Below, piece after piece: positions 1-64,000 of a stretch of 64,000 nucleotides of DNA. The DNA is taken from NCBI GenBank assembly GCA_002709295.1, contig PAQL01000017.1, positions 44,298-108,297 on the forward strand, read 5' to 3'. Below the pieces are notes generated by a model, which searched no databases, was not told the origin of the DNA, and worked only from the letters and a program-made list of their open reading frames with translations. Position 1 is the stretch's first letter. Each line of letters begins with the position of its first letter. The DNA is from Phycisphaerae bacterium (GTDB taxonomy: Bacteria; Planctomycetota; Phycisphaerae; Phycisphaerales; SM1A02). The position numbers and the translations under genes are program-made.

Positions 1-70
1 GGCACGGGCCCGAAGAGGGGATTCGCCGACCGAAGTCGAAATCACCTCCACGGGCCCGCCAGCCGGTTCT

Positions 71-107
71 GGAGACGAGGTCTCCATGCCGCCGAGGACA
101 CGGCGGC
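71..107 (-). terminator. Two stem-loops downstream of tRNA-Lys
   Basis: Reading the minus strand after the tRNA 3' end there is a 7-bp stem (bases 101-107 with 88-94, 6-base loop) followed by a 6-bp stem (80-85 with 71-76, 3-base loop). They are placed where a transcript of tRNA-Lys would end. There is no clear U tract, so this may be a processing or rho-type end rather than a classical intrinsic terminator. The rest of bases 1-112 holds nothing else I can support. Confidence 0.4.
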
Positions 108-112
108 TCGAA

Positions 113-185
<73 letters not shown>

Positions 186-191
186 GGGGAG

Positions 192-219
192 AGTGTAGCG
201 AGTCGGCGATGACCCGCAA
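192..219 (-). promoter_or_regulatory. Promoter of tRNA-Lys
   Basis: On the minus strand, TTGCGG (bases 219-214) and TACACT (197-192) are separated by 16 bases, and the -10 hexamer ends 6 bases before the mature tRNA 5' end. This matches a sigma70-type promoter, and the same TACACT hexamer precedes RNase P RNA further along the window. Confidence 0.6.
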
Positions 220-255
220 GTCGCTCCCGGCCCCCATGACGGGAATCCCGAGGAT

Positions 256-4422
<4,167 letters not shown>

Positions 4423-4587
4423 GTCCGGGTCCTTTCGGGAATCGAATCGACCGCCTTGCGGCAAGGGGTCGGGAGTGGCTCCGACGGCCTCCGTGAAGGA
4501 GGGCATCGAGTGCCGGATCGTCTGGTTGTACTCGAGGGGGGGGTGAACGACCGATCAAGGGCCGGACCGCGAGGTCGGGCCCCGTCG

Positions 4588-4920
4588 TCAGGCCCCCGGG
4601 GGCGGCAGATCGGCATGTCCCGGTCCGCTGGGAGCGGAGGCCAGGAAGCGATCGTGAGCATGCGTGGTCGCCATCGAGGCCGAGGGGCCCCATCCACGGT
4701 CGGGATCCGCCTCGAGGCCCATCGCCGAGCTCGGCGCCGACATCGAGGAGAGCGAAGTGGTTCCTGCGGATCGCAGCACGGCCTGAACCGCACCGACGGA
4801 TCCCAGTCCGGGGACCGCACCGCCCGCCATGGCCACCGACAGGAGCAGGGCCGTGGCCATCACCGTGGCGATGGCGGGCAGGGCCGGGGGCTCGGAGCGA
4901 GGCTGGTGGGAGGATTCCAT
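4588..4920 (-). CDS. Small hypothetical membrane or exported protein
   Basis: This is a 110-aa protein of unknown function. Its N-terminus carries a short charged segment and then an alanine, leucine and valine-rich stretch (about residues 15-40) that could be a signal peptide or single membrane anchor. The rest is low-complexity, rich in Ser, Ala and Pro with some His near the end. The ATG at 4920 was chosen because TAGGAT lies 7 bases upstream; this reads as a leaderless -10 hexamer or, through AGGA, as a weak ribosome site. It is divergent from copA, so shared control with the copper pump is possible, but nothing in the sequence gives it a role. Confidence 0.55.
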   Translation of the reverse strand: MESSHQPRSEPPALPAIATVMATALLLSVAMAGGAVPGLGSVGAVQAVLRSAGTTSLSSMSAPSSAMGLEADPDRGWGPSASMATTHAHDRFLASAPSGPGHADLPPPGA

Positions 4921-4927
4921 CACGAAA

Positions 4928-4933
4928 ATCCTA
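4928..4933 (-). promoter_or_regulatory. -10 hexamer TAGGAT for the 4588-4920 gene
   Basis: The hexamer sits 7 bases before the ATG at 4920, the spacing expected for a leaderless transcript. Confidence 0.4.
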
Positions 4934-4951
4934 TCGGCCGATGAGGCCGAT
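4933..4951. promoter_or_regulatory. Inverted repeat in the copA divergent promoter region
   Basis: A perfect 7-bp inverted repeat, ATCGGCC and GGCCGAT separated by GATGA, lies in the 81-bp gap between the small exported protein gene and copA. It abuts the -10 of the minus-strand gene and lies about 40 bases upstream of the -10 of copA. This is a suitable position for a repressor or metal-sensor operator. The regulator is not identifiable from the window. Confidence 0.35.
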
Positions 4952-4989
4952 GACCACCTGGAAGTTCGATCCATTCCCGTCTCAGGACG

Positions 4990-4995
4990 TAGGAT
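4990..4995 (+). promoter_or_regulatory. -10 hexamer TAGGAT for copA
   Basis: The hexamer lies 6 bases before the GTG start. The contained AGGA could instead be a Shine-Dalgarno sequence, so the two readings cannot be separated without a mapped 5' end. Confidence 0.4.
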
Positions 4996-5001
4996 TCATA
5001 C

Positions 5002-7242
5002 GTGAGCTCATCCCACCCACACCACGCAGGACACCATCACGACGGATCCGAGCCCCGGGACACCGCTTCTTCGGCCTCCTCGAGGTTCTCGGTCGAAGGC
5101 ATGCATTGCGCCGGGTGCGCTTCCGGGCTCCAGGAGGCCCTTCTGGCCATGCCCGGCGTCAGCGATGCGACGGTCGATTTCGTGGGAGGGACCGCGGTGG
5201 TCGCGGGCTCCGCCCCGGCTGCGGAGATCCTGAAGACGATCGGCCACCAGGGCTTCGAGGGCGAGGATCTCGGCACCAGGTTCGATCTTCAGGAGACGCG
5301 ATCCAGGCTCGAACGGGCACAGGCCTCATCCGTGCGGCTGTGGAGACGCCGGGCCATCGTCGGCCTGGGATTGTGGTTTCCTCTGGAGACCCTGCACTGG
5401 ACCATGGGAGGCCACCAGCACACCTGGCTTCCCTGGGTGATGCTCTTCGGTGCCGCGATCGTCCTCGCCGTCGCCGGCGGCGGGTTCTACGCCTCCGCAT
5501 GGTCGGCCGCCCGCCGCGGCGGAACGAACATGGACACCCTGATCTCCATCGGGGCCACCACGGCCTTCGGATGGAGCCTGATCGTCTTCATCATGCAGCG
5601 ATGGGGGGGCGAGAGCGCCGCCATCTGGATGGAACGACCGCTGTACTTCGCGGAATCGGCCGCCCTGCTCGGGGTGATCAGTCTCGGTCACTGGCTGGAG
5701 GCGGCCGCGTCGCAGCGGGCCGGCGCAGCGGTCCGCGAGCTTCTCGAACTCCAGCCCGACGAAGCCGAGCGACTCGAGGAAGGCGACCGTGTCGTCCGGA
5801 TCGCCAGCAGCGAGCTCGCGATCGGCGACCGGATCCAGGTGCGTCCCGGGGATCGGATTCCGGTCGACGGCATGGTGCTCGAAGGCCGGAGCGAGATCGA
5901 CGAATCCCTGGTCACCGGCGAACCGATACCGGTGGACCGGACCCCCGGCGACCCGGTGGTCGCCGGCACCGTCAACGGCACCGGCCGGCTGGTGATCGAG
6001 GCCGTGGTGGACGGCCGGAACACCACCGTGACCCGCATCGCCGAGCTGGTGCGGAACGCCCAGTCCAGCCAGGCACCGATCCAGCGTCTCGCCGATCGCG
6101 TCAGCAGCATCTTCGTTCCCGTGGTGATCTCCATCGCGTTTCTGAGCGCGATGGGCTGGGGACTGCTCGGCGGCGACTGGGAGACCGGCGTGGTCGCGGC
6201 GGTCACGGTCCTGATCATCTCGTGCCCCTGCGCTCTGGGACTCGCGACCCCGATGGCGGTCATGGTCGGCGCGGGCGAGGCCAGTCGCCGAGGCATCCTG
6301 GTCAAGGGGGCGGCGGATCTGGAATCCGCAGGCCGCCTTCAACGGGTCTACTTCGACAAGACCGGCACCCTGACCACCGGTCACCCGACCCTCGGCGAGA
6401 TCCGACTGCTCCCGGGGGCCGGCGAACTCGATCGCAGAGCCGTGCTCGCACTCGCGGCAACTGCGGAGACCGCGAGCGAGCATCCCCTGGCGAGGGCGAT
6501 CGTGGAAGCAGCGATCGACGAGGGCATCGTGCCCGCCGCCAGCGAGTCCTTCACCTCCACCCCGGGCCGCGGCGTGGAGGCGATGGTCGAGGGACGACGG
6601 GTCGAGGTCGTCCGCGACGAGCGGGCCAGCTGCCGGGTGATCGTCGACGGTGAGGACGTCGCGACCCTCGAACTCACGGATCGACCGCGCCCCGACGCCG
6701 CGAAGGCGATCGCCCGCCTGAGGTCGATGGGACTCGAGGTGCGGATGCTGACCGGCGACCGGGAGGCGGCGGCCCACCGGATCGGCGAGGAGCTCGGACT
6801 CGCCCCGGAGGAGATCGATGCCGATGCCACCCCGACCTCCAAGCTCGAGACGATCACCTCGGCGGGCCCCGGCACCGCCATGGTCGGGGACGGCATCAAC
6901 GATGCCGCGGCCCTCGCCGGGGCCGGACTCGGCATCGCGATGGCCGGAGGAACCGGCACCGCCATCGAGACCGCCGGCGTGGTGGTGCCGCCCGATCGCG
7001 TCTCGAGCGTTCCCGAGGCGATCCATCTCGCCCGGCGGACCCTGACCACCATCCGCCAGAACCTGTTCCTCGCGTTCGTCTACAACAGCCTGGCCATTCC
7101 GGCCGCCGCCTTCGGCCTGCTCGGGGTTCACGGACCTCTGATCGCGGCGGCGGCCATGGCCTGCAGCGACGTGTCGGTGATCGGCAACGCGATCCGGCTG
7201 CGTCGTTCCCTGACCAGGGAACGACGGCGCAAGCAGCACTGA
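5002..7242 (+). CDS. copA: Copper-exporting P1B-type ATPase
   Basis: This 746-aa heavy-metal ATPase pumps Cu(I) out of the cytoplasm using ATP. A histidine-rich N-terminus (residues 5-13) is followed by one heavy-metal-associated domain with GMHCAGC (Cys36, Cys39). Then come the membrane region, the CPC metal-site motif in ISCPCALG typical of Cu+ pumps, the phosphorylation motif DKTGTLT, and the hinge GDGINDA. One HMA domain and this length are normal for bacterial CopA. The start is GTG. It stands alone, without a chaperone or CopY/CueR regulator beside it. Confidence 0.93.
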   Translation: MSSSHPHHAGHHHDGSEPRDTASSASSRFSVEGMHCAGCASGLQEALLAMPGVSDATVDFVGGTAVVAGSAPAAEILKTIGHQGFEGEDLGTRFDLQETRSRLERAQASSVRLWRRRAIVGLGLWFPLETLHWTMGGHQHTWLPWVMLFGAAIVLAVAGGGFYASAWSAARRGGTNMDTLISIGATTAFGWSLIVFIMQRWGGESAAIWMERPLYFAESAALLGVISLGHWLEAAASQRAGAAVRELLELQPDEAERLEEGDRVVRIASSELAIGDRIQVRPGDRIPVDGMVLEGRSEIDESLVTGEPIPVDRTPGDPVVAGTVNGTGRLVIEAVVDGRNTTVTRIAELVRNAQSSQAPIQRLADRVSSIFVPVVISIAFLSAMGWGLLGGDWETGVVAAVTVLIISCPCALGLATPMAVMVGAGEASRRGILVKGAADLESAGRLQRVYFDKTGTLTTGHPTLGEIRLLPGAGELDRRAVLALAATAETASEHPLARAIVEAAIDEGIVPAASESFTSTPGRGVEAMVEGRRVEVVRDERASCRVIVDGEDVATLELTDRPRPDAAKAIARLRSMGLEVRMLTGDREAAAHRIGEELGLAPEEIDADATPTSKLETITSAGPGTAMVGDGINDAAALAGAGLGIAMAGGTGTAIETAGVVVPPDRVSSVPEAIHLARRTLTTIRQNLFLAFVYNSLAIPAAAFGLLGVHGPLIAAAAMACSDVSVIGNAIRLRRSLTRERRRKQH

Positions 7243-7253
7243 GAACGGCGACA

Positions 7254-7327
7254 TGGGCCGGCCCGGATTCGAACCGGGGTCTCACCGATTATGAGTCGGG
7301 GGCTCTGGACCGCTGAGCTACCAGCCC
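7254..7327 (-). tRNA. tRNA with anticodon CAT (elongator Met or Ile2)
   Basis: This is a 74-nt cloverleaf on the minus strand: acceptor stem GGGCTGG/CCGGCCC (one G-T pair, discriminator A), anticodon loop CTCATAA, and T loop TTCGAAT. The closed 1-72 pair excludes initiator tRNA. CAT is read as Met unless C34 is modified to lysidine, giving Ile(AUA). The anticodon stem ending TCGGT resembles the Ile2 pattern, but identity cannot be fixed by eye. The first anticodon-stem pair is a C-T mismatch. Confidence 0.92.
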
Positions 7328-7376
7328 GGTGTCGCGAGCTGGATGGTATCGCACCCGGAGAGAGCGGACGGGCCGG

Positions 7377-8672
7377 TCAACCGTCGGGGGATGCGGCGGC
7401 CAGGGCCCTCGCCGCCGAGGTGCCCGCCACCTGTCCGCTGGCCCATGCCCACTGGAAGTTGAATCCTCCCACCCGCCCGTCGACGTCGAGGATCTCACCG
7501 GCAAGGTGAAGGCCGAGCGTCGTTCTGGACTCCATCGAATCCAGCCGGACCTCCGAGAGCGGCACTCCACCGGCGGTCGCCTCCGCGTGCGTGTAGCCCC
7601 GATCACCGTCGACGATGATCCGGTGCGCGAAGAGCGTGTCGAGCAACCGGCCCCGCGAGGACCGCGACAGCCCGCGGACCCGATCCGAGGCCTCCAGTCC
7701 CGCCACCATGGAGAGCGTCGCGACCAGCCGTTCCGGAAGGGTGCCCCGGAGCAGCCCTGCGATGGTCTGGCCGCCGCTGGAACCGAGCATGGCCCCCTCG
7801 AAGGCGGCACGGTCCTCTCCGGGAAGCCAGTCGACGATCGCATGCGCCTCTGCGTCACCGGCGAGTCTCGCGGCCAGGAGATGACGACTGGCATCCAGCA
7901 CCGCGGGTCCGGAGACGCCGAAGTGGGTGCAGAGCAGGGGGGCCGTGTAGTCCACGATCCGACGCCCGCGACCGTCCCGGATCTCCAACCGCACCTCCGA
8001 GGCCACTCCGGAGAGCTCCCGAAGTTCGCTCCCGTCGCGCAGCACCAGAGGCACCAGCGAGGGATGCACCGCATCCGTGATGGTGTGCCCGAGACCCCGA
8101 GCCAGCTCGTAGCCCGCACCATCCGAACCCGATTTGGGCAGCGCCCTGCCACCGGTGGTCAGGATCACCCGATCGGCGATCAGGTCGGTGCCCTCGCCGC
8201 GGATGCGGAAGCCGGGAGCGAGGGATTCGATCGATTCGACGCGGCGGGGGAATCGAAGATCCGCACCGGCATCCCGCCAGGCATCGAGCAGGGCGTTCAA
8301 CACGGTCTTCGCCCGATCGGTGACGGGAAAGAGCTTCCCGGTCGATTCCCGCTTGAGCTCGACACCCAGCTCCTTGAAGAACTCCACGGTGCGTTCCACC
8401 GGGAACCTTCCGAGGACCTTGCGTATCGCGGGCCGGGTCGAACCGGCGTAGTCCTCGGGACGCACCGCGTGATGAGTGACGTTGCAGCGTCCCCCGCCGG
8501 CCACGAGGATCTTCATGCCGACTCGGCGGGCCCCGTCGAGGCCGACCACCCGGCCGGATCCACCGAGCTTCCGAGCCGAGTGGATCCCGGCCATCAGGCC
8601 GGCCGCACCGGCCCCGACGACCACCACGTCGCACCGCTCCGACGCCCCGTCATGATCCGGGGGAGTCTTCAC
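7377..8672 (-). CDS. BaiN/HI0933-family FAD-dependent flavoprotein
   Basis: This 431-aa protein resembles the YhiN/BaiN family of soluble flavoproteins, whose physiological substrates are mostly unknown. Residues 15-21 form the Rossmann FAD motif (VVVVGAGAAG), followed by the family signature KILVAGGGRCNVTH and a C-terminal GGFNFQWAWASG segment. Length is typical. The start is GTG at 8672, which overlaps the stop of the upstream M14 peptidase gene by GTGA, so the two are probably translated as a coupled pair. The functional link to the peptidases is not obvious. Confidence 0.85.
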   Translation of the reverse strand: MKTPPDHDGASERCDVVVVGAGAAGLMAGIHSARKLGGSGRVVGLDGARRVGMKILVAGGGRCNVTHHAVRPEDYAGSTRPAIRKVLGRFPVERTVEFFKELGVELKRESTGKLFPVTDRAKTVLNALLDAWRDAGADLRFPRRVESIESLAPGFRIRGEGTDLIADRVILTTGGRALPKSGSDGAGYELARGLGHTITDAVHPSLVPLVLRDGSELRELSGVASEVRLEIRDGRGRRIVDYTAPLLCTHFGVSGPAVLDASRHLLAARLAGDAEAHAIVDWLPGEDRAAFEGAMLGSSGGQTIAGLLRGTLPERLVATLSMVAGLEASDRVRGLSRSSRGRLLDTLFAHRIIVDGDRGYTHAEATAGGVPLSEVRLDSMESRTTLGLHLAGEILDVDGRVGGFNFQWAWASGQVAGTSAARALAAASPDG

Positions 8673-10435
8673 GAATCTCCGAGAGGCATCTCGAGATCAC
8701 GGGCCTTCTCGGCCCGGTACGCGAAGTTGCCGGTGGGCGGCGCCTCGCTCTTCATGATGTATCGGAAGATCACCCGGCCCCGTCCGGGGACGCCACGCTC
8801 CACCAGCAGTCGCTCCGGCCGATGGTCGACCGGCTCGAAACGGGCCTTGAAGCGATCGCCGACGGTCCCGGCCAGCAGCAGCTCGGTGCCGTCGCCCGGC
8901 TCGAAGAGCATGAGGTCGGGACGACCGATCCGCCGATCGGCGGCCCGCGCGGTCCGAGGGGGGATCAGACGGTCGTTGGAGACCATCACGTCGACCTGCC
9001 AGAGGCCGTCGCCCAGATCCTCGACCTCCATCTCCGAACGAAGCTTCGGCATCTGGTCGGCATGGAACATGGTGAAGGCGAAGTTGCGGTGCGACTCCTC
9101 CTCCAGCATGAACGGCGGCGGGCTTCGCCGCGCGTACTTGGTGCCACCGCCCACCAGGACCGGGCCCAGCGTGGGATGATCCACCTCGGTCCAGTCGGTG
9201 AAGGTGCGACCGAAGAGCATCCGATCCTGCCAGCGGAACCGACCCTCCTCGTCGAGGCCCGCCTCCGCGTCCTGAAGGATCCTGCGGTCGGTCCAGAGCT
9301 CGTTGGTGAACGAGACGATCCCGAGCCCCTCGGCCATCCAGTTCACGCAACCGCCGTGGACCCGGTAGAGATCGCTGTGGATCACCAGGTAGTCGTAGTG
9401 GGGGAGCATCTCCTCGCCCGCCTCGCCCAGAGCGTCGTAGACCGCGCGGTCCGTGCGGGGATACGCATTCTCGCCGTAGTCGGCGCCGGGTCCGCGAAGG
9501 AGCATGCCACCGGTGTTGTGATAGCTCTGGCCCGCCGCGATGTTGGGATGGGCACGGATGAAGTCACCGATCGCCCGGGTCTCCGGATAGCTGAAGGGAT
9601 GGGTGCCCGCACCACGCTGGACGTGGGTCGGCTGCCAGTCGCTGGGGAAGTTGCGGTTCATGTCGTAACCGCCCTCGCCGTCCTCGTTGATCCGGCCGTC
9701 GCCGTCGTTGTCGACGCCCTCGGAACCCGCCATCGACCACTCGCCGGTCATGATGCGGCCGTCGGGACCGGGGACCCTCGGCACCCGCTCGAAGATCCGG
9801 GGATCGCGTTCGCTTCGACGATGGGTGCCCTCGGGATCGGGACGCCACATCCGACCGATGTGACCGTCGCCGTCGAGATCCTCGGGCCCGTCCTCGTCGA
9901 GCAGACCGTCGCGATCGTTGTCGGTGGGCTTGAGTCCGCTCCGGTTGGAGTTGGGGGTGTGAGCCTCGGCGAACCAGCCGGCGCGACCGTCGGGATTCAC
10001 GATCGGCACCAGATAGAACGCATGCTCGTCGACCAGTTCCCGGATGGCCGGGACCTCGTCGAAGGCCTCGAGCAGATACCAGGCGGTGTAGAGCACCGTC
10101 TCCGCCGCCTGCACCTCGTTGCCGTGGATGTTGCCGTCGATCCAGATCGCGGGCTTCTCGGTGTCCGCACCGGTCTCCGGGTTGTTGATGGCGAGGAGCC
10201 ACATCTCCCGGCCCTGGACGCTCCTGCCCAGCGAGACCAGGGTCGCCAGTTCCGGATGCGCCTCGGCCAGCCGCTTCATCAGATCGGTCATCTCCTCGAA
10301 GTCGTAGTAGCGGTTGAAGGCGATGTCCACCTTCGATTCGATCTGCTGCTGACCGAAGGCGGAACCCGCCCAAGTCAGCAGAAGCAGACCCGTCACCACC
10401 ATCGATCCGAAACGGTCGAGTCCTGCTCGCTTCAT
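8669..10435 (-). CDS. Secreted M14-family zinc carboxypeptidase with calcium-loop insert
   Basis: This 588-aa exported metallopeptidase has a signal peptide (residues 1-28, ending AFGQ). The M14 zinc site is visible as H104-GN-E107 with a third ligand at H306 (QSYHNTGG). The DMNRNFP motif (258-264) is the substrate-carboxylate site, and the late TNELWT segment carries the probable catalytic glutamate. Two aspartate-rich EF-hand-like loops (near 172-192 and 242-252) are inserted in the catalytic domain and should bind calcium. The ATG at 10435 overlaps the upstream gene by ATGA. It probably trims peptides outside the cytoplasm. Confidence 0.88.
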   Translation of the reverse strand: MKRAGLDRFGSMVVTGLLLLTWAGSAFGQQQIESKVDIAFNRYYDFEEMTDLMKRLAEAHPELATLVSLGRSVQGREMWLLAINNPETGADTEKPAIWIDGNIHGNEVQAAETVLYTAWYLLEAFDEVPAIRELVDEHAFYLVPIVNPDGRAGWFAEAHTPNSNRSGLKPTDNDRDGLLDEDGPEDLDGDGHIGRMWRPDPEGTHRRSERDPRIFERVPRVPGPDGRIMTGEWSMAGSEGVDNDGDGRINEDGEGGYDMNRNFPSDWQPTHVQRGAGTHPFSYPETRAIGDFIRAHPNIAAGQSYHNTGGMLLRGPGADYGENAYPRTDRAVYDALGEAGEEMLPHYDYLVIHSDLYRVHGGCVNWMAEGLGIVSFTNELWTDRRILQDAEAGLDEEGRFRWQDRMLFGRTFTDWTEVDHPTLGPVLVGGGTKYARRSPPPFMLEEESHRNFAFTMFHADQMPKLRSEMEVEDLGDGLWQVDVMVSNDRLIPPRTARAADRRIGRPDLMLFEPGDGTELLLAGTVGDRFKARFEPVDHRPERLLVERGVPGRGRVIFRYIMKSEAPPTGNFAYRAEKARDLEMPLGDS

Positions 10436-12138
10436 CGCTCCGCTCCTTCCTCGGCCGTCGAGGCCCGATACCGCCGAACCCGGTCGCCGGGATCGTCGAC
10501 CTCCATCACGATGCCGTCCTCCGGCACCCTCACGACCCACTCGAAGTCCCGCCGCTGGCCGGGATCGAGACGATCGACCAGTTCGAAGGAGGAGCCCTGG
10601 AGAATCCGCTCCACGGGCACCCGCGGCCGGACCACCAGAGGCCGGATCGCCCGATTGGTCCGGGCCATCGCGGTGCGAAGCGGCATCTCGCCGTCGTTCC
10701 GGAGCGCCATCCGGATCCTCGCCACGCCACCGCCGAGCCATTCGACCTCCGGTCCCTCGACCACGACCCTGGGTCGCATCGCGGACATCGCCGCGAGGAA
10801 ACTTGCATGCCCGGCCGCCAGCTCGTCGAGCATCGCCGCGGGTGGGTTCCGATCGAATCCCGGCACCGGACCGCCGATCTCGATCCGGCCGAGTTGAGGA
10901 TGATCGAACTCCCTCCATTCGACGAACCCCGTCCCGTCCCGATCCGCATCGGACCATGCGAGCCAGGCGGCACCCTCGGCGTCACGCGGCTTCGGTCGCT
11001 CGGTCGCATCCGGATCCTCCGGGGCTTCCCGGGAGGAACCGTCCTCCTGCGGGGTCGGATCGGGGCGTCCCCATCCGGTGGTCGCGACGGTCGGGATGCC
11101 CCGGTGGGCGTAGAGCCAGGCGTGCAACCCGCCGCGATCGTCCTCGTCCGTGCTGCGAACCTGTCCCGCGTGCTCCTTCCAGAGCTCCGAGAGACGCTCG
11201 TACTGCCGCTTGTCACCACCGTCGATCCCGATCGGCGTCCGTCCGGTCACATCCTTCTTCGAGGCATCGGGCAGGGTCACGATCCAGTCGTGGGGACCGA
11301 AGACCACCGCTCCGAAGATCCGCGGCCGCTCGAGAACCCACTCCGCCAGGGCGAGGGACTCCGGCTCGCTGAGCTGGTAGGGCCCGCTGTCGGTGTCGTG
11401 CTCGACGAAGAGGTGCATGAAGTTCCGGTCGATCCGGACATCGTCGCGACCGTCCTCGCCGATCATGCCGTCACCGTCGACGTCGATGCCCTCGACGAAC
11501 ATCGCGTGGGTCGCTCGTTCTCCGGCCGCGACATCCGGGGTTCGCATCATCCGGGGCTCGCCGGGATCGGCGACATGGGGGGGAGGATGGGCGAGAGGCG
11601 GATCCGCCAGTCGCATCATGGTGATCACGCCATCACCATCGAGATCTCGAGGCTGGTCCTCGTCGAGCAGTCCGTCGCGATCCGCATCGACGGATCGAAG
11701 GCCGCCGCGACGTCCGTCGTTGATCCCGTCCATGAGAGCCGCGATGCCGTCGGGATTGGCCCGTGGCATCAGGACCACGGTCACGTCCTCGAGAATCCCG
11801 GCGTGGTCGGCGAGGATGCGTTCGGCCATCCGGACCGAGTACTCGGTGCCCGCGGGGTGAAGGGCATCGAGCCCTCCGACCACCAGCAGGGTGGGCCGTT
11901 CATGCGCCCGTTCGGGATCCGATGCCAGGATGATCGCCTGCAGGGGACGACCTTCCCGACTGGTGCCGTATCGCTCGAGCCGGACGCGTTCGGAGTTCCC
12001 GGCGAGGATCTTGTCGAGCCTGGCGACGTAGCCGTCGTCGTCCAGATAGCCCTCCCATGGGATCGCGGGCGGCGGGGACGCGGTCGCCGCCATCGCACCA
12101 GCAAGAGAGGTGGCGATCAGAGCGAATCGAAGGAGCAT
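10432..12138 (-). CDS. M14 carboxypeptidase paralogue with replaced catalytic residues
   Basis: This 568-aa exported protein (signal peptide about residues 1-20) is homologous to its downstream neighbour: it shares the NPDG segment, the calcium-loop block (RDGLLDED then DLDGDG) and the RNF motif. However, the HxxE zinc motif aligns with D91-AL-H94, and the region matching the catalytic glutamate reads ATTGWG with no Glu. A later HDW histidine is kept. It is therefore probably a pseudo-enzyme or has altered metal chemistry. I chose ATG 12138 over one 12 codons upstream because GGAG lies 6 bases before it. It overlaps the active paralogue by 4 bases, which suggests the two work together. Confidence 0.75.
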   Translation of the reverse strand: MLLRFALIATSLAGAMAATASPPPAIPWEGYLDDDGYVARLDKILAGNSERVRLERYGTSREGRPLQAIILASDPERAHERPTLLVVGGLDALHPAGTEYSVRMAERILADHAGILEDVTVVLMPRANPDGIAALMDGINDGRRGGLRSVDADRDGLLDEDQPRDLDGDGVITMMRLADPPLAHPPPHVADPGEPRMMRTPDVAAGERATHAMFVEGIDVDGDGMIGEDGRDDVRIDRNFMHLFVEHDTDSGPYQLSEPESLALAEWVLERPRIFGAVVFGPHDWIVTLPDASKKDVTGRTPIGIDGGDKRQYERLSELWKEHAGQVRSTDEDDRGGLHAWLYAHRGIPTVATTGWGRPDPTPQEDGSSREAPEDPDATERPKPRDAEGAAWLAWSDADRDGTGFVEWREFDHPQLGRIEIGGPVPGFDRNPPAAMLDELAAGHASFLAAMSAMRPRVVVEGPEVEWLGGGVARIRMALRNDGEMPLRTAMARTNRAIRPLVVRPRVPVERILQGSSFELVDRLDPGQRRDFEWVVRVPEDGIVMEVDDPGDRVRRYRASTAEEGAER

Positions 12139-12163
12139 TCGGTTCTCCGGTGTGGTCACTGAT

Positions 12164-13171
12164 TCAGGATTCAAGGCGAACGGTGGCGTCGTCCATCAGG
12201 TAGAGGCCGACCAGCCAGTTCTCGACCAGATACGGCGAGACCAGCAGCCTCCCCTTGAGGCTGCCGAAGCTGATCGAGTGCCTCTGTCCGGGAGGGACGG
12301 CCTCCACCAGCGAGACCTCGATGGCGTCGTACGGGGTGGGCGGGATGCCGATGCAGCATCCGTCCCACTGATTCAGCATCACCAGCAGCTCGGAGGTGTC
12401 GGCACCGCCCAGGGGAAAGGCGACGTAGCCGTCGATCTGGACCCACTGCCCGTCCAGGGCCGCGACCCGCTGCACCATCGACCGCTCGCCGAGACTCGGG
12501 CGATAGCCGTCGGCCGCGCTGGCCAGCAGCTCCCAGCTCACCAGATACGGATCCTCCTCGGTCCCGCTGCCGCGGATGCGGAACTCCGCGTCGGCGATGA
12601 TGGAGTCACCGTCCTGCACCAGCGACCCCGGGGTGACCGTGGCCTCCGGGATCTCGCGGTCGAGTCCCAGATCGAGGGTGGGCGCGCCCTCCGGCACCTC
12701 GATGCGGGAACGAGTGGAAGCGACCGGGGACTCCTCGTCACCTCGTTCCTCACGACCGGAATCGAGATCCGCGACCAGCGCCGCGGCGTCGATGATCGGT
12801 TCGGGGATGTCGTCCAGATCGGGCAGGAGGATCTCGTCCCCCAGCTTCATATCACCAGACCCGAGCTTCGGATTGGCATCGACGATGCGACGCCAGAGCC
12901 GTTCGTCGCCGTACCGCCTTCGAGCCAGCTCCGGGAGCGTGTCGCCGTCGGTGAGGATCCAGGTCTTGGCCTCGATCGCATCCGAGGGGATCCCCGCCTC
13001 GGATGCCGTCTCGAGTGCGGGTTCATCGAGGGTCGCGGGGCGGGTCTCCACCGCCTGCGGAGGCGTGGCCGCAGGGGGGCGGGCACGCGAGACCGATCCA
13101 GGGTCGCCACGGAACAGCAGCACGCCGGCGGCGGCGAGCAGTCCTCCGATGATGGCCCAGACGTACTTCAC
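12164..13171 (-). CDS. LysM plus DUF3299-like exported protein
   Basis: This 335-aa protein starts with a membrane segment (residues 3-20) and a Pro/Ala linker. A LysM-like module follows (about 68-115: TDGDTLPELARRRYG, then NPKL and LGDEILLPD), giving likely peptidoglycan binding. The C-terminal half (about 235-335) matches the DUF3299 pattern, with WVQIDGYVAFPL, a GCCIGIPPTP cysteine and proline motif and an LVGLYLMDDA end. The start is GTG. It lies 68 bases after the ABC permease gene on the same strand, so it is probably part of that transport unit. The function of DUF3299 is not established. Confidence 0.65.
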   Translation of the reverse strand: MKYVWAIIGGLLAAAGVLLFRGDPGSVSRARPPAATPPQAVETRPATLDEPALETASEAGIPSDAIEAKTWILTDGDTLPELARRRYGDERLWRRIVDANPKLGSGDMKLGDEILLPDLDDIPEPIIDAAALVADLDSGREERGDEESPVASTRSRIEVPEGAPTLDLGLDREIPEATVTPGSLVQDGDSIIADAEFRIRGSGTEEDPYLVSWELLASAADGYRPSLGERSMVQRVAALDGQWVQIDGYVAFPLGGADTSELLVMLNQWDGCCIGIPPTPYDAIEVSLVEAVPPGQRHSISFGSLKGRLLVSPYLVENWLVGLYLMDDATVRLES

Positions 13172-13239
13172 GTGGTCGTTCCGAACGAGGAGTCCCGTTG
13201 ATCATCGCATGCTAGCGAGCGGGGAGGGGATGCCGACGG

Positions 13240-14607
13240 TCAGTCAAGGGGGCGAAGGTGATCGGCCACCGGCGTCCGGTAGGCCCGGACCGCGGGCGCC
13301 AGCCCGGCGAGCGAGGCGAGCACGACGGTGGCGGCGGAGACCAGCACCGCACCGCGAACCTCGATCGAGGGCTCGATGACTACGCCGGTGCGGGAAGCGA
13401 GCAGGCCCGCCGCGAGATCGCCTCCGGCGATCGCCAGCAGCACGCCGACCCCGGCGCCGATCAGGCCGATGATGGCGCTTTCGGTGAGCACGAGTCCGAG
13501 CACCCGACCACGAGTGCAGCCCAGCACCCTCAACACCGCGATCTGCCGACGTCTCAGTTCCATCGAGTTCCAAAGGGCCAGCATCACGCTGAAGGCCCCG
13601 GAGACCAGGATGCCTGCACCCAGGGCGAGGAAGACCGCGTCGAGATCCGCCACGATGCCGAAGAGGTTGTTCACCTGGGTCGAGGGCGAGGCGACGGTGA
13701 TCGCGGGATCGCGTCGCAGCCGATCGAAGGCCTGCTGCACGATCGCCGAACTTCCGCGGCCGGCCCGGGTCGGAGTCCTGAGCAGCAGGCCGGTCACCAG
13801 GCGATCCGCCTCCTCGAGATCGTCGACGGAGGTGGGTTCGGGGCGACCCTCGGCGGCCCGACGATCGAAGGCGTGCACGAGCCAGCCGCCCTCGAGATCA
13901 CCGACCACCACCCGATCGTGATGCGTGCCGCTGGGCTCGAGAACACCCACCACCTCGAAGATCACCTCGTCGTGGACATGTCCCTCCTCGTCGCAGTGGA
14001 TGTGGTCATGCCCATGATCATGAGCGCCGATGGGCGCCTCGTCGAGATCGATCCCCTCGGGATCGAGCACCACCGGATCCCCGCTCTCCCGACTCCGGCC
14101 CGTGCCGTGGGTGAGGTGCAGCCGGGAACCCAGATCCAGCCCGGTCTCCCGGGCGACCCGGGATCCGAGGACCACTTCGAAGGGCCCCTCGAAGTTGCGA
14201 CCACGGGCGATCCGCCAGGGCTCGCCGGGAGCGGGTTCGAAGGTGTCGATGAAGGCCGGCGTGGTCGCGACCACGGGATGACCGAGGAAGGAATCGCCGA
14301 GCTGGGTGGGAATCGCCATCGCCCACGGGAATCCGTCGACGATCTCGGAGACCTTCGCCTGGGTGAGCGGGGCCCGCGGCGGATTCGCGTAGAAGAGCCC
14401 GTTCAACACCGTGACCAGCGGACTGGCCTCGGCGCTGACGATCAGATGCGCGTTGCCGACCCCACGGGTGAAGCTCGCCCGTCCCGCCTCCCGCAGGCTT
14501 CTCATCGAGAGCAGGAGGGCGACCGCGATCGCGATGAGCAGCACGGTGACGACGGTGGAGGTCGGGCGGCCGAAGAGGGACCTGAGAATCAGTCGAATGT
14601 CGCTCAT
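13240..14607 (-). CDS. FtsX/MacB-type ABC permease with histidine-rich external loop
   Basis: This 455-aa permease has one N-terminal membrane helix (about residues 18-38), a large extracytoplasmic domain, and three C-terminal helices (about 325-445), the FtsX/MacB layout. The external domain contains HDHGHDHIHCDEEGHVHDE (196-214) and another HH at 229-230, which looks like a metal-binding loop and is unusual for this family. It overlaps the ATPase gene by ATGA and is followed by the DUF3299 gene. Such transporters usually act on periplasmic substrates; the His loop suggests a divalent metal such as zinc, which is inference. Confidence 0.88.
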   Translation of the reverse strand: MSDIRLILRSLFGRPTSTVVTVLLIAIAVALLLSMRSLREAGRASFTRGVGNAHLIVSAEASPLVTVLNGLFYANPPRAPLTQAKVSEIVDGFPWAMAIPTQLGDSFLGHPVVATTPAFIDTFEPAPGEPWRIARGRNFEGPFEVVLGSRVARETGLDLGSRLHLTHGTGRSRESGDPVVLDPEGIDLDEAPIGAHDHGHDHIHCDEEGHVHDEVIFEVVGVLEPSGTHHDRVVVGDLEGGWLVHAFDRRAAEGRPEPTSVDDLEEADRLVTGLLLRTPTRAGRGSSAIVQQAFDRLRRDPAITVASPSTQVNNLFGIVADLDAVFLALGAGILVSGAFSVMLALWNSMELRRRQIAVLRVLGCTRGRVLGLVLTESAIIGLIGAGVGVLLAIAGGDLAAGLLASRTGVVIEPSIEVRGAVLVSAATVVLASLAGLAPAVRAYRTPVADHLRPLD

Positions 14608-15275
14608 GCGTCCACCTCCGCCGGTGCGACCAGCGACTCGAATTCGATGGTGCGGGGCAGGAGCTCGGCCAGCGTCGGATCATGACTGGTGAGAAGGAGG
14701 GCGGCACCGTGCTCCTCGCAGGCGTTCTGCAGCAGCTCCACCGCGGCACGAGCGTTGGAAGGATCGAGAGAGGCCGTCGGTTCGTCGGCGAGAATGATGT
14801 CGGGACCGACCGCGAGGGCCCGGGCGATCGCGATCCGCTGCTGCTGCCCCACGCTCTGACGATCGACCCGCATGTCGGGCCGCTCGATCCCCAGTTCCGA
14901 GAGGACCCGACCCGCCCGGTCGGCGTGCTCCCGGGCGGGAACTCCGGCGAAGAGGAGGGCGAGGGCCACGTTCTCCCTCGCGGTGAAGCCGGCGAGCAGA
15001 TGATGCGTCTGGAACACCATGCCGATGCGTCTCGCCCGAAGGGCGTCGCGAGCGGCCGGGGCGAGGGGCACCAGATCATCACCCCCGATCAGGATCCGCC
15101 CCTCGGCGGCATCGAGCAGGCCGGCGGCCAGCAGAAGGAGCGTGCTCTTTCCACAGCCGCTGGGACCGGCGACCAGCACCCGCTGTCCGGGTTCCAGCAC
15201 CAGCTCGGGAACCCGGAGCGAGAACCCGTCGGGCCGCCTGAAGAGAAGATCGTGGATCTCGAGGCAGGGAGTCAT
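14604..15275 (-). CDS. ABC transporter ATP-binding protein (LolD/MacB type)
   Basis: This 223-aa cytoplasmic ATPase powers the adjacent permease. It has Walker A GPSGCGKST (about residues 35-43), a signature motif written SVGQQQR instead of LSGGQ, Walker B LADEPTAS and the switch histidine in LTSHDP. The start ATG at 15275 has TAGCAT 6 bases upstream, consistent with a leaderless transcript that begins the three-gene unit ATPase - permease - DUF3299 protein. Confidence 0.92.
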   Translation of the reverse strand: MTPCLEIHDLLFRRPDGFSLRVPELVLEPGQRVLVAGPSGCGKSTLLLLAAGLLDAAEGRILIGGDDLVPLAPAARDALRARRIGMVFQTHHLLAGFTARENVALALLFAGVPAREHADRAGRVLSELGIERPDMRVDRQSVGQQQRIAIARALAVGPDIILADEPTASLDPSNARAAVELLQNACEEHGAALLLTSHDPTLAELLPRTIEFESLVAPAEVDA

Positions 15276-15281
15276 GTCCCC

Positions 15282-15287
15282 ATGCTA
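15282..15287 (-). promoter_or_regulatory. -10 hexamer TAGCAT for the ABC transporter unit
   Basis: The hexamer lies 6 bases before the ATG of the ATPase gene. A GGGG stretch between it and the start could also serve as a weak ribosome site. Confidence 0.4.
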
Positions 15288-15406
15288 CGTAGGCGGAAGC
15301 GATCGGGTCGGGGGATTCGATCATGGAGCCGCAGACCACCTCGAACCGATCCATGTGTCATGAACCGACGATTCCGGACATCCATGTCTCCCGGAAGGGC
15401 CTCCTC

Positions 15407-16117
15407 ATGAACAAGGGAAGAAGACACGGGGGCAACCGCTACTCCTGGCTTCTGGCAGCCCTGCTGCTGATGCTGATCATCGGTCCGCTGATCGGACGGT
15501 TCCAGCTCATCGGACCGGGCTTCTACATCGGAGACCTGATCCTCGCGGGCGTTCTGCTGTCCTCGGTGAAGTTCCTCTTCAAGAGACACCTCCACTTCGT
15601 GATCTGCCTGGCCCTCACGAGCCTCGCCATCATCGCCGGGGCCCTGAGCAGGGCCGTGGAGGCGGATCTCTCCATGCCGATCCGGGTCTTCGGCCACCTC
15701 ATGGAGGCGGGCCTCCTCGGCTACATGACGGCCCTGATCGGCCTCGACATCTTCACCACCGACGAGGTCGGTTCGGACACGATCAGCGGGTCGATCTCCG
15801 TCTATCTCCTGGTCGCCTCCTTCTTCGCGGTGATCTTCACGATCATCGGCATCGTGGAACCCGACGCCTTCCACATCCCCTCCGACATCCAGGTCCCGGA
15901 CGACAGCATGGGGCCCGACAGGTTGATGGTGTACTTCTCGATCACCACGATCACCACGCTGGGCTACGGCGACATCACCCCACGCGGAGAGTTCGCCCGA
16001 TCGCTCGCCAACTTCGAGGCCCTGCTCGGCCAGATCTATCTCACCGTTCTGGTGGCCAGACTGGTGGGACGCAACCTGACCCACAGCATGAGAAAGCGAT
16101 CCGGGGAGGCCACCTGA
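15407..16117 (+). CDS. Two-pore-domain-style potassium channel protein
   Basis: This 236-aa integral membrane protein has several hydrophobic segments in its N-terminal two thirds, then a pore helix and selectivity filter TTLGYGDITP, and a last membrane helix. TLGYGD is the K+ channel signature, so it should conduct potassium across the inner membrane. I chose ATG 15407, which has GGAAGG 8 bases upstream; earlier in-frame ATGs would add a cytoplasmic tail without support. No ligand-binding RCK domain follows, so gating is unclear. It stands alone between two minus-strand genes. Confidence 0.82.
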   Translation: MNKGRRHGGNRYSWLLAALLLMLIIGPLIGRFQLIGPGFYIGDLILAGVLLSSVKFLFKRHLHFVICLALTSLAIIAGALSRAVEADLSMPIRVFGHLMEAGLLGYMTALIGLDIFTTDEVGSDTISGSISVYLLVASFFAVIFTIIGIVEPDAFHIPSDIQVPDDSMGPDRLMVYFSITTITTLGYGDITPRGEFARSLANFEALLGQIYLTVLVARLVGRNLTHSMRKRSGEAT

Positions 16118-16158
16118 CGACGGCTTCCGGACCACGGGCCCGAAGCCATCCGTCTCGA

Positions 16159-17652
16159 TCAGGACAGCAGTCCCTCGATCACCCTGCCGTGCACGTCGGT
16201 GAGGCGGAAATCACGGCCCTGATGACGCTTCACGAGACGTTCGTGATCGAAACCGAGCATGCGGAGGACCGTGGCCTGCAGGTCGTGGACGTGGACCGGA
16301 TCGCGGACGATGCGGGAACCGAACTCGCACGTCTCGCCGTGCACGATGCCCGGGCGGACTCCGCCTCCCGCCATCCAGATCGAGAAGCAGTGGGGATGGT
16401 GGTCCCGACCGAAGTAGGTGGAGCCGTTTCGTCGCTCGTTCATCGCGGTGCGACCGAACTCGCCGGACCAGACCACGAGGGTCTCCTCGAGCAGCCCCCG
16501 ATCATGAAGGTCGTCCAGCAGGGCGGCGATCGGGCGATCGGTCTCGCGGCACTTCTTCGGCAGCTGGTTCACGATGTCGTCGCTCGGATTGGTTCCGTGG
16601 GTGTCCCAGCCCCAGTCGAAGAGCTGGACGAAGCGGACGTCGTTCTCCAGGAGCCTCCGGGCCAGCAGACAGTTGTTGGCGAACGATGACGCTCCCGGAG
16701 CGGCGCCGTAGCGTTCGAGCACCTCGGGCGGCTCCGCCGAGACGTCCATCACGCCGGGCACCGCGACCTGCATCCGGAACGCCAGTTCGTACTGGGCGAT
16801 GCGGGCCAGGGTCTCCGGATCTCCGTGACGTCGGCACTGCAGGGAGTTGAGTTCGGCGAGCGCCTCGATGGTCGCCCCCCGGGTGTCGCGATCGATGCCC
16901 GGCGGATCGGCGGTGAAGAGGACCGGCTCGTCTCCGGAGCGGCACTGGACGCCCTGGTGGACGCTGGGAAGGAACCCGTTGCCCCAGACGCTCTTGCCCG
17001 CACTCGGGGTCTTGCCCCCCGAGACCAGGACGACGTAGGCGGGCAGATCACGATTCTCCGATCCCAGTCCGTAGCTGATCCATGATCCCATCGACGGTCG
17101 ACCCAGCCGCGGCGACCCCGTGTAGAGCAGCAGCTGGGCGGGGGCGTGATTGAACTGGTCGGTGTGCATCGAACGGACCACCGCGATCCGATCGGCATGA
17201 CGGGCCAGGCCGGGGAGCAACTCGCTGATCTCCGTGCCGGATGAACCACGGGCCTCGAACCCGTAGGGCGAGGCGAGCATCTCCGGGTGCCCCTTGATGA
17301 ACGCGAAGTTCTCGGGATCCAGCAACTCGTCCGGACAGGGCTTCCCGTTCCACTTCTCGAGGGCCGGCTTCGGGTCGAGCAGATCATGGTGCGGCGGACT
17401 TCCGGCCATGTGCAGATAGATGATGCGCTTCGCGGTCGGGGCGAAGTGAGGCCGCCGGAGATCGAATCCATCCTCCATCCCCGGAAGAGACAGGCCCCCA
17501 TGAGCCTGACCGGTCGCCCACGCCAGACCGAGGCCGCCGACCCCGGCGGTTCCCAGTCGTCCGAGGAACGCCCTGCGGGTGACCGCCTCCAGCTCCCGCC
17601 GGGCAGCTCCGCCTCGAAGCTCGCTCTCCATCGCATCGTGCCGATCGGCCAT
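16159..17652 (-). CDS. DUF1501 family protein with Tat signal
   Basis: This 497-aa member of the DUF1501 family is exported by the twin-arginine route: TRRAFLGRLG (about residues 25-34) is followed by a hydrophobic stretch. The family is sulfatase-like and expanded in planctomycetes, where it is nearly always paired with a DUF1549/DUF1553 protein, as here, 20 bases downstream of that gene. The role of the pair is unproven; heteropolysaccharide breakdown or surface chemistry is commonly suggested. The spacer between GGAG and the ATG contains a run of eight C. Confidence 0.9.
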   Translation of the reverse strand: MADRHDAMESELRGGAARRELEAVTRRAFLGRLGTAGVGGLGLAWATGQAHGGLSLPGMEDGFDLRRPHFAPTAKRIIYLHMAGSPPHHDLLDPKPALEKWNGKPCPDELLDPENFAFIKGHPEMLASPYGFEARGSSGTEISELLPGLARHADRIAVVRSMHTDQFNHAPAQLLLYTGSPRLGRPSMGSWISYGLGSENRDLPAYVVLVSGGKTPSAGKSVWGNGFLPSVHQGVQCRSGDEPVLFTADPPGIDRDTRGATIEALAELNSLQCRRHGDPETLARIAQYELAFRMQVAVPGVMDVSAEPPEVLERYGAAPGASSFANNCLLARRLLENDVRFVQLFDWGWDTHGTNPSDDIVNQLPKKCRETDRPIAALLDDLHDRGLLEETLVVWSGEFGRTAMNERRNGSTYFGRDHHPHCFSIWMAGGGVRPGIVHGETCEFGSRIVRDPVHVHDLQATVLRMLGFDHERLVKRHQGRDFRLTDVHGRVIEGLLS

Positions 17653-17672
17653 GGGGGGGGACTCCGGGGAGG

Positions 17673-20600
17673 TCAGTTCCGAACCAGGAATTCATCGAGA
17701 TTCAGGATCACGTTGCACACCACGACCTCCGCGGCGAGCCTTGACGATTCGACTCCGTCGGGAACCGAGGCCCGCGCCGCCTCCAGAAGCCTGGTCGCCT
17801 CATCTGGCCGGGCCGCGAATCGTCCGGCCTCGGTCGCCTGCAGTCGCACGAGAACCTTCAGTTCCTCATCGGCCGGCGACCGACCGAGGGCGAGACGGAA
17901 CGACCTGGTGATCGAGTCCGCCGGATCCGCGCCACCCTCGAGGATCCCGCGAACCGCCAGTCCGCCGGCGGCCTCCACGAACGACCGATCGTTGAGAAGC
18001 ACCAGCGCCTGCAGCGGCGTGTTCGTCCTGATGCGCCGAACACTGCAGGTCTCCCGGCTTCCCGCGTCCAGGGTGGTCATCGCGGGATGGGGAGAGGTCC
18101 GACGCCAGAAGGTGTAGAGGCCGCGTCGATAGCGATCATCACCGTCCGAGGTCGTCCAGCTGTCACCGCTGTAGACCACCTGCCACACGCCGTCGGGCTG
18201 AGGCGGAAACACCGGCGGCCCGAACCGCTCCGGCGAGAGCCGGCCCGACACCGACAACGCCGCATCCCGGATCGCCTCGGCCTCGAGCCGGAAGCGGGGC
18301 CCGCGGGCGAGGGACTCGTTCCTCGGATCCGTCTCCCATGCCTCGTTCGAGGCCGACGAGCTCTGACGGTACGTCGCGCTGGTCGCGATCTCCCGACACA
18401 ACGCCTTGTGACTCCACCCGAGCCCCATGAAGCGTCGAGCCAGGTGGTCCAGAAGATCCTGATGACGGGGAGGAATCCCCTGGGTGCCGAAGTCCTCCTG
18501 GGTCTCCACCAGTCCGAGCCCGAAGAATCGTTCCCAGACCCGGTTGACGTGAACCCGGGCGGTCAGGGGGTTCTGCTCGTCGACGATCCACTCCGCCAGC
18601 GCGAGTCGATCGGGTTCGCCCGCCGATTCGAGACCGTGAAGAAAGCCCGGCACTCCCGGGGAGACCGCGGCACCCGGACTCAGCCAGTCGCCCCTGGTCA
18701 GCACGTGGGTGACGCGCCGTTCGGATTCCATCTGCTCGCGCAGCACCGGAACCTTGTGCGCCGAGGCGTCGATCGCGGCGATGTCGCGGTCGATCCTCGA
18801 AAGTTCGCCGCGGAGCTCCTCGGTCGCCAGCAGTCCGGAGGGCCAGACCTCTCCCCGCCAGTGGCGTCGATAGATCTCCGCCGCCTCGGCATCTCCGGCG
18901 AGACCGGGCGAGATCGCCGCCGCGACCTCGGAAGGAAGACCTCGACCCTGCACCGAGGCCTCGGCCCGGGCCCAGGCCTCGGGGTCCTGCAACCACGCCG
19001 GCGGCTCGGCACCATCGCGGACCAGGCTCACCGCACCCCAGTGGAGGCCACCGCCGTCGTCGTCACCCCGGGTCGAACACGCCACCCCGGTGACCACCGA
19101 TCCCGGCTCGAGGCCGACCTGCTCGGCGGTGAACTCCAGCCTCGACCACGCCCCGGGGGCGGGAAGGTCGCCGAGGTGGCGTCGGGAGCCGGTGTCCTCG
19201 GTCCCGAGGGGGAAACCTCGCTGCCCGAGATACGCCCGGTGCTCCCAGCCTCCCTCGAGGGCGTGGAGCTGGATCATGACCGAAGCGGGGGGGTTGGCCG
19301 GGTCGAGACGGAACCACGCCTCGAAACGATCACCCTCCAGCACCGTGATCCTGAGATCCGCCGCGACATCCGCGAAGTAGTGCTGGGCGGTCGCACCGGG
19401 GCCGACGTCGAGTCGTCGGGCCCGTCGCCACCCGGGCGGCGGATCGATCCGGTCGTCCCAGCGGAATCGTCCTCCGGGCGCATCGTCCATCGGAACCGCG
19501 CCGGGGGGCCGCACGTCGGGAAGGAGGGGGATCCGATCCCCGGGCAGGTCGATCGATCGCAGCGGGAGATCCCGGACCGCGAGGTCCCGGCGATCCTCGA
19601 TCGACCGGCGCTCCTCGCGGAGTCCGCTGCGGCGCCGGCGGTCCTCCTCCTCCAGCCATTCCAGCAGCGGCTGCTCGTCGTTGCGATCGGCGTCCCGGGT
19701 GGTGTTGAAGAACGCCATCAACCGGTAGTACTCCTCGGTGGAGAGAGGGTCGTACTTGTGGTCGTGGCAGGCCGCGCACTCGGCGGTGATTCCCATCCAG
19801 GCCGTGAAGGTGGTGTTCACCCGGTCCACGACCGCCGCGACCCGGAACTCCTCGTCACGGGTGCCGCCCTCGTCGTTGGTCATGGTGTTGCGATGAAACG
19901 CGGTCGCGAGCACGAGATCGTCGTCCGCACCCTCGACCAGGTCTCCGGCGAGCTGGGCGACGGTGAATCGATCGAAGGGCAGATCCTCGTTGAACGCCCG
20001 GATCACCCAGTCCCTCCAGGGCCACATCGTCCGGCGCCGATCCGCCTCGTAGCCACGGGTGTCGGCGTACCGGGCCACGTCGAGCCACACCCGCGCCCAC
20101 CGCTCGCCGAAGGCCTCGTCGGCGAGCAGACGATCCACCCAAGCCTCGTAGGCGGTGTCGTGCCCGCGATCACCGGCGTCGGCGAGCACGCGGTCGATCT
20201 CCTCCGGCGACGGGGGCAGTCCGATCATGTCGATGGAGACGCGACGACACAGTGTCGCCAGATCGGCTTCGGGCGAGGGGGTCGTCCCCTCGGATTCATG
20301 GGCTCGAGCGACGTAGCGATCGAGGTCGCGCACCGCCCAGTCCCCGCCCGCATCGGGGATCGGATCGGACTCCGTCGGCGACACCCAGGCCCAGTGCCGC
20401 TCGAACGGCGCTCCGGCCTCGATCCACCGGCGAAGGACGTCGATCTCCGACTCGTCCAGCGGACGCCCGTTCCCGGGCGGGGGCATGACCAGATCGGGAT
20501 CATCCGACACCACGCGATGCAGCAGCAGACTCGCCTCCGGCCGGTCGGGGTCGATCACCCGTCCGCCACGACGATTCGCGACCGCATCCTCACGTCGGTC

Positions 20601-20822
20601 CAGCCGGAGATCGGCCAGTCGAGCCGCCGCATCGGGGCCATGACAGGCCAGACATCTGGACAGGATCGGACGAACCTCGAGATTGAACGAAGGAACCGCA
20701 TCCCGGTCCGGATCGACCTCGGCCCGGGCCGCCGGATCGAGCAGGACGAGGCAGCAGGACATCCAGCCCGCGACGAACGCCGGCCATCCTCGAATCCCGG
20801 TCTTCGATTCTCTCGCAGCCAT
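17673..20822 (-). CDS. DUF1549/DUF1553 cytochrome-c-like protein (PSCyt family)
   Basis: This 1049-aa exported planctomycete protein has a signal peptide, then a PSCyt1 c-type heme motif CLACH (near residue 55), DUF1549 in the first half, a central concanavalin-like insert, and DUF1553 at the C-terminus. It is the partner of the DUF1501 protein encoded just downstream and likely works with it at the cell surface. ATG 20822 was chosen because TAGACT lies exactly 7 bases upstream and the signal peptide begins there. An open frame continues 107 codons further but opposes the divergent reductase gene and looks non-coding. Confidence 0.92.
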   Translation of the reverse strand: MAARESKTGIRGWPAFVAGWMSCCLVLLDPAARAEVDPDRDAVPSFNLEVRPILSRCLACHGPDAAARLADLRLDRREDAVANRRGGRVIDPDRPEASLLLHRVVSDDPDLVMPPPGNGRPLDESEIDVLRRWIEAGAPFERHWAWVSPTESDPIPDAGGDWAVRDLDRYVARAHESEGTTPSPEADLATLCRRVSIDMIGLPPSPEEIDRVLADAGDRGHDTAYEAWVDRLLADEAFGERWARVWLDVARYADTRGYEADRRRTMWPWRDWVIRAFNEDLPFDRFTVAQLAGDLVEGADDDLVLATAFHRNTMTNDEGGTRDEEFRVAAVVDRVNTTFTAWMGITAECAACHDHKYDPLSTEEYYRLMAFFNTTRDADRNDEQPLLEWLEEEDRRRRSGLREERRSIEDRRDLAVRDLPLRSIDLPGDRIPLLPDVRPPGAVPMDDAPGGRFRWDDRIDPPPGWRRARRLDVGPGATAQHYFADVAADLRITVLEGDRFEAWFRLDPANPPASVMIQLHALEGGWEHRAYLGQRGFPLGTEDTGSRRHLGDLPAPGAWSRLEFTAEQVGLEPGSVVTGVACSTRGDDDGGGLHWGAVSLVRDGAEPPAWLQDPEAWARAEASVQGRGLPSEVAAAISPGLAGDAEAAEIYRRHWRGEVWPSGLLATEELRGELSRIDRDIAAIDASAHKVPVLREQMESERRVTHVLTRGDWLSPGAAVSPGVPGFLHGLESAGEPDRLALAEWIVDEQNPLTARVHVNRVWERFFGLGLVETQEDFGTQGIPPRHQDLLDHLARRFMGLGWSHKALCREIATSATYRQSSSASNEAWETDPRNESLARGPRFRLEAEAIRDAALSVSGRLSPERFGPPVFPPQPDGVWQVVYSGDSWTTSDGDDRYRRGLYTFWRRTSPHPAMTTLDAGSRETCSVRRIRTNTPLQALVLLNDRSFVEAAGGLAVRGILEGGADPADSITRSFRLALGRSPADEELKVLVRLQATEAGRFAARPDEATRLLEAARASVPDGVESSRLAAEVVVCNVILNLDEFLVRN

Positions 20823-20829
20823 CGATTCG

Positions 20830-20835
20830 AGTCTA
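20830..20835 (-). promoter_or_regulatory. -10 hexamer TAGACT for the DUF1553-DUF1501 operon
   Basis: The hexamer lies 7 bases before the ATG, and there is no Shine-Dalgarno sequence. This is one of the clearest leaderless starts in the window. Confidence 0.5.
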
Positions 20836-20898
20836 TCGTCCACGCTCCTGGATTCGACCCCCGAGGATCGATTCATCGTCCGTCCGGAGCCCTTCCCC

Positions 20899-21972
20899 GT
20901 GAGCACGACCGAGACCGAAACCTCTCCTGAAGACCTCGCAGCGGACGTCTCCGTCGATGTGGCGGTGATCGGAGCCGGTCCGATCGGACTCGAGGTCGCC
21001 GCGGCGCTCCGTCGGGCGGGCCAGGACACCCTCAACGTCGACCGCGGCCCCATCGGTTCCCAGATCGTCGACTTCCCTCCGGCGACCCGCTGGTTCAGCG
21101 GCCCCGAACGGATCGCCATCGCGGGCGTGCCCCTGGAGACCACCTCCCAGGAGAAGGCGACCCGCGAGGAGTATCTGGCCTATCTGCGGATGGTGGTGCG
21201 TCTGCTGGAACTTCCGGTGCGCACCTTCGAGACGGTCGACTCCGTCGATCGATCATCGGAGGGCTTCGTCCTTCACACCCGGACCCTGGCCGGACTGGAC
21301 CGCACCATCCGGGCCCGGACCCTCGTGCTGGCGGTGGGCGGCACCGCGAGTCACCGGCGACTCGGCATCCCCGGAGAGGATCTTCCCCACGTGCGGAACG
21401 AGGTGGGGGATCCCCACTGGGGCCATGGAAGAAGGGTGCTCGTGGTGGGGGGCAGGAACTCGGCCGCGGACTCGGCGATCCGTCTCTGGCGGGCCGGCGC
21501 CTCGGTCACCATCTCCTACCGGGGCACCGAGGTGTATCCACGGATCAAGTACTGGATCCGCCCCGAACTCATCGCCTGCATCCGCAGCGGCCTGATCGAA
21601 GCCCGGTTCGGCACCGTGCCCGAGGAGATCACCCCGTCGGGGGTCCGACTGCGCGAGGTCGACGGTGGAGGGACGAGCTTCGTGCCCGCCGACGACGTGC
21701 TGCTCCAGATCGGCTACGCGGCCGACGGCGCCATCTTCGAATCGATCGGCTGCCGACTCGAGGGGGACGACCGGGCCGTGGTCCACGACCCCGAGACCAT
21801 GGAGACCTCGGTGCCCGGAGTCCACGTCGCGGGCACCGCGGTGGCGGGCACCCAGGGTCGCTTCCAGGTGTACATAGAGAACTCGCACGTCCACGCCGAT
21901 CGGATCGCCGCCGCCCTGACCGGGGCCGCGCCACCGCCGAATCCGGAACTGCCCGAACTGCCCGAGGCCTGA
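20899..21972 (+). CDS. YpdA-like FAD/NAD(P)-dependent disulfide reductase homologue
   Basis: This 357-aa flavoprotein is related to thioredoxin reductase but has no CxxC redox pair, which fits the YpdA (bacillithiol disulfide reductase) group. An FAD Rossmann motif (VIGAGPIGLE, about residues 22-31), the SERIEI-like stretch FSGPERIAI, a second nucleotide-binding motif VVGGRNSAADSA and a C-terminal VAGTAVAGT are visible. The start is GTG 20899 with GGAG 10 bases upstream. It diverges from the DUF1553 gene across 76 bp. No bacillithiol synthesis genes are in the window, so the substrate is open. Confidence 0.8.
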   Translation: MSTTETETSPEDLAADVSVDVAVIGAGPIGLEVAAALRRAGQDTLNVDRGPIGSQIVDFPPATRWFSGPERIAIAGVPLETTSQEKATREEYLAYLRMVVRLLELPVRTFETVDSVDRSSEGFVLHTRTLAGLDRTIRARTLVLAVGGTASHRRLGIPGEDLPHVRNEVGDPHWGHGRRVLVVGGRNSAADSAIRLWRAGASVTISYRGTEVYPRIKYWIRPELIACIRSGLIEARFGTVPEEITPSGVRLREVDGGGTSFVPADDVLLQIGYAADGAIFESIGCRLEGDDRAVVHDPETMETSVPGVHVAGTAVAGTQGRFQVYIENSHVHADRIAAALTGAAPPPNPELPELPEA

Positions 21973-22028
21973 AGATCGGCCCTGGTGATCCACCCCTCGG
22001 AACGGGGGCCTCGTGGTCGAATCCGGGC

Positions 22029-23741
22029 TCAGCGGTCGCCGCGGGCCCTCTGAAGCCGGAGACCGAGCTTCTTCAGGCGACGACGGCGACGCCAGCTGTT
22101 GATGATGAGCCCGAAGGCGAGGGTCGCACTGAAGAGGAACCCGCCCATCCCGAGATACCAGGTCAGTCCCGCGCCATTGCTCGCCAGCACCAGGATGCTG
22201 CTGGCCATGACCAGGCTCGCGATGAGGATCGCGTAACCAAGGCGTTCCGAGGCATCCTCGACCCCCGCGACGACATCCTCGATCGCCACGAGGTCGAGCT
22301 GGATTCGAAGTCGGTTCCGACGAATCCTCCTCAGCAGCGAGGAGACGTCGCCGGGGAGGGATTCACCCAGCTGGAGAAGGCTCACCCCGAGGTTTCGAAC
22401 GCGTCGGGCCACCGCCCGGGGACTGAAGCGCCGCTTGAGGAGACGTTCGATGTAGGGACGAGTGAAGGCGACGAGGTCGAAGGAGGGATCGACCGCGGTC
22501 GCGACCCCCTCGATGGTCCCCATCGCCTTGATGAGCAGGACGATGTTCGGTGGGCAGAGAAGGTCGTGACGACGAAGCGCCTGGAAGAACTCGTCGAGGA
22601 CGTTCCCGAGATCGATCCGTTCCAGCGGAACGCCGACGAAACGCGACACCATCCGCTCCACGTCGGAACGCAGCGGAACCATGTCGACGTCCTCGTCGTC
22701 GATGTTGGCGATCGCCACCGCCGCCCGGGTCACGGCGTCGGGGTCGTTGCCGACCACGCCGTAGACGATCTCGGCCAGACGAAGACGTGTCTCCTCGTCG
22801 ACGAAACCGGTCATGCCGCAGTCGATGAAGGTGATCGATCCGTCCTCGTGGACGAAGATGTTGCCGGGATGCGGGTCGGCGTGGAAGAAGCCGACCTCGA
22901 GCGTCTGGTGGAAGGTCGCCCGGGATCCGTTCTCGACGATCGCCCGTCGGATCTCCGGAGAAAGGGTCTCCGGATCGAGATCCGCCAGCAGGGTGCCCTC
23001 GACCCTGTCCTCGCAGAGACAGTCCCGGGTCGTGGCCTCCCAGTGGATGCGGGGGAATCGAATCGAGGGCTCGTCCTTGAACATCGCCTCCAGCCGCTCG
23101 GTGGAACGCGCCTCGTCCTCGAGGTCCGTCTCCCGGTCGAGCTCCCGCGCGAACTCCTCCACGGTGGCGATGGGGTCGATGCCCTGATTGGGGAGATGCT
23201 CGTCGGCGAGCCTCGCGATGAGGCGCAGGGCGTCCATGTCGCTGTCGATCAGTTCGCGGATGCCGGGACGCAGGACCTTCAGGACGACCACTCTGCCGTC
23301 CTTCATGACCGCCCGATGCGCCTGGGCCATCGAGGCCGCGGCGATGGGGGTCTCGTCGATCTCGCTGAAGAGCTCATCGAGCCGATCGCCCAGCGTCTGC
23401 TGGAGCTGGGCCCTGATCTCCTCGAAAGGAACCTTCGGGCAGTCCGACTGCAGCCGGGAGAACTCGGCCGCCCACTCGTCGGGCACGAGGTCCCGACGCG
23501 TCGAGAGCACCTGCCCGAGCTTGATGAAGGTCGGACCGAGCTCCTCCATCGCGAGACGAAGCCGCACCGGAGTCGGCTGGCGAAGGAGTTCCGCCTCGTC
23601 CTTCATCAGCACCTTGTCCAGAACCGAGGCCGCGGCATCGCCCAGCCCGATCTCGCGAAGGAAGCTCGCGAAACCATGGCTCACCAGGACATGAAGGATC
23701 TGGTTCCATCGCTTGAGGTTGCGGAGCTGGCTTCCGATCAC
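22029..23741 (-). CDS. ABC1/UbiB family atypical kinase
   Basis: This 570-aa AarF/UbiB-type protein-kinase-like ATPase belongs to a family usually tied to quinone synthesis or lipid homeostasis. It has the KxGQ motif (FIKLGQVLSTR, residues 72-82), an Ala-rich nucleotide loop AAASMAQAH, HADPHPGNIF and the metal-binding DCG in FIDCGMTG. Two C-terminal membrane helices (about 500-555) anchor it. The start is GTG 23741 with TACGAT 6 bases upstream. No ubiquinone or menaquinone biosynthesis genes are adjacent. Confidence 0.92.
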   Translation of the reverse strand: MIGSQLRNLKRWNQILHVLVSHGFASFLREIGLGDAAASVLDKVLMKDEAELLRQPTPVRLRLAMEELGPTFIKLGQVLSTRRDLVPDEWAAEFSRLQSDCPKVPFEEIRAQLQQTLGDRLDELFSEIDETPIAAASMAQAHRAVMKDGRVVVLKVLRPGIRELIDSDMDALRLIARLADEHLPNQGIDPIATVEEFARELDRETDLEDEARSTERLEAMFKDEPSIRFPRIHWEATTRDCLCEDRVEGTLLADLDPETLSPEIRRAIVENGSRATFHQTLEVGFFHADPHPGNIFVHEDGSITFIDCGMTGFVDEETRLRLAEIVYGVVGNDPDAVTRAAVAIANIDDEDVDMVPLRSDVERMVSRFVGVPLERIDLGNVLDEFFQALRRHDLLCPPNIVLLIKAMGTIEGVATAVDPSFDLVAFTRPYIERLLKRRFSPRAVARRVRNLGVSLLQLGESLPGDVSSLLRRIRRNRLRIQLDLVAIEDVVAGVEDASERLGYAILIASLVMASSILVLASNGAGLTWYLGMGGFLFSATLAFGLIINSWRRRRRLKKLGLRLQRARGDR

Positions 23742-23747
23742 CCCTAC

Positions 23748-23753
23748 ATCGTA
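23748..23753 (-). promoter_or_regulatory. -10 hexamer TACGAT for the ABC1 kinase gene
   Basis: The hexamer sits 6 bases before the GTG start, following the leaderless pattern; a GGGG next to the start is an alternative ribosome contact. Confidence 0.4.
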
Positions 23754-23796
23754 TCGGTCCCGGGGATTCCGGGTTCAAGCCACCCTGAAACCCAGA

Positions 23797-23822
23797 AACG
23801 CACCGGTGGGAGCCGGTGCGTT
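23797..23822 (-). terminator. Hairpin terminator after the coiled-coil gene
   Basis: A perfect 10-bp stem (23797-23806 with 23813-23822, 6-base loop) is followed on the minus strand by TCTGGG, a short U-poor tail. It lies about 120 bases after the stop of the 23943-24257 gene and before the ABC1 kinase gene. Confidence 0.6.
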
Positions 23823-23834
23823 CCTGATGGGAAG

Positions 23835-23890
23835 CCGATGTGACCGGGGCCTGGATCGACCCGCAGGGCGTGGGAGAACTCTCACATCGG
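23835..23890. repeat. Long-range inverted repeat
   Basis: CCGATGTGA (23835-23843) and its exact complement TCACATCGG (23882-23890) flank a 38-base segment in the 3' region of the coiled-coil gene. It could close a structured RNA domain upstream of the terminator hairpin. No function is assigned. Confidence 0.4.
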
Positions 23891-23942
23891 TGGCAAGGTC
23901 CATCCGGACGGTGCGGGCACCGTCGCTTCGGACTCGATCAGC

Positions 23943-24257
23943 TCACTCGTCCCCGAAAGGGCCTTCTTCACCTTCGTCGAGCTCACGCTGAGCATCGCGA
24001 CTGGACTGCTCCAGCATGCGACGCAGATAAGCGTTCTCCCGCCTGGTCGCCTCGAGATCGAACACGAGGTACTTGACACTGAGACGCAGGTAGTCGAGCG
24101 ATTCCTGGAGTTCCGACACGGAGGCCTTGATCCTCTCGCGACGCTCCATCGATTCGCTGGAATCCTGTCCCGCATCGTCCGGGTCCACCCCGCCGGGCAT
24201 CTCCTTGATGCGGTTGAGGAGTTCCTGCATCTTCCGCTGGAAGGTCAGCTCATCCAT
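23943..24257 (-). CDS. Small coiled-coil protein
   Basis: This 104-aa, strongly charged cytoplasmic protein has no signal peptide. Heptad-like leucines in the N-terminus (ELLNRIKEM) and from about residue 44 to 90 (ELQESLDYLRLSVKYL, then RRENAYLRRML) predict a coiled coil, with an acidic C-terminal tail. AAGGA lies 9 bases before the ATG. I do not recognise the family; it may be a small planctomycete regulator or structural partner. It is followed by a terminator, so it is likely monocistronic. Confidence 0.7.
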   Translation of the reverse strand: MDELTFQRKMQELLNRIKEMPGGVDPDDAGQDSSESMERRERIKASVSELQESLDYLRLSVKYLVFDLEATRRENAYLRRMLEQSSRDAQRELDEGEEGPFGDE

Positions 24258-24431
24258 CTCTGTGGTTCCTTGCCTGCCGATCGGGAATCGAACGGCTTGA
24301 AACCAACAGATGCCACGGATCCGGGCCGTGCCCAGTCGAGAAGGGGCGAACGCATCCTCGCCGGACGCCGCGGGGCCGCACAGACCTCACAACCTGCGCC
24401 GGGGTCGGCCGTTCACCGCCATCCATCTTCT

Positions 24432-24459
24432 TTCCGGACCCCGAAGGGGACCCCCGGAA
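24432..24459 (-). terminator. Stem-loop downstream of the DUF3553 gene
   Basis: Nested stems TTCCGG/CCGGAA and CCCC/GGGG form a hairpin 13 bases past the stop of the 24473-25087 gene. No U tract follows, so termination strength is uncertain. The remaining 24258-24431 holds only leader sequence with no recognisable gene. Confidence 0.4.
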
Positions 24460-24472
24460 GCACCACTCGGAC

Positions 24473-25087
24473 TCAGCGGGCCGGAGCGGCCTTCTTGAGG
24501 CCGCGTTTCGCGGCGGGGGGGGCCTGCTTGAGCAGGATGTCGATCGGATCACCCGCCTTGCGACATTCCTCGATGGTTCGGGCCAGGGCGCGGTCCCGTT
24601 CCCAGGACCAGCGATCGAAGAACTGCTCGAGCTCGTGACGGTTGAATCGGCTCATCGGATCGTCGAGGCCGCTCTGCGCGATGGCCCACTCGATCAGCGA
24701 GCCTCCGTTCCGGTTGAACCGGTAGAGGCTGTAGATGAACTCGAGGCGGGCACGAGGGGGCATGAACGGGTCGGTCGCCCGATCGGGGAGCGAGGTCATC
24801 GCATCCTCCGGCTTGCTCTTGGCGATCTCACCCAGCCAACCGGTCTCGTGACTCGACTGCCGGTCGAGCATGGTGCCGCCGTCCGCACCGGACACCTCGG
24901 CCTCCTCGACCAGTTCGAGCCCGGCGACGCTGGAAAGCACCGTCTTGGTGCCTTCGCCGGGGAATCGGATCCACACCCGTCGATCGGGCATGCCGTCGCG
25001 GGTGATGAGTTCCACCTTGGTCACCTCACCGACACCCCATTCGGGCCTGCCGGGATGGCGAACACGTTCACCTGGCTTGTACTTCAA
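24473..25087 (-). CDS. DUF3553 domain protein
   Basis: This is a 204-aa cytoplasmic protein. Its N-terminal 50 residues (YKPGERVRHPGRPEWGVGEV ... VWIRFPGEGTKTV) match DUF3553, a small beta-barrel module also found at the ends of UvrD-type helicases. The remainder is helical and basic at the C-terminus (KRGLKKAAPAR). I place the start at TTG 25087, with GGAG 7 bases upstream, because the domain begins immediately after it and the in-frame ATG 36 codons upstream adds proline and arginine-rich sequence without support. Its role is unknown; nucleic-acid binding is a guess. Confidence 0.72.
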   Translation of the reverse strand: MKYKPGERVRHPGRPEWGVGEVTKVELITRDGMPDRRVWIRFPGEGTKTVLSSVAGLELVEEAEVSGADGGTMLDRQSSHETGWLGEIAKSKPEDAMTSLPDRATDPFMPPRARLEFIYSLYRFNRNGGSLIEWAIAQSGLDDPMSRFNRHELEQFFDRWSWERDRALARTIEECRKAGDPIDILLKQAPPAAKRGLKKAAPAR

Positions 25088-25348
25088 CCATGAACTCCGT
25101 TTCCCGATCGCCCGGAAGTCGGGGGGATCGGGGCGGGACTCGAGCGGGCCGCCTCGATCCGGATGGAGTCCGGATCCCGGCCCTCGATGCATCATGGAAC
25201 CGGATCAATCGATCCGACCGCCCACCTTCGGGCGATGCGATGCACCTGACGTTCAGCTTGGATCACACGTGCTGGCGGGCGGCTTCGTGGCCGTTCGGCC
25301 TCGGGGAGCATCGCCCTTCCAACTCGAACAGTGTACCGTCGCAGTGCC

Positions 25349-26197
25349 ATGTCGAGCCAGTCAGCCACCGAAAAGAAGTCCGGGAACCCCGCGAGGCTCG
25401 CCCGAGTCGCCTTTCTGGGAGATCTCAACGGCGCCCCCGGGCGGAAGGTCCTCGAATCGAGGATCGCCGACCTCCGCGCCGAGCATCGACCGGATCTGCT
25501 GATCGCCAACGCGGAGAACCTCCGGAACGGGTCGGGCCTGAGTCCCGATCTGTACCGCATGCTGCGTGATCAGGGGATCGATGCGATCACCCTCGGCGAC
25601 CACGTCTATCGCGATCGTCGGGTGATTCCGCTGCTCGAGGACCCCGACGAGCCGATCTCCCGGCCCGCGAATCTCTCCAGCTCCGCGCCCGGCAAGAGAT
25701 GGGTCCGGATCCCGATCCCCGCCGAGGCCGGAGGCGGGGAGTTTCTGAGCTTCTCGGTGCTGGGGCGGATCATGATGAATCTGCCGGCCAACGATCCTTT
25801 CGAGACCACGGACGAGGTCCTGACCTCGAATCCCGGCATCGCCGGATCCCTGGTCGATCTCCACATGGAGGCGACCTCCGAGAAGGCCGCGGTCGCGATG
25901 CACCTGGACGGACGGATCTCCATGGCCCTGGGCACCCACACCCACGTGCCCACCGCGGACGCGAGGATCCTCCGGGGCGGCACCGCCTTCCAGACCGACG
26001 TGGGCATGTGCGGCCCGTACGACTCGGTGATCGGCCGGGCCGCGGATCCGGTGCTTCGGCACATGCGCAGCGCCGTCCACACCCCCTACGACATGGGTTC
26101 GGGCGACGAACGTCTCTGCGGCGCCCTGGTCGAGTTCCGCGCCGGCACCGGCCGGGCCTCGCGAATCACCCCGTTCCAGTATCAGCTCGAGGGCTGA
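25349..26197 (+). CDS. YmdB-family metallophosphoesterase
   Basis: This 282-aa protein matches the YmdB family (2',3'-cyclic-nucleotide phosphodiesterase). The dinuclear metal site is visible as D25 (FLGDLNG), E57-N58 (NAENLRNG), D84-H85 (TLGDHVY), a later VDLHMEA histidine and the GTHTHVPT HxH. The family normally has GNH where this protein has GDH, a ligand change from Asn to Asp. ATG 25349 was chosen, 9 bases after TACCGT. Its 3' end overlaps the convergent 5-oxoprolinase gene by 16 bases. Confidence 0.88.
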   Translation: MSSQSATEKKSGNPARLARVAFLGDLNGAPGRKVLESRIADLRAEHRPDLLIANAENLRNGSGLSPDLYRMLRDQGIDAITLGDHVYRDRRVIPLLEDPDEPISRPANLSSSAPGKRWVRIPIPAEAGGGEFLSFSVLGRIMMNLPANDPFETTDEVLTSNPGIAGSLVDLHMEATSEKAAVAMHLDGRISMALGTHTHVPTADARILRGGTAFQTDVGMCGPYDSVIGRAADPVLRHMRSAVHTPYDMGSGDERLCGALVEFRAGTGRASRITPFQYQLEG

Positions 26198-29100
26198 CTC
26201 CCCGACGCCGTCTCCGCCGGGGGAGCACCGTGACCGCCGCCCCCCGGGGTCTCGATCCTCAGTCGATCACCCGCCTCGAGTTCGAACGCCGAGATGCCGG
26301 GAAGCGGTTCGACCGCACCCTCGACGCGAACGATCTCCGCCCGACCGACCATCCCGGGCCCGCCTCCGGCTGATCCATGGGGAACCTCGATCCGGTGCTG
26401 CCCCAGCAGGGACCCGCTCAGCGGCCTCGTGGCGACGATCTCGCGCACCACCCCGTCACCGCCCGGCCACCGGCCGGCGCCGCCCGAACCGCGCCGGATC
26501 TCGAAACGATCGAGCCGCAGGGGACATCGCACCTCGAGAATCTCCGGATCGGTGATGCGGGTGTTGGTCATGTGGGTGTGGACCGCATCGCATCCCGCGA
26601 AGCCCTCGCCCGCTCCGGCACCACCACAGATCGTCTCGTAGTAGCCGAAGCGGTCGTCACCCAGGAGAAGGTTGTTCATCGTGCCCTGGCTGCACGCTCC
26701 GGCCTCGAAGACCCGGAGCAGGGCATCCACCACCCGCTGACTGGTCTCGGTGTTGCCGATGGCGACCGCCGGATCCTCGGACGGATCGCCCGTGAAGGGA
26801 GGGGCGAGCAGTCCGGGCTCCGCGATCAGCTCGACGCGATCCAGCGCCCCCTCGTTGAGAGGGATCTCCTCCGCGGCCATGACTCGAAGCACGTAGAGCA
26901 CCGCCGCGCGGACCACTGCGAACGGTGCATTGAGATTGCCGGGATGCACGCCACCGGAACCCGAGAAGTCGATCGTCATCCGATCCCGGGTCGCCCGGAG
27001 TCGGACCCGGATCGGCGTGCCGTCGTCCAGACGCTCCTCGACGGTGCGATCGACCCCGGCGGTCCGCTCCAGCAGCCGCCCGATCGCGGCGGAGCACCGC
27101 TCGCGAAGGGCCGAGAGATCGGTCGCGAAGCGATCCGCTCCGACCGCACGGTGGAGCTCGAGGATCCGTCGAACGCCGATCCGATTCGCCGCGAGCTGCG
27201 CGGCGAGATCCGCGAGGTTCTCCTCGATCGATCGGGACGGATGCGCCGCGTCGGCCAGCATGCCCTCGACCACATCGAATGCCCGAATGCCGGCATCCAC
27301 CAGTCGCATCGGCGGGAAGATCACGCCCTCCTCGACGAGTCTGGTCGCATCGGGCGGCATCGATCCGGGCCGGGTGCCTCCGATCTCCGCATGGTGGGCG
27401 CGATTGACGACCCAGGCGATCAGTCGTTCGTCCGCGAAGACCGGCGTGGCGAGGGTCAGGTCCGGGAGATGCGAACCGCCGTGGGCGGGGTGATTGACCA
27501 TGATGGTGTCTCCGGGACGCGGCTCGAGCACCGATCGCACCGAACGCACGCAGTCACCCATCGCCCCCAGATGCACCGGCATGTGCGGCGCATTGACCAC
27601 CAGCCGCCCCTCATGGTCCACGATCCCGCAGGAGTAGTCGAGCCGCTCCTTCACGTTGACGCTGAGTGCGGTTCGACGGAGCGTCTCGCCCATGTCCCTG
27701 GCGATCGACTCCAGTCTGCAGGCGACGATCTCCGCCGCCGCGGGTCCGCTCACCACCGACTCGGCGCGGGCTCGTTCACGTCGGAGCAGCAGGGCGCCGT
27801 CCCGGAGCCGCTCTCCCCGCCATCCGGGATCGACCACCGTGGTGTCGGCGTCACCGGCGATGACCAGCGGGCCCTTGATCGGAGGATCACCGGCCGACGG
27901 ATTGCGGGGAACCTTCGCATCGACATCCCCGGCGAACACCCGGATCCCCGCGAGCTCGATCGGGCGATCCGGACACCGGCTTTCGTGACGCGACTCGAAC
28001 GCCTCCCGGAATCGCCGGGCGATCGCGTCGGGATCCCCGGCCTCCCCGGCTTCCATGTCCAGATCGATCGTGGAGTCCTGGCCGAGGAGACGGCATCGCC
28101 ACTGACGCCGACGCACCACCGGACTGCCGACTCCGACCCCGGCGGCGGCGGTGGTCGCCGACGACTCGGCGGCCGCGAGGATCCCGGACACGTCGCAGGT
28201 AGCCAGGGGCTCCATGATCGTGCGCTCGAACAGACGCTCCCGGACCGCCGCATGCAGACCGACCGCGCTGAGAAGTCCCGCGTCGGCGGGGATCAGGATC
28301 CGATCGATCCCCAGTCGGTCCGCGATCCCACAGGCGTGCTGTCCCCCCGCGCCGCCGAACGCGACCAGCAGATGGTCCGCGGGATCGACACCGCGTCGGG
28401 TCGTGATCGTCCGGATCGCCTCGGCCATCCGTTCGTCGGCGAGATCGAGAAAGCCTTCGAGAAGGGCGTCGGCCGATCGACCCTCCGCGGCCGACATCGC
28501 CTCCAGCCGCCGGCGGGCCGCCTCCACGTCCAGCGGCACCCCGAACGTCGCCGGATCGGCACGGCCCAGAAGGAGGTTCACGTCGGTGACGGTCAGGGGA
28601 CCACCGGCGCCGTAGCAGGCGGGCCCGGGGTCGGCGCCCGCCGAATCCGGACCGACCTCCAGACGACCCTCGACGACCCGGCAGATCGAACCGCCGCCTG
28701 CCGCGACGGTGTGCAGGTCGACGCTCGGCACCCGGACCACGGCATCACCCACCGTGGTCTCATCCTTGAGATCGACGCGGCCTCGTGCCCGCGCCACGTC
28801 GGTGCTGGTGCCTCCCATGTCGAACCCGACGATGGCACCGTCCTCGACGGCCCTCGCCGCCGCGACCGCACCGACCACGCCGGCCGCGGGACCGCTGAGG
28901 AGCGTCTCGACCGGCCGCACCACCGCGGCATCCACGAGTCCGCCACCGCTGGTCATCGCGAGTATCCGGTCGGAGTTCCGACCGACCACCGATCCAAGCC
29001 CGAGATCCTCGATGAACGACCTGATCACCGGGGCCAGAGCGGCATCGGCGATCGTGGTCCGGCAACGGGGGACGAGTCTGATCTCCGGCGAGACCTCCAC

Positions 29101-29880
29101 GCCGCTAGAGACACGTGTTCCCGGGAGTCTCGATTCGATCGCTCGCACCAGAGCGCGTTCGAAGGTCGGATCCCGCCATGAATGCAGGAGACAGACCGCG
29201 ACCGCATCGGCGTTCTCCTCCCGGACCAGCCGGGCCGTCCGCTCGACGATCGCCTCCCGGTCCGGCTCGAGGAGCGCACGTCCCTCGTGATCGAGATGAC
29301 GCGGCACCGCGACCGTGGCGCAGGGAGGAAGACGGGGCGGTCGGACGTCGAGGTCGAAGAGATCGGGCCGGGACTGATCACCGATGATCGGAAGATCCTC
29401 GAGCCCCTCGGTCGCGACGAGGACGACCCGTCCGGTCGAGCGGGTGAGCAGGGCGTTGGTCGCCCGCGTGGTGGCGATCCGGAGATCGATGGGGGGCGGG
29501 GTTTCCGAAAGGGGGGTTCCGGTCAGCAGATGCACCGCCAGTCGCGGGGCATCGAAGCCGGGATCCAGCTCGACCAGTCCCTGGCGATCCTTTCCGTCAT
29601 CGCCCTCGAATCGAACCACGCCATCGGATGCGAGGATTCCGATTCCGGCGCCGCCCGGCACGGCGCGGACCACCGCCCCCTCCAGCACCCGGAACGCCTC
29701 GGGATCCCCCGACTCCACCCTGCCTTCGTGCAACCTCGCCCGCAGTCGCCCGGTCGAGAGGACCTTCCGCCGATGGATCACACCCCGGGGGTCGATGCCC
29801 AGGGCATCGGTGAAGGTCCCTCCGGTGTCCATCCGGACCCTCCAGCGACCCTCGGGATTGGCATCCATGGCACCTTGCAT
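26182..29880 (-). CDS. 5-oxoprolinase / hydantoinase A-B fusion
   Basis: This 1232-aa cytoplasmic enzyme fuses the HyuA-like ATP-using half (residues about 12-690; RVRMDTGGTFTDALG, then GFDMGGTSTDVAR) to the HyuB-like half (about 700-1225; VNHPAHGGSHLPD, then FSGSG). This is the arrangement of ATP-dependent 5-oxoprolinase, which opens pyroglutamate to glutamate; N-methylhydantoinase activity is an alternative. Length matches the eukaryotic enzyme. ATG 29880 or the ATG 4 codons later could start it; an AGGAG lies just upstream. Confidence 0.9.
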   Translation of the reverse strand: MQGAMDANPEGRWRVRMDTGGTFTDALGIDPRGVIHRRKVLSTGRLRARLHEGRVESGDPEAFRVLEGAVVRAVPGGAGIGILASDGVVRFEGDDGKDRQGLVELDPGFDAPRLAVHLLTGTPLSETPPPIDLRIATTRATNALLTRSTGRVVLVATEGLEDLPIIGDQSRPDLFDLDVRPPRLPPCATVAVPRHLDHEGRALLEPDREAIVERTARLVREENADAVAVCLLHSWRDPTFERALVRAIESRLPGTRVSSGVEVSPEIRLVPRCRTTIADAALAPVIRSFIEDLGLGSVVGRNSDRILAMTSGGGLVDAAVVRPVETLLSGPAAGVVGAVAAARAVEDGAIVGFDMGGTSTDVARARGRVDLKDETTVGDAVVRVPSVDLHTVAAGGGSICRVVEGRLEVGPDSAGADPGPACYGAGGPLTVTDVNLLLGRADPATFGVPLDVEAARRRLEAMSAAEGRSADALLEGFLDLADERMAEAIRTITTRRGVDPADHLLVAFGGAGGQHACGIADRLGIDRILIPADAGLLSAVGLHAAVRERLFERTIMEPLATCDVSGILAAAESSATTAAAGVGVGSPVVRRRQWRCRLLGQDSTIDLDMEAGEAGDPDAIARRFREAFESRHESRCPDRPIELAGIRVFAGDVDAKVPRNPSAGDPPIKGPLVIAGDADTTVVDPGWRGERLRDGALLLRRERARAESVVSGPAAAEIVACRLESIARDMGETLRRTALSVNVKERLDYSCGIVDHEGRLVVNAPHMPVHLGAMGDCVRSVRSVLEPRPGDTIMVNHPAHGGSHLPDLTLATPVFADERLIAWVVNRAHHAEIGGTRPGSMPPDATRLVEEGVIFPPMRLVDAGIRAFDVVEGMLADAAHPSRSIEENLADLAAQLAANRIGVRRILELHRAVGADRFATDLSALRERCSAAIGRLLERTAGVDRTVEERLDDGTPIRVRLRATRDRMTIDFSGSGGVHPGNLNAPFAVVRAAVLYVLRVMAAEEIPLNEGALDRVELIAEPGLLAPPFTGDPSEDPAVAIGNTETSQRVVDALLRVFEAGACSQGTMNNLLLGDDRFGYYETICGGAGAGEGFAGCDAVHTHMTNTRITDPEILEVRCPLRLDRFEIRRGSGGAGRWPGGDGVVREIVATRPLSGSLLGQHRIEVPHGSAGGGPGMVGRAEIVRVEGAVEPLPGISAFELEAGDRLRIETPGGGGHGAPPAETASGSQPSS

Positions 29881-29943
29881 CTCTCCTGCAGGATACGGGC
29901 CGGACGGACCGACTATCCTCGAAGGGATCCCTGGGAGCCACGC

Positions 29944-30525
29944 ATGCCGATCGCCAAGTCAATCGCCATCCTCGTGGCCGCCTCGATCACCATGATCGGG
30001 TGCGAGCGGGATGCCGATCCCTCCGCGAACACGCCCCCGGCCCGGACTCCCACGACCACCTCGACCGCCACCGAGCCAACGATCCCCGAGGCCGAGGGCA
30101 TGTTCGTGATCCCCCTCGAGGACCTCGACGGCAACCGGACGACGCTGGCCGCACACGCCGGCCGGCCGATGCTGATCGAGGTCTGGGCCACATGGTGCGG
30201 CCCGTGCCGGAAGGTGCGTTCGATCATCAAGGATCATCAGGACGAACTGGAATCGGTCGCCACCCTGGTGGGCGTCAGCGTCGACCAGGGCGGCTCCGGA
30301 GTCGTGAAGAACTACCTCTCCAAGTCGCCGAGTCCCGGCATGCTGGAGTTCATGGTCACTCCCGAGTTTCGAGCCGCGATCGCGCCGCTGGACACCAGGA
30401 ACACGGTGCCGAAGCTGATCTACGTGAGACCGGACGGACGCATCGCGAACCTGTCCTACGGCGTGAACTCGGCATCCTTCATGACCGGATTGCTTCGCAA
30501 TCTCGGTGCCCGCAGGACAGGCTGA
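29944..30525 (+). CDS. Thioredoxin-like lipoprotein (TlpA/ResA type)
   Basis: This 193-aa exported lipoprotein has the lipobox ITMIGC with the lipidated Cys20, then a Thr/Pro linker (to about 48) and a thioredoxin fold with W84-C85-G86-P87-C88. It should be a membrane-anchored disulfide reductase or isomerase facing the periplasm. The ATG at 29944 has GGGAG 7 bases upstream. It begins a plus-strand run, with waaA starting 3 bases after its stop, though the functional link to LPS synthesis is unclear. Confidence 0.88.
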   Translation: MPIAKSIAILVAASITMIGCERDADPSANTPPARTPTTTSTATEPTIPEAEGMFVIPLEDLDGNRTTLAAHAGRPMLIEVWATWCGPCRKVRSIIKDHQDELESVATLVGVSVDQGGSGVVKNYLSKSPSPGMLEFMVTPEFRAAIAPLDTRNTVPKLIYVRPDGRIANLSYGVNSASFMTGLLRNLGARRTG

Positions 30526-30528
30526 CGC

Positions 30529-31794
30529 GTGCCCCGCCCTCTCGACTTCGCCTATCTCGCCGCCGCGATCGCCGCCAGCCCGGTCTGGGTGCCGCGGATG
30601 ATCCGCACCGGCAAGCATCGCACCGACTGGCCCGCCCGCTTCGGTCGCGGCGAATCGCTTCCCTCCGCGGCATCCCCCCGGATCCTGCTGCATGCGGTCT
30701 CGGTGGGGGAGGTCAACGCGATCGACCTGCTGGTCGACGACCTGCTCGCTGGCGATCCGGGGATCGAACCCGTGGTCGCGACCATGACCGACACCGGATT
30801 CGATCGAGCGGTCTCGCTCTTCAAGGACAGATGCGAGGTGGTCAGGTTCCCCTTCGACACGACCGCGGCGAACCGTCGGCTCCTCGATCGCATCCGGCCC
30901 TCGGCGGTCGGACTGGTGGAACTCGAGGTCTGGCCGAACTTCCTCGCGGAGTGCCGCGACCGCGGCATCCCGGTCGCGGTGGTCAACGGACGCCTGAGCG
31001 AGCGGAGCTTCTCGAGGTATCGAAGACTCGGCCCGGTGACCCGGTGGCTCTTCGGCCCCCTCGTCGCGGTCGCCGCCCAGGACGAGACCTACGCGGAACG
31101 GTTCCGGGCCGTCGGAGTCGATCCCGATCGGGTGACCGTGACCGGAAGCATGAAGTGGGACACCGCCCGGATCGCCGACGAGGTCCCCGGCGCCGACGAA
31201 CTCGCCGAGGCCATGGGGATCGATCGCGATCGCCCGGTGGTGGTCGCCGGGAGCACCGCCCCCGGGGAACACGACCTCATCCGGGATGCGATGCCCGACG
31301 GAGTCCAGCTGCTCTGCGCCCCGCGGAAACCCGAGTGGTTCGACGAGGCCGCCGCCGATCTTCCGGGCTGCGCCCGTCGCAGCCGCGGAGACCGGGGATC
31401 GGACACCGGACGATTCCTGCTCGACACCATCGGCGAACTCCGAGCCGCCTACGGACTCGCGGATCTCGTGGTGGTCGGCCGGACCTTCGTCGATCTCGGA
31501 GGAAGCGACATGATCGAACCGGTCGCCCTTGGGCGACCCACGATCATCGGCCCCGACACCCGACACTTCCAGGTCATCGCCGACGACCTCCTCGCCGCCG
31601 GAGGCCTTCGTTCGTGCGACCGGGGCGGGCTCCCCGGGACGGTGGCGTCGCTTCTCGAGGACACCGGACTCCGGGAGTCGATGATCCGCCGCGGCCGCGA
31701 ACTCATCCGCGCCCGCCAGGGGGCGACCGCAGCCCTCGGCGATCTTCTGCGGAACATGGCCGCCGAGGCGGCCTCGGGAACCGCGGCGTCATGA
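30529..31794 (+). CDS. waaA: Kdo transferase (3-deoxy-D-manno-octulosonic acid transferase)
   Basis: This 421-aa GT-B glycosyltransferase adds Kdo to lipid IV-A in LPS core synthesis at the inner membrane. It has the N-terminal HAVSVGEVNA catalytic-glutamate motif (about residues 55-64), ELEVWPNFL, the GSMKWDTA linker and a C-terminal sugar-nucleotide site with GGSDMIEP. The start is GTG. Its presence indicates an LPS-type outer membrane. It overlaps thiL by ATGA. Confidence 0.93.
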   Translation: MPRPLDFAYLAAAIAASPVWVPRMIRTGKHRTDWPARFGRGESLPSAASPRILLHAVSVGEVNAIDLLVDDLLAGDPGIEPVVATMTDTGFDRAVSLFKDRCEVVRFPFDTTAANRRLLDRIRPSAVGLVELEVWPNFLAECRDRGIPVAVVNGRLSERSFSRYRRLGPVTRWLFGPLVAVAAQDETYAERFRAVGVDPDRVTVTGSMKWDTARIADEVPGADELAEAMGIDRDRPVVVAGSTAPGEHDLIRDAMPDGVQLLCAPRKPEWFDEAAADLPGCARRSRGDRGSDTGRFLLDTIGELRAAYGLADLVVVGRTFVDLGGSDMIEPVALGRPTIIGPDTRHFQVIADDLLAAGGLRSCDRGGLPGTVASLLEDTGLRESMIRRGRELIRARQGATAALGDLLRNMAAEAASGTAAS

Positions 31795-32726
31795 GCGAGC
31801 CCCTGTCCGAGGACACCCTCCACCGTCGATTCGGAGAGGCCGGCCGCTCGCTCCCACCCGAGGTGACGCTGCCTCCCGGCGACGACCTGGCCGTGGTCGG
31901 CCATGACGATCCGATCCTCATCGGAAGCGACCAGGTGGTCCTTGGTCGACACGTGCATCCCGACGAATCGCCGTACGCGATCGGACGCAAGGCGATCCTC
32001 CGCAACCTCAGCGACGTCGCGGCGATGGCCGCCCGCCCCGTGGCCACGGTGGCGGCCGCGACCCTCGGCCCCGGACACTCCATGGAGTGGGCGACCGAGC
32101 TCCACCGCGGCCTTCACGAGACCGCCCTGGCCTGGAAGGCGCCGCTGGTCGGCGGGGATCTGGCCACGCATGCGGTCGAGGACGGTCCGACCGTGATCAC
32201 GGTGTCGATCGTCGCCCGTCCCGCCACTGCATCGGGCCGGGTCGTCACCCGCACGGGTGGACGCCCCGGAGACCTGCTCGCGGTCACCGGAACTCTCGGC
32301 GGCTCCCTCGAATCGGGTGGCGGCGGACGACACCTGGACTTCACCCCCCGGGTGCACGAGGCGATCGCGTTGACGGACGCCATGAACGAGAACCTCGTCG
32401 CGATGATGGATCTCAGCGACGGGGTGGCCCGGGACGCGGGACGCCTGGCATCCGCCGGCACCGTCGTGGCCAGGATCGACATCGACTCGGTACCCACCAC
32501 CAGCGGATGCGACTGGCGGGCCGCCCTCACCGACGGCGAGGACTACGAGCTGCTCCTCGCGTGTCGGACTCCTCCACCCCCGGAGGTCATGAGCACCCCG
32601 ATCACGGTCATCGGACGGCTCGAAGCCCCTTCCCCGGGGCTCCCCGCGGGATCGGTGGTGGTGGGGGAGGGGGAGACGAGCGAGCGAATCGACCATCTGG
32701 GCTGGGAGCACCGCCAGGAGGGGTGA
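31791..32726 (+). CDS. thiL: Thiamine-monophosphate kinase
   Basis: This 311-aa PurM-fold kinase makes thiamine pyrophosphate, the last step of cofactor synthesis. PPGDDLAVV near the start, the SDQVV segment (S-D instead of the common T-D), NLSDVAAMA, GGD and DLSDGVARD are the expected motifs. ATG 31791 overlaps the waaA stop by 4 bases, so translation is coupled. The next gene follows after 32 bases with its own probable -10 hexamer. Confidence 0.9.
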   Translation: MSEPLSEDTLHRRFGEAGRSLPPEVTLPPGDDLAVVGHDDPILIGSDQVVLGRHVHPDESPYAIGRKAILRNLSDVAAMAARPVATVAAATLGPGHSMEWATELHRGLHETALAWKAPLVGGDLATHAVEDGPTVITVSIVARPATASGRVVTRTGGRPGDLLAVTGTLGGSLESGGGGRHLDFTPRVHEAIALTDAMNENLVAMMDLSDGVARDAGRLASAGTVVARIDIDSVPTTSGCDWRAALTDGEDYELLLACRTPPPPEVMSTPITVIGRLEAPSPGLPAGSVVVGEGETSERIDHLGWEHRQEG

Positions 32727-32746
32727 ACCGCGCAGACCCCTCCCCG

Positions 32747-32752
32747 TACACT
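32747..32752 (+). promoter_or_regulatory. -10 hexamer TACACT for tsaE-yacG
   Basis: The hexamer lies 6 bases before the ATG, and TGAACC lies 17 bases upstream of it. No ribosome site is present, so this looks like a leaderless internal promoter. Confidence 0.5.
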
Positions 32753-32758
32753 CGAACC

Positions 32759-33445
32759 ATGGCCGAACCGACCCATCTCATCCGCATCGAATGCCCGGGA
32801 GAGGAATCGACCGAGCGGGTCGGCGAGATCATCGCCGAAGTGGCTTCACCCCCGGTCTGCATCACCCTCGAAGGCGAGCTCGGCGCCGGCAAGACCCGTC
32901 TGGCCCGCGGCCTGGCCCGAGGCCTCGGACTCGATCCGGATGCGGTCTCCAGCCCCACCTTCGTCATCCACATCGAACATCGCGGAGAGGACGCATCCAC
33001 GCCGACCTTCAGTCACCTTGATGCCTATCGCATCGGAGACGAGGAGGAGCTCGAGCCGATCGGCTTCGACGAGATCCTCGCGGATCCGGAAAGACTGGTC
33101 GCCATCGAGTGGGCCTCCCGGATCGGGAGCGCCCTTCCCTCCGATCGCATCGATGTCCGGATCGACCATCGCGGAGAACACGACCGGGCGGTGACCGTCT
33201 TCGACGCCCGGGAGGACGACGCCCGACGACTTCGTCTGCGGGAGGCCCTCGAGGCTCGAGCCGCCGCGTGGTGCACCACCCTCGGCGCGGAACGATCATG
33301 CCCGACCTGCGGCGCGACCTGCGAGGATCTCGAGTCCCGACCGTTCTGCTCGCAGCGATGCCGACTCGCCGATCTCGCCGGATGGTTCGGCGGCGACTTC
33401 TCGATCAGCCGCCCGCTGAACGCCAGCGACCTGCTCGAGGACTGA
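32759..33445 (+). CDS. TsaE-YacG fusion: tRNA t6A ATPase with gyrase-inhibitor zinc finger
   Basis: This is a 228-aa single frame. Residues 1-155 are TsaE, the ATPase that with TsaB and TsaD makes t6A37 in tRNA: Walker A GELGAGKT (39-46), SPTFVI, HLDAYRI and AIEW. Residues 178-220 are a YacG zinc finger (C181, C184, C197, C201, then RLADLAGWFGGDFSI), a domain that in E. coli inhibits DNA gyrase. There is no in-frame start near the junction, so the two are truly joined. The C184 to C197 spacing is shorter than in E. coli YacG. Confidence 0.88.
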   Translation: MAEPTHLIRIECPGEESTERVGEIIAEVASPPVCITLEGELGAGKTRLARGLARGLGLDPDAVSSPTFVIHIEHRGEDASTPTFSHLDAYRIGDEEELEPIGFDEILADPERLVAIEWASRIGSALPSDRIDVRIDHRGEHDRAVTVFDAREDDARRLRLREALEARAAAWCTTLGAERSCPTCGATCEDLESRPFCSQRCRLADLAGWFGGDFSISRPLNASDLLED

Positions 33446-33476
33446 ACGGAACACGCCTTCACGACGGAGACCACCG

Positions 33477-34442
33477 ATGTCGCGACCCCACCGACTCCGA
33501 CCGAACCTCCTGCTCGCGGCCGCACTGCTGGCCGGATCGCTCACCACGATCACCGTCGCGCAGGAGACCGACGCGGCAGTCGCCCCGACGACGAAGGAAC
33601 TTCTGGAGATCGCCCGCCGGCCCGGCCCCTCGACGGTCGCGACCCTGAGCGAGAAGGACGGCATTCGAAACGGCCCGGACTATCGCGGCGGCACCATCCA
33701 CTATCCGACCACGAAGGACGGCTCGATCGCCGAGGGCGGTCCGTTCCCGATCATGGCGATCAGCCCCGGATTCAACGCCTCGGAGGGATCGGTGCGACCC
33801 TGGGGGAGATACCTCGCCTCCCACGGCATCGTGACCATGACCCTGGGGACCAACACCCCCAGCGATCGACCACGCTCCCGGGGCAAGGCCCTACTGGACG
33901 CGATCGAGACCGTGCGGGCCGAGAACACTCGTGAAGGGTCTCCGCTGCAGGGCCGGCTCGCGGTGGACCGCACCGGCGTCGCCGGCTGGTCGATGGGCGG
34001 CGGAGGCGCCCAGCATGCCGCGGTCATGGACGCCTCGCTGAGGGGCGTGGTCGCGATGGTTCCCTGGCAACCGGTCTATCGATTCGAGCACGCCGTGCCG
34101 GTGATGATCCTCGCAGGCGAGAAGGACAACGTCGCCTCGACCCGCGCTCATTCCCGACCGCACTTCGACAACCCCCCCGACTCCACACCGAAGCTCCTCT
34201 TCGAGATCCGTGGCGGAGGGCACTTCCTTCCCGGCAGCCCCGGCAATCACCGGGGCGAGGTCGGGGCGTGGACGCTCGCCTGGATCAAGACCTTCGTGGA
34301 GGACGATCCGGCCTGGCGTGGAGTCCTCGAGCTCGAACCCTCGACCGCGAGCATCTACGAACTCTCGCTGCCCGGAGAGACCTCGCCGGTGAAGGACGAG
34401 GCGCCCGCCGAGGAGACGGCCGCCCCCGGGGATCGCGATTAG
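33477..34442 (+). CDS. Secreted cutinase/PETase-like alpha/beta hydrolase
   Basis: This 321-aa exported hydrolase has a signal peptide ending at about residue 28 (TVAQ). It aligns closely by eye with bacterial cutinases and PET hydrolases: oxyanion loop SPGFNAS (F99), WGRYLASHGIV, nucleophile G-W171-S172-M-GGGG, W197 in VPWQP, acid D217 (GEKDNVA), and H249 (GGGHFLPG). The Trp before the serine is the variant seen in Ideonella PETase, where most cutinases have His. There are no cysteines, so no disulfides. GGAG lies 7 bases before the ATG. A 40-residue acidic tail is extra. It could be a polyester, lipid or wax esterase. Confidence 0.85.
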   Translation: MSRPHRLRPNLLLAAALLAGSLTTITVAQETDAAVAPTTKELLEIARRPGPSTVATLSEKDGIRNGPDYRGGTIHYPTTKDGSIAEGGPFPIMAISPGFNASEGSVRPWGRYLASHGIVTMTLGTNTPSDRPRSRGKALLDAIETVRAENTREGSPLQGRLAVDRTGVAGWSMGGGGAQHAAVMDASLRGVVAMVPWQPVYRFEHAVPVMILAGEKDNVASTRAHSRPHFDNPPDSTPKLLFEIRGGGHFLPGSPGNHRGEVGAWTLAWIKTFVEDDPAWRGVLELEPSTASIYELSLPGETSPVKDEAPAEETAAPGDRD

Positions 34443-34930
34443 TCCGAATCGGACTCCGCGACCTCGTCTCCATCGGACTCGGGACTCAGCGCGTAGATCT
34501 GGAAGCGGTGACCGACCGCCTCCCAGCCCAGCTCGCTGCAGATGCGATCACGAAGCTCGGTCAGCTCGGGACTCTGGAACTCGATGGCCCGTCCGGTGCG
34601 CATGCACACCATGACGTCGCGCGGCTCCTTGCCGTAGATCAGCTGGAAGTGACCCTGCTTGGAGTCGAACAACGCCTGGGTGATGATGCCCGCCTCCTGA
34701 AGGAGACGGAGCGTTCGATAGACGGTGGCCTTGGAGACGCGGTGACCCCGCTGCCGCATGTCGAGCAGCAGTTCCTCGACCTCGAAGGAACCATCGTGAT
34801 CGATGATCGCCTGCAGCACGTCGGCTCGTTCGACGGTGTACTTCAGGCCCTGGTTGCGCAGGAACCTTCGAAAGACCGAACACAGCGGCATCAGAGGTCC
34901 GGGCGGGGGCGTCGGCATCGGTTCGCTCAT
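34439..34930 (-). CDS. Fur-family regulator with degenerate metal site
   Basis: This 163-aa protein has the Fur winged helix (residues 20-85; KATVYRTLRLLQEAGII recognition helix) and dimerisation domain. The usual HHDHLICxxCG block reads PRDVMVCMRTG (103-113): the histidines and the second cysteine are lost, and the C-terminal CxxC is missing, while H141 remains. It may therefore sense something other than Fe, Zn or peroxide, or act without metal. TAGACT lies 7 bases before the ATG. It diverges from the glycosyltransferase gene across 69 bp and overlaps the hydrolase stop by 4 bases. Confidence 0.85.
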   Translation of the reverse strand: MSEPMPTPPPGPLMPLCSVFRRFLRNQGLKYTVERADVLQAIIDHDGSFEVEELLLDMRQRGHRVSKATVYRTLRLLQEAGIITQALFDSKQGHFQLIYGKEPRDVMVCMRTGRAIEFQSPELTELRDRICSELGWEAVGHRFQIYALSPESDGDEVAESDSD

Positions 34931-34937
34931 GCCGGAC

Positions 34938-34943
34938 AGTCTA
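34938..34943 (-). promoter_or_regulatory. -10 hexamer TAGACT for the Fur-like gene
   Basis: The hexamer lies 7 bases from the ATG and mirrors the same hexamer on the other strand at 34987-34992. Confidence 0.5.
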
Positions 34944-34986
34944 GAAGACCGAAGGCCCGGGCACGATCCCGGCCCGGCGAGAGGCG

Positions 34987-34992
34987 TAGACT
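34987..34992 (+). promoter_or_regulatory. -10 hexamer TAGACT for the queuosine-mannosyltransferase homologue
   Basis: The hexamer lies 7 bases before the ATG with no Shine-Dalgarno sequence. Both divergent genes use the same hexamer and spacing in a 69-bp gap. Confidence 0.5.
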
Positions 34993-34999
34993 CGGGCCG

Positions 35000-36175
35000 A
35001 TGAACGGCTCGGTGCTGGCTTTCGAACCATGGGACGCGGGATCGCACCGAGCGGTTCGTCGCTCGATCACCCGGCACGGACGCATGGACTGGCGGTTCCT
35101 GACCCGCCCTGGCCGCTCGCCCCGCTGGCGACTTCGGCACGCGGCCCTGTCCTTCGCGGAGGAGACGCATGCCGATCCGATCGCGGGAGCGGGGGGGGAG
35201 CCACCCCTCGCCCACGACCGGGTGGCGGCGGCCTTCGCCACCGGCATGCTCTCCCTGGCCGATCTTCGAGCCGCGATGCCGGGGTCCCTCCGGAACCGTC
35301 CGTTCATCCTCTCGATGCATGAGAACCAGGCCGCCTATCCGGTCTCCGGGGACGTCTCCGAGCTCACCCGCGATCGAGACGCGCATCTGGCATTCACCAA
35401 CCTCGCCTCGATGGAGGCGGCGGACCGAATCGTCTGGAACAGCCACTGGAACCTCGAGTCGTTCCTCGAGGGGATGTCCGCATCGATGCGTCATGCCCCC
35501 GAACCCGTGGGGGACGACTGGGCCGGACGGATCAGGGCGAAGTCCACGGTGGTGGCTCCACCGATCGAGGTCTCCGAGATCGACGACGCGATGGTTTTAC
35601 GTAACCCCCCCGCCGCTCGTTATCGGGACGATCCACGGCACGACCGACCGCCGACCCTCGTCGCCTGGCCGCATCGCTGGGAACACGACAAGGGCTGCGA
35701 CGAGCTCCTGCAGCTTGCCGACGAGGCCGCTCGGCGGGAAGTCGACGGCGGACCGGCGATCCGCTGGGTCATCCTGGGCCACCGACCCCAGGATCCGCCC
35801 GAAGCCATGAAGACGCTGCTTCGACGGCACGGGAAACGCATCGCCCACGCGGGCGAAGCCGACCGATCGGACTACCTGGGCTGGCTGGCGGGCTGCGACT
35901 GGGTGCTCTCGACGGCCAGACACGAGTTCTTCGGGATGGCGGTCGCCGAAGCACTCTTCGCAGGATGCCTGCCATGGCTTCCGTCGCGATTGGCCTACCC
36001 GGAGCTGGTCCCCGAGGACGCTTTGAACCTGAACCCATGGGACAGGCCGTCCGAGGGGACGATCACGGCGTTGCGGCCTCGGATCCGGAACCGACTGGAA
36101 CGGGCCCGAGCCGAGGTCGCGGTGGACCAGCTGGAGACCGTGGTCATGGAGACCATCGAGTCCATGAGGACCTGA
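35000..36175 (+). CDS. DUF3524 glycosyltransferase, tRNA-queuosine alpha-mannosyltransferase homologue
   Basis: This 391-aa GT-B glycosyltransferase resembles animal GTDC1/QTMAN, which mannosylates queuosine in tRNA-Asp. Family motifs are FEPWDAGSHR (8-17), RWRLRHAALSFA (42-53), MHENQ (106-110), NSHWNLESFL (147-156) and WPHRWEHDKG (223-232), followed by a nucleotide-sugar site (STARHEFFGMAVAEAL). Codons 198-202 include GTT TTA CGT, unusual in this genome, and form part of a 13-bp repeat. The acceptor could also be a lipid or other sugar; tRNA is inferred from the family. Confidence 0.78.
   Translation: MNGSVLAFEPWDAGSHRAVRRSITRHGRMDWRFLTRPGRSPRWRLRHAALSFAEETHADPIAGAGGEPPLAHDRVAAAFATGMLSLADLRAAMPGSLRNRPFILSMHENQAAYPVSGDVSELTRDRDAHLAFTNLASMEAADRIVWNSHWNLESFLEGMSASMRHAPEPVGDDWAGRIRAKSTVVAPPIEVSEIDDAMVLRNPPAARYRDDPRHDRPPTLVAWPHRWEHDKGCDELLQLADEAARREVDGGPAIRWVILGHRPQDPPEAMKTLLRRHGKRIAHAGEADRSDYLGWLAGCDWVLSTARHEFFGMAVAEALFAGCLPWLPSRLAYPELVPEDALNLNPWDRPSEGTITALRPRIRNRLERARAEVAVDQLETVVMETIESMRT
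35593..35605 (+). repeat. 13-bp repeat copy 1 (GGTTTTACGTAAC)
   Basis: This AT-rich 13-mer within the glycosyltransferase gene has an exact inverted copy at 36394-36406. It contains the palindrome TTACGTAA. See the second copy for context. Confidence 0.5.
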
Positions 36176-36393
36176 ACCCGGCACGCCGCTTGATGAATCG
36201 GCCTGAGACGCTCCGAAGTGGTGGGTGAAACGCGACCACGGGACGGGCCGACATGAGGGCGCCGGGACATGATCGAGACCGACGGGAAGGTCCACCCAGG
36301 TCGCGGAACCGACGACGGAGCCCGAGGCCGACTCCGGAAACCGGGCTCCCGAACCCCGAGGCCCGATTCTCCACCCTGAGTCTCATAATGTAT

Positions 36394-36406
36394 GTTACGT
36401 AAAACC
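36394..36406 (-). repeat. 13-bp repeat copy 2 (inverted)
   Basis: This is the exact reverse complement of 35593-35605, lying about 790 bases away. It overlaps the U tail of the terminator of the zinc-ribbon membrane protein, which may account for this copy but not for the one inside the gene. Confidence 0.5.
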
Positions 36407-36419
36407 GCTCATCGAGCGG
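36397..36419 (-). terminator. Intrinsic terminator of the zinc-ribbon membrane protein gene
   Basis: On the minus strand CCGCTC-GAT-GAGCGG (36419-36405) is followed directly by TTTTACGT. It lies about 60 bases past the stop at 36482. The rest of the 306-base gap 36176-36481 shows only a run of ten C (36459-36468) and no gene. Confidence 0.65.
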
Positions 36420-36481
36420 CGTGGGCTCGGACTCGTCCGGATCGTGGCGATCCCCTCGCCCCCCCCCCTGGTTCATGACCT

Positions 36482-37396
36482 TCAGGAGCTCGTCGCCGAC
36501 GCCCCGGAGTCATCGCCGGACATGATCTCCTCGGGCCACGCCTCGCCACACTCCGAGCATCGCTTCGTCCCTGCCCGGCGGACGTACCCGCAGTGGCCGC
36601 AGGCCCGGCGGGCCCATCTGGACCGTTCCCGCCTGGTCGTCAGAAGAACCGTCCAGGGCCCGCACAGCCAGACGAGGACGAACAGTGAATAGGCCAGCGA
36701 GAGGAACGATCCGGTGGCACAGATGCAGTCGCTTCTTCGGCGGACCATCAGGATCGCGAGGGTCCCGAGGGCGGTCTCGATCGCCGTTCCCGCGAGCAGC
36801 CGTCTGAGCAGTCGGTCGAGCCCCGCCGGATCGTGGGCGGCGCCCGCCCGCCGAAGCCCCCGATACCAGACGAACCCCCCGATGATCCAGATCGCCATCG
36901 CGGGAATCCATCCGTTGTAGACCACGAGGTCGTAGGAGGAGTTCCAGCCCGAGGAGTCCTCCACCATCAGGGCGAACACGGCCTCGACGATCGCCACCCA
37001 TGCGATCGCCGAACCGGTCGTGGCGATGATGGCCGCCGTGATCACGCTCGGCGCCATGGATCGCCCTTCCCCATCGATCCGCGGCGGCCCGATCAGCGGA
37101 GAGAGGAACACGACCTGAAGCAGCCCCCACCCTCCGAGGATCGCGAGGATCAGTCCCCAGGGGCCGTCCCAGAATCCGGAGGAGAACCACTCGAAGGTGA
37201 TCACATCGCGGTAGTACTCGCCGGTGTTCCGGATCACACCGGCGAGATCGTCACCATCCTCGATCGTGGCGATCCCCTCGAGCACTCCCAGGAGGAGCGG
37301 CCCGACGACGAACGCGAGCGCGAGGACGCCGGCCTGCGGCCAGACGAATCCGAGCAGCAGCGCGGCCCGGCGCGGAATGCGTCGATGGATGATCAC
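36482..37396 (-). CDS. Multi-pass membrane protein with C-terminal zinc ribbon
   Basis: This 304-aa protein has about six hydrophobic segments (around residues 14-40, 78-102, 115-145, 160-180, 205-222 and 228-252), loosely like Yip1-type proteins. A cytoplasmic zinc ribbon ends the protein: CGHCGY then CSECGEAW (near 268-287). This ribbon is common at the ends of planctomycete membrane proteins and is a useful lineage mark. The function is unknown. The start is GTG 37396, 26 bases after the typA stop, so it probably shares the typA transcript and ends at the terminator downstream. Confidence 0.72.
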   Translation of the reverse strand: MIIHRRIPRRAALLLGFVWPQAGVLALAFVVGPLLLGVLEGIATIEDGDDLAGVIRNTGEYYRDVITFEWFSSGFWDGPWGLILAILGGWGLLQVVFLSPLIGPPRIDGEGRSMAPSVITAAIIATTGSAIAWVAIVEAVFALMVEDSSGWNSSYDLVVYNGWIPAMAIWIIGGFVWYRGLRRAGAAHDPAGLDRLLRRLLAGTAIETALGTLAILMVRRRSDCICATGSFLSLAYSLFVLVWLCGPWTVLLTTRRERSRWARRACGHCGYVRRAGTKRCSECGEAWPEEIMSGDDSGASATSS

Positions 37397-37422
37397 CGCC
37401 CTGAGAATACCCCGCCCGCGGC

Positions 37423-39285
37423 TCAGGCCTCGATCCCGGCCTCTCGTTGCTTGCGGCGTCTGGCCTCGCGGCGACGCTCGACCTCGGTGAGCACGATCTT
37501 CCGCATCCGCACCGCCTCCGGCGTGACCTCGACCGCCTCGTCGTCGGCGATGTACTCCAGCGCCATCTCCAGTCCCATCCTCCGGGCGGCCTTGAGGACG
37601 ACGGTCGCCTCCTTGGTGGACTCCCGCACGTTGGAGAACGCCTTCGCCCTGGTCGGATTGACGTCGAGGTCGTTGTCCCGGCTGTTCTCCCCGACGATCA
37701 TGCCCTCGTAGACCACGTCACCGGGCTCGACGAACATGACCGCCCGCTCCGAGAGCGACAGGAGCGAATGGGTCTTCGCCTGCCCGGCATCGGTGGACAC
37801 CATGACCCCGTTGGCCCGTTCCCGGCGGGCCGGAGCCGCGGGGCGCCAGGTCTCGAAGGTGTGATGCAGGATCGCCTCGCCGCCGGAGGCGTTGAGCAGT
37901 CTCGTCCGCAGACCGATCAGGCCGCGGGCCGGAATCAACCCCTCGATCCGGGTTCGCGTGCCGACCGGATCGACCGAGACGATCTCCCCCCCTCTCGCCC
38001 CCACCTGCTCGATGACCGCACCGGCGGCGTCCGGCGGCGTGTCGACGGTCAACCGTTCCCAGGGCTCGTTGGCGACCCCGTCGATCTCCCGGACCACGAC
38101 CTCCGGTCGACCGACCACGACCTCGTATCCCTCCCTGCGCATCTGTTCCAGAAGCACCCCGAGGTGAAGCAGCCCTCGACCGGAGACGCGGAAGCTCTCG
38201 GCACTGGGGCCCGGTTCGACCCGAAGCGCCACATTGGCCTCGAGCTCGCGTTGAAGCCGGTCGCGGATCTGCCGGCTGGTCACGAACCTGCCCTCCCGTC
38301 CGGCGAGGGGGCCGTCGTTCACCCGGAAGAGCATGTGCAGGGTGGGTTCGTCGACCGCCACTCTGGGCAACGGGGCATCGTGTTCGGGCGACGTGATGGT
38401 GTCGCCGATCCCCGCCATCTCCAGCCCCTCGATCGCACAGAGATCACCGGCACCGATCCGCTCGACCTCGCGACGGCCGAGCCCCTCGAATCCCAGCACG
38501 CGACCGGTCCGGGCCTGGACCGGTCCGTCCTCCCCGTGCACCATGATCGACATCCCGGACCGAAGCTCGCCGCCGCTGACCCGGCCGATGACGATCCGTC
38601 CCACGAAGTCGTTGCGGTCGAGGGAACTGATCTGCATGCACAGCGGGCCGTCGTGCGGATCGGTCGGCGCGGGGATCCGATCCCGGATGGTGTTCACCAG
38701 GGCCCCGACCCCCGCCTCCGCACGATCGGCGTCTTGCGGATCCTCGACCGCCCAGCCATCGCGTCCGGAGGCGTAGAGCACCGGGAAGTCCAGGGCCTCG
38801 TCGTCCGCTCCCAGATCGACCAGCAGGTCGAAGACCGCATCGACCACCGCCTCGATCCTCGCATCCGGCTTGTCGCACTTGTTGACGACCACGATCGGCC
38901 GAAGGCCGATCGACAGCGCCTTCCCGAGCACGAACCGGGTCTGGGGCATCGGGCCCTCCGCCGCATCGACCAGCAGCAGCACGCCGTCGGCCATTCGGAG
39001 GACCCGTTCGACCTCGCCGCCGAAGTCGGCGTGCCCCGGAGTGTCGATCACGTTGATTCGAAGCGTCTCCCCGTCGTCGAACCGCCAGTCCACCGCGCAG
39101 TTCTTCGAGAGGATCGTGATCCCCCGCTCCCGTTCGAGCGGATTGGAGTCGAGCACGCAGTCCTCGAGCTCGGCGCCGTCGCGGAGGATCCCCGACTGGG
39201 CGAGGATCGCATCGACCAGCGTGGTCTTGCCATGATCGACGTGGGCGATGATCGCCACGTTGCGGATTTGACGGTTCTGTGACAT
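37423..39285 (-). CDS. typA: GTPase TypA/BipA
   Basis: This 620-aa translational GTPase of the EF-G type associates with ribosomes under stress and in 50S assembly. It has G1 AHVDHGKT (residues 14-21), switch II DTPGHADF, NKCD for guanine binding, and the BipA-specific C-terminal domain (NVRESTKEATVVLKAA). Length is normal. A TACTCT hexamer lies 9 bases before the ATG. It is followed by the membrane protein gene. Confidence 0.96.
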   Translation of the reverse strand: MSQNRQIRNVAIIAHVDHGKTTLVDAILAQSGILRDGAELEDCVLDSNPLERERGITILSKNCAVDWRFDDGETLRINVIDTPGHADFGGEVERVLRMADGVLLLVDAAEGPMPQTRFVLGKALSIGLRPIVVVNKCDKPDARIEAVVDAVFDLLVDLGADDEALDFPVLYASGRDGWAVEDPQDADRAEAGVGALVNTIRDRIPAPTDPHDGPLCMQISSLDRNDFVGRIVIGRVSGGELRSGMSIMVHGEDGPVQARTGRVLGFEGLGRREVERIGAGDLCAIEGLEMAGIGDTITSPEHDAPLPRVAVDEPTLHMLFRVNDGPLAGREGRFVTSRQIRDRLQRELEANVALRVEPGPSAESFRVSGRGLLHLGVLLEQMRREGYEVVVGRPEVVVREIDGVANEPWERLTVDTPPDAAGAVIEQVGARGGEIVSVDPVGTRTRIEGLIPARGLIGLRTRLLNASGGEAILHHTFETWRPAAPARRERANGVMVSTDAGQAKTHSLLSLSERAVMFVEPGDVVYEGMIVGENSRDNDLDVNPTRAKAFSNVRESTKEATVVLKAARRMGLEMALEYIADDEAVEVTPEAVRMRKIVLTEVERRREARRRKQREAGIEA

Positions 39286-39357
39286 GGACGCGGAAGAGTA
39301 ACCCGGACGGCACGCATCGCGGGGGATTCGAGATCATGAGCCGATGAGACGGCGGCT

Positions 39358-40878
39358 TCAGAGACCGTGGACCGGCCGGAGCTTCCCCTCGAGGTAGTTC
39401 ATCAGCGGATCCGCGGACAGCGGTCTTCCCGTCACCCGCTCGCAGAGCTGGGCCGCGGTGTATCGACGGCCGTGCCGGTGGATGTTCTCCCGGAGCCAGT
39501 CGAGGAGCGGGGAGAAGCGGCCTTCCGCGAATCCGTCGACGAGGCCGGGGATCTGCTCGCAGGCCGCATCGAAGAACTGGGCGCAGTAGAGGTTGCCCAG
39601 GGTGTAGGTCGGGAAGTAGCCGATCGCACCCATCGACCAGTGGATGTCCTGGAGGCAGCCTCGCCGATCGTCGGGGACCTCGAGACCGAGGTAGTCGCGG
39701 TACTTCTCGTTCCAGGCTCCGGGCAGGTCCGCGGGCTGGAGGTTTCCGGTCATCAGATCCCGCTCGAGCTCGAAGCGGATCATGATGTGCATGTTGTAGG
39801 TGGCCTCGTCGGCCTCGACCCTGATGAATCCCGGGGCGACCCGGTTCGCACACTGGTATGCCGCCTCGACGTCGATCTCCGAGACCACATCTCCGAAGTG
39901 TCCGGCGAGCCGCGGCGTGCACCACTCCCAGAACGACCGGCTTCGGCCCACCTGGTTCTCCCACATCCGGCTCTGGCTCTCGTGGATGCCGAGCGAGACG
40001 CTCGAACCGCACGGCGTGCCGATGTGCTCGAAGGGGATCCCCTGCTCGTAGAGTCCGTGACCGGCCTCGTGCATGGTGCTGCCGAGGGCATCGATGATCA
40101 TGCCCGAATGGAAGCGGGTCGTCATGCGGACGTCGTCGCAGTGCGAACCTCCGCAGAACGGATGCGTCGACCTGTCCAGCCGGCCCCGGGTGAAGTCGAA
40201 GCCGAGATTGCCGGCGACGTCCCGGACGAAGGCCATCTGCTGATCCTGCGGCAGCTCGAGCTCGTCGAGACGACCGCTCGGCCGGACGCTCGCTCCCATC
40301 AGTTCGTCGAGCAGCGACTTCAACCGGTCTCGAAGGGGCCCGAAGACCTCAGCCACTCCGGCCGCGGTGCACCCGGGCTCGTAGTCCTCGGCGAGGGCGT
40401 CCCACGGTTCTCCGTCCTCGGCCCATCCGTAGCACTCGGCCTGTCGGCGGGTGAGCTCCACCGTCTTCTCGAGCCAGGGGAGGAAACGCCTGAAGTCGCT
40501 GTCCTTGCGAGCCTCCGCCCACTCGTGCTGCGCGGCGCTGGCGGTCGCGGCCTGCTCCTCGACCAGCGAGGACGGCAGTTTCACCGCACGATCATGATCA
40601 CGTCGCCAGGCCCGGACGTTCGCGGCCTCCACGGTGTCCGCCTCGATGTCGATCGAGGACTCCGCGGCCGAGATCAGCTCCCCCATCTCGTCGGAGGAGA
40701 GTCGCTCGTGGGCCAGTCGGGCCAGCAGGGCCAGCTGGGTGGCGCGGTATTCCGCACCACCGGGAGGCATGGTCGTCTCCTGGTCCCAGCCGAGAAGGCC
40801 CTCCATGGACTTGAGGAGACCGGCTTCCCGGCCGAGCGCGACGAGCTGTGAATAGGCGTCCTGGGTCGTGGTCGTCAT
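39358..40878 (-). CDS. M32 family carboxypeptidase (Taq type)
   Basis: This 506-aa cytoplasmic metallocarboxypeptidase of the thermostable Taq carboxypeptidase family removes C-terminal residues from peptides. The zinc site is HEAGHGLYEQG with the downstream glutamate in GIHESQSR, and DIHWSMGAIGYFPTYTLGN is the conserved C-terminal signature. Length is typical. The start has only a weak GGTGAA upstream. It is probably housekeeping peptide turnover. Confidence 0.94.
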   Translation of the reverse strand: MTTTTQDAYSQLVALGREAGLLKSMEGLLGWDQETTMPPGGAEYRATQLALLARLAHERLSSDEMGELISAAESSIDIEADTVEAANVRAWRRDHDRAVKLPSSLVEEQAATASAAQHEWAEARKDSDFRRFLPWLEKTVELTRRQAECYGWAEDGEPWDALAEDYEPGCTAAGVAEVFGPLRDRLKSLLDELMGASVRPSGRLDELELPQDQQMAFVRDVAGNLGFDFTRGRLDRSTHPFCGGSHCDDVRMTTRFHSGMIIDALGSTMHEAGHGLYEQGIPFEHIGTPCGSSVSLGIHESQSRMWENQVGRSRSFWEWCTPRLAGHFGDVVSEIDVEAAYQCANRVAPGFIRVEADEATYNMHIMIRFELERDLMTGNLQPADLPGAWNEKYRDYLGLEVPDDRRGCLQDIHWSMGAIGYFPTYTLGNLYCAQFFDAACEQIPGLVDGFAEGRFSPLLDWLRENIHRHGRRYTAAQLCERVTGRPLSADPLMNYLEGKLRPVHGL

Positions 40879-40985
40879 GGTGCTTCACCCATCGGGAGTC
40901 TGACAATGGATCCGGGCGGATCGGAGTCGGACATCGTAGGCGAAAGCCTCAAGAGCCCGGGCCCCCGCCGGATTCCCACATCGAG

Positions 40986-41021
40986 AAAAAGAACGCCCCC
41001 CGTCCTTGCGGACGAGGGGCG
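40986..41021 (-). terminator. Intrinsic terminator of the ankyrin-DUF1573 gene
   Basis: On the minus strand an 11-bp stem with one mismatch (41021-41010 pairing with 41005-40994, 4-base loop) is followed by TTCTTTTTCTC. It lies 30 bases past the stop of the gene at 41051. This is the strongest classical terminator in the window. Confidence 0.85.
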
Positions 41022-41050
41022 GGGTTTCAACAGTGGTTCGTACGAGGGAA

Positions 41051-42820
41051 TCAGCCCCCGCCGGACATCTTCCTCTCGAAGTACTCGACGACCATGGAGC
41101 GGTTCTTGTCGGTGCGGGCCTTGGCGTGATCCAGGGCCGACCACTGACGAGTGTCGCGGGACTGGAGGTCCGCACCCGCATCGACGAGCTGCTCGATCTT
41201 CTCCGGAGGAGCCGATCCGGCTGCGATCAGGAGGGCCGTCTGCCCCAGAAGATTCCTGGCCTCCAGATCGGGGCCGGCCCCCAGCAGGATTCCGAGGGAC
41301 TCGGGGCTGCCGATTCGAGCCGCCCGCATGAGGGCGTTCTCCTTCTGGTGGATCTCGACGACCTCGATGTCGGCGCCCTTGTCGACCAGCACCTGCACCG
41401 AGCCGGGCTGTCCGATGCCGGCAGCCCAGATGAGCGGCGTCATGCCGTTGGAGTCGACGATGTTGACATCGGCACCCTGTTCGAGCAGGTACGAGACCGT
41501 CGCGGGGTTCTTAGACAGGGCGGCCGCCCAGAGAAGCGGGGTTCCGCCGATCTCATCGACGGAGTTGATGTCCGCACCCCTGGAGACGAGACCCTGAAGG
41601 ACCTCGAGTTCACCGCTCTCGGCCGCGAGGGCGACGGGCGTCTTGCCCACCTTGTTCCGGGCGTTGATGTCGGCACCGCTCTCGATCAGGATGTCGACGA
41701 TCTCCGGGCTGCCCTTCTTGGCGGCCCAGTGAAGCGCCGTCATTCCACCCATGGCGCTGGTCTCGAGATCCTCGCCCGCCTCGATGGCGGCACGAAGTCC
41801 CTCGACATCACCACCCTGGGCGGCGATCACCAGCTTGCTGGTGGGGATGTTCCGGATGGTTCGCGGCGGCGGCAGGGGCTTGTCGCGAACGATGGCCCGC
41901 CGGACGGTCACGCTGAGTTCGGGGGCGTTGGGGTGATCGGTGGTCAGCTTGATCATCGGCCGACGTCCGGACGATTCCCAGGCATCCCAGTCGATGGCCA
42001 TGTCGTGGCTGAGAGCCTTCTCCCCACCGACGCCCGTGGTCAGCACCGGGGGATCGACCGCGACGATCGAGAAGGGAACCTCGTCGGCGGAGGTCAGCAC
42101 GAGCGTCTTCTGGTCGTCGGATTCCATCTTGGCCGCGTCGAGGAAGTCGGGGGCCATCTCGATGTGGATCCCGACCTCGCCGAGCACGGAGATCTGCTGC
42201 GGCGGTCCGGCCACCATCTGCAGGGTGACCTTCTTGTTCAGACGCTGCCCCTGCTTGAGCGAGGGCTTGAGGGTGATCTCGATCTCGGCGGTCTCGCCGG
42301 GCCCGATCGGCTCGCGTGGCCAGTTCGGAGTGGTGCATCCGCAGCTGGCGACGGCCTTCTTGATCTGGACCGAGGTCGTGCCGTTGTTGGTCAGCTTCAC
42401 GATGCCGGTCTTGGGCACGCCGGGCTGCATCTGGCCGAGATCGAGTTTGTCTGGCTCGATGGCCAGATCAATCTGCTGATCGGCGGCAGCGGGCCTCGAG
42501 GGCCCCTGCAGGGATCGGGCATCATCGGCAGTGGTGAGCGTGGAACCCGCACCGGGCTTCACACCCTTGCCGGTCGAGCCCGATGGCTTGGCGGCGGCGG
42601 TTCGTGAGGTGGTGCCGGTGGAAGGGCTCTTCTCACCGGCCACTGCGGCAGTGAGACCACCCGAAGCGGCCGGAGCATCTCCCCCACCCGGGTTCGCAGC
42701 GACTACCGGGCTCTCGGAAGTGCTGGCGGCCTGCTCGGCACCCTTCTCACAACCCGCGAGCGCGAGTGCGAGAGCTGCTGGAATGGCGATGCGACGGAGA
42801 TGCTGGTCTGAAGTCTTCAT
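41051..42820 (-). CDS. Lipoprotein with DUF1573 and ankyrin repeats
   Basis: This 589-aa exported lipoprotein has the lipobox LALAGC (Cys24). A low-complexity Ala/Gly/Ser linker runs to about residue 115. An Ig-like DUF1573 domain follows (about 118-220; LDLGQMQPG, VASCGCTTP), then a second beta-rich segment, then about seven ankyrin repeats (about 335-580; GMTALHWAA, NKVGKTPVALAA and similar). It probably binds protein partners at the outer or inner membrane surface; no catalytic motif is seen. It is monocistronic, with a strong terminator. Confidence 0.85.
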   Translation of the reverse strand: MKTSDQHLRRIAIPAALALALAGCEKGAEQAASTSESPVVAANPGGGDAPAASGGLTAAVAGEKSPSTGTTSRTAAAKPSGSTGKGVKPGAGSTLTTADDARSLQGPSRPAAADQQIDLAIEPDKLDLGQMQPGVPKTGIVKLTNNGTTSVQIKKAVASCGCTTPNWPREPIGPGETAEIEITLKPSLKQGQRLNKKVTLQMVAGPPQQISVLGEVGIHIEMAPDFLDAAKMESDDQKTLVLTSADEVPFSIVAVDPPVLTTGVGGEKALSHDMAIDWDAWESSGRRPMIKLTTDHPNAPELSVTVRRAIVRDKPLPPPRTIRNIPTSKLVIAAQGGDVEGLRAAIEAGEDLETSAMGGMTALHWAAKKGSPEIVDILIESGADINARNKVGKTPVALAAESGELEVLQGLVSRGADINSVDEIGGTPLLWAAALSKNPATVSYLLEQGADVNIVDSNGMTPLIWAAGIGQPGSVQVLVDKGADIEVVEIHQKENALMRAARIGSPESLGILLGAGPDLEARNLLGQTALLIAAGSAPPEKIEQLVDAGADLQSRDTRQWSALDHAKARTDKNRSMVVEYFERKMSGGG

Positions 42821-43209
42821 GCTTGTGTCTCGATGCTGGTTCTACCCTTGGATCCGCCATGCCGACTCGCGGCTGGCGACTGGATCGATCGTCTGAAGGC
42901 GGATGACTGTCCTGGGGTCCGGCTGGTGACTTGGAATCTCGTTTCAAAAACCTGCTTGCTGTGTTCTGACGACTCGAGTCGGACAACGGTTCCCTCGGCC
43001 GCCTGGAAGATCCTGATGAAGAAAATGGCTCTTCACGGCGAAAGTGAGTGCCCGCAGATCCTGAATGGGCCGAAGCCCACGGATACCGGACCAGGCGTTC
43101 CGGGACCGGACGGAGCATGATACTCGGCCCGACCTCGTCGAATCCAGTGGCCCGATTCGGCGACAAACCATCTTTTCAACGCATCAACGAGGTCCTTGTT
43201 GCACCCGGG
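42821..43209. other. Intergenic leader region, no gene seen
   Basis: This is about 390 bases between divergent genes, with lower GC than its surroundings. Short open frames exist but none has a start site, codon usage or sequence that looks coding. It should hold the promoter of the minus-strand lipoprotein gene (no clear hexamers found). The plus-strand -10 TACAAT lies at its right end. Confidence 0.5.
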
Positions 43210-43215
43210 TACAAT
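43210..43215 (+). promoter_or_regulatory. -10 hexamer TACAAT for the Memo-family gene
   Basis: The hexamer lies 8 bases before the ATG; the intervening CCCCCACC cannot act as a ribosome site, so a leaderless transcript is likely. Confidence 0.55.
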
Positions 43216-43223
43216 CCCCCACC

Positions 43224-44531
43224 ATGTCCGAAACAGCCAATCGTCCTCCCCATCTCGACACCCCCCACGCCAGACCGGTCCAGCCGATCCCCGTTCAGAA
43301 CGACGGCAAGCAGGCCATCGCCCTGCGTGACCCATCCATGCTGGTCCAGCAGACCATGGTGGTCCCCCCCCAGGCCATGGGCGTGATCCAGCTCTTCGAC
43401 GGCTCGAACTCCATCGAGCAGATCGCCGGCAAGCTCGTCCGAGAGGACGATCCGGAGCGGGACACCAACCTCGGCAAGGCCGCCACCCAGGTCACGGCGC
43501 TCGTCGAGCAGATGGACAAGTTCGGCCTCCTCTGGGGCCCGACCTTCGAGGGCTACGAGAAGCAGGTCGCCGACAAGCTCGCCGAGACCGGGGCCTTTCC
43601 GGTACAGGCCTCGATGAGCCTGGTCCAGGTCGCGCATCAGGCCGCCGGCGGCGGCGAACCTCCGGAGTCCCCGGAGGAGCAGGCGACCTGGGCGAAGAAC
43701 CTCGCCGAAGGACAACTGACCACGTGGATGGATGAAGCCGAGGATCCGGAGTTCGACCAGACGGTGGTCGGACTGGTCGTGCCGCACCTCGACTATCCTC
43801 GCGGTGCCGAGGTGTACGCCGGCGGCTACCGCGCCTGGCAGGGCGCACCCCGACCCGATCGCGTGGTCGTGCTCGGAACGAACCACTTCGGAATCGGGGA
43901 CGGCGTCGTGATGTCCCCCTACGGACACCTGACACCTCTCGGCCGCGTCGAGACCGACCGGGCCGTGATCGAGGGCCTGAAGGCGAAACTGGGCGATCGC
44001 CTGTTCAAGGATCAGCTCGACCTGCTTCCCGAGCATTCGATCGAACTGCACCTCCCCTTCATCCAGCATCTCTTCGGAGACGTGCCGGTGATCGGGGCCC
44101 TGCTCCCGGACCCTCTGATCCCGATGATCGCCGACGACGGCGCCCGCGTGTCGCACGACGAATTCGTGAACGCGCTCAGGGAGGTCCTCGCCGAGGTCGG
44201 GGGTACGACCTACTTCGTCTCCTCCGCGGATCTCTCGCACGTCGGACCTCAGTTCGGCGAACCCAAGCCGGTCGACGAGGCCCGGAGAGTCGAGGTCGAG
44301 CGACACGACCGCGAGCACCTCGGGAAGTTCATCTCCAACGATGCCGACTCCTTCGTGGAGTCGATGGAATGGTGCAAGAACCCCACCCGTTGGTGCTCGA
44401 TCGGAAACATGGCCGCGACCGCGGCCCTCGCCGGAGCCTCGGAGATCGAACTGGTCGACTACCGCCAGGCGGTCGATGACCGCGGTGCGGCCCTGGTCTC
44501 GGTGGCGGCGATCGCCCTGCTCGGCGACTGA
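43224..44531 (+). CDS. Memo-family protein (AmmeMemoRadiSam protein B type) with extra N-terminal domain
   Basis: This is a 435-aa protein. Residues 180-435 are a Memo domain, related to class III extradiol dioxygenases: VVPHLDYPRGAEVYAGGY, VVLGTNHFG, EHSIELHLPFIQ and SSADLSHVGP supply the histidine-rich site. Residues 1-180 form an additional part; about 28-110 looks like a small winged-helix or PqqD-like module (LRDPSMLVQQ, then FDGSNSIEQIAGKL). The usual AMMECR1 and radical SAM partners are not nearby. The biochemical role is unproven. dtd starts 8 bases after its stop. Confidence 0.85.
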   Translation: MSETANRPPHLDTPHARPVQPIPVQNDGKQAIALRDPSMLVQQTMVVPPQAMGVIQLFDGSNSIEQIAGKLVREDDPERDTNLGKAATQVTALVEQMDKFGLLWGPTFEGYEKQVADKLAETGAFPVQASMSLVQVAHQAAGGGEPPESPEEQATWAKNLAEGQLTTWMDEAEDPEFDQTVVGLVVPHLDYPRGAEVYAGGYRAWQGAPRPDRVVVLGTNHFGIGDGVVMSPYGHLTPLGRVETDRAVIEGLKAKLGDRLFKDQLDLLPEHSIELHLPFIQHLFGDVPVIGALLPDPLIPMIADDGARVSHDEFVNALREVLAEVGGTTYFVSSADLSHVGPQFGEPKPVDEARRVEVERHDREHLGKFISNDADSFVESMEWCKNPTRWCSIGNMAATAALAGASEIELVDYRQAVDDRGAALVSVAAIALLGD

Positions 44532-44539
44532 GCCACTCG

Positions 44540-44989
44540 ATGCGAAGCGTCGTCCAGAGGGTCAGATGCGCCGCGGTCCGGGTCGACGATCGGATCGTCG
44601 GCGAGATCGATGCCGGCCTGCTCGTGCTCCTCGGGGTGTTCGAGGGGGACGACGAGGCCGCGGCCCGCCGGATCGCCCGCAAGCTCGTCAACCTCAGGAT
44701 CTTCGCCGACGACCGAGGGCGCATGAACCGCAGCGTGCTCGACGTCGGCGGGAGCATCCTCCTGGTCAGTCAGTTCACGCTCTGCGCCGACACCCGCCAG
44801 GGAAATCGACCGAGCTTCGTGAATGCGGCCCGACCCGAGGTCGCCGAGCCCCTGGTGAACCGGACCGCCGATCTGCTTCGCGAACACGGTGTGACCGTGG
44901 CGACCGGGGAGTTCGGAGCATCGATGCTGGTGTCCCTGGAGAACGACGGCCCGGTGACCATCGTGCTCGACGAGGCGGCCGGGGGCTGA
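44540..44989 (+). CDS. dtd: D-aminoacyl-tRNA deacylase
   Basis: This 149-aa cytoplasmic enzyme frees tRNAs wrongly charged with D-amino acids. It has the conserved catalytic SQFTLCADTRQGNRPSF motif (residues 76-92) and the chirality-checking Gly-Pro in NDGPVTI near the C-terminus. Length is exactly typical. It is in the same transcript as the Memo-family gene and converges on the glycosylase gene. Confidence 0.95.
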   Translation: MRSVVQRVRCAAVRVDDRIVGEIDAGLLVLLGVFEGDDEAAARRIARKLVNLRIFADDRGRMNRSVLDVGGSILLVSQFTLCADTRQGNRPSFVNAARPEVAEPLVNRTADLLREHGVTVATGEFGASMLVSLENDGPVTIVLDEAAGG

Positions 44990-45012
44990 CCGATCCGGGG
45001 TCCCCCACGGGT

Positions 45013-45822
45013 TCAGTCCTCGCCGGAGATCGCCACCGCCTGCTTGAGATCCTCCCAGACCGCTCGGCGGACCTCCGGGGTGTACTGCCGGAGCACGTAC
45101 GCGGGATGAAAGGTCGGCACGACGGGCACCGAGAAGTCCCCGATCCGGATCCGGGAGGAACACCCGCGAAGCCGGGTGATCCCGGTCGTGGTCTGCAGCA
45201 GGTACTTCGTGGGCGTGGCTCCCAGCGCGACCACCACTCGTGGACGGATCACCGCGATCTGAGCAAGCAGCCAGGGCCCGCAGACCTCGCACTCGTCGGG
45301 GCTCGGAGTCCTGTTCTCCTGCGGTCGGACCTTGATGATGTTCCCGATGTAGACGCCCTCCCTCGAGAGACCCACCGATTCGATCATGCGGTCGAGGAGT
45401 TCGCCTGCCGGCCCCACGAAGGGACGACCGGTCCGATCCTCCTCCGCTCCGGGCGCCTCGCCCACGAACATCACCGAGGCATGTGGATCCCCGTCACCGA
45501 ACACCACCGACCGGTGGGTCGTCGAGTTCGTGCAGTGCCCGCACCGCTCCGCATGCAGCGACTCGAGACGCTCCAACGCCGCCACCACGTCCTCATCGAG
45601 GGAGACGGGATCGATCGCCGGGGCCGGAAGGGGCCGCGGCGGATTCGAACCTTCGGTGTCGGTCACGGGCGCCGTCGACGTCGCCTCTGGAACCGGAGCC
45701 GCGACGGCGTTTTCGGAGACGGAGGCCCCGACCGCCCCCGGCACGTCCGTCACCCCGAGCAGACGATCGGTCTCGATCATCGCCCTCGCCGCCATCCGCA
45801 TTGCCGCAGTCGATCGGGACAT
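45013..45822 (-). CDS. Family 4 (iron-sulfur) uracil-DNA glycosylase
   Basis: This 269-aa DNA repair enzyme removes uracil from DNA. A 75-residue Ala/Pro-rich N-terminal extension precedes the core. Cluster cysteines include C94 and C97 (RCGHCTNS) and one or more in the CEVCGPW and RGCSSR segments. The active-site motif GEAPGAEEDRTGRPFVG and the C-terminal TFHPAYVLR are clear. ATG 45822 has TAGGAT 7 bases upstream, which also contains AGGA. Confidence 0.93.
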   Translation of the reverse strand: MSRSTAAMRMAARAMIETDRLLGVTDVPGAVGASVSENAVAAPVPEATSTAPVTDTEGSNPPRPLPAPAIDPVSLDEDVVAALERLESLHAERCGHCTNSTTHRSVVFGDGDPHASVMFVGEAPGAEEDRTGRPFVGPAGELLDRMIESVGLSREGVYIGNIIKVRPQENRTPSPDECEVCGPWLLAQIAVIRPRVVVALGATPTKYLLQTTTGITRLRGCSSRIRIGDFSVPVVPTFHPAYVLRQYTPEVRRAVWEDLKQAVAISGED

Positions 45823-45829
45823 CAGGGGA

Positions 45830-45835
45830 ATCCTA
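45830..45835 (-). promoter_or_regulatory. -10 hexamer TAGGAT for the glycosylase gene
   Basis: The hexamer lies 7 bases before the ATG; leaderless start or AGGA ribosome site are both possible. Confidence 0.4.
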
Positions 45836-45871
45836 ACCCCGTCCGGGAGCCCGACCAACCGCCGAGCCCGA

Positions 45872-45918
45872 TGTGAAGAACCCGGCGGCCGGACTCTGGA
45901 AGGAGTCCGCCCGCCGGG
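45872..45918 (-). terminator. Intrinsic terminator of the DUF2617-type gene
   Basis: A 15-bp stem with one mismatch (45918-45903 with 45896-45881, 6-base loop) is followed on the minus strand by TTCTTCACA. It starts about 40 bases after the stop at 45960 and isolates this gene from the glycosylase gene. Confidence 0.75.
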
Positions 45919-45959
45919 CACGGTCGATTCGTGATCGATGCCGGGGATTTCCCGAGGAT

Positions 45960-46535
45960 TCACTCCTCCTCGAGCTCCTCCTCGTCCTCGATCCCCATCT
46001 TGAAGAGGGACTGGGTGCGAAGCACCAGGCCGCAGTCGGCCCGGAGGTGGTAGCCCTGGACATGGACCTCGGTGCGGTACCGCTGCATGTCCAGAACCGA
46101 GAGCTCCGGTCGTCCGTGGACGACTTCGGGGATGTGGATCAGGGAATCGGAGGCGCGGGCGTGCTCCAGCATCTCCCGATACGTGGCTTCGTAGAGATGG
46201 TCCGAGAGGGTCTCGGTCTGCATCGTGGTCATGTAGGTGACCGTGTCTCCGAAGGTCTTCTCGAAATCCCTTTCGCCGGCACACGGCAGGTTCGCGGCCA
46301 GGCCCTTCTCCGGGAGGTTCTCCACCTGATCGGTGACGACCTCGCAGACGGTCACGCTGCCGGTCTGGAACCTGGCGACCTGACCTCCGGGGAAGATCCA
46401 GCCTTCGAACTCGAAATCGTCCTGGTCAATTCGTCGACGACCTTCGATCCCGAAGAACTCGGGATGGAGCGGCTTCCGGTACACCAGCATGGTGTAGGAC
46501 TGAAGTGACGTGGTCTTGCTCGACGCGAGCGACAT
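45960..46535 (-). CDS. DUF2617-type conserved protein of unknown function
   Basis: This 191-aa cytoplasmic protein resembles DUF2617, a family I recall mainly from planctomycetes (YRKPLHPEFFGIEGRRRI near the start, LPEKG in the middle, LRTQSLFKM near the end). It ends in a run of glutamates. ATG 46535 has AAGGA 10 bases upstream; ATG 46490 (MLVYRKPL) is a plausible alternative. It has a long structured leader and its own terminator, so it forms a stand-alone unit whose expression may be controlled in the RNA. Confidence 0.75.
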   Translation of the reverse strand: MSLASSKTTSLQSYTMLVYRKPLHPEFFGIEGRRRIDQDDFEFEGWIFPGGQVARFQTGSVTVCEVVTDQVENLPEKGLAANLPCAGERDFEKTFGDTVTYMTTMQTETLSDHLYEATYREMLEHARASDSLIHIPEVVHGRPELSVLDMQRYRTEVHVQGYHLRADCGLVLRTQSLFKMGIEDEEELEEE

Positions 46536-46552
46536 GGTGATGGATCCTTCCC

Positions 46553-46677
46553 GGCCCGATCAGGGCCTTGTTCACCGGTCGGTCCGGCATGTGTTCGCGA
46601 AGCGAACCACATGCCGGGTGAAAACGAGCGGACGCCCCGCTCGTTCGGGGGGGGAGACCCGGCCACACGCCGGTCTC
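46553..46677 (-). promoter_or_regulatory. Structured leader with four stem-loops
   Basis: Upstream of the DUF2617-type gene the minus strand can form, in order: a 10-bp stem with one bulge (46677-46653), a 9-bp stem (46646-46624) followed by TTTTCACC, a 15-bp stem with one bulge (46617-46584), and a 5-bp stem (46567-46553) just before the ribosome site. The second resembles a terminator, so the array could be an attenuator or riboregulator. No known riboswitch class was recognised. Confidence 0.5.
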
Positions 46678-47404
46678 CTCATGACACTTGGGCAAACGGA
46701 ACGTTCCCTGTCGCTTGCCTCGGTGCCAGAACCAGGATCGGACGGAAAAACTGCTTCGGTGCCACGACTTCAAACACCAACAACCAGGCCTCCGACCGTG
46801 AATCCGGGTCCGGAATCACGCAATACGGATCTGTCTCGAAAGCACGTCAGGGTTTGAGGGTCCTGCCTTCCAGCCTCGACAGAAAGCCGAGAACACCGGA
46901 GCCGAGGAACCAATGGTCCACCCTGACGGTCGCGAGCGTTCATGACGAGGCCTCGTGGACGAACCCTCGAGACGGACCTCTTCGTTCACTTCCGTTCCAC
47001 TCACCCTGATCGTCATTTCGGTGAGCATGACGTCAATGATCGTCACATCCCTGGTCGAGGCCCCTCATGCCCTGCCTGCTGAACATCTCAGCGACCTTGC
47101 TTTCGAATTGTCGGGAGAAACCAACCTCCCTCGGTGGCGAACTGCCATCAAGGCCAGATTGTCCCGACCAGCAGCGCGATGTAAAGATCCAAAACCTCAA
47201 AATGAGAAAACAAGATCCTGTGGTCAGAAAATGCACCATGCACCACGGAATGTGGTCTGACCGAAAGCCGAACCTGACCATACGAACGAACGGACCCCTC
47301 GGTTCGTGAAAACCTGACGATCTTTGCGCAACCACCCTCTCTCGAGGCGGAAAATCGCCCCCTGCCGCCCTCTGAAGGTCCGATTTCATCACGCATCCCA
47401 CACG
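46678..47404. other. Long intergenic region of lower GC, no gene identified
   Basis: This is about 730 bases between the structured leader and the end of RNase P RNA. Base composition drops to near 50-55 percent GC. Several short open frames on both strands lack convincing starts or protein-like sequence. It should contain the promoter of the DUF2617-type gene. TGATCGTCA occurs twice near 47010-47045, in a possible operator-like arrangement. A small RNA or a decayed gene cannot be excluded. Confidence 0.45.
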
Positions 47405-47435
47405 CAAGAACACCCCGGCCCGAAGGCCGGGGTGT
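47405..47435 (-). terminator. Intrinsic terminator of RNase P RNA
   Basis: An 11-bp perfect stem closed by a UUCG tetraloop on the minus strand (47435-47425 with 47420-47410) is followed by TCTTGCG, immediately after the RNA 3' end. Confidence 0.85.
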
Positions 47436-47436
47436 C

Positions 47437-47832
47437 GGACTGCTGACGAGCTGTAAGCCGAGTTCTGTCCCCGTCGGGCACGAGGCCCTCCGGGTGACGA
47501 TCATGTCTCTCGAGCCATCGTCGCCGATGACCTCCAGCACGCTACCCGTCTCGCCCGCGGATCACGGGTGCGGTCCGAGGACCGCTCGAGACTGCTTGCG
47601 CTTGCACGCGGTGGGGTTTGCCGTGCCTCGACCGTCACCGGCCGAGCGGTGCGCTCTTACCGCACCGTTTCACCCTTGCCTGCGACCGAAGCCACATAGG
47701 CGGTCTGTTCTCTGTGGCACTGTCCCTGACCCGCAGTCCACGGGCCGGTGGGCGTTACCCACCACCGTCATCCTGTCGTGCTCGGACTTTCCTCGAGGAT
47801 CCGAGGATCCCCGCGATCGCCCGCTCGCCGGA
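47437..47832 (-). ncRNA. rnpB: RNase P RNA, bacterial type A
   Basis: This is the catalytic RNA that trims tRNA 5' leaders. The minus strand carries the universal elements: GAGGAAAGTCCGAGC near the 5' end, ACAGTGCCACAGAGAACAGA, GGTAAGAGCGCACC, and GACAGAACTCGGCTTACAG near the 3' end. P1 is formed by GGCGAGC (47829-47823) and GCTCGTC (47451-47445). Length is about 395 nt; ends are approximate. TACACT at about 47842-47837 is a good -10. It is divergent from the Gfo/Idh/MocA-like gene. Confidence 0.96.
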
Positions 47833-47865
47833 TCGAGTGTAGCGGCCGCCGGGCGTCAGGGGCGG

Positions 47866-47871
47866 TACCAT
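47866..47871 (+). promoter_or_regulatory. -10 hexamer TACCAT for the Gfo/Idh/MocA-like gene
   Basis: The hexamer lies 8 bases before ATG 47880 with no usable Shine-Dalgarno sequence close to the start. Confidence 0.4.
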
Positions 47872-47879
47872 TTCGCGCG

Positions 47880-48860
47880 ATGACGATGTCCTCGGACAAC
47901 ATCATGGTGGCGGCATGGGTCGGGGACGAGCTCGTTCCGACCCTGGAACGCATGCTGGTCGACGATCTTCTCCGATGCTCCCATCTGGGAGGAGACGGGC
48001 CGGCGGCCCGCGATCTGGCCACCTCCCACGACATCCCGTTCATCGACGATGCCCGAGCCCTCGCAAGGGCCGAGAGTTCGGCGACGGTGATCATGAATCC
48101 CTCGACCACCTTTCCGCTGGAGGTCCTCGAAGCGATGGTTCGAGCCAGCAGCGAGGCCGGCCGCCCCCTCCTGTCGATGACCCCCAGGCCCAGCCTCGAT
48201 CGCGACCAGCCCGGCGAAGCCGGCGAGATCTTCGCTGCCGGCCCCCCTCCGGTCCCGGTGCCGCTGTTCCGTGCCCTGCAGAACGGACGCCGGTTCATCG
48301 AGGCCACCAACACCTTCGGGACGCCGACCTCCGCCTCCGTGGAGATCTCCGGTCCGGAGATGGCGGGTTCGCTCGGGACGAGGCTCTTCGACGCCTTCGA
48401 TCTGCTCTCCACATGGTTCGGCATTCCCGCCACCGTCCAGGCCACCTCGGTGCGCAAGACCTCTCCGAACGCCCCCCGCATCAAGAGGGTCTTCGCCGTG
48501 GCGGTCTACCCGGATGGCCGGGCCGCCTCGGTGAACGTGGGGTCGGATGGAGGCAGGGTGCATCGCGCCGCGACCCTGCACGGAGAAGCGGGCCGTCTGC
48601 ATGTGAGCGATGGAGCGATGGACTGGTCGGATCGATCCGGCACGCAACTGGAACTCGGGACGACCGTGGCCGCGGCGGAGAGCGACTTCGCGCTGGAGGT
48701 CTCCAACGCCATCATGGCCACGGTGACCGGAATGGTCCCCATGCACCCTCTCGAGACCACGATCCAGCTGCTGGCGTCCTGCGAAGCAGCGTTCCTCAGT
48801 GGCCGAACCGGCGAGCGCGAATCATGCGAAGCCGTGCGTCAGATGCTGGGAAGGGTCTGA
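47880..48860 (+). CDS. Degenerate Gfo/Idh/MocA-like protein
   Basis: This is a 326-aa cytoplasmic protein. Its two-part layout, an N-terminal alpha/beta half (to about 120) and a beta-sheet half with GSLGTRLFDAFDLLSTWFG and a DGRAASVNV...LHGEAGRLHV segment, resembles Gfo/Idh/MocA sugar dehydrogenases. The glycine-rich NAD motif and the EKP catalytic lysine motif are not visible; the region reads MTPRPS. It may have lost dehydrogenase activity. Start ATG 47880 is preferred; ATGs 2 and 8 codons later are possible. Confidence 0.55.
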   Translation: MTMSSDNIMVAAWVGDELVPTLERMLVDDLLRCSHLGGDGPAARDLATSHDIPFIDDARALARAESSATVIMNPSTTFPLEVLEAMVRASSEAGRPLLSMTPRPSLDRDQPGEAGEIFAAGPPPVPVPLFRALQNGRRFIEATNTFGTPTSASVEISGPEMAGSLGTRLFDAFDLLSTWFGIPATVQATSVRKTSPNAPRIKRVFAVAVYPDGRAASVNVGSDGGRVHRAATLHGEAGRLHVSDGAMDWSDRSGTQLELGTTVAAAESDFALEVSNAIMATVTGMVPMHPLETTIQLLASCEAAFLSGRTGERESCEAVRQMLGRV

Positions 48861-48878
48861 AACGACCCGGGGTCGGGA

Positions 48879-49202
48879 TCAGCCGGCGGAGATCGCGCCG
48901 ATCTTCACCGTGACGTATCGCTGACGATGGCCCGACTTGCGTCGCATGCCCTTTCGTCGCTTGTACATCACGTTGACGATCTTCTCGCCCTTGGTCTCAC
49001 CGATGACCTCGGCGTTCACCGAGGCACCACCGAGGTACGGAGTGCCGATGCTGGCGTCGCCGTCACCCCCGCCCACCGCGAGGACGCGGTCGAAGACCAG
49101 GCTGGATCCCTCTTCGGGCGTCTCCTGACGGAGATCGACCTCGATCACGTCGCCCTCGCGAACCATGATCTGGGTGCCACTGTCCTCGATGATCGCGTAC
49201 AC
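48879..49202 (-). CDS. rplU: 50S ribosomal protein L21
   Basis: This 107-aa ribosomal protein has the L21 signatures YAIIEDSGTQIMV at the N-terminus and the basic KRRKGMRRKSGHRQRYVTVKI near the C-terminus. The start is GTG with a good GGAG 6 bases upstream. In most bacteria rpmA (L27) follows directly; here the next gene is convergent, so rplU stands alone. Confidence 0.96.
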   Translation of the reverse strand: MYAIIEDSGTQIMVREGDVIEVDLRQETPEEGSSLVFDRVLAVGGGDGDASIGTPYLGGASVNAEVIGETKGEKIVNVMYKRRKGMRRKSGHRQRYVTVKIGAISAG

Positions 49203-49319
49203 GGTGTTCTCCGAAGCTGATGGGGCCGCCCCGAGGCCGGGGCCCGAGGCATGGGGGTGTCGCTCACGATCCGAGATCGCGGCGGCGAATCGGAAATCAT
49301 ACCTGAACCACCACGGGTA

Positions 49320-51212
49320 TCAACCCCGGGAAGCCTCATCCTGAGCCCCCGAAGCCCCCGCCGCCAGCGTGGCGGCGGCTCGAATCGTGGGAATCGCCAT
49401 CACCAGGGCCCCTGTCAGGGCGGGGATGCCCCAGAGCGGCCTTCCCAGGATCACCCAGCCGGTCCCCATGATCGCAAGCCAGGTCGCCATGGTCCCGAGC
49501 AGGATCCAGCCCAGACGGACCGCGAGTCCGGGAGGCGGAGGTCCGCCATCAAGCCGAGCCACCCGTCTCCATCCCGGTCCTCCGGGATTCACCCTCGCCC
49601 GGAACCGGGCCAGCTTCGGGTCGCTGGTGGGACGGGACAGGAAGGTGACCGGAATCCAGAGCACGGCCGAGAGAAGCACGGTCGCCAGCAGACGCGGCCC
49701 GAACAGGTCGTCGGGACCGAGCTCCGGAACTGCGAACGGGCCCACCGCCACGAGGAGATTCCCGACCACCAGGGAGGCCCCCATCGCCACGATCTCCGTC
49801 CAGGCGGTGATCCGCCACCAGTACCAGCGGAGAATCAGCACCGGGGCGGTCCCCGCCGCGATGACGCCCAGATACTTGTACAGCTGGACGATGTCGTCGA
49901 ATCCGCTGGCGACCAGCAGCACCAGGCCGAGCACCGGAAGCGCCAGCACCCGCAACTGCCAGACCCTGCCGGGTTCGGCGACGGTCCCCTCGACCGCGGC
50001 CTCGTCTCCGGTGCCGCGCCACCAGCGGCGCAGCGGTCCGATCACGTCGTTGAGCAGGTAGGCCGAGGACAGGTTCACGTGGGTGTCCACGGTGCTCATG
50101 AACGCCCCCAGCAGCGCCACCACCAGCAGCCCGCGCAGTCCCGGGCCGAGGTGATGCCGGATCATCCAGGGGAAGACCTCCTGGTCGGAGACGATCGCCA
50201 CCGAGGCCCCGCTGACCGGGTCCACGATGGTGGGAACCAGCACCAGCGAGGCGAGAGCGACCACGATCCACGGCCAAGGCCGGAGCACGTAGTGGGCCAC
50301 CACGAACCACGCGAGGGCCAGCGCCCCCTGTCGCGGGTCCCGGGTCGCGAGAATCCGCTGCGAGAGCGCTCCGTGACCCGGCGCCTTGGACCACCAGTTG
50401 ATCGTGAAGTAGGAGACGACGGTCACGATCGCGGCGACTCCGGACAGATCCGGGACGAAGCTCGTCGCCCGGTCCGGGACGACCTCGGCATGCCGTATCC
50501 CGTCGACCAGCGCGGTGGCGCCCCCCACCTCGCCGAGCACCACGACCGCAAGCACGATCGATCCGATCATCGCGATCACGAACTGGGGGAGGTCGGACCA
50601 GGCGACTCCGTAGAGACCCGAGAGCATCGAATACCCCACCGTCGCCACGGCCAGGCCACCGACGATCAGGGTGGCCATGTCCACCTCGAAACCGGCGAGG
50701 GCGACCGTCGCCTCCGCGTCGATGTCGAGCACCACTCGGAGAATGGTCGCCATGCCGACGGTCACCGAGGCGAGGACCACGCCGTTGACCAGCAAACCCT
50801 GCCAGAGTCCCTCGAAGATCCGAAGCCCCCGGGAGGCGCCGCCCTCGTAGCGGAGGCCGATGAACCCCACGTCGGTGAAGAGACCGCTCCGCCTCCAGAG
50901 CGGGGCGAAGAGAAAGACCCCCATCACCTGCCCCGCGGCGACCGACCACCACCACCAGTTGGCGCCGATGCCGCCCTCCCGGACCAGCTTCACCACCTGG
51001 AGCGGGGTGTCGCTGGAGAAGGTGGTGGCGACGATCGAGGTTCCGGCGATCCACCAGGGCAGGGAGCGGCCGGCGAGGATGAAGTCGGAGGCGCTGCGGG
51101 ACGCCCGACGGGCGAACCACACCCCGATGCCGAGGACCACCGCGAGATACGACGCCACCACGATCCAGTCGATCGTGGTGAACCCCGGTTCCCCGACCGC
51201 CTCGACGTTCAT
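49320..51212 (-). CDS. Sodium:solute symporter family transporter
   Basis: This 630-aa inner-membrane protein has about 14 hydrophobic helices and the SSS-family start: a first helix, then ARRASRSASDFILAGRSLP and IAGTSIVATTFSSDTPL at the sodium site. Substrates of this family include sugars, amino acids and vitamins; none can be assigned. The ATG at 51212 overlaps the aminotransferase stop by ATGA, so the two are co-translated and the substrate might be related to amino acids. Confidence 0.9.
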   Translation of the reverse strand: MNVEAVGEPGFTTIDWIVVASYLAVVLGIGVWFARRASRSASDFILAGRSLPWWIAGTSIVATTFSSDTPLQVVKLVREGGIGANWWWWSVAAGQVMGVFLFAPLWRRSGLFTDVGFIGLRYEGGASRGLRIFEGLWQGLLVNGVVLASVTVGMATILRVVLDIDAEATVALAGFEVDMATLIVGGLAVATVGYSMLSGLYGVAWSDLPQFVIAMIGSIVLAVVVLGEVGGATALVDGIRHAEVVPDRATSFVPDLSGVAAIVTVVSYFTINWWSKAPGHGALSQRILATRDPRQGALALAWFVVAHYVLRPWPWIVVALASLVLVPTIVDPVSGASVAIVSDQEVFPWMIRHHLGPGLRGLLVVALLGAFMSTVDTHVNLSSAYLLNDVIGPLRRWWRGTGDEAAVEGTVAEPGRVWQLRVLALPVLGLVLLVASGFDDIVQLYKYLGVIAAGTAPVLILRWYWWRITAWTEIVAMGASLVVGNLLVAVGPFAVPELGPDDLFGPRLLATVLLSAVLWIPVTFLSRPTSDPKLARFRARVNPGGPGWRRVARLDGGPPPPGLAVRLGWILLGTMATWLAIMGTGWVILGRPLWGIPALTGALVMAIPTIRAAATLAAGASGAQDEASRG

Positions 51213-52375
51213 GGCAGGATCGAGCCGACGTTCTGAAGACGGTCCAGGGCGGTTCGGATCACGTCCTCGCTCTTGCAGAAGGCGAATCGAATCGGCCCGC
51301 TCCTCCGGTCGTGGTGGAACGGCGACGTCGGAATCGCGGCGACGCCGAGCTCGCGGATCATCCGCTCGCAGAACGCCAGATCGTCGTCGACGCCGAGGGA
51401 CGACACGTCGGCGAGAGCGAAGTAGGTTCCCTGAGGCGTCGATGGACGCAGGCCCGCGGCGGCGAGTCCGTCCACCAGAAGATCCCTGCGCACACGGTAG
51501 GAATCGACGAACTCCTCGAAGTAGGCGTCGGGCATTCCCAGCGCCGCCTCCGCCCCGACCTGGAGTGGCGTGGCCACCGAGAAGATCGTGAACTGATGCG
51601 ACGCCCGGACCGCCTCGGTCAGAGCCGGGGCGGCCACCGTCCAACCCACCTTCCAGCCGGTGAGGGAGAAGGTCTTCCCGATGCTGGAGACCACGATGCA
51701 GCGGTCACGAAGCGCGGGCCGGCCGATCGGACTCCGGTGCGACCCTTCGTAGACCAGCGACTCGTAGACCTCGTCGCTCACCAGCACCAGATCGTGTTCG
51801 AGGACCACCCGTTCGATCGCATCCCATTCCGCCTCGTCGAGCACGCGGCCGGTGGGGTTGTGCGGCGAGTTGATCACGAGAGCCCTGGTCGCCGGCGTGA
51901 CCGCCGCCTCGAGCGTCGCGGCGTCGATCCGGTACCCCGGAGCCTCCGGAGCGGCGTAGGTCGGACGCCCCCCCGCCATCACCACCGCGGCGGGATAGGC
52001 GTCGTACCACGGCTCCACCAGGACCACCTCGTCACCGGGCTCGAGCAGACCGAGCATCACCGCGGAGAGTCCACCGGTCGCCCCGGCGGTGACCGTGACC
52101 TCGCGTTCCGCGTCGACGTCCACGGACCGGGACCGGGACATCCAGTCCGCGATCGCGTGCCGCAGACGCCCGGTGCCTGCGAGCGGGGCGTACTGGTTCG
52201 GCCCCGACATCACCGCTTCGGCCGCGGCCCGACGGATCGGTTCCGGCCCGTCGAAGTCGGGAAAGCCCTGCCCGAGGTTCACCGCACCATGACGATTCGA
52301 GAGCGCGGAGACGACGGTGAAGATCGACGTGCCGAACTCCCGCAGCCGGGATGCGGTGCGACTGGTGTCGGTCAT
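51209..52375 (-). CDS. Class I/II PLP-dependent aminotransferase
   Basis: This 388-aa cytoplasmic enzyme is of the methionine/kynurenine aminotransferase type (YbdL-like): NLGQGFPDF near the N-terminus, INSPHNPTGRV, VSDEVYE, and the PLP lysine in SIGKTFSLTGWKVGW, with the C-terminal arginine in PIRFAFCK. GAGGG lies 9 bases before the ATG. It is followed by the symporter gene in an overlapping pair. Confidence 0.92.
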   Translation of the reverse strand: MTDTSRTASRLREFGTSIFTVVSALSNRHGAVNLGQGFPDFDGPEPIRRAAAEAVMSGPNQYAPLAGTGRLRHAIADWMSRSRSVDVDAEREVTVTAGATGGLSAVMLGLLEPGDEVVLVEPWYDAYPAAVVMAGGRPTYAAPEAPGYRIDAATLEAAVTPATRALVINSPHNPTGRVLDEAEWDAIERVVLEHDLVLVSDEVYESLVYEGSHRSPIGRPALRDRCIVVSSIGKTFSLTGWKVGWTVAAPALTEAVRASHQFTIFSVATPLQVGAEAALGMPDAYFEEFVDSYRVRRDLLVDGLAAAGLRPSTPQGTYFALADVSSLGVDDDLAFCERMIRELGVAAIPTSPFHHDRRSGPIRFAFCKSEDVIRTALDRLQNVGSILP

Positions 52376-52555
52376 GACCGGTCGCCCTCGGGGCGGTGCG
52401 GTCGAAGGTCCACGGAAATCCTCCGCAGGGCGAGGGCGGACGACTCCTCGGATCCCTTCTCGGGTCGGGGGATCGGCAGAAGTCGGATGCTTGACAGGCG
52501 ATGACGCGGCATGGACCTCTAACCGGGGGACCGGAACCGTTGCTGCGGAGGCGTT

Positions 52556-53299
52556 CTAGTGGTGGATGTCCCTCGCGACCCCCTGGTTCACCCGCTCGAT
52601 GGGCATCAGGTAGGAAGCGACATTCACCGAGAATCGTTCGGACTGTCGATCGATCGATTCCGCGGAATCCCGGACCACCGCCGCCAGTGCGGCCAGATCG
52701 ATGTCGGCTCCCATGAGACCCGGGTCCTCCTTCTCGCACTGCTCGACCAGCGCCGCGGTGCTCCATTCGGGATGGAACTGGACGCCGTAGGCGGAGATGC
52801 CGTGCGCGAACGCCTCGACCCCGCACCCCTCACTGTGCGCGAGCTTTCGAGATCCCTCGGGCAGTTCGGCGATCTCGTCCTGATGCCAGCTCGGCCAGGT
52901 GCCGAACCAGGGAAGACCTCTGAAGAGCGGATCATCACGCCCCTCCTGGGTGAGGTCGATCCTCGGGAGGCCGATCGAAGGCTCCGACATCCTGGCGACC
53001 CGTCCTCCCAGAGCCCGGGCCAGGAGCTGGGCGCCGAGGCAGACCCCGAGCACCGGGATCCCCTCCGCCACCGCGGCTTCGAGCAACCGGAGTTCGGCCG
53101 CGATCCAGGGCAGCGCATCATCCGTGGCGGATTGCCTGCCCCCCATGGAGACGATGCCATCCACATCGTCGAGATCGGCGGGCACCGGCTCGCCGGCTCC
53201 GACGCGGACGGAACGAAGACGCAGTCCATGCCGGATGAGCGCCTTTCCAATCGAGCCCGATCCGGGAGGGTCGGCATGTTCAAGGACGAGAATCGGCAT
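52556..53299 (-). CDS. GMP-synthase-like class I glutamine amidotransferase
   Basis: This is a 247-aa stand-alone class I amidotransferase-like protein. The catalytic triad is visible: C87 in GVCLGAQLLA, H176 and E178 in FHPEW. Such single-domain proteins often act as gamma-glutamyl peptidases or side-chain amidases rather than in GMP synthesis. ATG 53299 was chosen because TACCGT lies 6 bases upstream and no ribosome site exists. The 180 bases between its stop and the aminotransferase gene hold no gene. Confidence 0.85.
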   Translation of the reverse strand: MPILVLEHADPPGSGSIGKALIRHGLRLRSVRVGAGEPVPADLDDVDGIVSMGGRQSATDDALPWIAAELRLLEAAVAEGIPVLGVCLGAQLLARALGGRVARMSEPSIGLPRIDLTQEGRDDPLFRGLPWFGTWPSWHQDEIAELPEGSRKLAHSEGCGVEAFAHGISAYGVQFHPEWSTAALVEQCEKEDPGLMGADIDLAALAAVVRDSAESIDRQSERFSVNVASYLMPIERVNQGVARDIHH

Positions 53300-53305
53300 G
53301 GCAGC

Positions 53306-53311
53306 ACGGTA
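53306..53311 (-). promoter_or_regulatory. -10 hexamer TACCGT for the amidotransferase gene
   Basis: The hexamer lies 6 bases before the ATG with no Shine-Dalgarno sequence. Confidence 0.4.
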
Positions 53312-53466
53312 CGCGGGGACTTCCCGGGACTCAACCGAAGCCGAGCGGGCTCCCATGGCGTGACGTTCGCATGGAAATCAGCGGAAAATCCGCCAGCGAT
53401 TCCCCGGTCGCTAGATTGGGTCGAGCCAGACCATCCAGGCCCCTGCGACTTCCGCATCCCCGACTC

Positions 53467-55596
53467 ATGACCTCGAACTTCACGATCCCCCCGCGCCGGA
53501 CTCGATTCCTCGGCCGCTTCAAGACCCTGCATCGCCTCACGGCGATCCTGCTTCTGACGGCCGCCCTCCCCCTGGCCGGTCCCGCCGCCGGTGATGACCC
53601 GGTGGACTCCGGGGAGGTGAAGCTGATGATCGACGCCTTGATCGAGGAGCTTCGAAGCAGGCATGATCCGGAGATCCAGTGGGAACCCCGGACCTACCCC
53701 GAGGGCAACATCGCCCAGCCCACCGGACGAACCGCCCTTGTGGCCCTGGCGATGCTCGAGGCAGGGGTCCCCGCCCAGTCCGACAAGCTGGCAGCCGCAC
53801 TCGAGTGGATGGCGGACAACCCCGCCCAGGGGACCTATGCCATCTCGGTGAGACTCATGGTGTGGTGCCGCCTCCCGGAGGAATACCGCCCGATCGCCCG
53901 GACGGAACTGACCCGATTGATCAACGCCTTCTCGCTCGAGGCGGGCGGATGGGACTACATCCCCACCCCTCGACCGGGCTACGTGGACCAGTCGCTGACT
54001 CAGTACGCCCTCCAGGGCATCGCGGACGCCCACGAAATCGGGCTCGAGATCCCGCCGCGCCTGATCGATCTCACCCGCAGCCGCTTCCTCGCCATGCAGA
54101 CTCCGGATGGCGGATGGGGCTACAAGAAGGCCCAGGACCCTCCCCGGGGCTCGTTGACCGCGGCCGGCCTGGCCAGTCTCGCCCTCTGCGAGAAGATCAA
54201 GCCCTCAAGGGGAAGAGTCCGTCAGGTCGTCGATCGCTCGATCGCGGGGGCCATCGACTGGCTCGACGCCCGGTTCGAGCGCGACACCAATCCGGGACCC
54301 CGGGCCGACGACTACTACCTCTTCTACTGGCTTCATGCGATCGAGCGGGCCGGCCGGGCGACCGGGGTCCGTCGATTCAGGAATCAGGACTGGTTCGAGG
54401 CGTGCGTCACCACCATCAAGGAACGCATGGTCGCCGGCAATGCGGAGACCGGCTTCTGGATCAAGTGGGAACCGAGCAACTACAAGATGGCCTTCGTGCT
54501 GTTCATCCTGCACCGCGGTCTTGAATCGGTGCCCTTCGGCCTCTTCGACACCACCGAGACGCTTCAGATCCACGACGAGCTCGGCCCGGCCGCAAGAACC
54601 CTCTCGGACACCATCGAGCAGGGCGTCGGCTGGACCCGGGTCGAACTGGCCGACGACATGGCCGCCTGGCAGCAGATCCCCATCCTCGTGGTCCGGGGAA
54701 CGGGCGGAGCCGACTGGCTCGACGATCCGGAGTCGCCCGTGGCCCGACGTCTCCTCGACTATCTCCGCAACGGCGGACTGGTGGTGCCCGAGCCCACCGA
54801 CCGCGGCCGCTTCTCCGCAGAGCTGATCGATCTCGTGAAGCAGGCGCATCCCACACTCACCACCCGCCGGATCGAATCGAAGGATCCGATCCGCGGCACT
54901 CCGACGTCGTGGAGAGGACGCGCCGACGTGCTGGAATCCCCGGTCCGAAGCTGGATCCTCTCCGCCCCGAAGCTCGAGCTCGGTTCCGGAACCCGCGAAC
55001 GGGAGATCGAGGACTCCGCGAACATGCTTGCAGCGTTCTGCGTCTCCGAGACCGCGGGCCTGCTTCCCTCCCGGGTGCGGGATCCGAAGGCCCCCGAGGC
55101 CCCGGAGTCGCGGAGGATCCGGATCACGCGCATCCGACACGAGGGCGACTGGGCCCCAGAGCCGGAGTCCCTCCGGAGACTCGCCGACGCCCTGCGTTCG
55201 ACTCCCGTCCGCATCACGATCGACGATCCTGACACCCTCGAGGGCGAGGGGATCGCATGGGTCAATGGGGCGACGAGGGAGGACGCCGACCGGATCGATC
55301 CGGAGGCTCTGAGAACCGGTGGTGCCCGACGAATCCTCGTGGAAAGCATGAGCGAGGCGTTCACCGAAGCGTTCTCGGCCCGACTGCTCGCCGATGGATG
55401 GGTGATCGCCAACGCGCCTCCCGACACGCCGGCGGGCTCCGCCAGAATCACCCACCCCGACGGAACGACCGGGCTGCTCATCACCGAGGTCATCACCCGC
55501 ACGATCATGGGACGTCCCGCGACCGACGGCTCGTCGATGACCGAGATCGCCCGACTCCTGCGGATCACCGCCGATCTCGATCCCCCCACCTCATGA
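53467..55596 (+). CDS. Exported alpha-toroid and DUF4159 protein
   Basis: This 709-aa protein has an N-terminal signal sequence (hydrophobic about residues 22-40). Residues about 50-390 contain helical repeats like squalene-cyclase or prenyltransferase toroids (TPDGGWGYKKA, EAGGWDYIP). The C-terminal part has two DUF4159-like segments (PILVVRGTGGADWLDD and RITRIRHEGDWAPEP). This combination is common in planctomycetes; the function is unknown, perhaps surface or glycan-related. TAGATT about 50 bases upstream may be its -10. It overlaps yraN by ATGA. Confidence 0.75.
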   Translation: MTSNFTIPPRRTRFLGRFKTLHRLTAILLLTAALPLAGPAAGDDPVDSGEVKLMIDALIEELRSRHDPEIQWEPRTYPEGNIAQPTGRTALVALAMLEAGVPAQSDKLAAALEWMADNPAQGTYAISVRLMVWCRLPEEYRPIARTELTRLINAFSLEAGGWDYIPTPRPGYVDQSLTQYALQGIADAHEIGLEIPPRLIDLTRSRFLAMQTPDGGWGYKKAQDPPRGSLTAAGLASLALCEKIKPSRGRVRQVVDRSIAGAIDWLDARFERDTNPGPRADDYYLFYWLHAIERAGRATGVRRFRNQDWFEACVTTIKERMVAGNAETGFWIKWEPSNYKMAFVLFILHRGLESVPFGLFDTTETLQIHDELGPAARTLSDTIEQGVGWTRVELADDMAAWQQIPILVVRGTGGADWLDDPESPVARRLLDYLRNGGLVVPEPTDRGRFSAELIDLVKQAHPTLTTRRIESKDPIRGTPTSWRGRADVLESPVRSWILSAPKLELGSGTREREIEDSANMLAAFCVSETAGLLPSRVRDPKAPEAPESRRIRITRIRHEGDWAPEPESLRRLADALRSTPVRITIDDPDTLEGEGIAWVNGATREDADRIDPEALRTGGARRILVESMSEAFTEAFSARLLADGWVIANAPPDTPAGSARITHPDGTTGLLITEVITRTIMGRPATDGSSMTEIARLLRITADLDPPTS

Positions 55597-56045
55597 CTCC
55601 GGTCCCGTCCGCCTCCCGGTGGCGGAGATGCCTTCAGCGGATGCTCGGACTTCGGCTGCGGCGTCCGGGGTTCCGATCCCATGAACCGGATCCTCACGAA
55701 CTCGGACGAATCGGCGAGCAGATGGCGGTCGGCATGCTCGCTCGGGACGGCCTCAGGATCATCGCGCGGAACCGGCGGTTCGCCGGGGTCGAGGTCGATG
55801 TCCTGGCCGAGTCACCGGCCGAGGATCTGCTGCTGGTGATCGAGGTCAAGACCGGCCGAGGGCCCGTCCCGCCGGAGGTTCGCGTGGATCGCTCGCGTCG
55901 TCGACGGCTGGCGAGGGCCGCATCGAGCCTTGCTCGAGTTCGTGCCGTGGCCATCGAGGTGGTCTCGGTGAGGATCGTCGAGCCGAGGCCCGTCATCCGT
56001 CGGATCAGACTGGATCCCGCCGAGATCGAATTCAGCGATTGCTGA
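55593..56045 (+). CDS. YraN/UPF0102 endonuclease-like protein
   Basis: This is a 150-aa member of the YraN family with a restriction-endonuclease fold. The core is GRIGEQMAVGMLARDGLRII, VEVDVLAE (usual GEID) and VIEVKTGRG with the catalytic Glu-x-Lys. A basic 35-residue N-terminal extension precedes it. ATG 55593 overlaps the previous stop. The 3' end overlaps the convergent SurA-like gene by 14 bases. The cellular role is unsettled. Confidence 0.85.
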   Translation: MTPVPSASRWRRCLQRMLGLRLRRPGFRSHEPDPHELGRIGEQMAVGMLARDGLRIIARNRRFAGVEVDVLAESPAEDLLLVIEVKTGRGPVPPEVRVDRSRRRRLARAASSLARVRAVAIEVVSVRIVEPRPVIRRIRLDPAEIEFSDC

Positions 56046-57336
56046 AGTACCGGATCCGGGCGATGACGAGCAGTCGATCGCGCATCTGACCGATGTCGCC
56101 GGCCACCCAGCGGTCCTTGAGGGTCGCGAGGTATCGATCCTGCTCCTGCCGCATGCGGATCGCGGCGAGTTCGTTCTCGAGCCCGATCTGCACCCCGGGG
56201 TCGTAGATGCTCAATCCGGGCGGGGTCTCGATTCCCAGGACCGTGAACCATGAGATGAACACGCCCTGTTCAAGCGGCTCGCCCACCGAATCGGGGCGTT
56301 CGAGATCCAGACGTTCCTTGACCGTGGAGGCAAGGCTGGTGCCGGCGATGCCGTCGGGGGGAAGCTCGAGATCCAGCCACGCGCCGTCGGCATCGGGCTG
56401 AACGCGCTTCAGGGTCGCCTCGAAGCCGAGCCCTTCCGCGAACAGTCTCCTCGCCTCTGCGACCAGCTCCGCCTGGCGTTCCCGATGCAGACGCAGCCTG
56501 CCGATGCTCACCCGCGAGGGGGGATTGAACTCCGCGTAGTCACGCCGATACGCCTGCTCGACGTCACGCCACGAGACGATCGCCCGCGGCCTCACCCGCT
56601 TCTCGAGAAGCTGGTTCGCCAGGACCACGCTCTTGCGCTGCTGCACGAACTCCTCGAGTCCGATGCCGAACTCGTCCTCGATGCTCTCGACCGCGGAGTC
56701 GCGGGTTCCGCCTCGACCGACGATGGCGTCCTGCTGGACGCTCTGCAACCATCCGAAGATGCCCTGCTGCTCGGCCATCGTGAGACGACTCTCCGCCTCG
56801 GCGATGATGAGCTCGCTGTCGACGTACTGGCGGAATCGCTGGGTGACCAGGCGGTCGACCTCACGGGTCGCCTGCGGGATGGGCAGTTCGGCCACGATCC
56901 TGAGGATGCGGTCCTCGAGGGGGAGCAGGAACTCGTCTGCGAAGACGGGGCGGCCGTTGATCTGACCCACCAGTCCGTCGACCGGATAAGGCATCCCGAC
57001 CGGAAGGTCGTCGACGATGATCCGCTCCCGGACGAGGTCCCCGCCGGGACCCGCCATCCGGATGGTCTCGTCATCGCGGAAGGCGCCGTCATCGGATTCC
57101 ACCTCGCCTGCGGCCTCGACCACGGTCGCCTCCTCGGCCACCGGGCCGACGAGCCCCACCTCGGGAGTCCGGGAGGTCATGGCCTGAGGAGCCACACTGA
57201 TCGGACTGGATCTCGCGATCTCCCTGCTGCAGGCCGGAAGAAGGGCCCCCGCCGCAAGGATGGCGACCAGCATCGGGGATGCCGGAGAGCATCGACCGGC
57301 CGCCGGCCGACTGGATTCTCGGATCAAGGCCCTCAT
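56032..57336 (-). CDS. SurA/PpiD-like periplasmic lipoprotein
   Basis: This 434-aa exported lipoprotein has the lipobox ALLPAC (Cys36). After an acidic linker, about residues 120-300 look like the SurA N-terminal chaperone domain (VDGLVGQINGRPVFADEF, then helices). The following 300-400 region occupies the place of a PpiC isomerase domain but is poorly conserved. It probably assists folding of exported proteins. TAGGAT lies 6 bases before the ATG. It diverges from the DUF1844 gene. Confidence 0.78.
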   Translation of the reverse strand: MRALIRESSRPAAGRCSPASPMLVAILAAGALLPACSREIARSSPISVAPQAMTSRTPEVGLVGPVAEEATVVEAAGEVESDDGAFRDDETIRMAGPGGDLVRERIIVDDLPVGMPYPVDGLVGQINGRPVFADEFLLPLEDRILRIVAELPIPQATREVDRLVTQRFRQYVDSELIIAEAESRLTMAEQQGIFGWLQSVQQDAIVGRGGTRDSAVESIEDEFGIGLEEFVQQRKSVVLANQLLEKRVRPRAIVSWRDVEQAYRRDYAEFNPPSRVSIGRLRLHRERQAELVAEARRLFAEGLGFEATLKRVQPDADGAWLDLELPPDGIAGTSLASTVKERLDLERPDSVGEPLEQGVFISWFTVLGIETPPGLSIYDPGVQIGLENELAAIRMRQEQDRYLATLKDRWVAGDIGQMRDRLLVIARIRYFSNR

Positions 57337-57342
57337 GGCAGC

Positions 57343-57348
57343 ATCCTA
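57343..57348 (-). promoter_or_regulatory. -10 hexamer TAGGAT for the SurA-like gene
   Basis: The hexamer lies 6 bases before the ATG; there is no Shine-Dalgarno sequence in the spacer. Confidence 0.5.
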
Positions 57349-57380
57349 GTGAACCCGGAGCGACCAGGTTCCCGTTCGCC

Positions 57381-57386
57381 CCTACA
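57381..57386 (+). promoter_or_regulatory. -10 hexamer TACAAT for DUF1844-sdhC
   Basis: TACAAT lies about 50 bases upstream of the ATG at 57437, so this transcript should have a leader, unlike many neighbours. The -35 region is weak. Confidence 0.45.
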
Positions 57387-57436
57387 ATGGGAGACTGGAT
57401 CCCCCACCACGACGAAGCATCGTCAGGAGCCCCCGG

Positions 57437-57901
57437 ATGTCCGACGAGACCCCCAAGCTACACATCGACAGCGACTGGAAGGCTGAAGCCCAGGCCGAGA
57501 AGGAGCGGCTCGCCGCCGAAGCGGACCAGAAGACCGCCGAAGGTGGTGCCCCGGCGCCTGGCGAGCTGCCCCCGGCCGACTTCAAGTCGCTCATGGGCCT
57601 GCTCGCCTCCCAGGCGATCATGGGACTCGGCGCCTACACCGATCCGCAGTCCGGCGGCGTGGTCGTCGATCTGCCCGGGGCCAAGTTCGCGATCGACCTC
57701 CTCGGTGTGCTCGAGGAGAAGACGAAGGGCAATCTCAGCGAGGAGGAGGCCGGCGAGATCGCCAAGGTCGTCACCGAGCTTCGCTCGAGATTCGTCCAGG
57801 TCGCCCAGCTGGTCGCCCAGCAGGGCCAGACCGCCGGTGACGCCCCCATGGATCCCGGTGCCGCATCGCCCACGCCCGATCTGCGAATTGAAGAGCCTTG
57901 A
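57437..57901 (+). CDS. DUF1844 family protein
   Basis: This 154-aa cytoplasmic protein has an acidic, charged N-terminus, the DUF1844 core (FKSLMGLLASQAIMGLG, about residues 49-65, then AKFAIDLLGVLEEKTKGNL) and a Pro-rich tail. DUF1844 proteins are small helical proteins of unknown role. The sdhC gene follows after 58 bases on the same strand, so they may be co-transcribed. Confidence 0.88.
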   Translation: MSDETPKLHIDSDWKAEAQAEKERLAAEADQKTAEGGAPAPGELPPADFKSLMGLLASQAIMGLGAYTDPQSGGVVVDLPGAKFAIDLLGVLEEKTKGNLSEEEAGEIAKVVTELRSRFVQVAQLVAQQGQTAGDAPMDPGAASPTPDLRIEEP

Positions 57902-57959
57902 GCCCGAGTGAACCGATGGAACGAGCCTCTGCTCGGACCACTCGCCCCGAGACCCGACC

Positions 57960-58751
57960 TTGACCGCATCGCCCAGCTTCATCGATCGCCACTATCTCCT
58001 GCTTCGGAGACTCCACTCCCTTTCGGGGATCTTTCCGATCGGTCTGTTTCTGATTCCCCACCTGACCACGAACTCATCGATCGTCTGGGGCCGCATCGGG
58101 GGGCATGGAAGCGGGGTCGCCGCCGGGGTGGAGACGTTCCAGCACGAAGTCAACTTCATTCACTCGCTGCCTGCCCTGCTGCTGATCGAGATCTTCGGGC
58201 TCTGGCTGCCTCTGGCGTTCCATGCCGTGCTCGGCGTCTACTTCGCCCGGACCGGACGATTCAACACCGGTCGCTACGCCTACCAGGGCAACTGGCGATA
58301 CGCCTGGCAACGCATCACCGGCTACATCGCGTTCGTGTTCATCTTCATGCACGTCGCCTCGCTCCGATGGGGCTGGACCTTCTGGGGCCTGATGCCCACC
58401 TTCGATCCCCAGTACGCCGCGAGCTCCACCGCGATCCACTTCCAGAACGGAGCCTGGGGATCCTTCGCATCGGTCTTCTACCTGGTGTGCGTGCTCTCGA
58501 TCGTCTTCCACTTCGCCAACGGCCTGTGGACCGCGGCGATCACCTGGGGCCTGACCGTCAGCGCCACCGCCCAGACCCGCTGGGGATACGCCTGTCTTGG
58601 TCTCGGACTGGGACTCGGCGCCGCCGCAGTGACCGCGATCTACGGATTCGCGACCCTGAATCCAGTCGAGGCCGAGAAGGTGGAACGGCAGATGCTGGAG
58701 GCCTCCCCGATCGAGTCCGATCTCGCCATGACCGACGAAGCCCCGTCCTGA
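57960..58751 (+). CDS. sdhC: Succinate dehydrogenase cytochrome b subunit
   Basis: This 263-aa inner-membrane protein of the SdhC b558 type has about five membrane helices and histidines placed to bind heme (RRLHSLSG, FIPHLTTN, FQHEVNFIHS, FMHVASLRW, FHFANG). It anchors the SdhAB head and passes electrons to quinone. The only plausible start is TTG 57960, since no ATG or GTG occurs before conserved sequence. A 41-residue C-terminal tail is extra. sdhA follows after 134 bases. Confidence 0.9.
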   Translation: MTASPSFIDRHYLLLRRLHSLSGIFPIGLFLIPHLTTNSSIVWGRIGGHGSGVAAGVETFQHEVNFIHSLPALLLIEIFGLWLPLAFHAVLGVYFARTGRFNTGRYAYQGNWRYAWQRITGYIAFVFIFMHVASLRWGWTFWGLMPTFDPQYAASSTAIHFQNGAWGSFASVFYLVCVLSIVFHFANGLWTAAITWGLTVSATAQTRWGYACLGLGLGLGAAAVTAIYGFATLNPVEAEKVERQMLEASPIESDLAMTDEAPS

Positions 58752-58885
58752 GGGCATGACATTCACCTTGATCCCGGTGCAGGACGACCTACCATCGAGA
58801 GGTTCGGGTCCTCCCGGGCATCCAGAGACCCGCCTGATTCGAACACATCCGGGCAGAGAACCGACCGTACTCCGGAGTCCCAGTC

Positions 58886-60787
58886 GTGCAGCACACCAAT
58901 CGACGCGTCATCGTGGTGGGAGGAGGCCTCGCCGGCCTTGCCGCCACGGTTCGAATCGCCGAAAGCGGCATCCCGGTCGATCTCTTCTCGCTGGTGCCGG
59001 TCAAGCGGTCCCACTCGGTCTGCGCCCAGGGCGGCATCAACGCCTGCAACGAGGTCGCCCGTCAGCAGGGGTACTCCGAGTACGAGCACTTCGACGAGAC
59101 CGTGTACGGCGGCGACTTCCTTGCCAATCAGCCCCCCGTCTACGAGATGACCCACTGGGCTCCCAGGATCATCGACCTCCTCGACCGGATGGGCGTCCCA
59201 TTCAACCGGACCAGCGAGGGCCGTCGCGATCTCAGGCTCTTCGGAGGCTCGCTCTTCAAGCGGACCCACTTCGCAGGGGCCACCACCGGACAGCAGCTCC
59301 TCTACGCCCTGGATGAACAGACCCGCCGGTGGGAGCACGAGAAGCGGGTGGTCAAGTACGAGCACTGGGAGTTCCTCAGGCCGATCATCGACGAGGACGG
59401 CCGCTGTGTCGGAATCGTCGCCCAGGACATGAGGACGATGCAGATCCGCTCCTTCCGCGCCGACGCCGTGGTCATGGCCACCGGCGGATGCGGACTGGTG
59501 TACGGGAAGAGCACCAACTCGGTGATCTGCACCGGCGCTGCGGCGAGCCGCTGCTACCGGGAGGGAGCCTTCTACGGCAATCCGGAGTTCGTGCAGGTCC
59601 ATCCCACCGCGATCCCCGGGGCCGACAAGCTCCGACTCATGTCCGAGAGCGCCCGCGGCGAGGGCGGCCGGGTCTGGGTGCCCCGCAACGCCGGAGATTC
59701 ACGCGACCCGCGTCAGATCCCGACGGAGGAGCGGCTCTACTTCCTCGAGGAGAAGTACCCCGCCTACGGCAACATCGTGCCGCGCGACATCGCGACTCGC
59801 GAGATCTTCGACATCTGCGTGAACCAGGGACTCGGCGTGGGCGGCGGGAACCAGGTCTTCCTCGATCTCACCCATCTGGAGCGCGACTATCTGGAGCGCA
59901 AGCTCGGCGGCATCGTGGAGATCTACCGGAAGTTCGTGGGCGAGGACCCCGCCGACGTCCCGATGAGGATCTTCCCCGGCGTCCACTATTCGATGGGCGG
60001 CCTCTGGACGACCTACACCCCCGCCGAGGACCTCCGAGGCATGGAGTCGGGAGCCCCGAACTCCATGATGACCAACATCGAGGGCCTCTACGCCTTCGGC
60101 GAGGTGAACTACCAGTACCACGGGGCCAACCGCCTTGGTGCCAACGCACTCCTCTCGTGCATCTTCGACGGACTCTTCTGCGGCCGCGGCGTGGTCACCT
60201 ACGTCGGCGACCGGGCCACTTCGGCCGCGGACCTCGAAGCCTCGATCTTCGACTCCGCCCGGGAGGCCGAGGAATCCATCGTCGAGAAGCTGGTCGCCGC
60301 CTCCGGAGGCGAGAACCCCTATCTCATCGGCGGCGAACTCGGCGAGGAGATGACCGCGGCCTGCACCGTGGTCAAGAGCGAGGCCCGACTCGAGCAGGCC
60401 CGGGAGACCCTGGCCGGTCTTCGCGAGCGGTACGCCCACATCAGCCTTTCGGACACCGGTCTCTGGACGAACCAGAACCTCTCCTACGCCCGGGCGCTCG
60501 GCGACATGCTTCTCATCGCCGACGCCATGATCGAGGCCTCGATCCTCCGCAAGGAGTCCCGCGGAAGCCACTACCGCCCGGACTTCCCCGATCGAAACGA
60601 CGAGGAGTTCCTCCGGACCACCGTCGCCTCCTTCGACCCCGGGACGGAACGACCGCTCATCGCCTACGAGGACGTGGAGGTCGGCCTGGTCAAGCCGAGG
60701 CTCAGGAACTACGCCACCTCCCACGCGCCGGCGAAGGAGGAGAAGGCCGCCAAGAGCGAGAGCGAGAAGGTCGCCTCCTCGAGCTGA
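58886..60787 (+). CDS. sdhA: Succinate dehydrogenase flavoprotein subunit
   Basis: This is the 633-aa catalytic subunit of complex II. FAD-binding VVGGGLAGLAATVRIAE (residues 10-26), the flavin-attachment segment HSVCAQGGINA, HPTAIPG, the active-site RxxxR-type region and HYSMGGLWTTY are all present. The basic tail (EEKAAKSESEKVASSS) is an extra. The start is GTG with GGAG 8 bases upstream. sdhB is not next to it but about 2.6 kb downstream, past two opposite-strand genes. Confidence 0.95.
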   Translation: MQHTNRRVIVVGGGLAGLAATVRIAESGIPVDLFSLVPVKRSHSVCAQGGINACNEVARQQGYSEYEHFDETVYGGDFLANQPPVYEMTHWAPRIIDLLDRMGVPFNRTSEGRRDLRLFGGSLFKRTHFAGATTGQQLLYALDEQTRRWEHEKRVVKYEHWEFLRPIIDEDGRCVGIVAQDMRTMQIRSFRADAVVMATGGCGLVYGKSTNSVICTGAAASRCYREGAFYGNPEFVQVHPTAIPGADKLRLMSESARGEGGRVWVPRNAGDSRDPRQIPTEERLYFLEEKYPAYGNIVPRDIATREIFDICVNQGLGVGGGNQVFLDLTHLERDYLERKLGGIVEIYRKFVGEDPADVPMRIFPGVHYSMGGLWTTYTPAEDLRGMESGAPNSMMTNIEGLYAFGEVNYQYHGANRLGANALLSCIFDGLFCGRGVVTYVGDRATSAADLEASIFDSAREAEESIVEKLVAASGGENPYLIGGELGEEMTAACTVVKSEARLEQARETLAGLRERYAHISLSDTGLWTNQNLSYARALGDMLLIADAMIEASILRKESRGSHYRPDFPDRNDEEFLRTTVASFDPGTERPLIAYEDVEVGLVKPRLRNYATSHAPAKEEKAAKSESEKVASSS

Positions 60788-60808
60788 CTCCGAGGATCAT
60801 CCGGACCC

Positions 60809-62197
60809 TCACGATGCCGCAGGATCGAATCCCAGCCTGAGGTAGAGGGTCGCCATCGCGAACACCGCCTGCATCGCGGCCATCCCCAGTCCGGCGCAGG
60901 CCGCCCTTGCGGGGGTGAGCGGACCTCCCGAGGTCACGCCTCCGACCGTGAGGGCCAGACACCATCCCAGCGTCAGCAGCACCGGGGGATCGAAGTAGCG
61001 CTGGAACGCCTGGGCATTCGCGGTGTAGGCGGCGAGAAAGCTCGCTGCGAACCCCACCATGAGCCATCCGGCTCGCGACCGCCCCGCCGAACCAAGCATT
61101 CCGAAGAACACCCCGGCTGTGAACCCGCCGAGGGTCGCCCCCGCAAGCAGCACGGTCGATCGACCCGCCACCACCGGCAGACGATCGGCGAGGGTCCAGA
61201 GCCACCCTCCCACCCGACCCGCTTCCGCCCCGGGAGCCGAATGCAGAACGACTCCGATCAGGAGCCCGAGCAGCGCCCCGCGAAGGCCGGCGCGGAGGAC
61301 CCGGGGATCCTCCCGCCACATCGGAAGAAGCACGACCATCGCAGGCAGTGCGTAGACCCCGAAGAGCGTCGTGACGTAGGGCGTCACCGCGAGGTTCAAT
61401 CCACCGGAGTGGACCATCGCCCCATCCCCTCCCGGCTGGAAGGACGGTGGCACCAGTCCGCCCCAGAGCACGGCGAAACCCGCGAGCACCCCGAAGGCCG
61501 CGAGCACCCCCACTCCGAGAATCGACGCAGGAAGCACGCCGCCATCGTCGTCGAGTTCATCTCTGAAGGGCAGCCGCCGTCGAATGCCCGGCCGACCCAG
61601 GATCGTCGCCACCAGGGCGAGGGCGGTCGGCCAGACGTTGATCTGCCGGACCAGGACCGAGAGGACCATGACGACTCCGGAGACCGAGGCGGCCCCCGGC
61701 GACGGACGCAGGAAGATCGCGATGCCGATCGAGATCGCCACCAGGGCCAGGGCGAGATCGTCGGTCATCACCCAGATCGCATTGCCCAGCACGTAGGGAG
61801 AGAGGGCGAGCGGAAGGATGCAGGCCGCCGCGACCCACCCTCCCACCACCCTGCTTCCGAACCACCAGGCGGTGCCGACCAGCAATGCTCCGAAGAGGCA
61901 GGTCGCCAGCTGGAGGACGGTCTCGGAGGAACCGAATCCCCGTTCCACCGCGGCCAGCATCAGATGCATGCCCGGAGTCGTCGCGCTGTCGTAGTCCTGC
62001 AGATCCGGGGACGGCCACTCCGAGGCGAAACTCCGGATCACCGGCACGTGGTTGCGATCCATGTCGATGGACTTGCTGGGGAAATGATCGAATCCAGTCA
62101 GGACCGGACCGACGGTCAGGAACAGGAACCCGAGGACCAGGACCAGCCCCGGCACCAGGCACGCCCGGGCCCCGTCGTCCCCGCGCGATCCGCTCAT
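60809..62197 (-). CDS. GT-C membrane glycosyltransferase, ALG10-like
   Basis: This 462-aa protein has about twelve membrane helices. The first external loop has acidic SIDMDRNHVPV and YDSATTPGMH segments, and a later LVRQINVWP. These resemble DIE2/ALG10 glucosyltransferases, which use lipid-phosphate sugars. It would therefore transfer a sugar from a polyprenyl-phosphate donor outside the membrane. It overlaps the UbiA-family gene by ATGA, and that gene plausibly makes the lipid-linked donor. Assignment to ALG10 is by short motifs only. Confidence 0.6.
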   Translation of the reverse strand: MSGSRGDDGARACLVPGLVLVLGFLFLTVGPVLTGFDHFPSKSIDMDRNHVPVIRSFASEWPSPDLQDYDSATTPGMHLMLAAVERGFGSSETVLQLATCLFGALLVGTAWWFGSRVVGGWVAAACILPLALSPYVLGNAIWVMTDDLALALVAISIGIAIFLRPSPGAASVSGVVMVLSVLVRQINVWPTALALVATILGRPGIRRRLPFRDELDDDGGVLPASILGVGVLAAFGVLAGFAVLWGGLVPPSFQPGGDGAMVHSGGLNLAVTPYVTTLFGVYALPAMVVLLPMWREDPRVLRAGLRGALLGLLIGVVLHSAPGAEAGRVGGWLWTLADRLPVVAGRSTVLLAGATLGGFTAGVFFGMLGSAGRSRAGWLMVGFAASFLAAYTANAQAFQRYFDPPVLLTLGWCLALTVGGVTSGGPLTPARAACAGLGMAAMQAVFAMATLYLRLGFDPAAS

Positions 62198-63174
62198 TCC
62201 GGGACCCCGTCCATCACGTCGGATGCCACCGTTCCGCTCTCGGGAAAGATCAGGCGACCGAGGAGGTCGTCGGCGCCGGGCATGTAGAGGAATCCGAAGA
62301 GGCCGACGACGAAGAGACCGAGGGCGATGGAGATCACCGGGTCCTCCCTGACCGCCGCGACCGGACTGTCGCGCTCACCCTTGTTGGCTCGTCGGTAGAA
62401 CCGATGCACCACGACCACCACGAAGGGGGTGAGGAGGGCCAGACCGGAGGCCCGGATCCCGAAGAGGCTGTCGGCATGCGGACTCAGGGTGTACAGCACC
62501 CAGCACATGATCACGGAGACTCCGCTCATGCCCAGCAGCCAGTTCAACTCGAATCGATCGTCGTATCCGGCGGGGCTCGTCCATTCGGTCCCCTCGCTCC
62601 GAGCCGCGGCCAGGTCGCACATCCGCTTGATGAACGCGAGATAGAGGGTCAGGAAGAACACGCACCCCAGAAGCCAGGTCGAGACGGTCCGATCGATCGC
62701 GAAGGCCCCCACCGTCGCACGCATCGCGAAGCCGGTGGCCAGGACGACGGCATCCACGATCGCCACCCGCTTGAGACCCGCGTTGTAGAGCACCTGCAGC
62801 AGGAGGTACCCCACCAGGACGCCGCCCACCGCGGGATCGACCAGAAACCCCCCACCGACGCCGATGATCACCAGCACCATGCCGAATCGAATGCCGGTGC
62901 CGGGGGAGAGCCGACCCGAGGCGATGGGACGGTGCCGCTTGCGGGGGTGGAGTCGATCCCGCTCGACGTCCAGGGCGTCGTTGATGGCGTAGAACCCCGA
63001 GGCGAGCAGGCTGAAGGCGACGATCACCAGCGAAGTGTCCAGCAGCCAGGCCTGGACGACCTGGCCTCTTCCCGCCGAGGGCAGGGTCGGAAGCGAGAAG
63101 ATCAGGGCCGGCAGGATGAAGACGTTCTTCACCCAGTCGGTGGGTCGCATCAGTCTGAGGAGATCGAGGGGCAT
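62194..63174 (-). CDS. UbiA-family prenyltransferase, decaprenyl-phosphate phosphoribosyltransferase-like
   Basis: This 326-aa integral membrane protein has about nine helices. It starts LLRLMRPTDWVKN, has the first Asp motif NDALDVERDRLHP followed by KRHRPIASG, and the second motif around YDDRFELNWLL. This fits DPPR synthase (Rv3806c type), which joins phosphoribose to polyprenyl phosphate, better than quinone-pathway UbiA. ATG 63174 is preferred; a GTG 34 codons upstream adds an Arg/Pro-rich tail. It is coupled to the GT-C gene. Confidence 0.8.
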   Translation of the reverse strand: MPLDLLRLMRPTDWVKNVFILPALIFSLPTLPSAGRGQVVQAWLLDTSLVIVAFSLLASGFYAINDALDVERDRLHPRKRHRPIASGRLSPGTGIRFGMVLVIIGVGGGFLVDPAVGGVLVGYLLLQVLYNAGLKRVAIVDAVVLATGFAMRATVGAFAIDRTVSTWLLGCVFFLTLYLAFIKRMCDLAAARSEGTEWTSPAGYDDRFELNWLLGMSGVSVIMCWVLYTLSPHADSLFGIRASGLALLTPFVVVVVHRFYRRANKGERDSPVAAVREDPVISIALGLFVVGLFGFLYMPGADDLLGRLIFPESGTVASDVMDGVPE

Positions 63175-63410
63175 CACGTCGCTGCGGATCCGGATGGTCG
63201 GGATCGGCCTTCCCGGCCGAGAGCGGCCCGAACGGCCACCACTGAGAGGTTTATCGTCCAATCCGCGAGGCGGCACCAGTGGACCCGCCCGGCAGCGGCC
63301 GGATTCCGGGCTCCGAGAACGAAACCGGACGGTGGCCGTGGCCGAATCGTTGATACGATGACGGAGAGAAATCGTTCGACGCGAACCCAGATCCCGCTCC
63401 GAGTCCCACC

Positions 63411-64000
63411 ATGGTCGCCCCCAACAGCCGCAAAGACGAGGAATCCCGGACCGTCCTCATCCGCATCCGCCGCCAGGACGGTCCCGGCAAGCCCTCCCGC
63501 TGGGAGGAGTTCGACGTCCCCTACTCCACCGGGGCCAACGTCATCTCGTGCCTGCAGTGGATCGCGGCCCATCCGCACACCTCGGAGGGGACGGATTCGA
63601 CTCCGGTGGTCTACGACTCCGGATGCCTCGAGGAGGTCTGCGGCGCATGCACGATGGTCATCAACGGGGGTGTGCGACAGAGCTGCACCGCCCTGATCGA
63701 GAACATCATCGATTCCTCGAACACGATCACCCTCGAACCGATGAGCTCGTTCCCGGTCATTCGAGACCTCGCCGTGGATCGAGCCCGTCTCTTCGACGCC
63801 CTCGAGCGGGTCCGGGGCTGGGTGCCGATCGACGGCACCTACGATCTCGGCGCCGGACCGATGGAGTCACCCAGCACCCAGCTGACCCGGTACCAGCTGA
63901 GCCAGTGCATGAGCTGCGGCTGCTGTCTCGAGGCGTGTCCCCAGTACAACCTCGAGAGCGACGAGGAGGCCTGGGATGAGGCCTTCATCGGACCACAGGC
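63411..64000 (+). CDS. sdhB: Succinate dehydrogenase iron-sulfur subunit (partial, runs off window)
   Basis: The first 196 codons are present and no stop is reached. The [2Fe-2S] cysteines are in SGCLEEVCGACTM and RQSC (near residues 72-95), and the first cysteine cluster for [4Fe-4S] and [3Fe-4S] is QCMSCGCCLEACP (about 170-182). It carries electrons from SdhA to the quinone site. ATG 63411; TACGAT at 63354-63359 may be its own -10, giving a 50-base leader. Confidence 0.94.
   Translation, partial: MVAPNSRKDEESRTVLIRIRRQDGPGKPSRWEEFDVPYSTGANVISCLQWIAAHPHTSEGTDSTPVVYDSGCLEEVCGACTMVINGGVRQSCTALIENIIDSSNTITLEPMSSFPVIRDLAVDRARLFDALERVRGWVPIDGTYDLGAGPMESPSTQLTRYQLSQCMSCGCCLEACPQYNLESDEEAWDEAFIGPQ

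Follow-up and report, generated by a model that had tools for sequence, protein, structure and literature searches.

The open reading frame at positions 33477–34442 (+) of the window (the whole stretch of 64,000 nucleotides that was analysed) encodes a serine hydrolase of 321 amino acids that is a true member of the PETase family and, judging from its sequence and its model, very probably an esterase. It is an ordinary member of the branch that contains PET30 of Kaistella jeonii, and not a PETase of the Ideonella type. The kind of protein was already known, and this is a rare member of it; the main interest lies in a first planctomycete enzyme that bears on whether the M5 rule for PET activity holds outside the Pseudomonadales clade.

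Family assignment and predicted structure

The gene begins with ATG, is preceded by a GGAG box and is separated from the preceding tsaE gene by 31 bases. Its GC contents at the three codon positions (0.68/0.55/0.85) resemble those of the neighbouring genes and of the host, in the genome of which it is present as a single copy. The protein was matched by the Pfam model PF12740 (PETase, PET hydrolase-like) with 176.4 bits (curated cut-off 28 bits) and an E value of 1e-51, which places the assignment to the PETase family far beyond chance. Kinship with chlorophyllases or dienelactone hydrolases, raised in the initial annotation as an objection to a PETase-like hydrolase, was not found: the corresponding Pfam models gave no match to the protein up to E=1, and the fold search led to PET esterases. 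The NCBIfam model NF051441 (BHET hydrolase BdeA), with which the fold family is shared, scored 152 bits, far under the model cut-off of 520.

In a sequence search of the PDB, PET30 (7pzj, 5e-68) was the best match, followed by 7cwq (2e-42); a profile built from five planctomycete proteins widened this gap (7pzj 2e-98, next entry 2e-60). An AlphaFold2 model prepared from 33 aligned sequences (pLDDT 90.4) was used for the fold search, and 7pzj was again at the top (E 4e-32, rmsd 1.2 Å, 46 % identity), followed by LCC, Cut190, and IsPETase with identities of 30–33 %. The comparison with PETase and cutinase structures that had been recommended thus gave a PET30-like fold. A closed active site, the other objection raised, is not suggested by the model at the level of the fold; the matched structures are open-cleft polyesterases.

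Active-site residues and putative export signal

Column-for-column alignment with IsPETase and LCC bore out the earlier placement of S172, D217, H249, and W197 on the cutinase/PET hydrolase framework. The equivalent residues (window protein/IsPETase/LCC) are F99/Y87/Y95, W171/W159/H164, S172/S160/S165, M173/M161/M166, W197/W185/W190, D217/D206/D210, and H249/H237/H242. On the plus strand, the branch signature G62-I-R-N-G-P-D-Y69 (GxRxGPxY, 33660–33683) is followed in the alignment by the oxyanion loop P97-G98-F99 (33765–33773), the nucleophile elbow G170-W171-S172-M173-G174-G175-G176-G177 (33984–34007), P196-W197 with the substrate-clamp Trp (34062–34067), the catalytic Asp D217 (34125–34127), and the catalytic His H249 with the next residue, F250 (34221–34226); Phe stands here as in LCC, whereas IsPETase has Ser238. 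Sequence and model together show an intact Ser-Asp-His triad, the oxyanion residues F99 and M173, and the aromatic clamp W171/W197.

Three further traits had been described correctly in the initial annotation: the oxyanion loop carries Phe where both reference enzymes have Tyr, the entire 321-residue protein contains no cysteine and therefore no disulfide, and the C terminus is acidic, with eight D/E versus two K/R among the last 27 residues. The final residues (302–321, 34380–34439, +) form a tail that is predicted to be disordered, and the domain search gave no match to a type IX (PorC) sorting domain. Residues 1–30 (33477–33566, +) resemble an N-terminal export signal, with a basic part (RPHRLRP), a hydrophobic part (NLLLAAALLAGSLTTITV, hydropathy peak 2.1), a likely cleavage site after TVA, no lipobox Cys, and low pLDDT. 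This signal peptide-like N terminus fits the secretion that had been proposed and suggests Sec export to the periplasm or to the outside.

Phylogeny and marks of the branch

Among 84,980 species genomes scanned, relatives were obtained at 68 loci, which belong to Phycisphaerales bins, Saprospiraceae, Flavobacteriales, Neomarinimicrobiota, one opitutacean, and Myxococcales; more distant relatives occur in Actinomycetota and Burkholderiales. Carriage of the gene by phages or plasmids was rejected, as none of the viral contigs encodes a relative and the plasmid matches are distant (identity at most 35 %).

In a tree of 75 rows, for which the rows of the reference enzymes were taken from PDB alignments, the window protein groups with Phycisphaerales proteins (support 100/99) within a planctomycete branch (99/94, starred) that includes one gammaproteobacterial bin. 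The adjoining Bacteroidota–Neomarinimicrobiota branch contains PET30 (98/93), and the two are joined with support of 95/82 (starred). Forcing the window protein to the side of the characterised type I and type II enzymes cost 75 log units and was rejected by the AU test (p 1.6e-51). The window protein is a member of the PET30 branch, apart from types I and II. Strict monophyly of the planctomycete rows without the gammaproteobacterial locus L040 was neither supported nor rejected (p 0.37); this locus (6001–6765) comes from a bin labelled Gammaproteobacteria UBA1119, and the position of its protein among planctomycete ones may reflect transfer or mis-binning. The homologue in G002 (L005/L031), a genome of the window's own genus, is 47 % like the window protein, against 55 % for genus g23, and sits on a long branch, for which fast evolution, transfer, or hidden paralogy may be considered.

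The PET30 branch is marked by GxRxGPxY, mostly GTN versus DTN, GGGGAQ versus GGGG[TS]L, and His at positions 205 and 229, all of which occur in the window protein. GxRxGPxY is kept in the planctomycete and in nearly all Bacteroidota members and is absent from the type I/II rows. The triad, W171, and M173 are invariant across all planctomycete homologues, and H205 and H229 are conserved throughout their branch; the C-terminal disulfide is missing across the planctomycete rows, the few core cysteines of which sit elsewhere.

The Trp before the nucleophile had been read as the residue known from Ideonella rather than the His of most cutinases. The Trp is indeed present, and type I cutinases such as LCC typically have His, but the Trp does not mark a link to Ideonella: it is usual in the PET30 branch and is found in several other PETases, and grouping with types I and II was rejected. 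Trp171 occurs in 15/15 planctomycete rows and in 21/29 Bacteroidota rows, PET30 included, counts that are partly biased, since Trp is selected for by one of the two patterns used in the search; among the loci with the other pattern it was present in 29 of 38. Being this common, it is not a variant of note, and an Ideonella affinity through W171 was discarded. His or Phe precedes the catalytic Ser in the flavobacterial loci L034, L043, L045, L046, L050, L058, L065, and L068, and three of these have Lys for the Met after it, so that this position is variable within the branch. In the Neomarinimicrobiota loci L048, L059, L062, and L073 the C-terminal tails look, by eye, like dockerin repeats (GDLNSD...LNVQDIILIVNIIL).

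Comparison with characterised enzymes

The window protein shares with PET30 the fold (1.2 Å), the triad, the Phe oxyanion residue, Trp-Ser-Met, GxRNGPxY, GTN, GGGGAQ, the equivalents of H205 and H229, and the lack of an active-site disulfide. It differs (46 % identity, planctomycete host) by a clamp Trp, as in PET27, for the Tyr of PET30, by Phe for Ser after the catalytic His, and by having neither the C-terminal disulfide nor the type IX (PorC) sorting domain of PET30. Since the sorting domain is specific to Bacteroidota and neither feature is universal among the Bacteroidota members (PMC8767016, Table 3), they were not treated as defining the branch. With PET27 (Aequorivita sp.), likened by its published description, the Phe-Met-Trp binding set is held in common (PMC8767016).

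IsPETase (type II, Ideonella sakaiensis) shares the family, the triad, Trp-Ser-Met, and the equivalent of Trp185, but it is about 32 % identical and belongs to another branch, its Tyr87 is replaced by Phe, and both of its disulfides are missing from the window protein. Among the type II traits (Trp159, Ser214, Ile218, Ser238, and two disulfides) Trp159 alone is present, with His225, His229, and Phe250 in place of Ser214, Ile218, and Ser238. Ser214 and Ile218 are held to free the wobbling Trp, and with H225 and H229 at these positions the Trp-freeing traits are absent from the window protein. LCC and the actinobacterial cutinases (type I) share the family, the triad, and the equivalents of His218 and Phe243; in contrast to them, the window protein has Trp for His before the Ser, Phe for the oxyanion-loop Tyr, His for LCC Phe222, and no disulfide.

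Proposed function and possible PET activity

That the protein is an exported α/β-hydrolase serine esterase of the PET30 (Bacteroidota–planctomycete) branch is considered highly probable on the strength of the PF12740 match (1e-51), of PET30 as best match by both sequence and fold, of the tree, and of the branch marks. The protein appears best read as a promiscuous esterase or polyesterase that is old and exported. S172, located in an open surface groove and activated by H249 and D217, would attack the ester bond to give an acyl-enzyme, which would then be released by water. In nature the enzyme would most likely cleave esters or polyesters of natural origin (lipids, cutin- or PHA-like material) in marine particles; if it hydrolysed PET at all, it would do so weakly and incidentally, in keeping with the activity measured for PET30.

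PET27 and PET30 act as promiscuous esterases and show little activity on PET: within 120 h, 174 nmol of TPA was formed by PET27 and 3 nmol by PET30, against 811 nmol by IsPETase (PMC8767016). In an ocean survey of 2025 (PMC12224614), 11 enzymes were expressed, PET activity was confined to those with the M5 motif, tested M1–M4 enzymes were inactive, and non-M5 homologues were dismissed as inactive; Planctomycetota/Phycisphaerales are noted there only among the M1–M4, non-M5 "pseudo-PETases". M5-PETases are defined there by Met after the Ser and a C-terminal DxDxR(Y)xxFxC. The Met is present in the window protein, and the C-terminal segment reads E275-D-D-P-A-W-R-G-V-L-E285. By inspection, the aligned C terminus of PET30 (NDCYCSVLA) appears to lack the M5 end as well, and because PET30 is nonetheless weakly active, the M5 rule does not hold without exception in this branch.

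That the protein is an esterase specialised for a natural ester or lactone that is small or soluble, and is inactive on polymers, is a real possibility, although a less than probable one. H205 and H229 are conserved in the planctomycete branch, H229 replaces the Phe or Ile beside the clamp Trp of characterised PETases, an enzyme without an outer-membrane sorting domain may stay periplasmic, and PET inactivity is what PMC12224614 reports for non-M5 ocean homologues; yet PET30 has both histidines and acts on PCL, Impranil, and PET (PMC8767016), and the model matches open-cleft polyesterases. That the protein functions strictly as a PETase, with a biologically useful rate of PET degradation in the service of PET use, is very unlikely. 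The family fold, the M4-type features (PG[YF], GWSMGGGG, full triad), and an aromatic clamp complete with W197, which is Tyr in PET30, would fit it, as would PET27, which with the same Phe-Met-Trp set gave 38 times more product than PET30 (PMC8767016). Against it stand the C-terminal segment, which departs from DxDxR(Y)xxFxC, the inactivity of the tested M1–M4 enzymes, with which Planctomycetota/Phycisphaerales are listed (PMC12224614), the replacement of IsPETase Ser214/Ile218/Ser238, and the long-standing presence of the gene within genera, which speaks against a plastic-driven origin. The host genome likewise gave no match to Ring_hydroxyl_A or to the Tannase family (MHETase), the latter a weak absence because the tannase control matched nowhere, and a PET assimilation gene set was rejected with this reservation.

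For the promiscuous esterase or polyesterase, weak PET hydrolysis is possible; measurable hydrolysis would be somewhat unlikely, and a PET-dedicated role is most unlikely. We regard it as doubtful, though worth stating, that the planctomycete branch is a genuine lineage of polyester hydrolases with measurable PET activity, free of disulfides and with a conserved extra His (H229) by the clamp Trp. Judged by the searched literature, such activity would be without precedent in Planctomycetota, and the M5 motif would then miss active ocean enzymes. A review of 2026 describes the possibility of planctomycete PETase-family enzymes as overlooked (PMC12976661).

Host, distribution, and gene neighbourhood

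The host is likely to be a marine member of the Phycisphaerales, in line with the marine planctomycete proposed in the initial annotation. The lineage had also been called poorly sampled: sampling is thin, but Planctomycetota/Phycisphaerales homologues already figure in the 2025 survey (PMC12224614). The gene was found in 15 of the 181 genomes of the host family, in four genera (g1, g7, g23, g34), and among 392 genomes drawn across the phylum the window's own was the sole carrier. This pattern suggests an old accessory gene that was not gained in response to plastics. Recent horizontal transfer from Bacteroidota into these planctomycetes would account for the patchy occurrence in four genera of one family, with absence elsewhere in the sampled phylum, and for gene surroundings that differ between genera; it is nevertheless improbable, as the planctomycete proteins make up a starred branch of their own, into which a single gammaproteobacterial bin falls, the GC content is host-like, and the position is constant within g23, g7, and g34. 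An old transfer may have occurred instead.

In the window the gene is surrounded by core genes, as had been noted, which encode a thioredoxin-like protein, a KDO transferase, a ThiL-like AIRS protein, TsaE-YacG, Fur, and a queuosine mannosyltransferase; they carry no hint of the substrate. Gene order around the PETase-like gene is kept inside g7, g23, and g34 and differs between genera. A functional operon with waaA-thiL-tsaE was rejected, because relatives do not conserve this order and in G002 and G008, two genomes of the family, tsaE is found on different contigs. No weight was given to typA, which is located 3–10 kb downstream both in the window and in g7, each time with the same relative orientation but with nothing found in common in the stretch between. 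One open reading frame at 32759–33445 (+) combines TsaE (residues 15–144) with a YacG zinc finger (residues 180–222); a single-frame match over both parts was obtained in many relatives of the order, and separate matches in several others. The product of 35105–36175 (+), beside the PETase-like gene, resembles a tRNA-queuosine α-mannosyltransferase, with a QTMAN_N and a glycosyltransferase domain.
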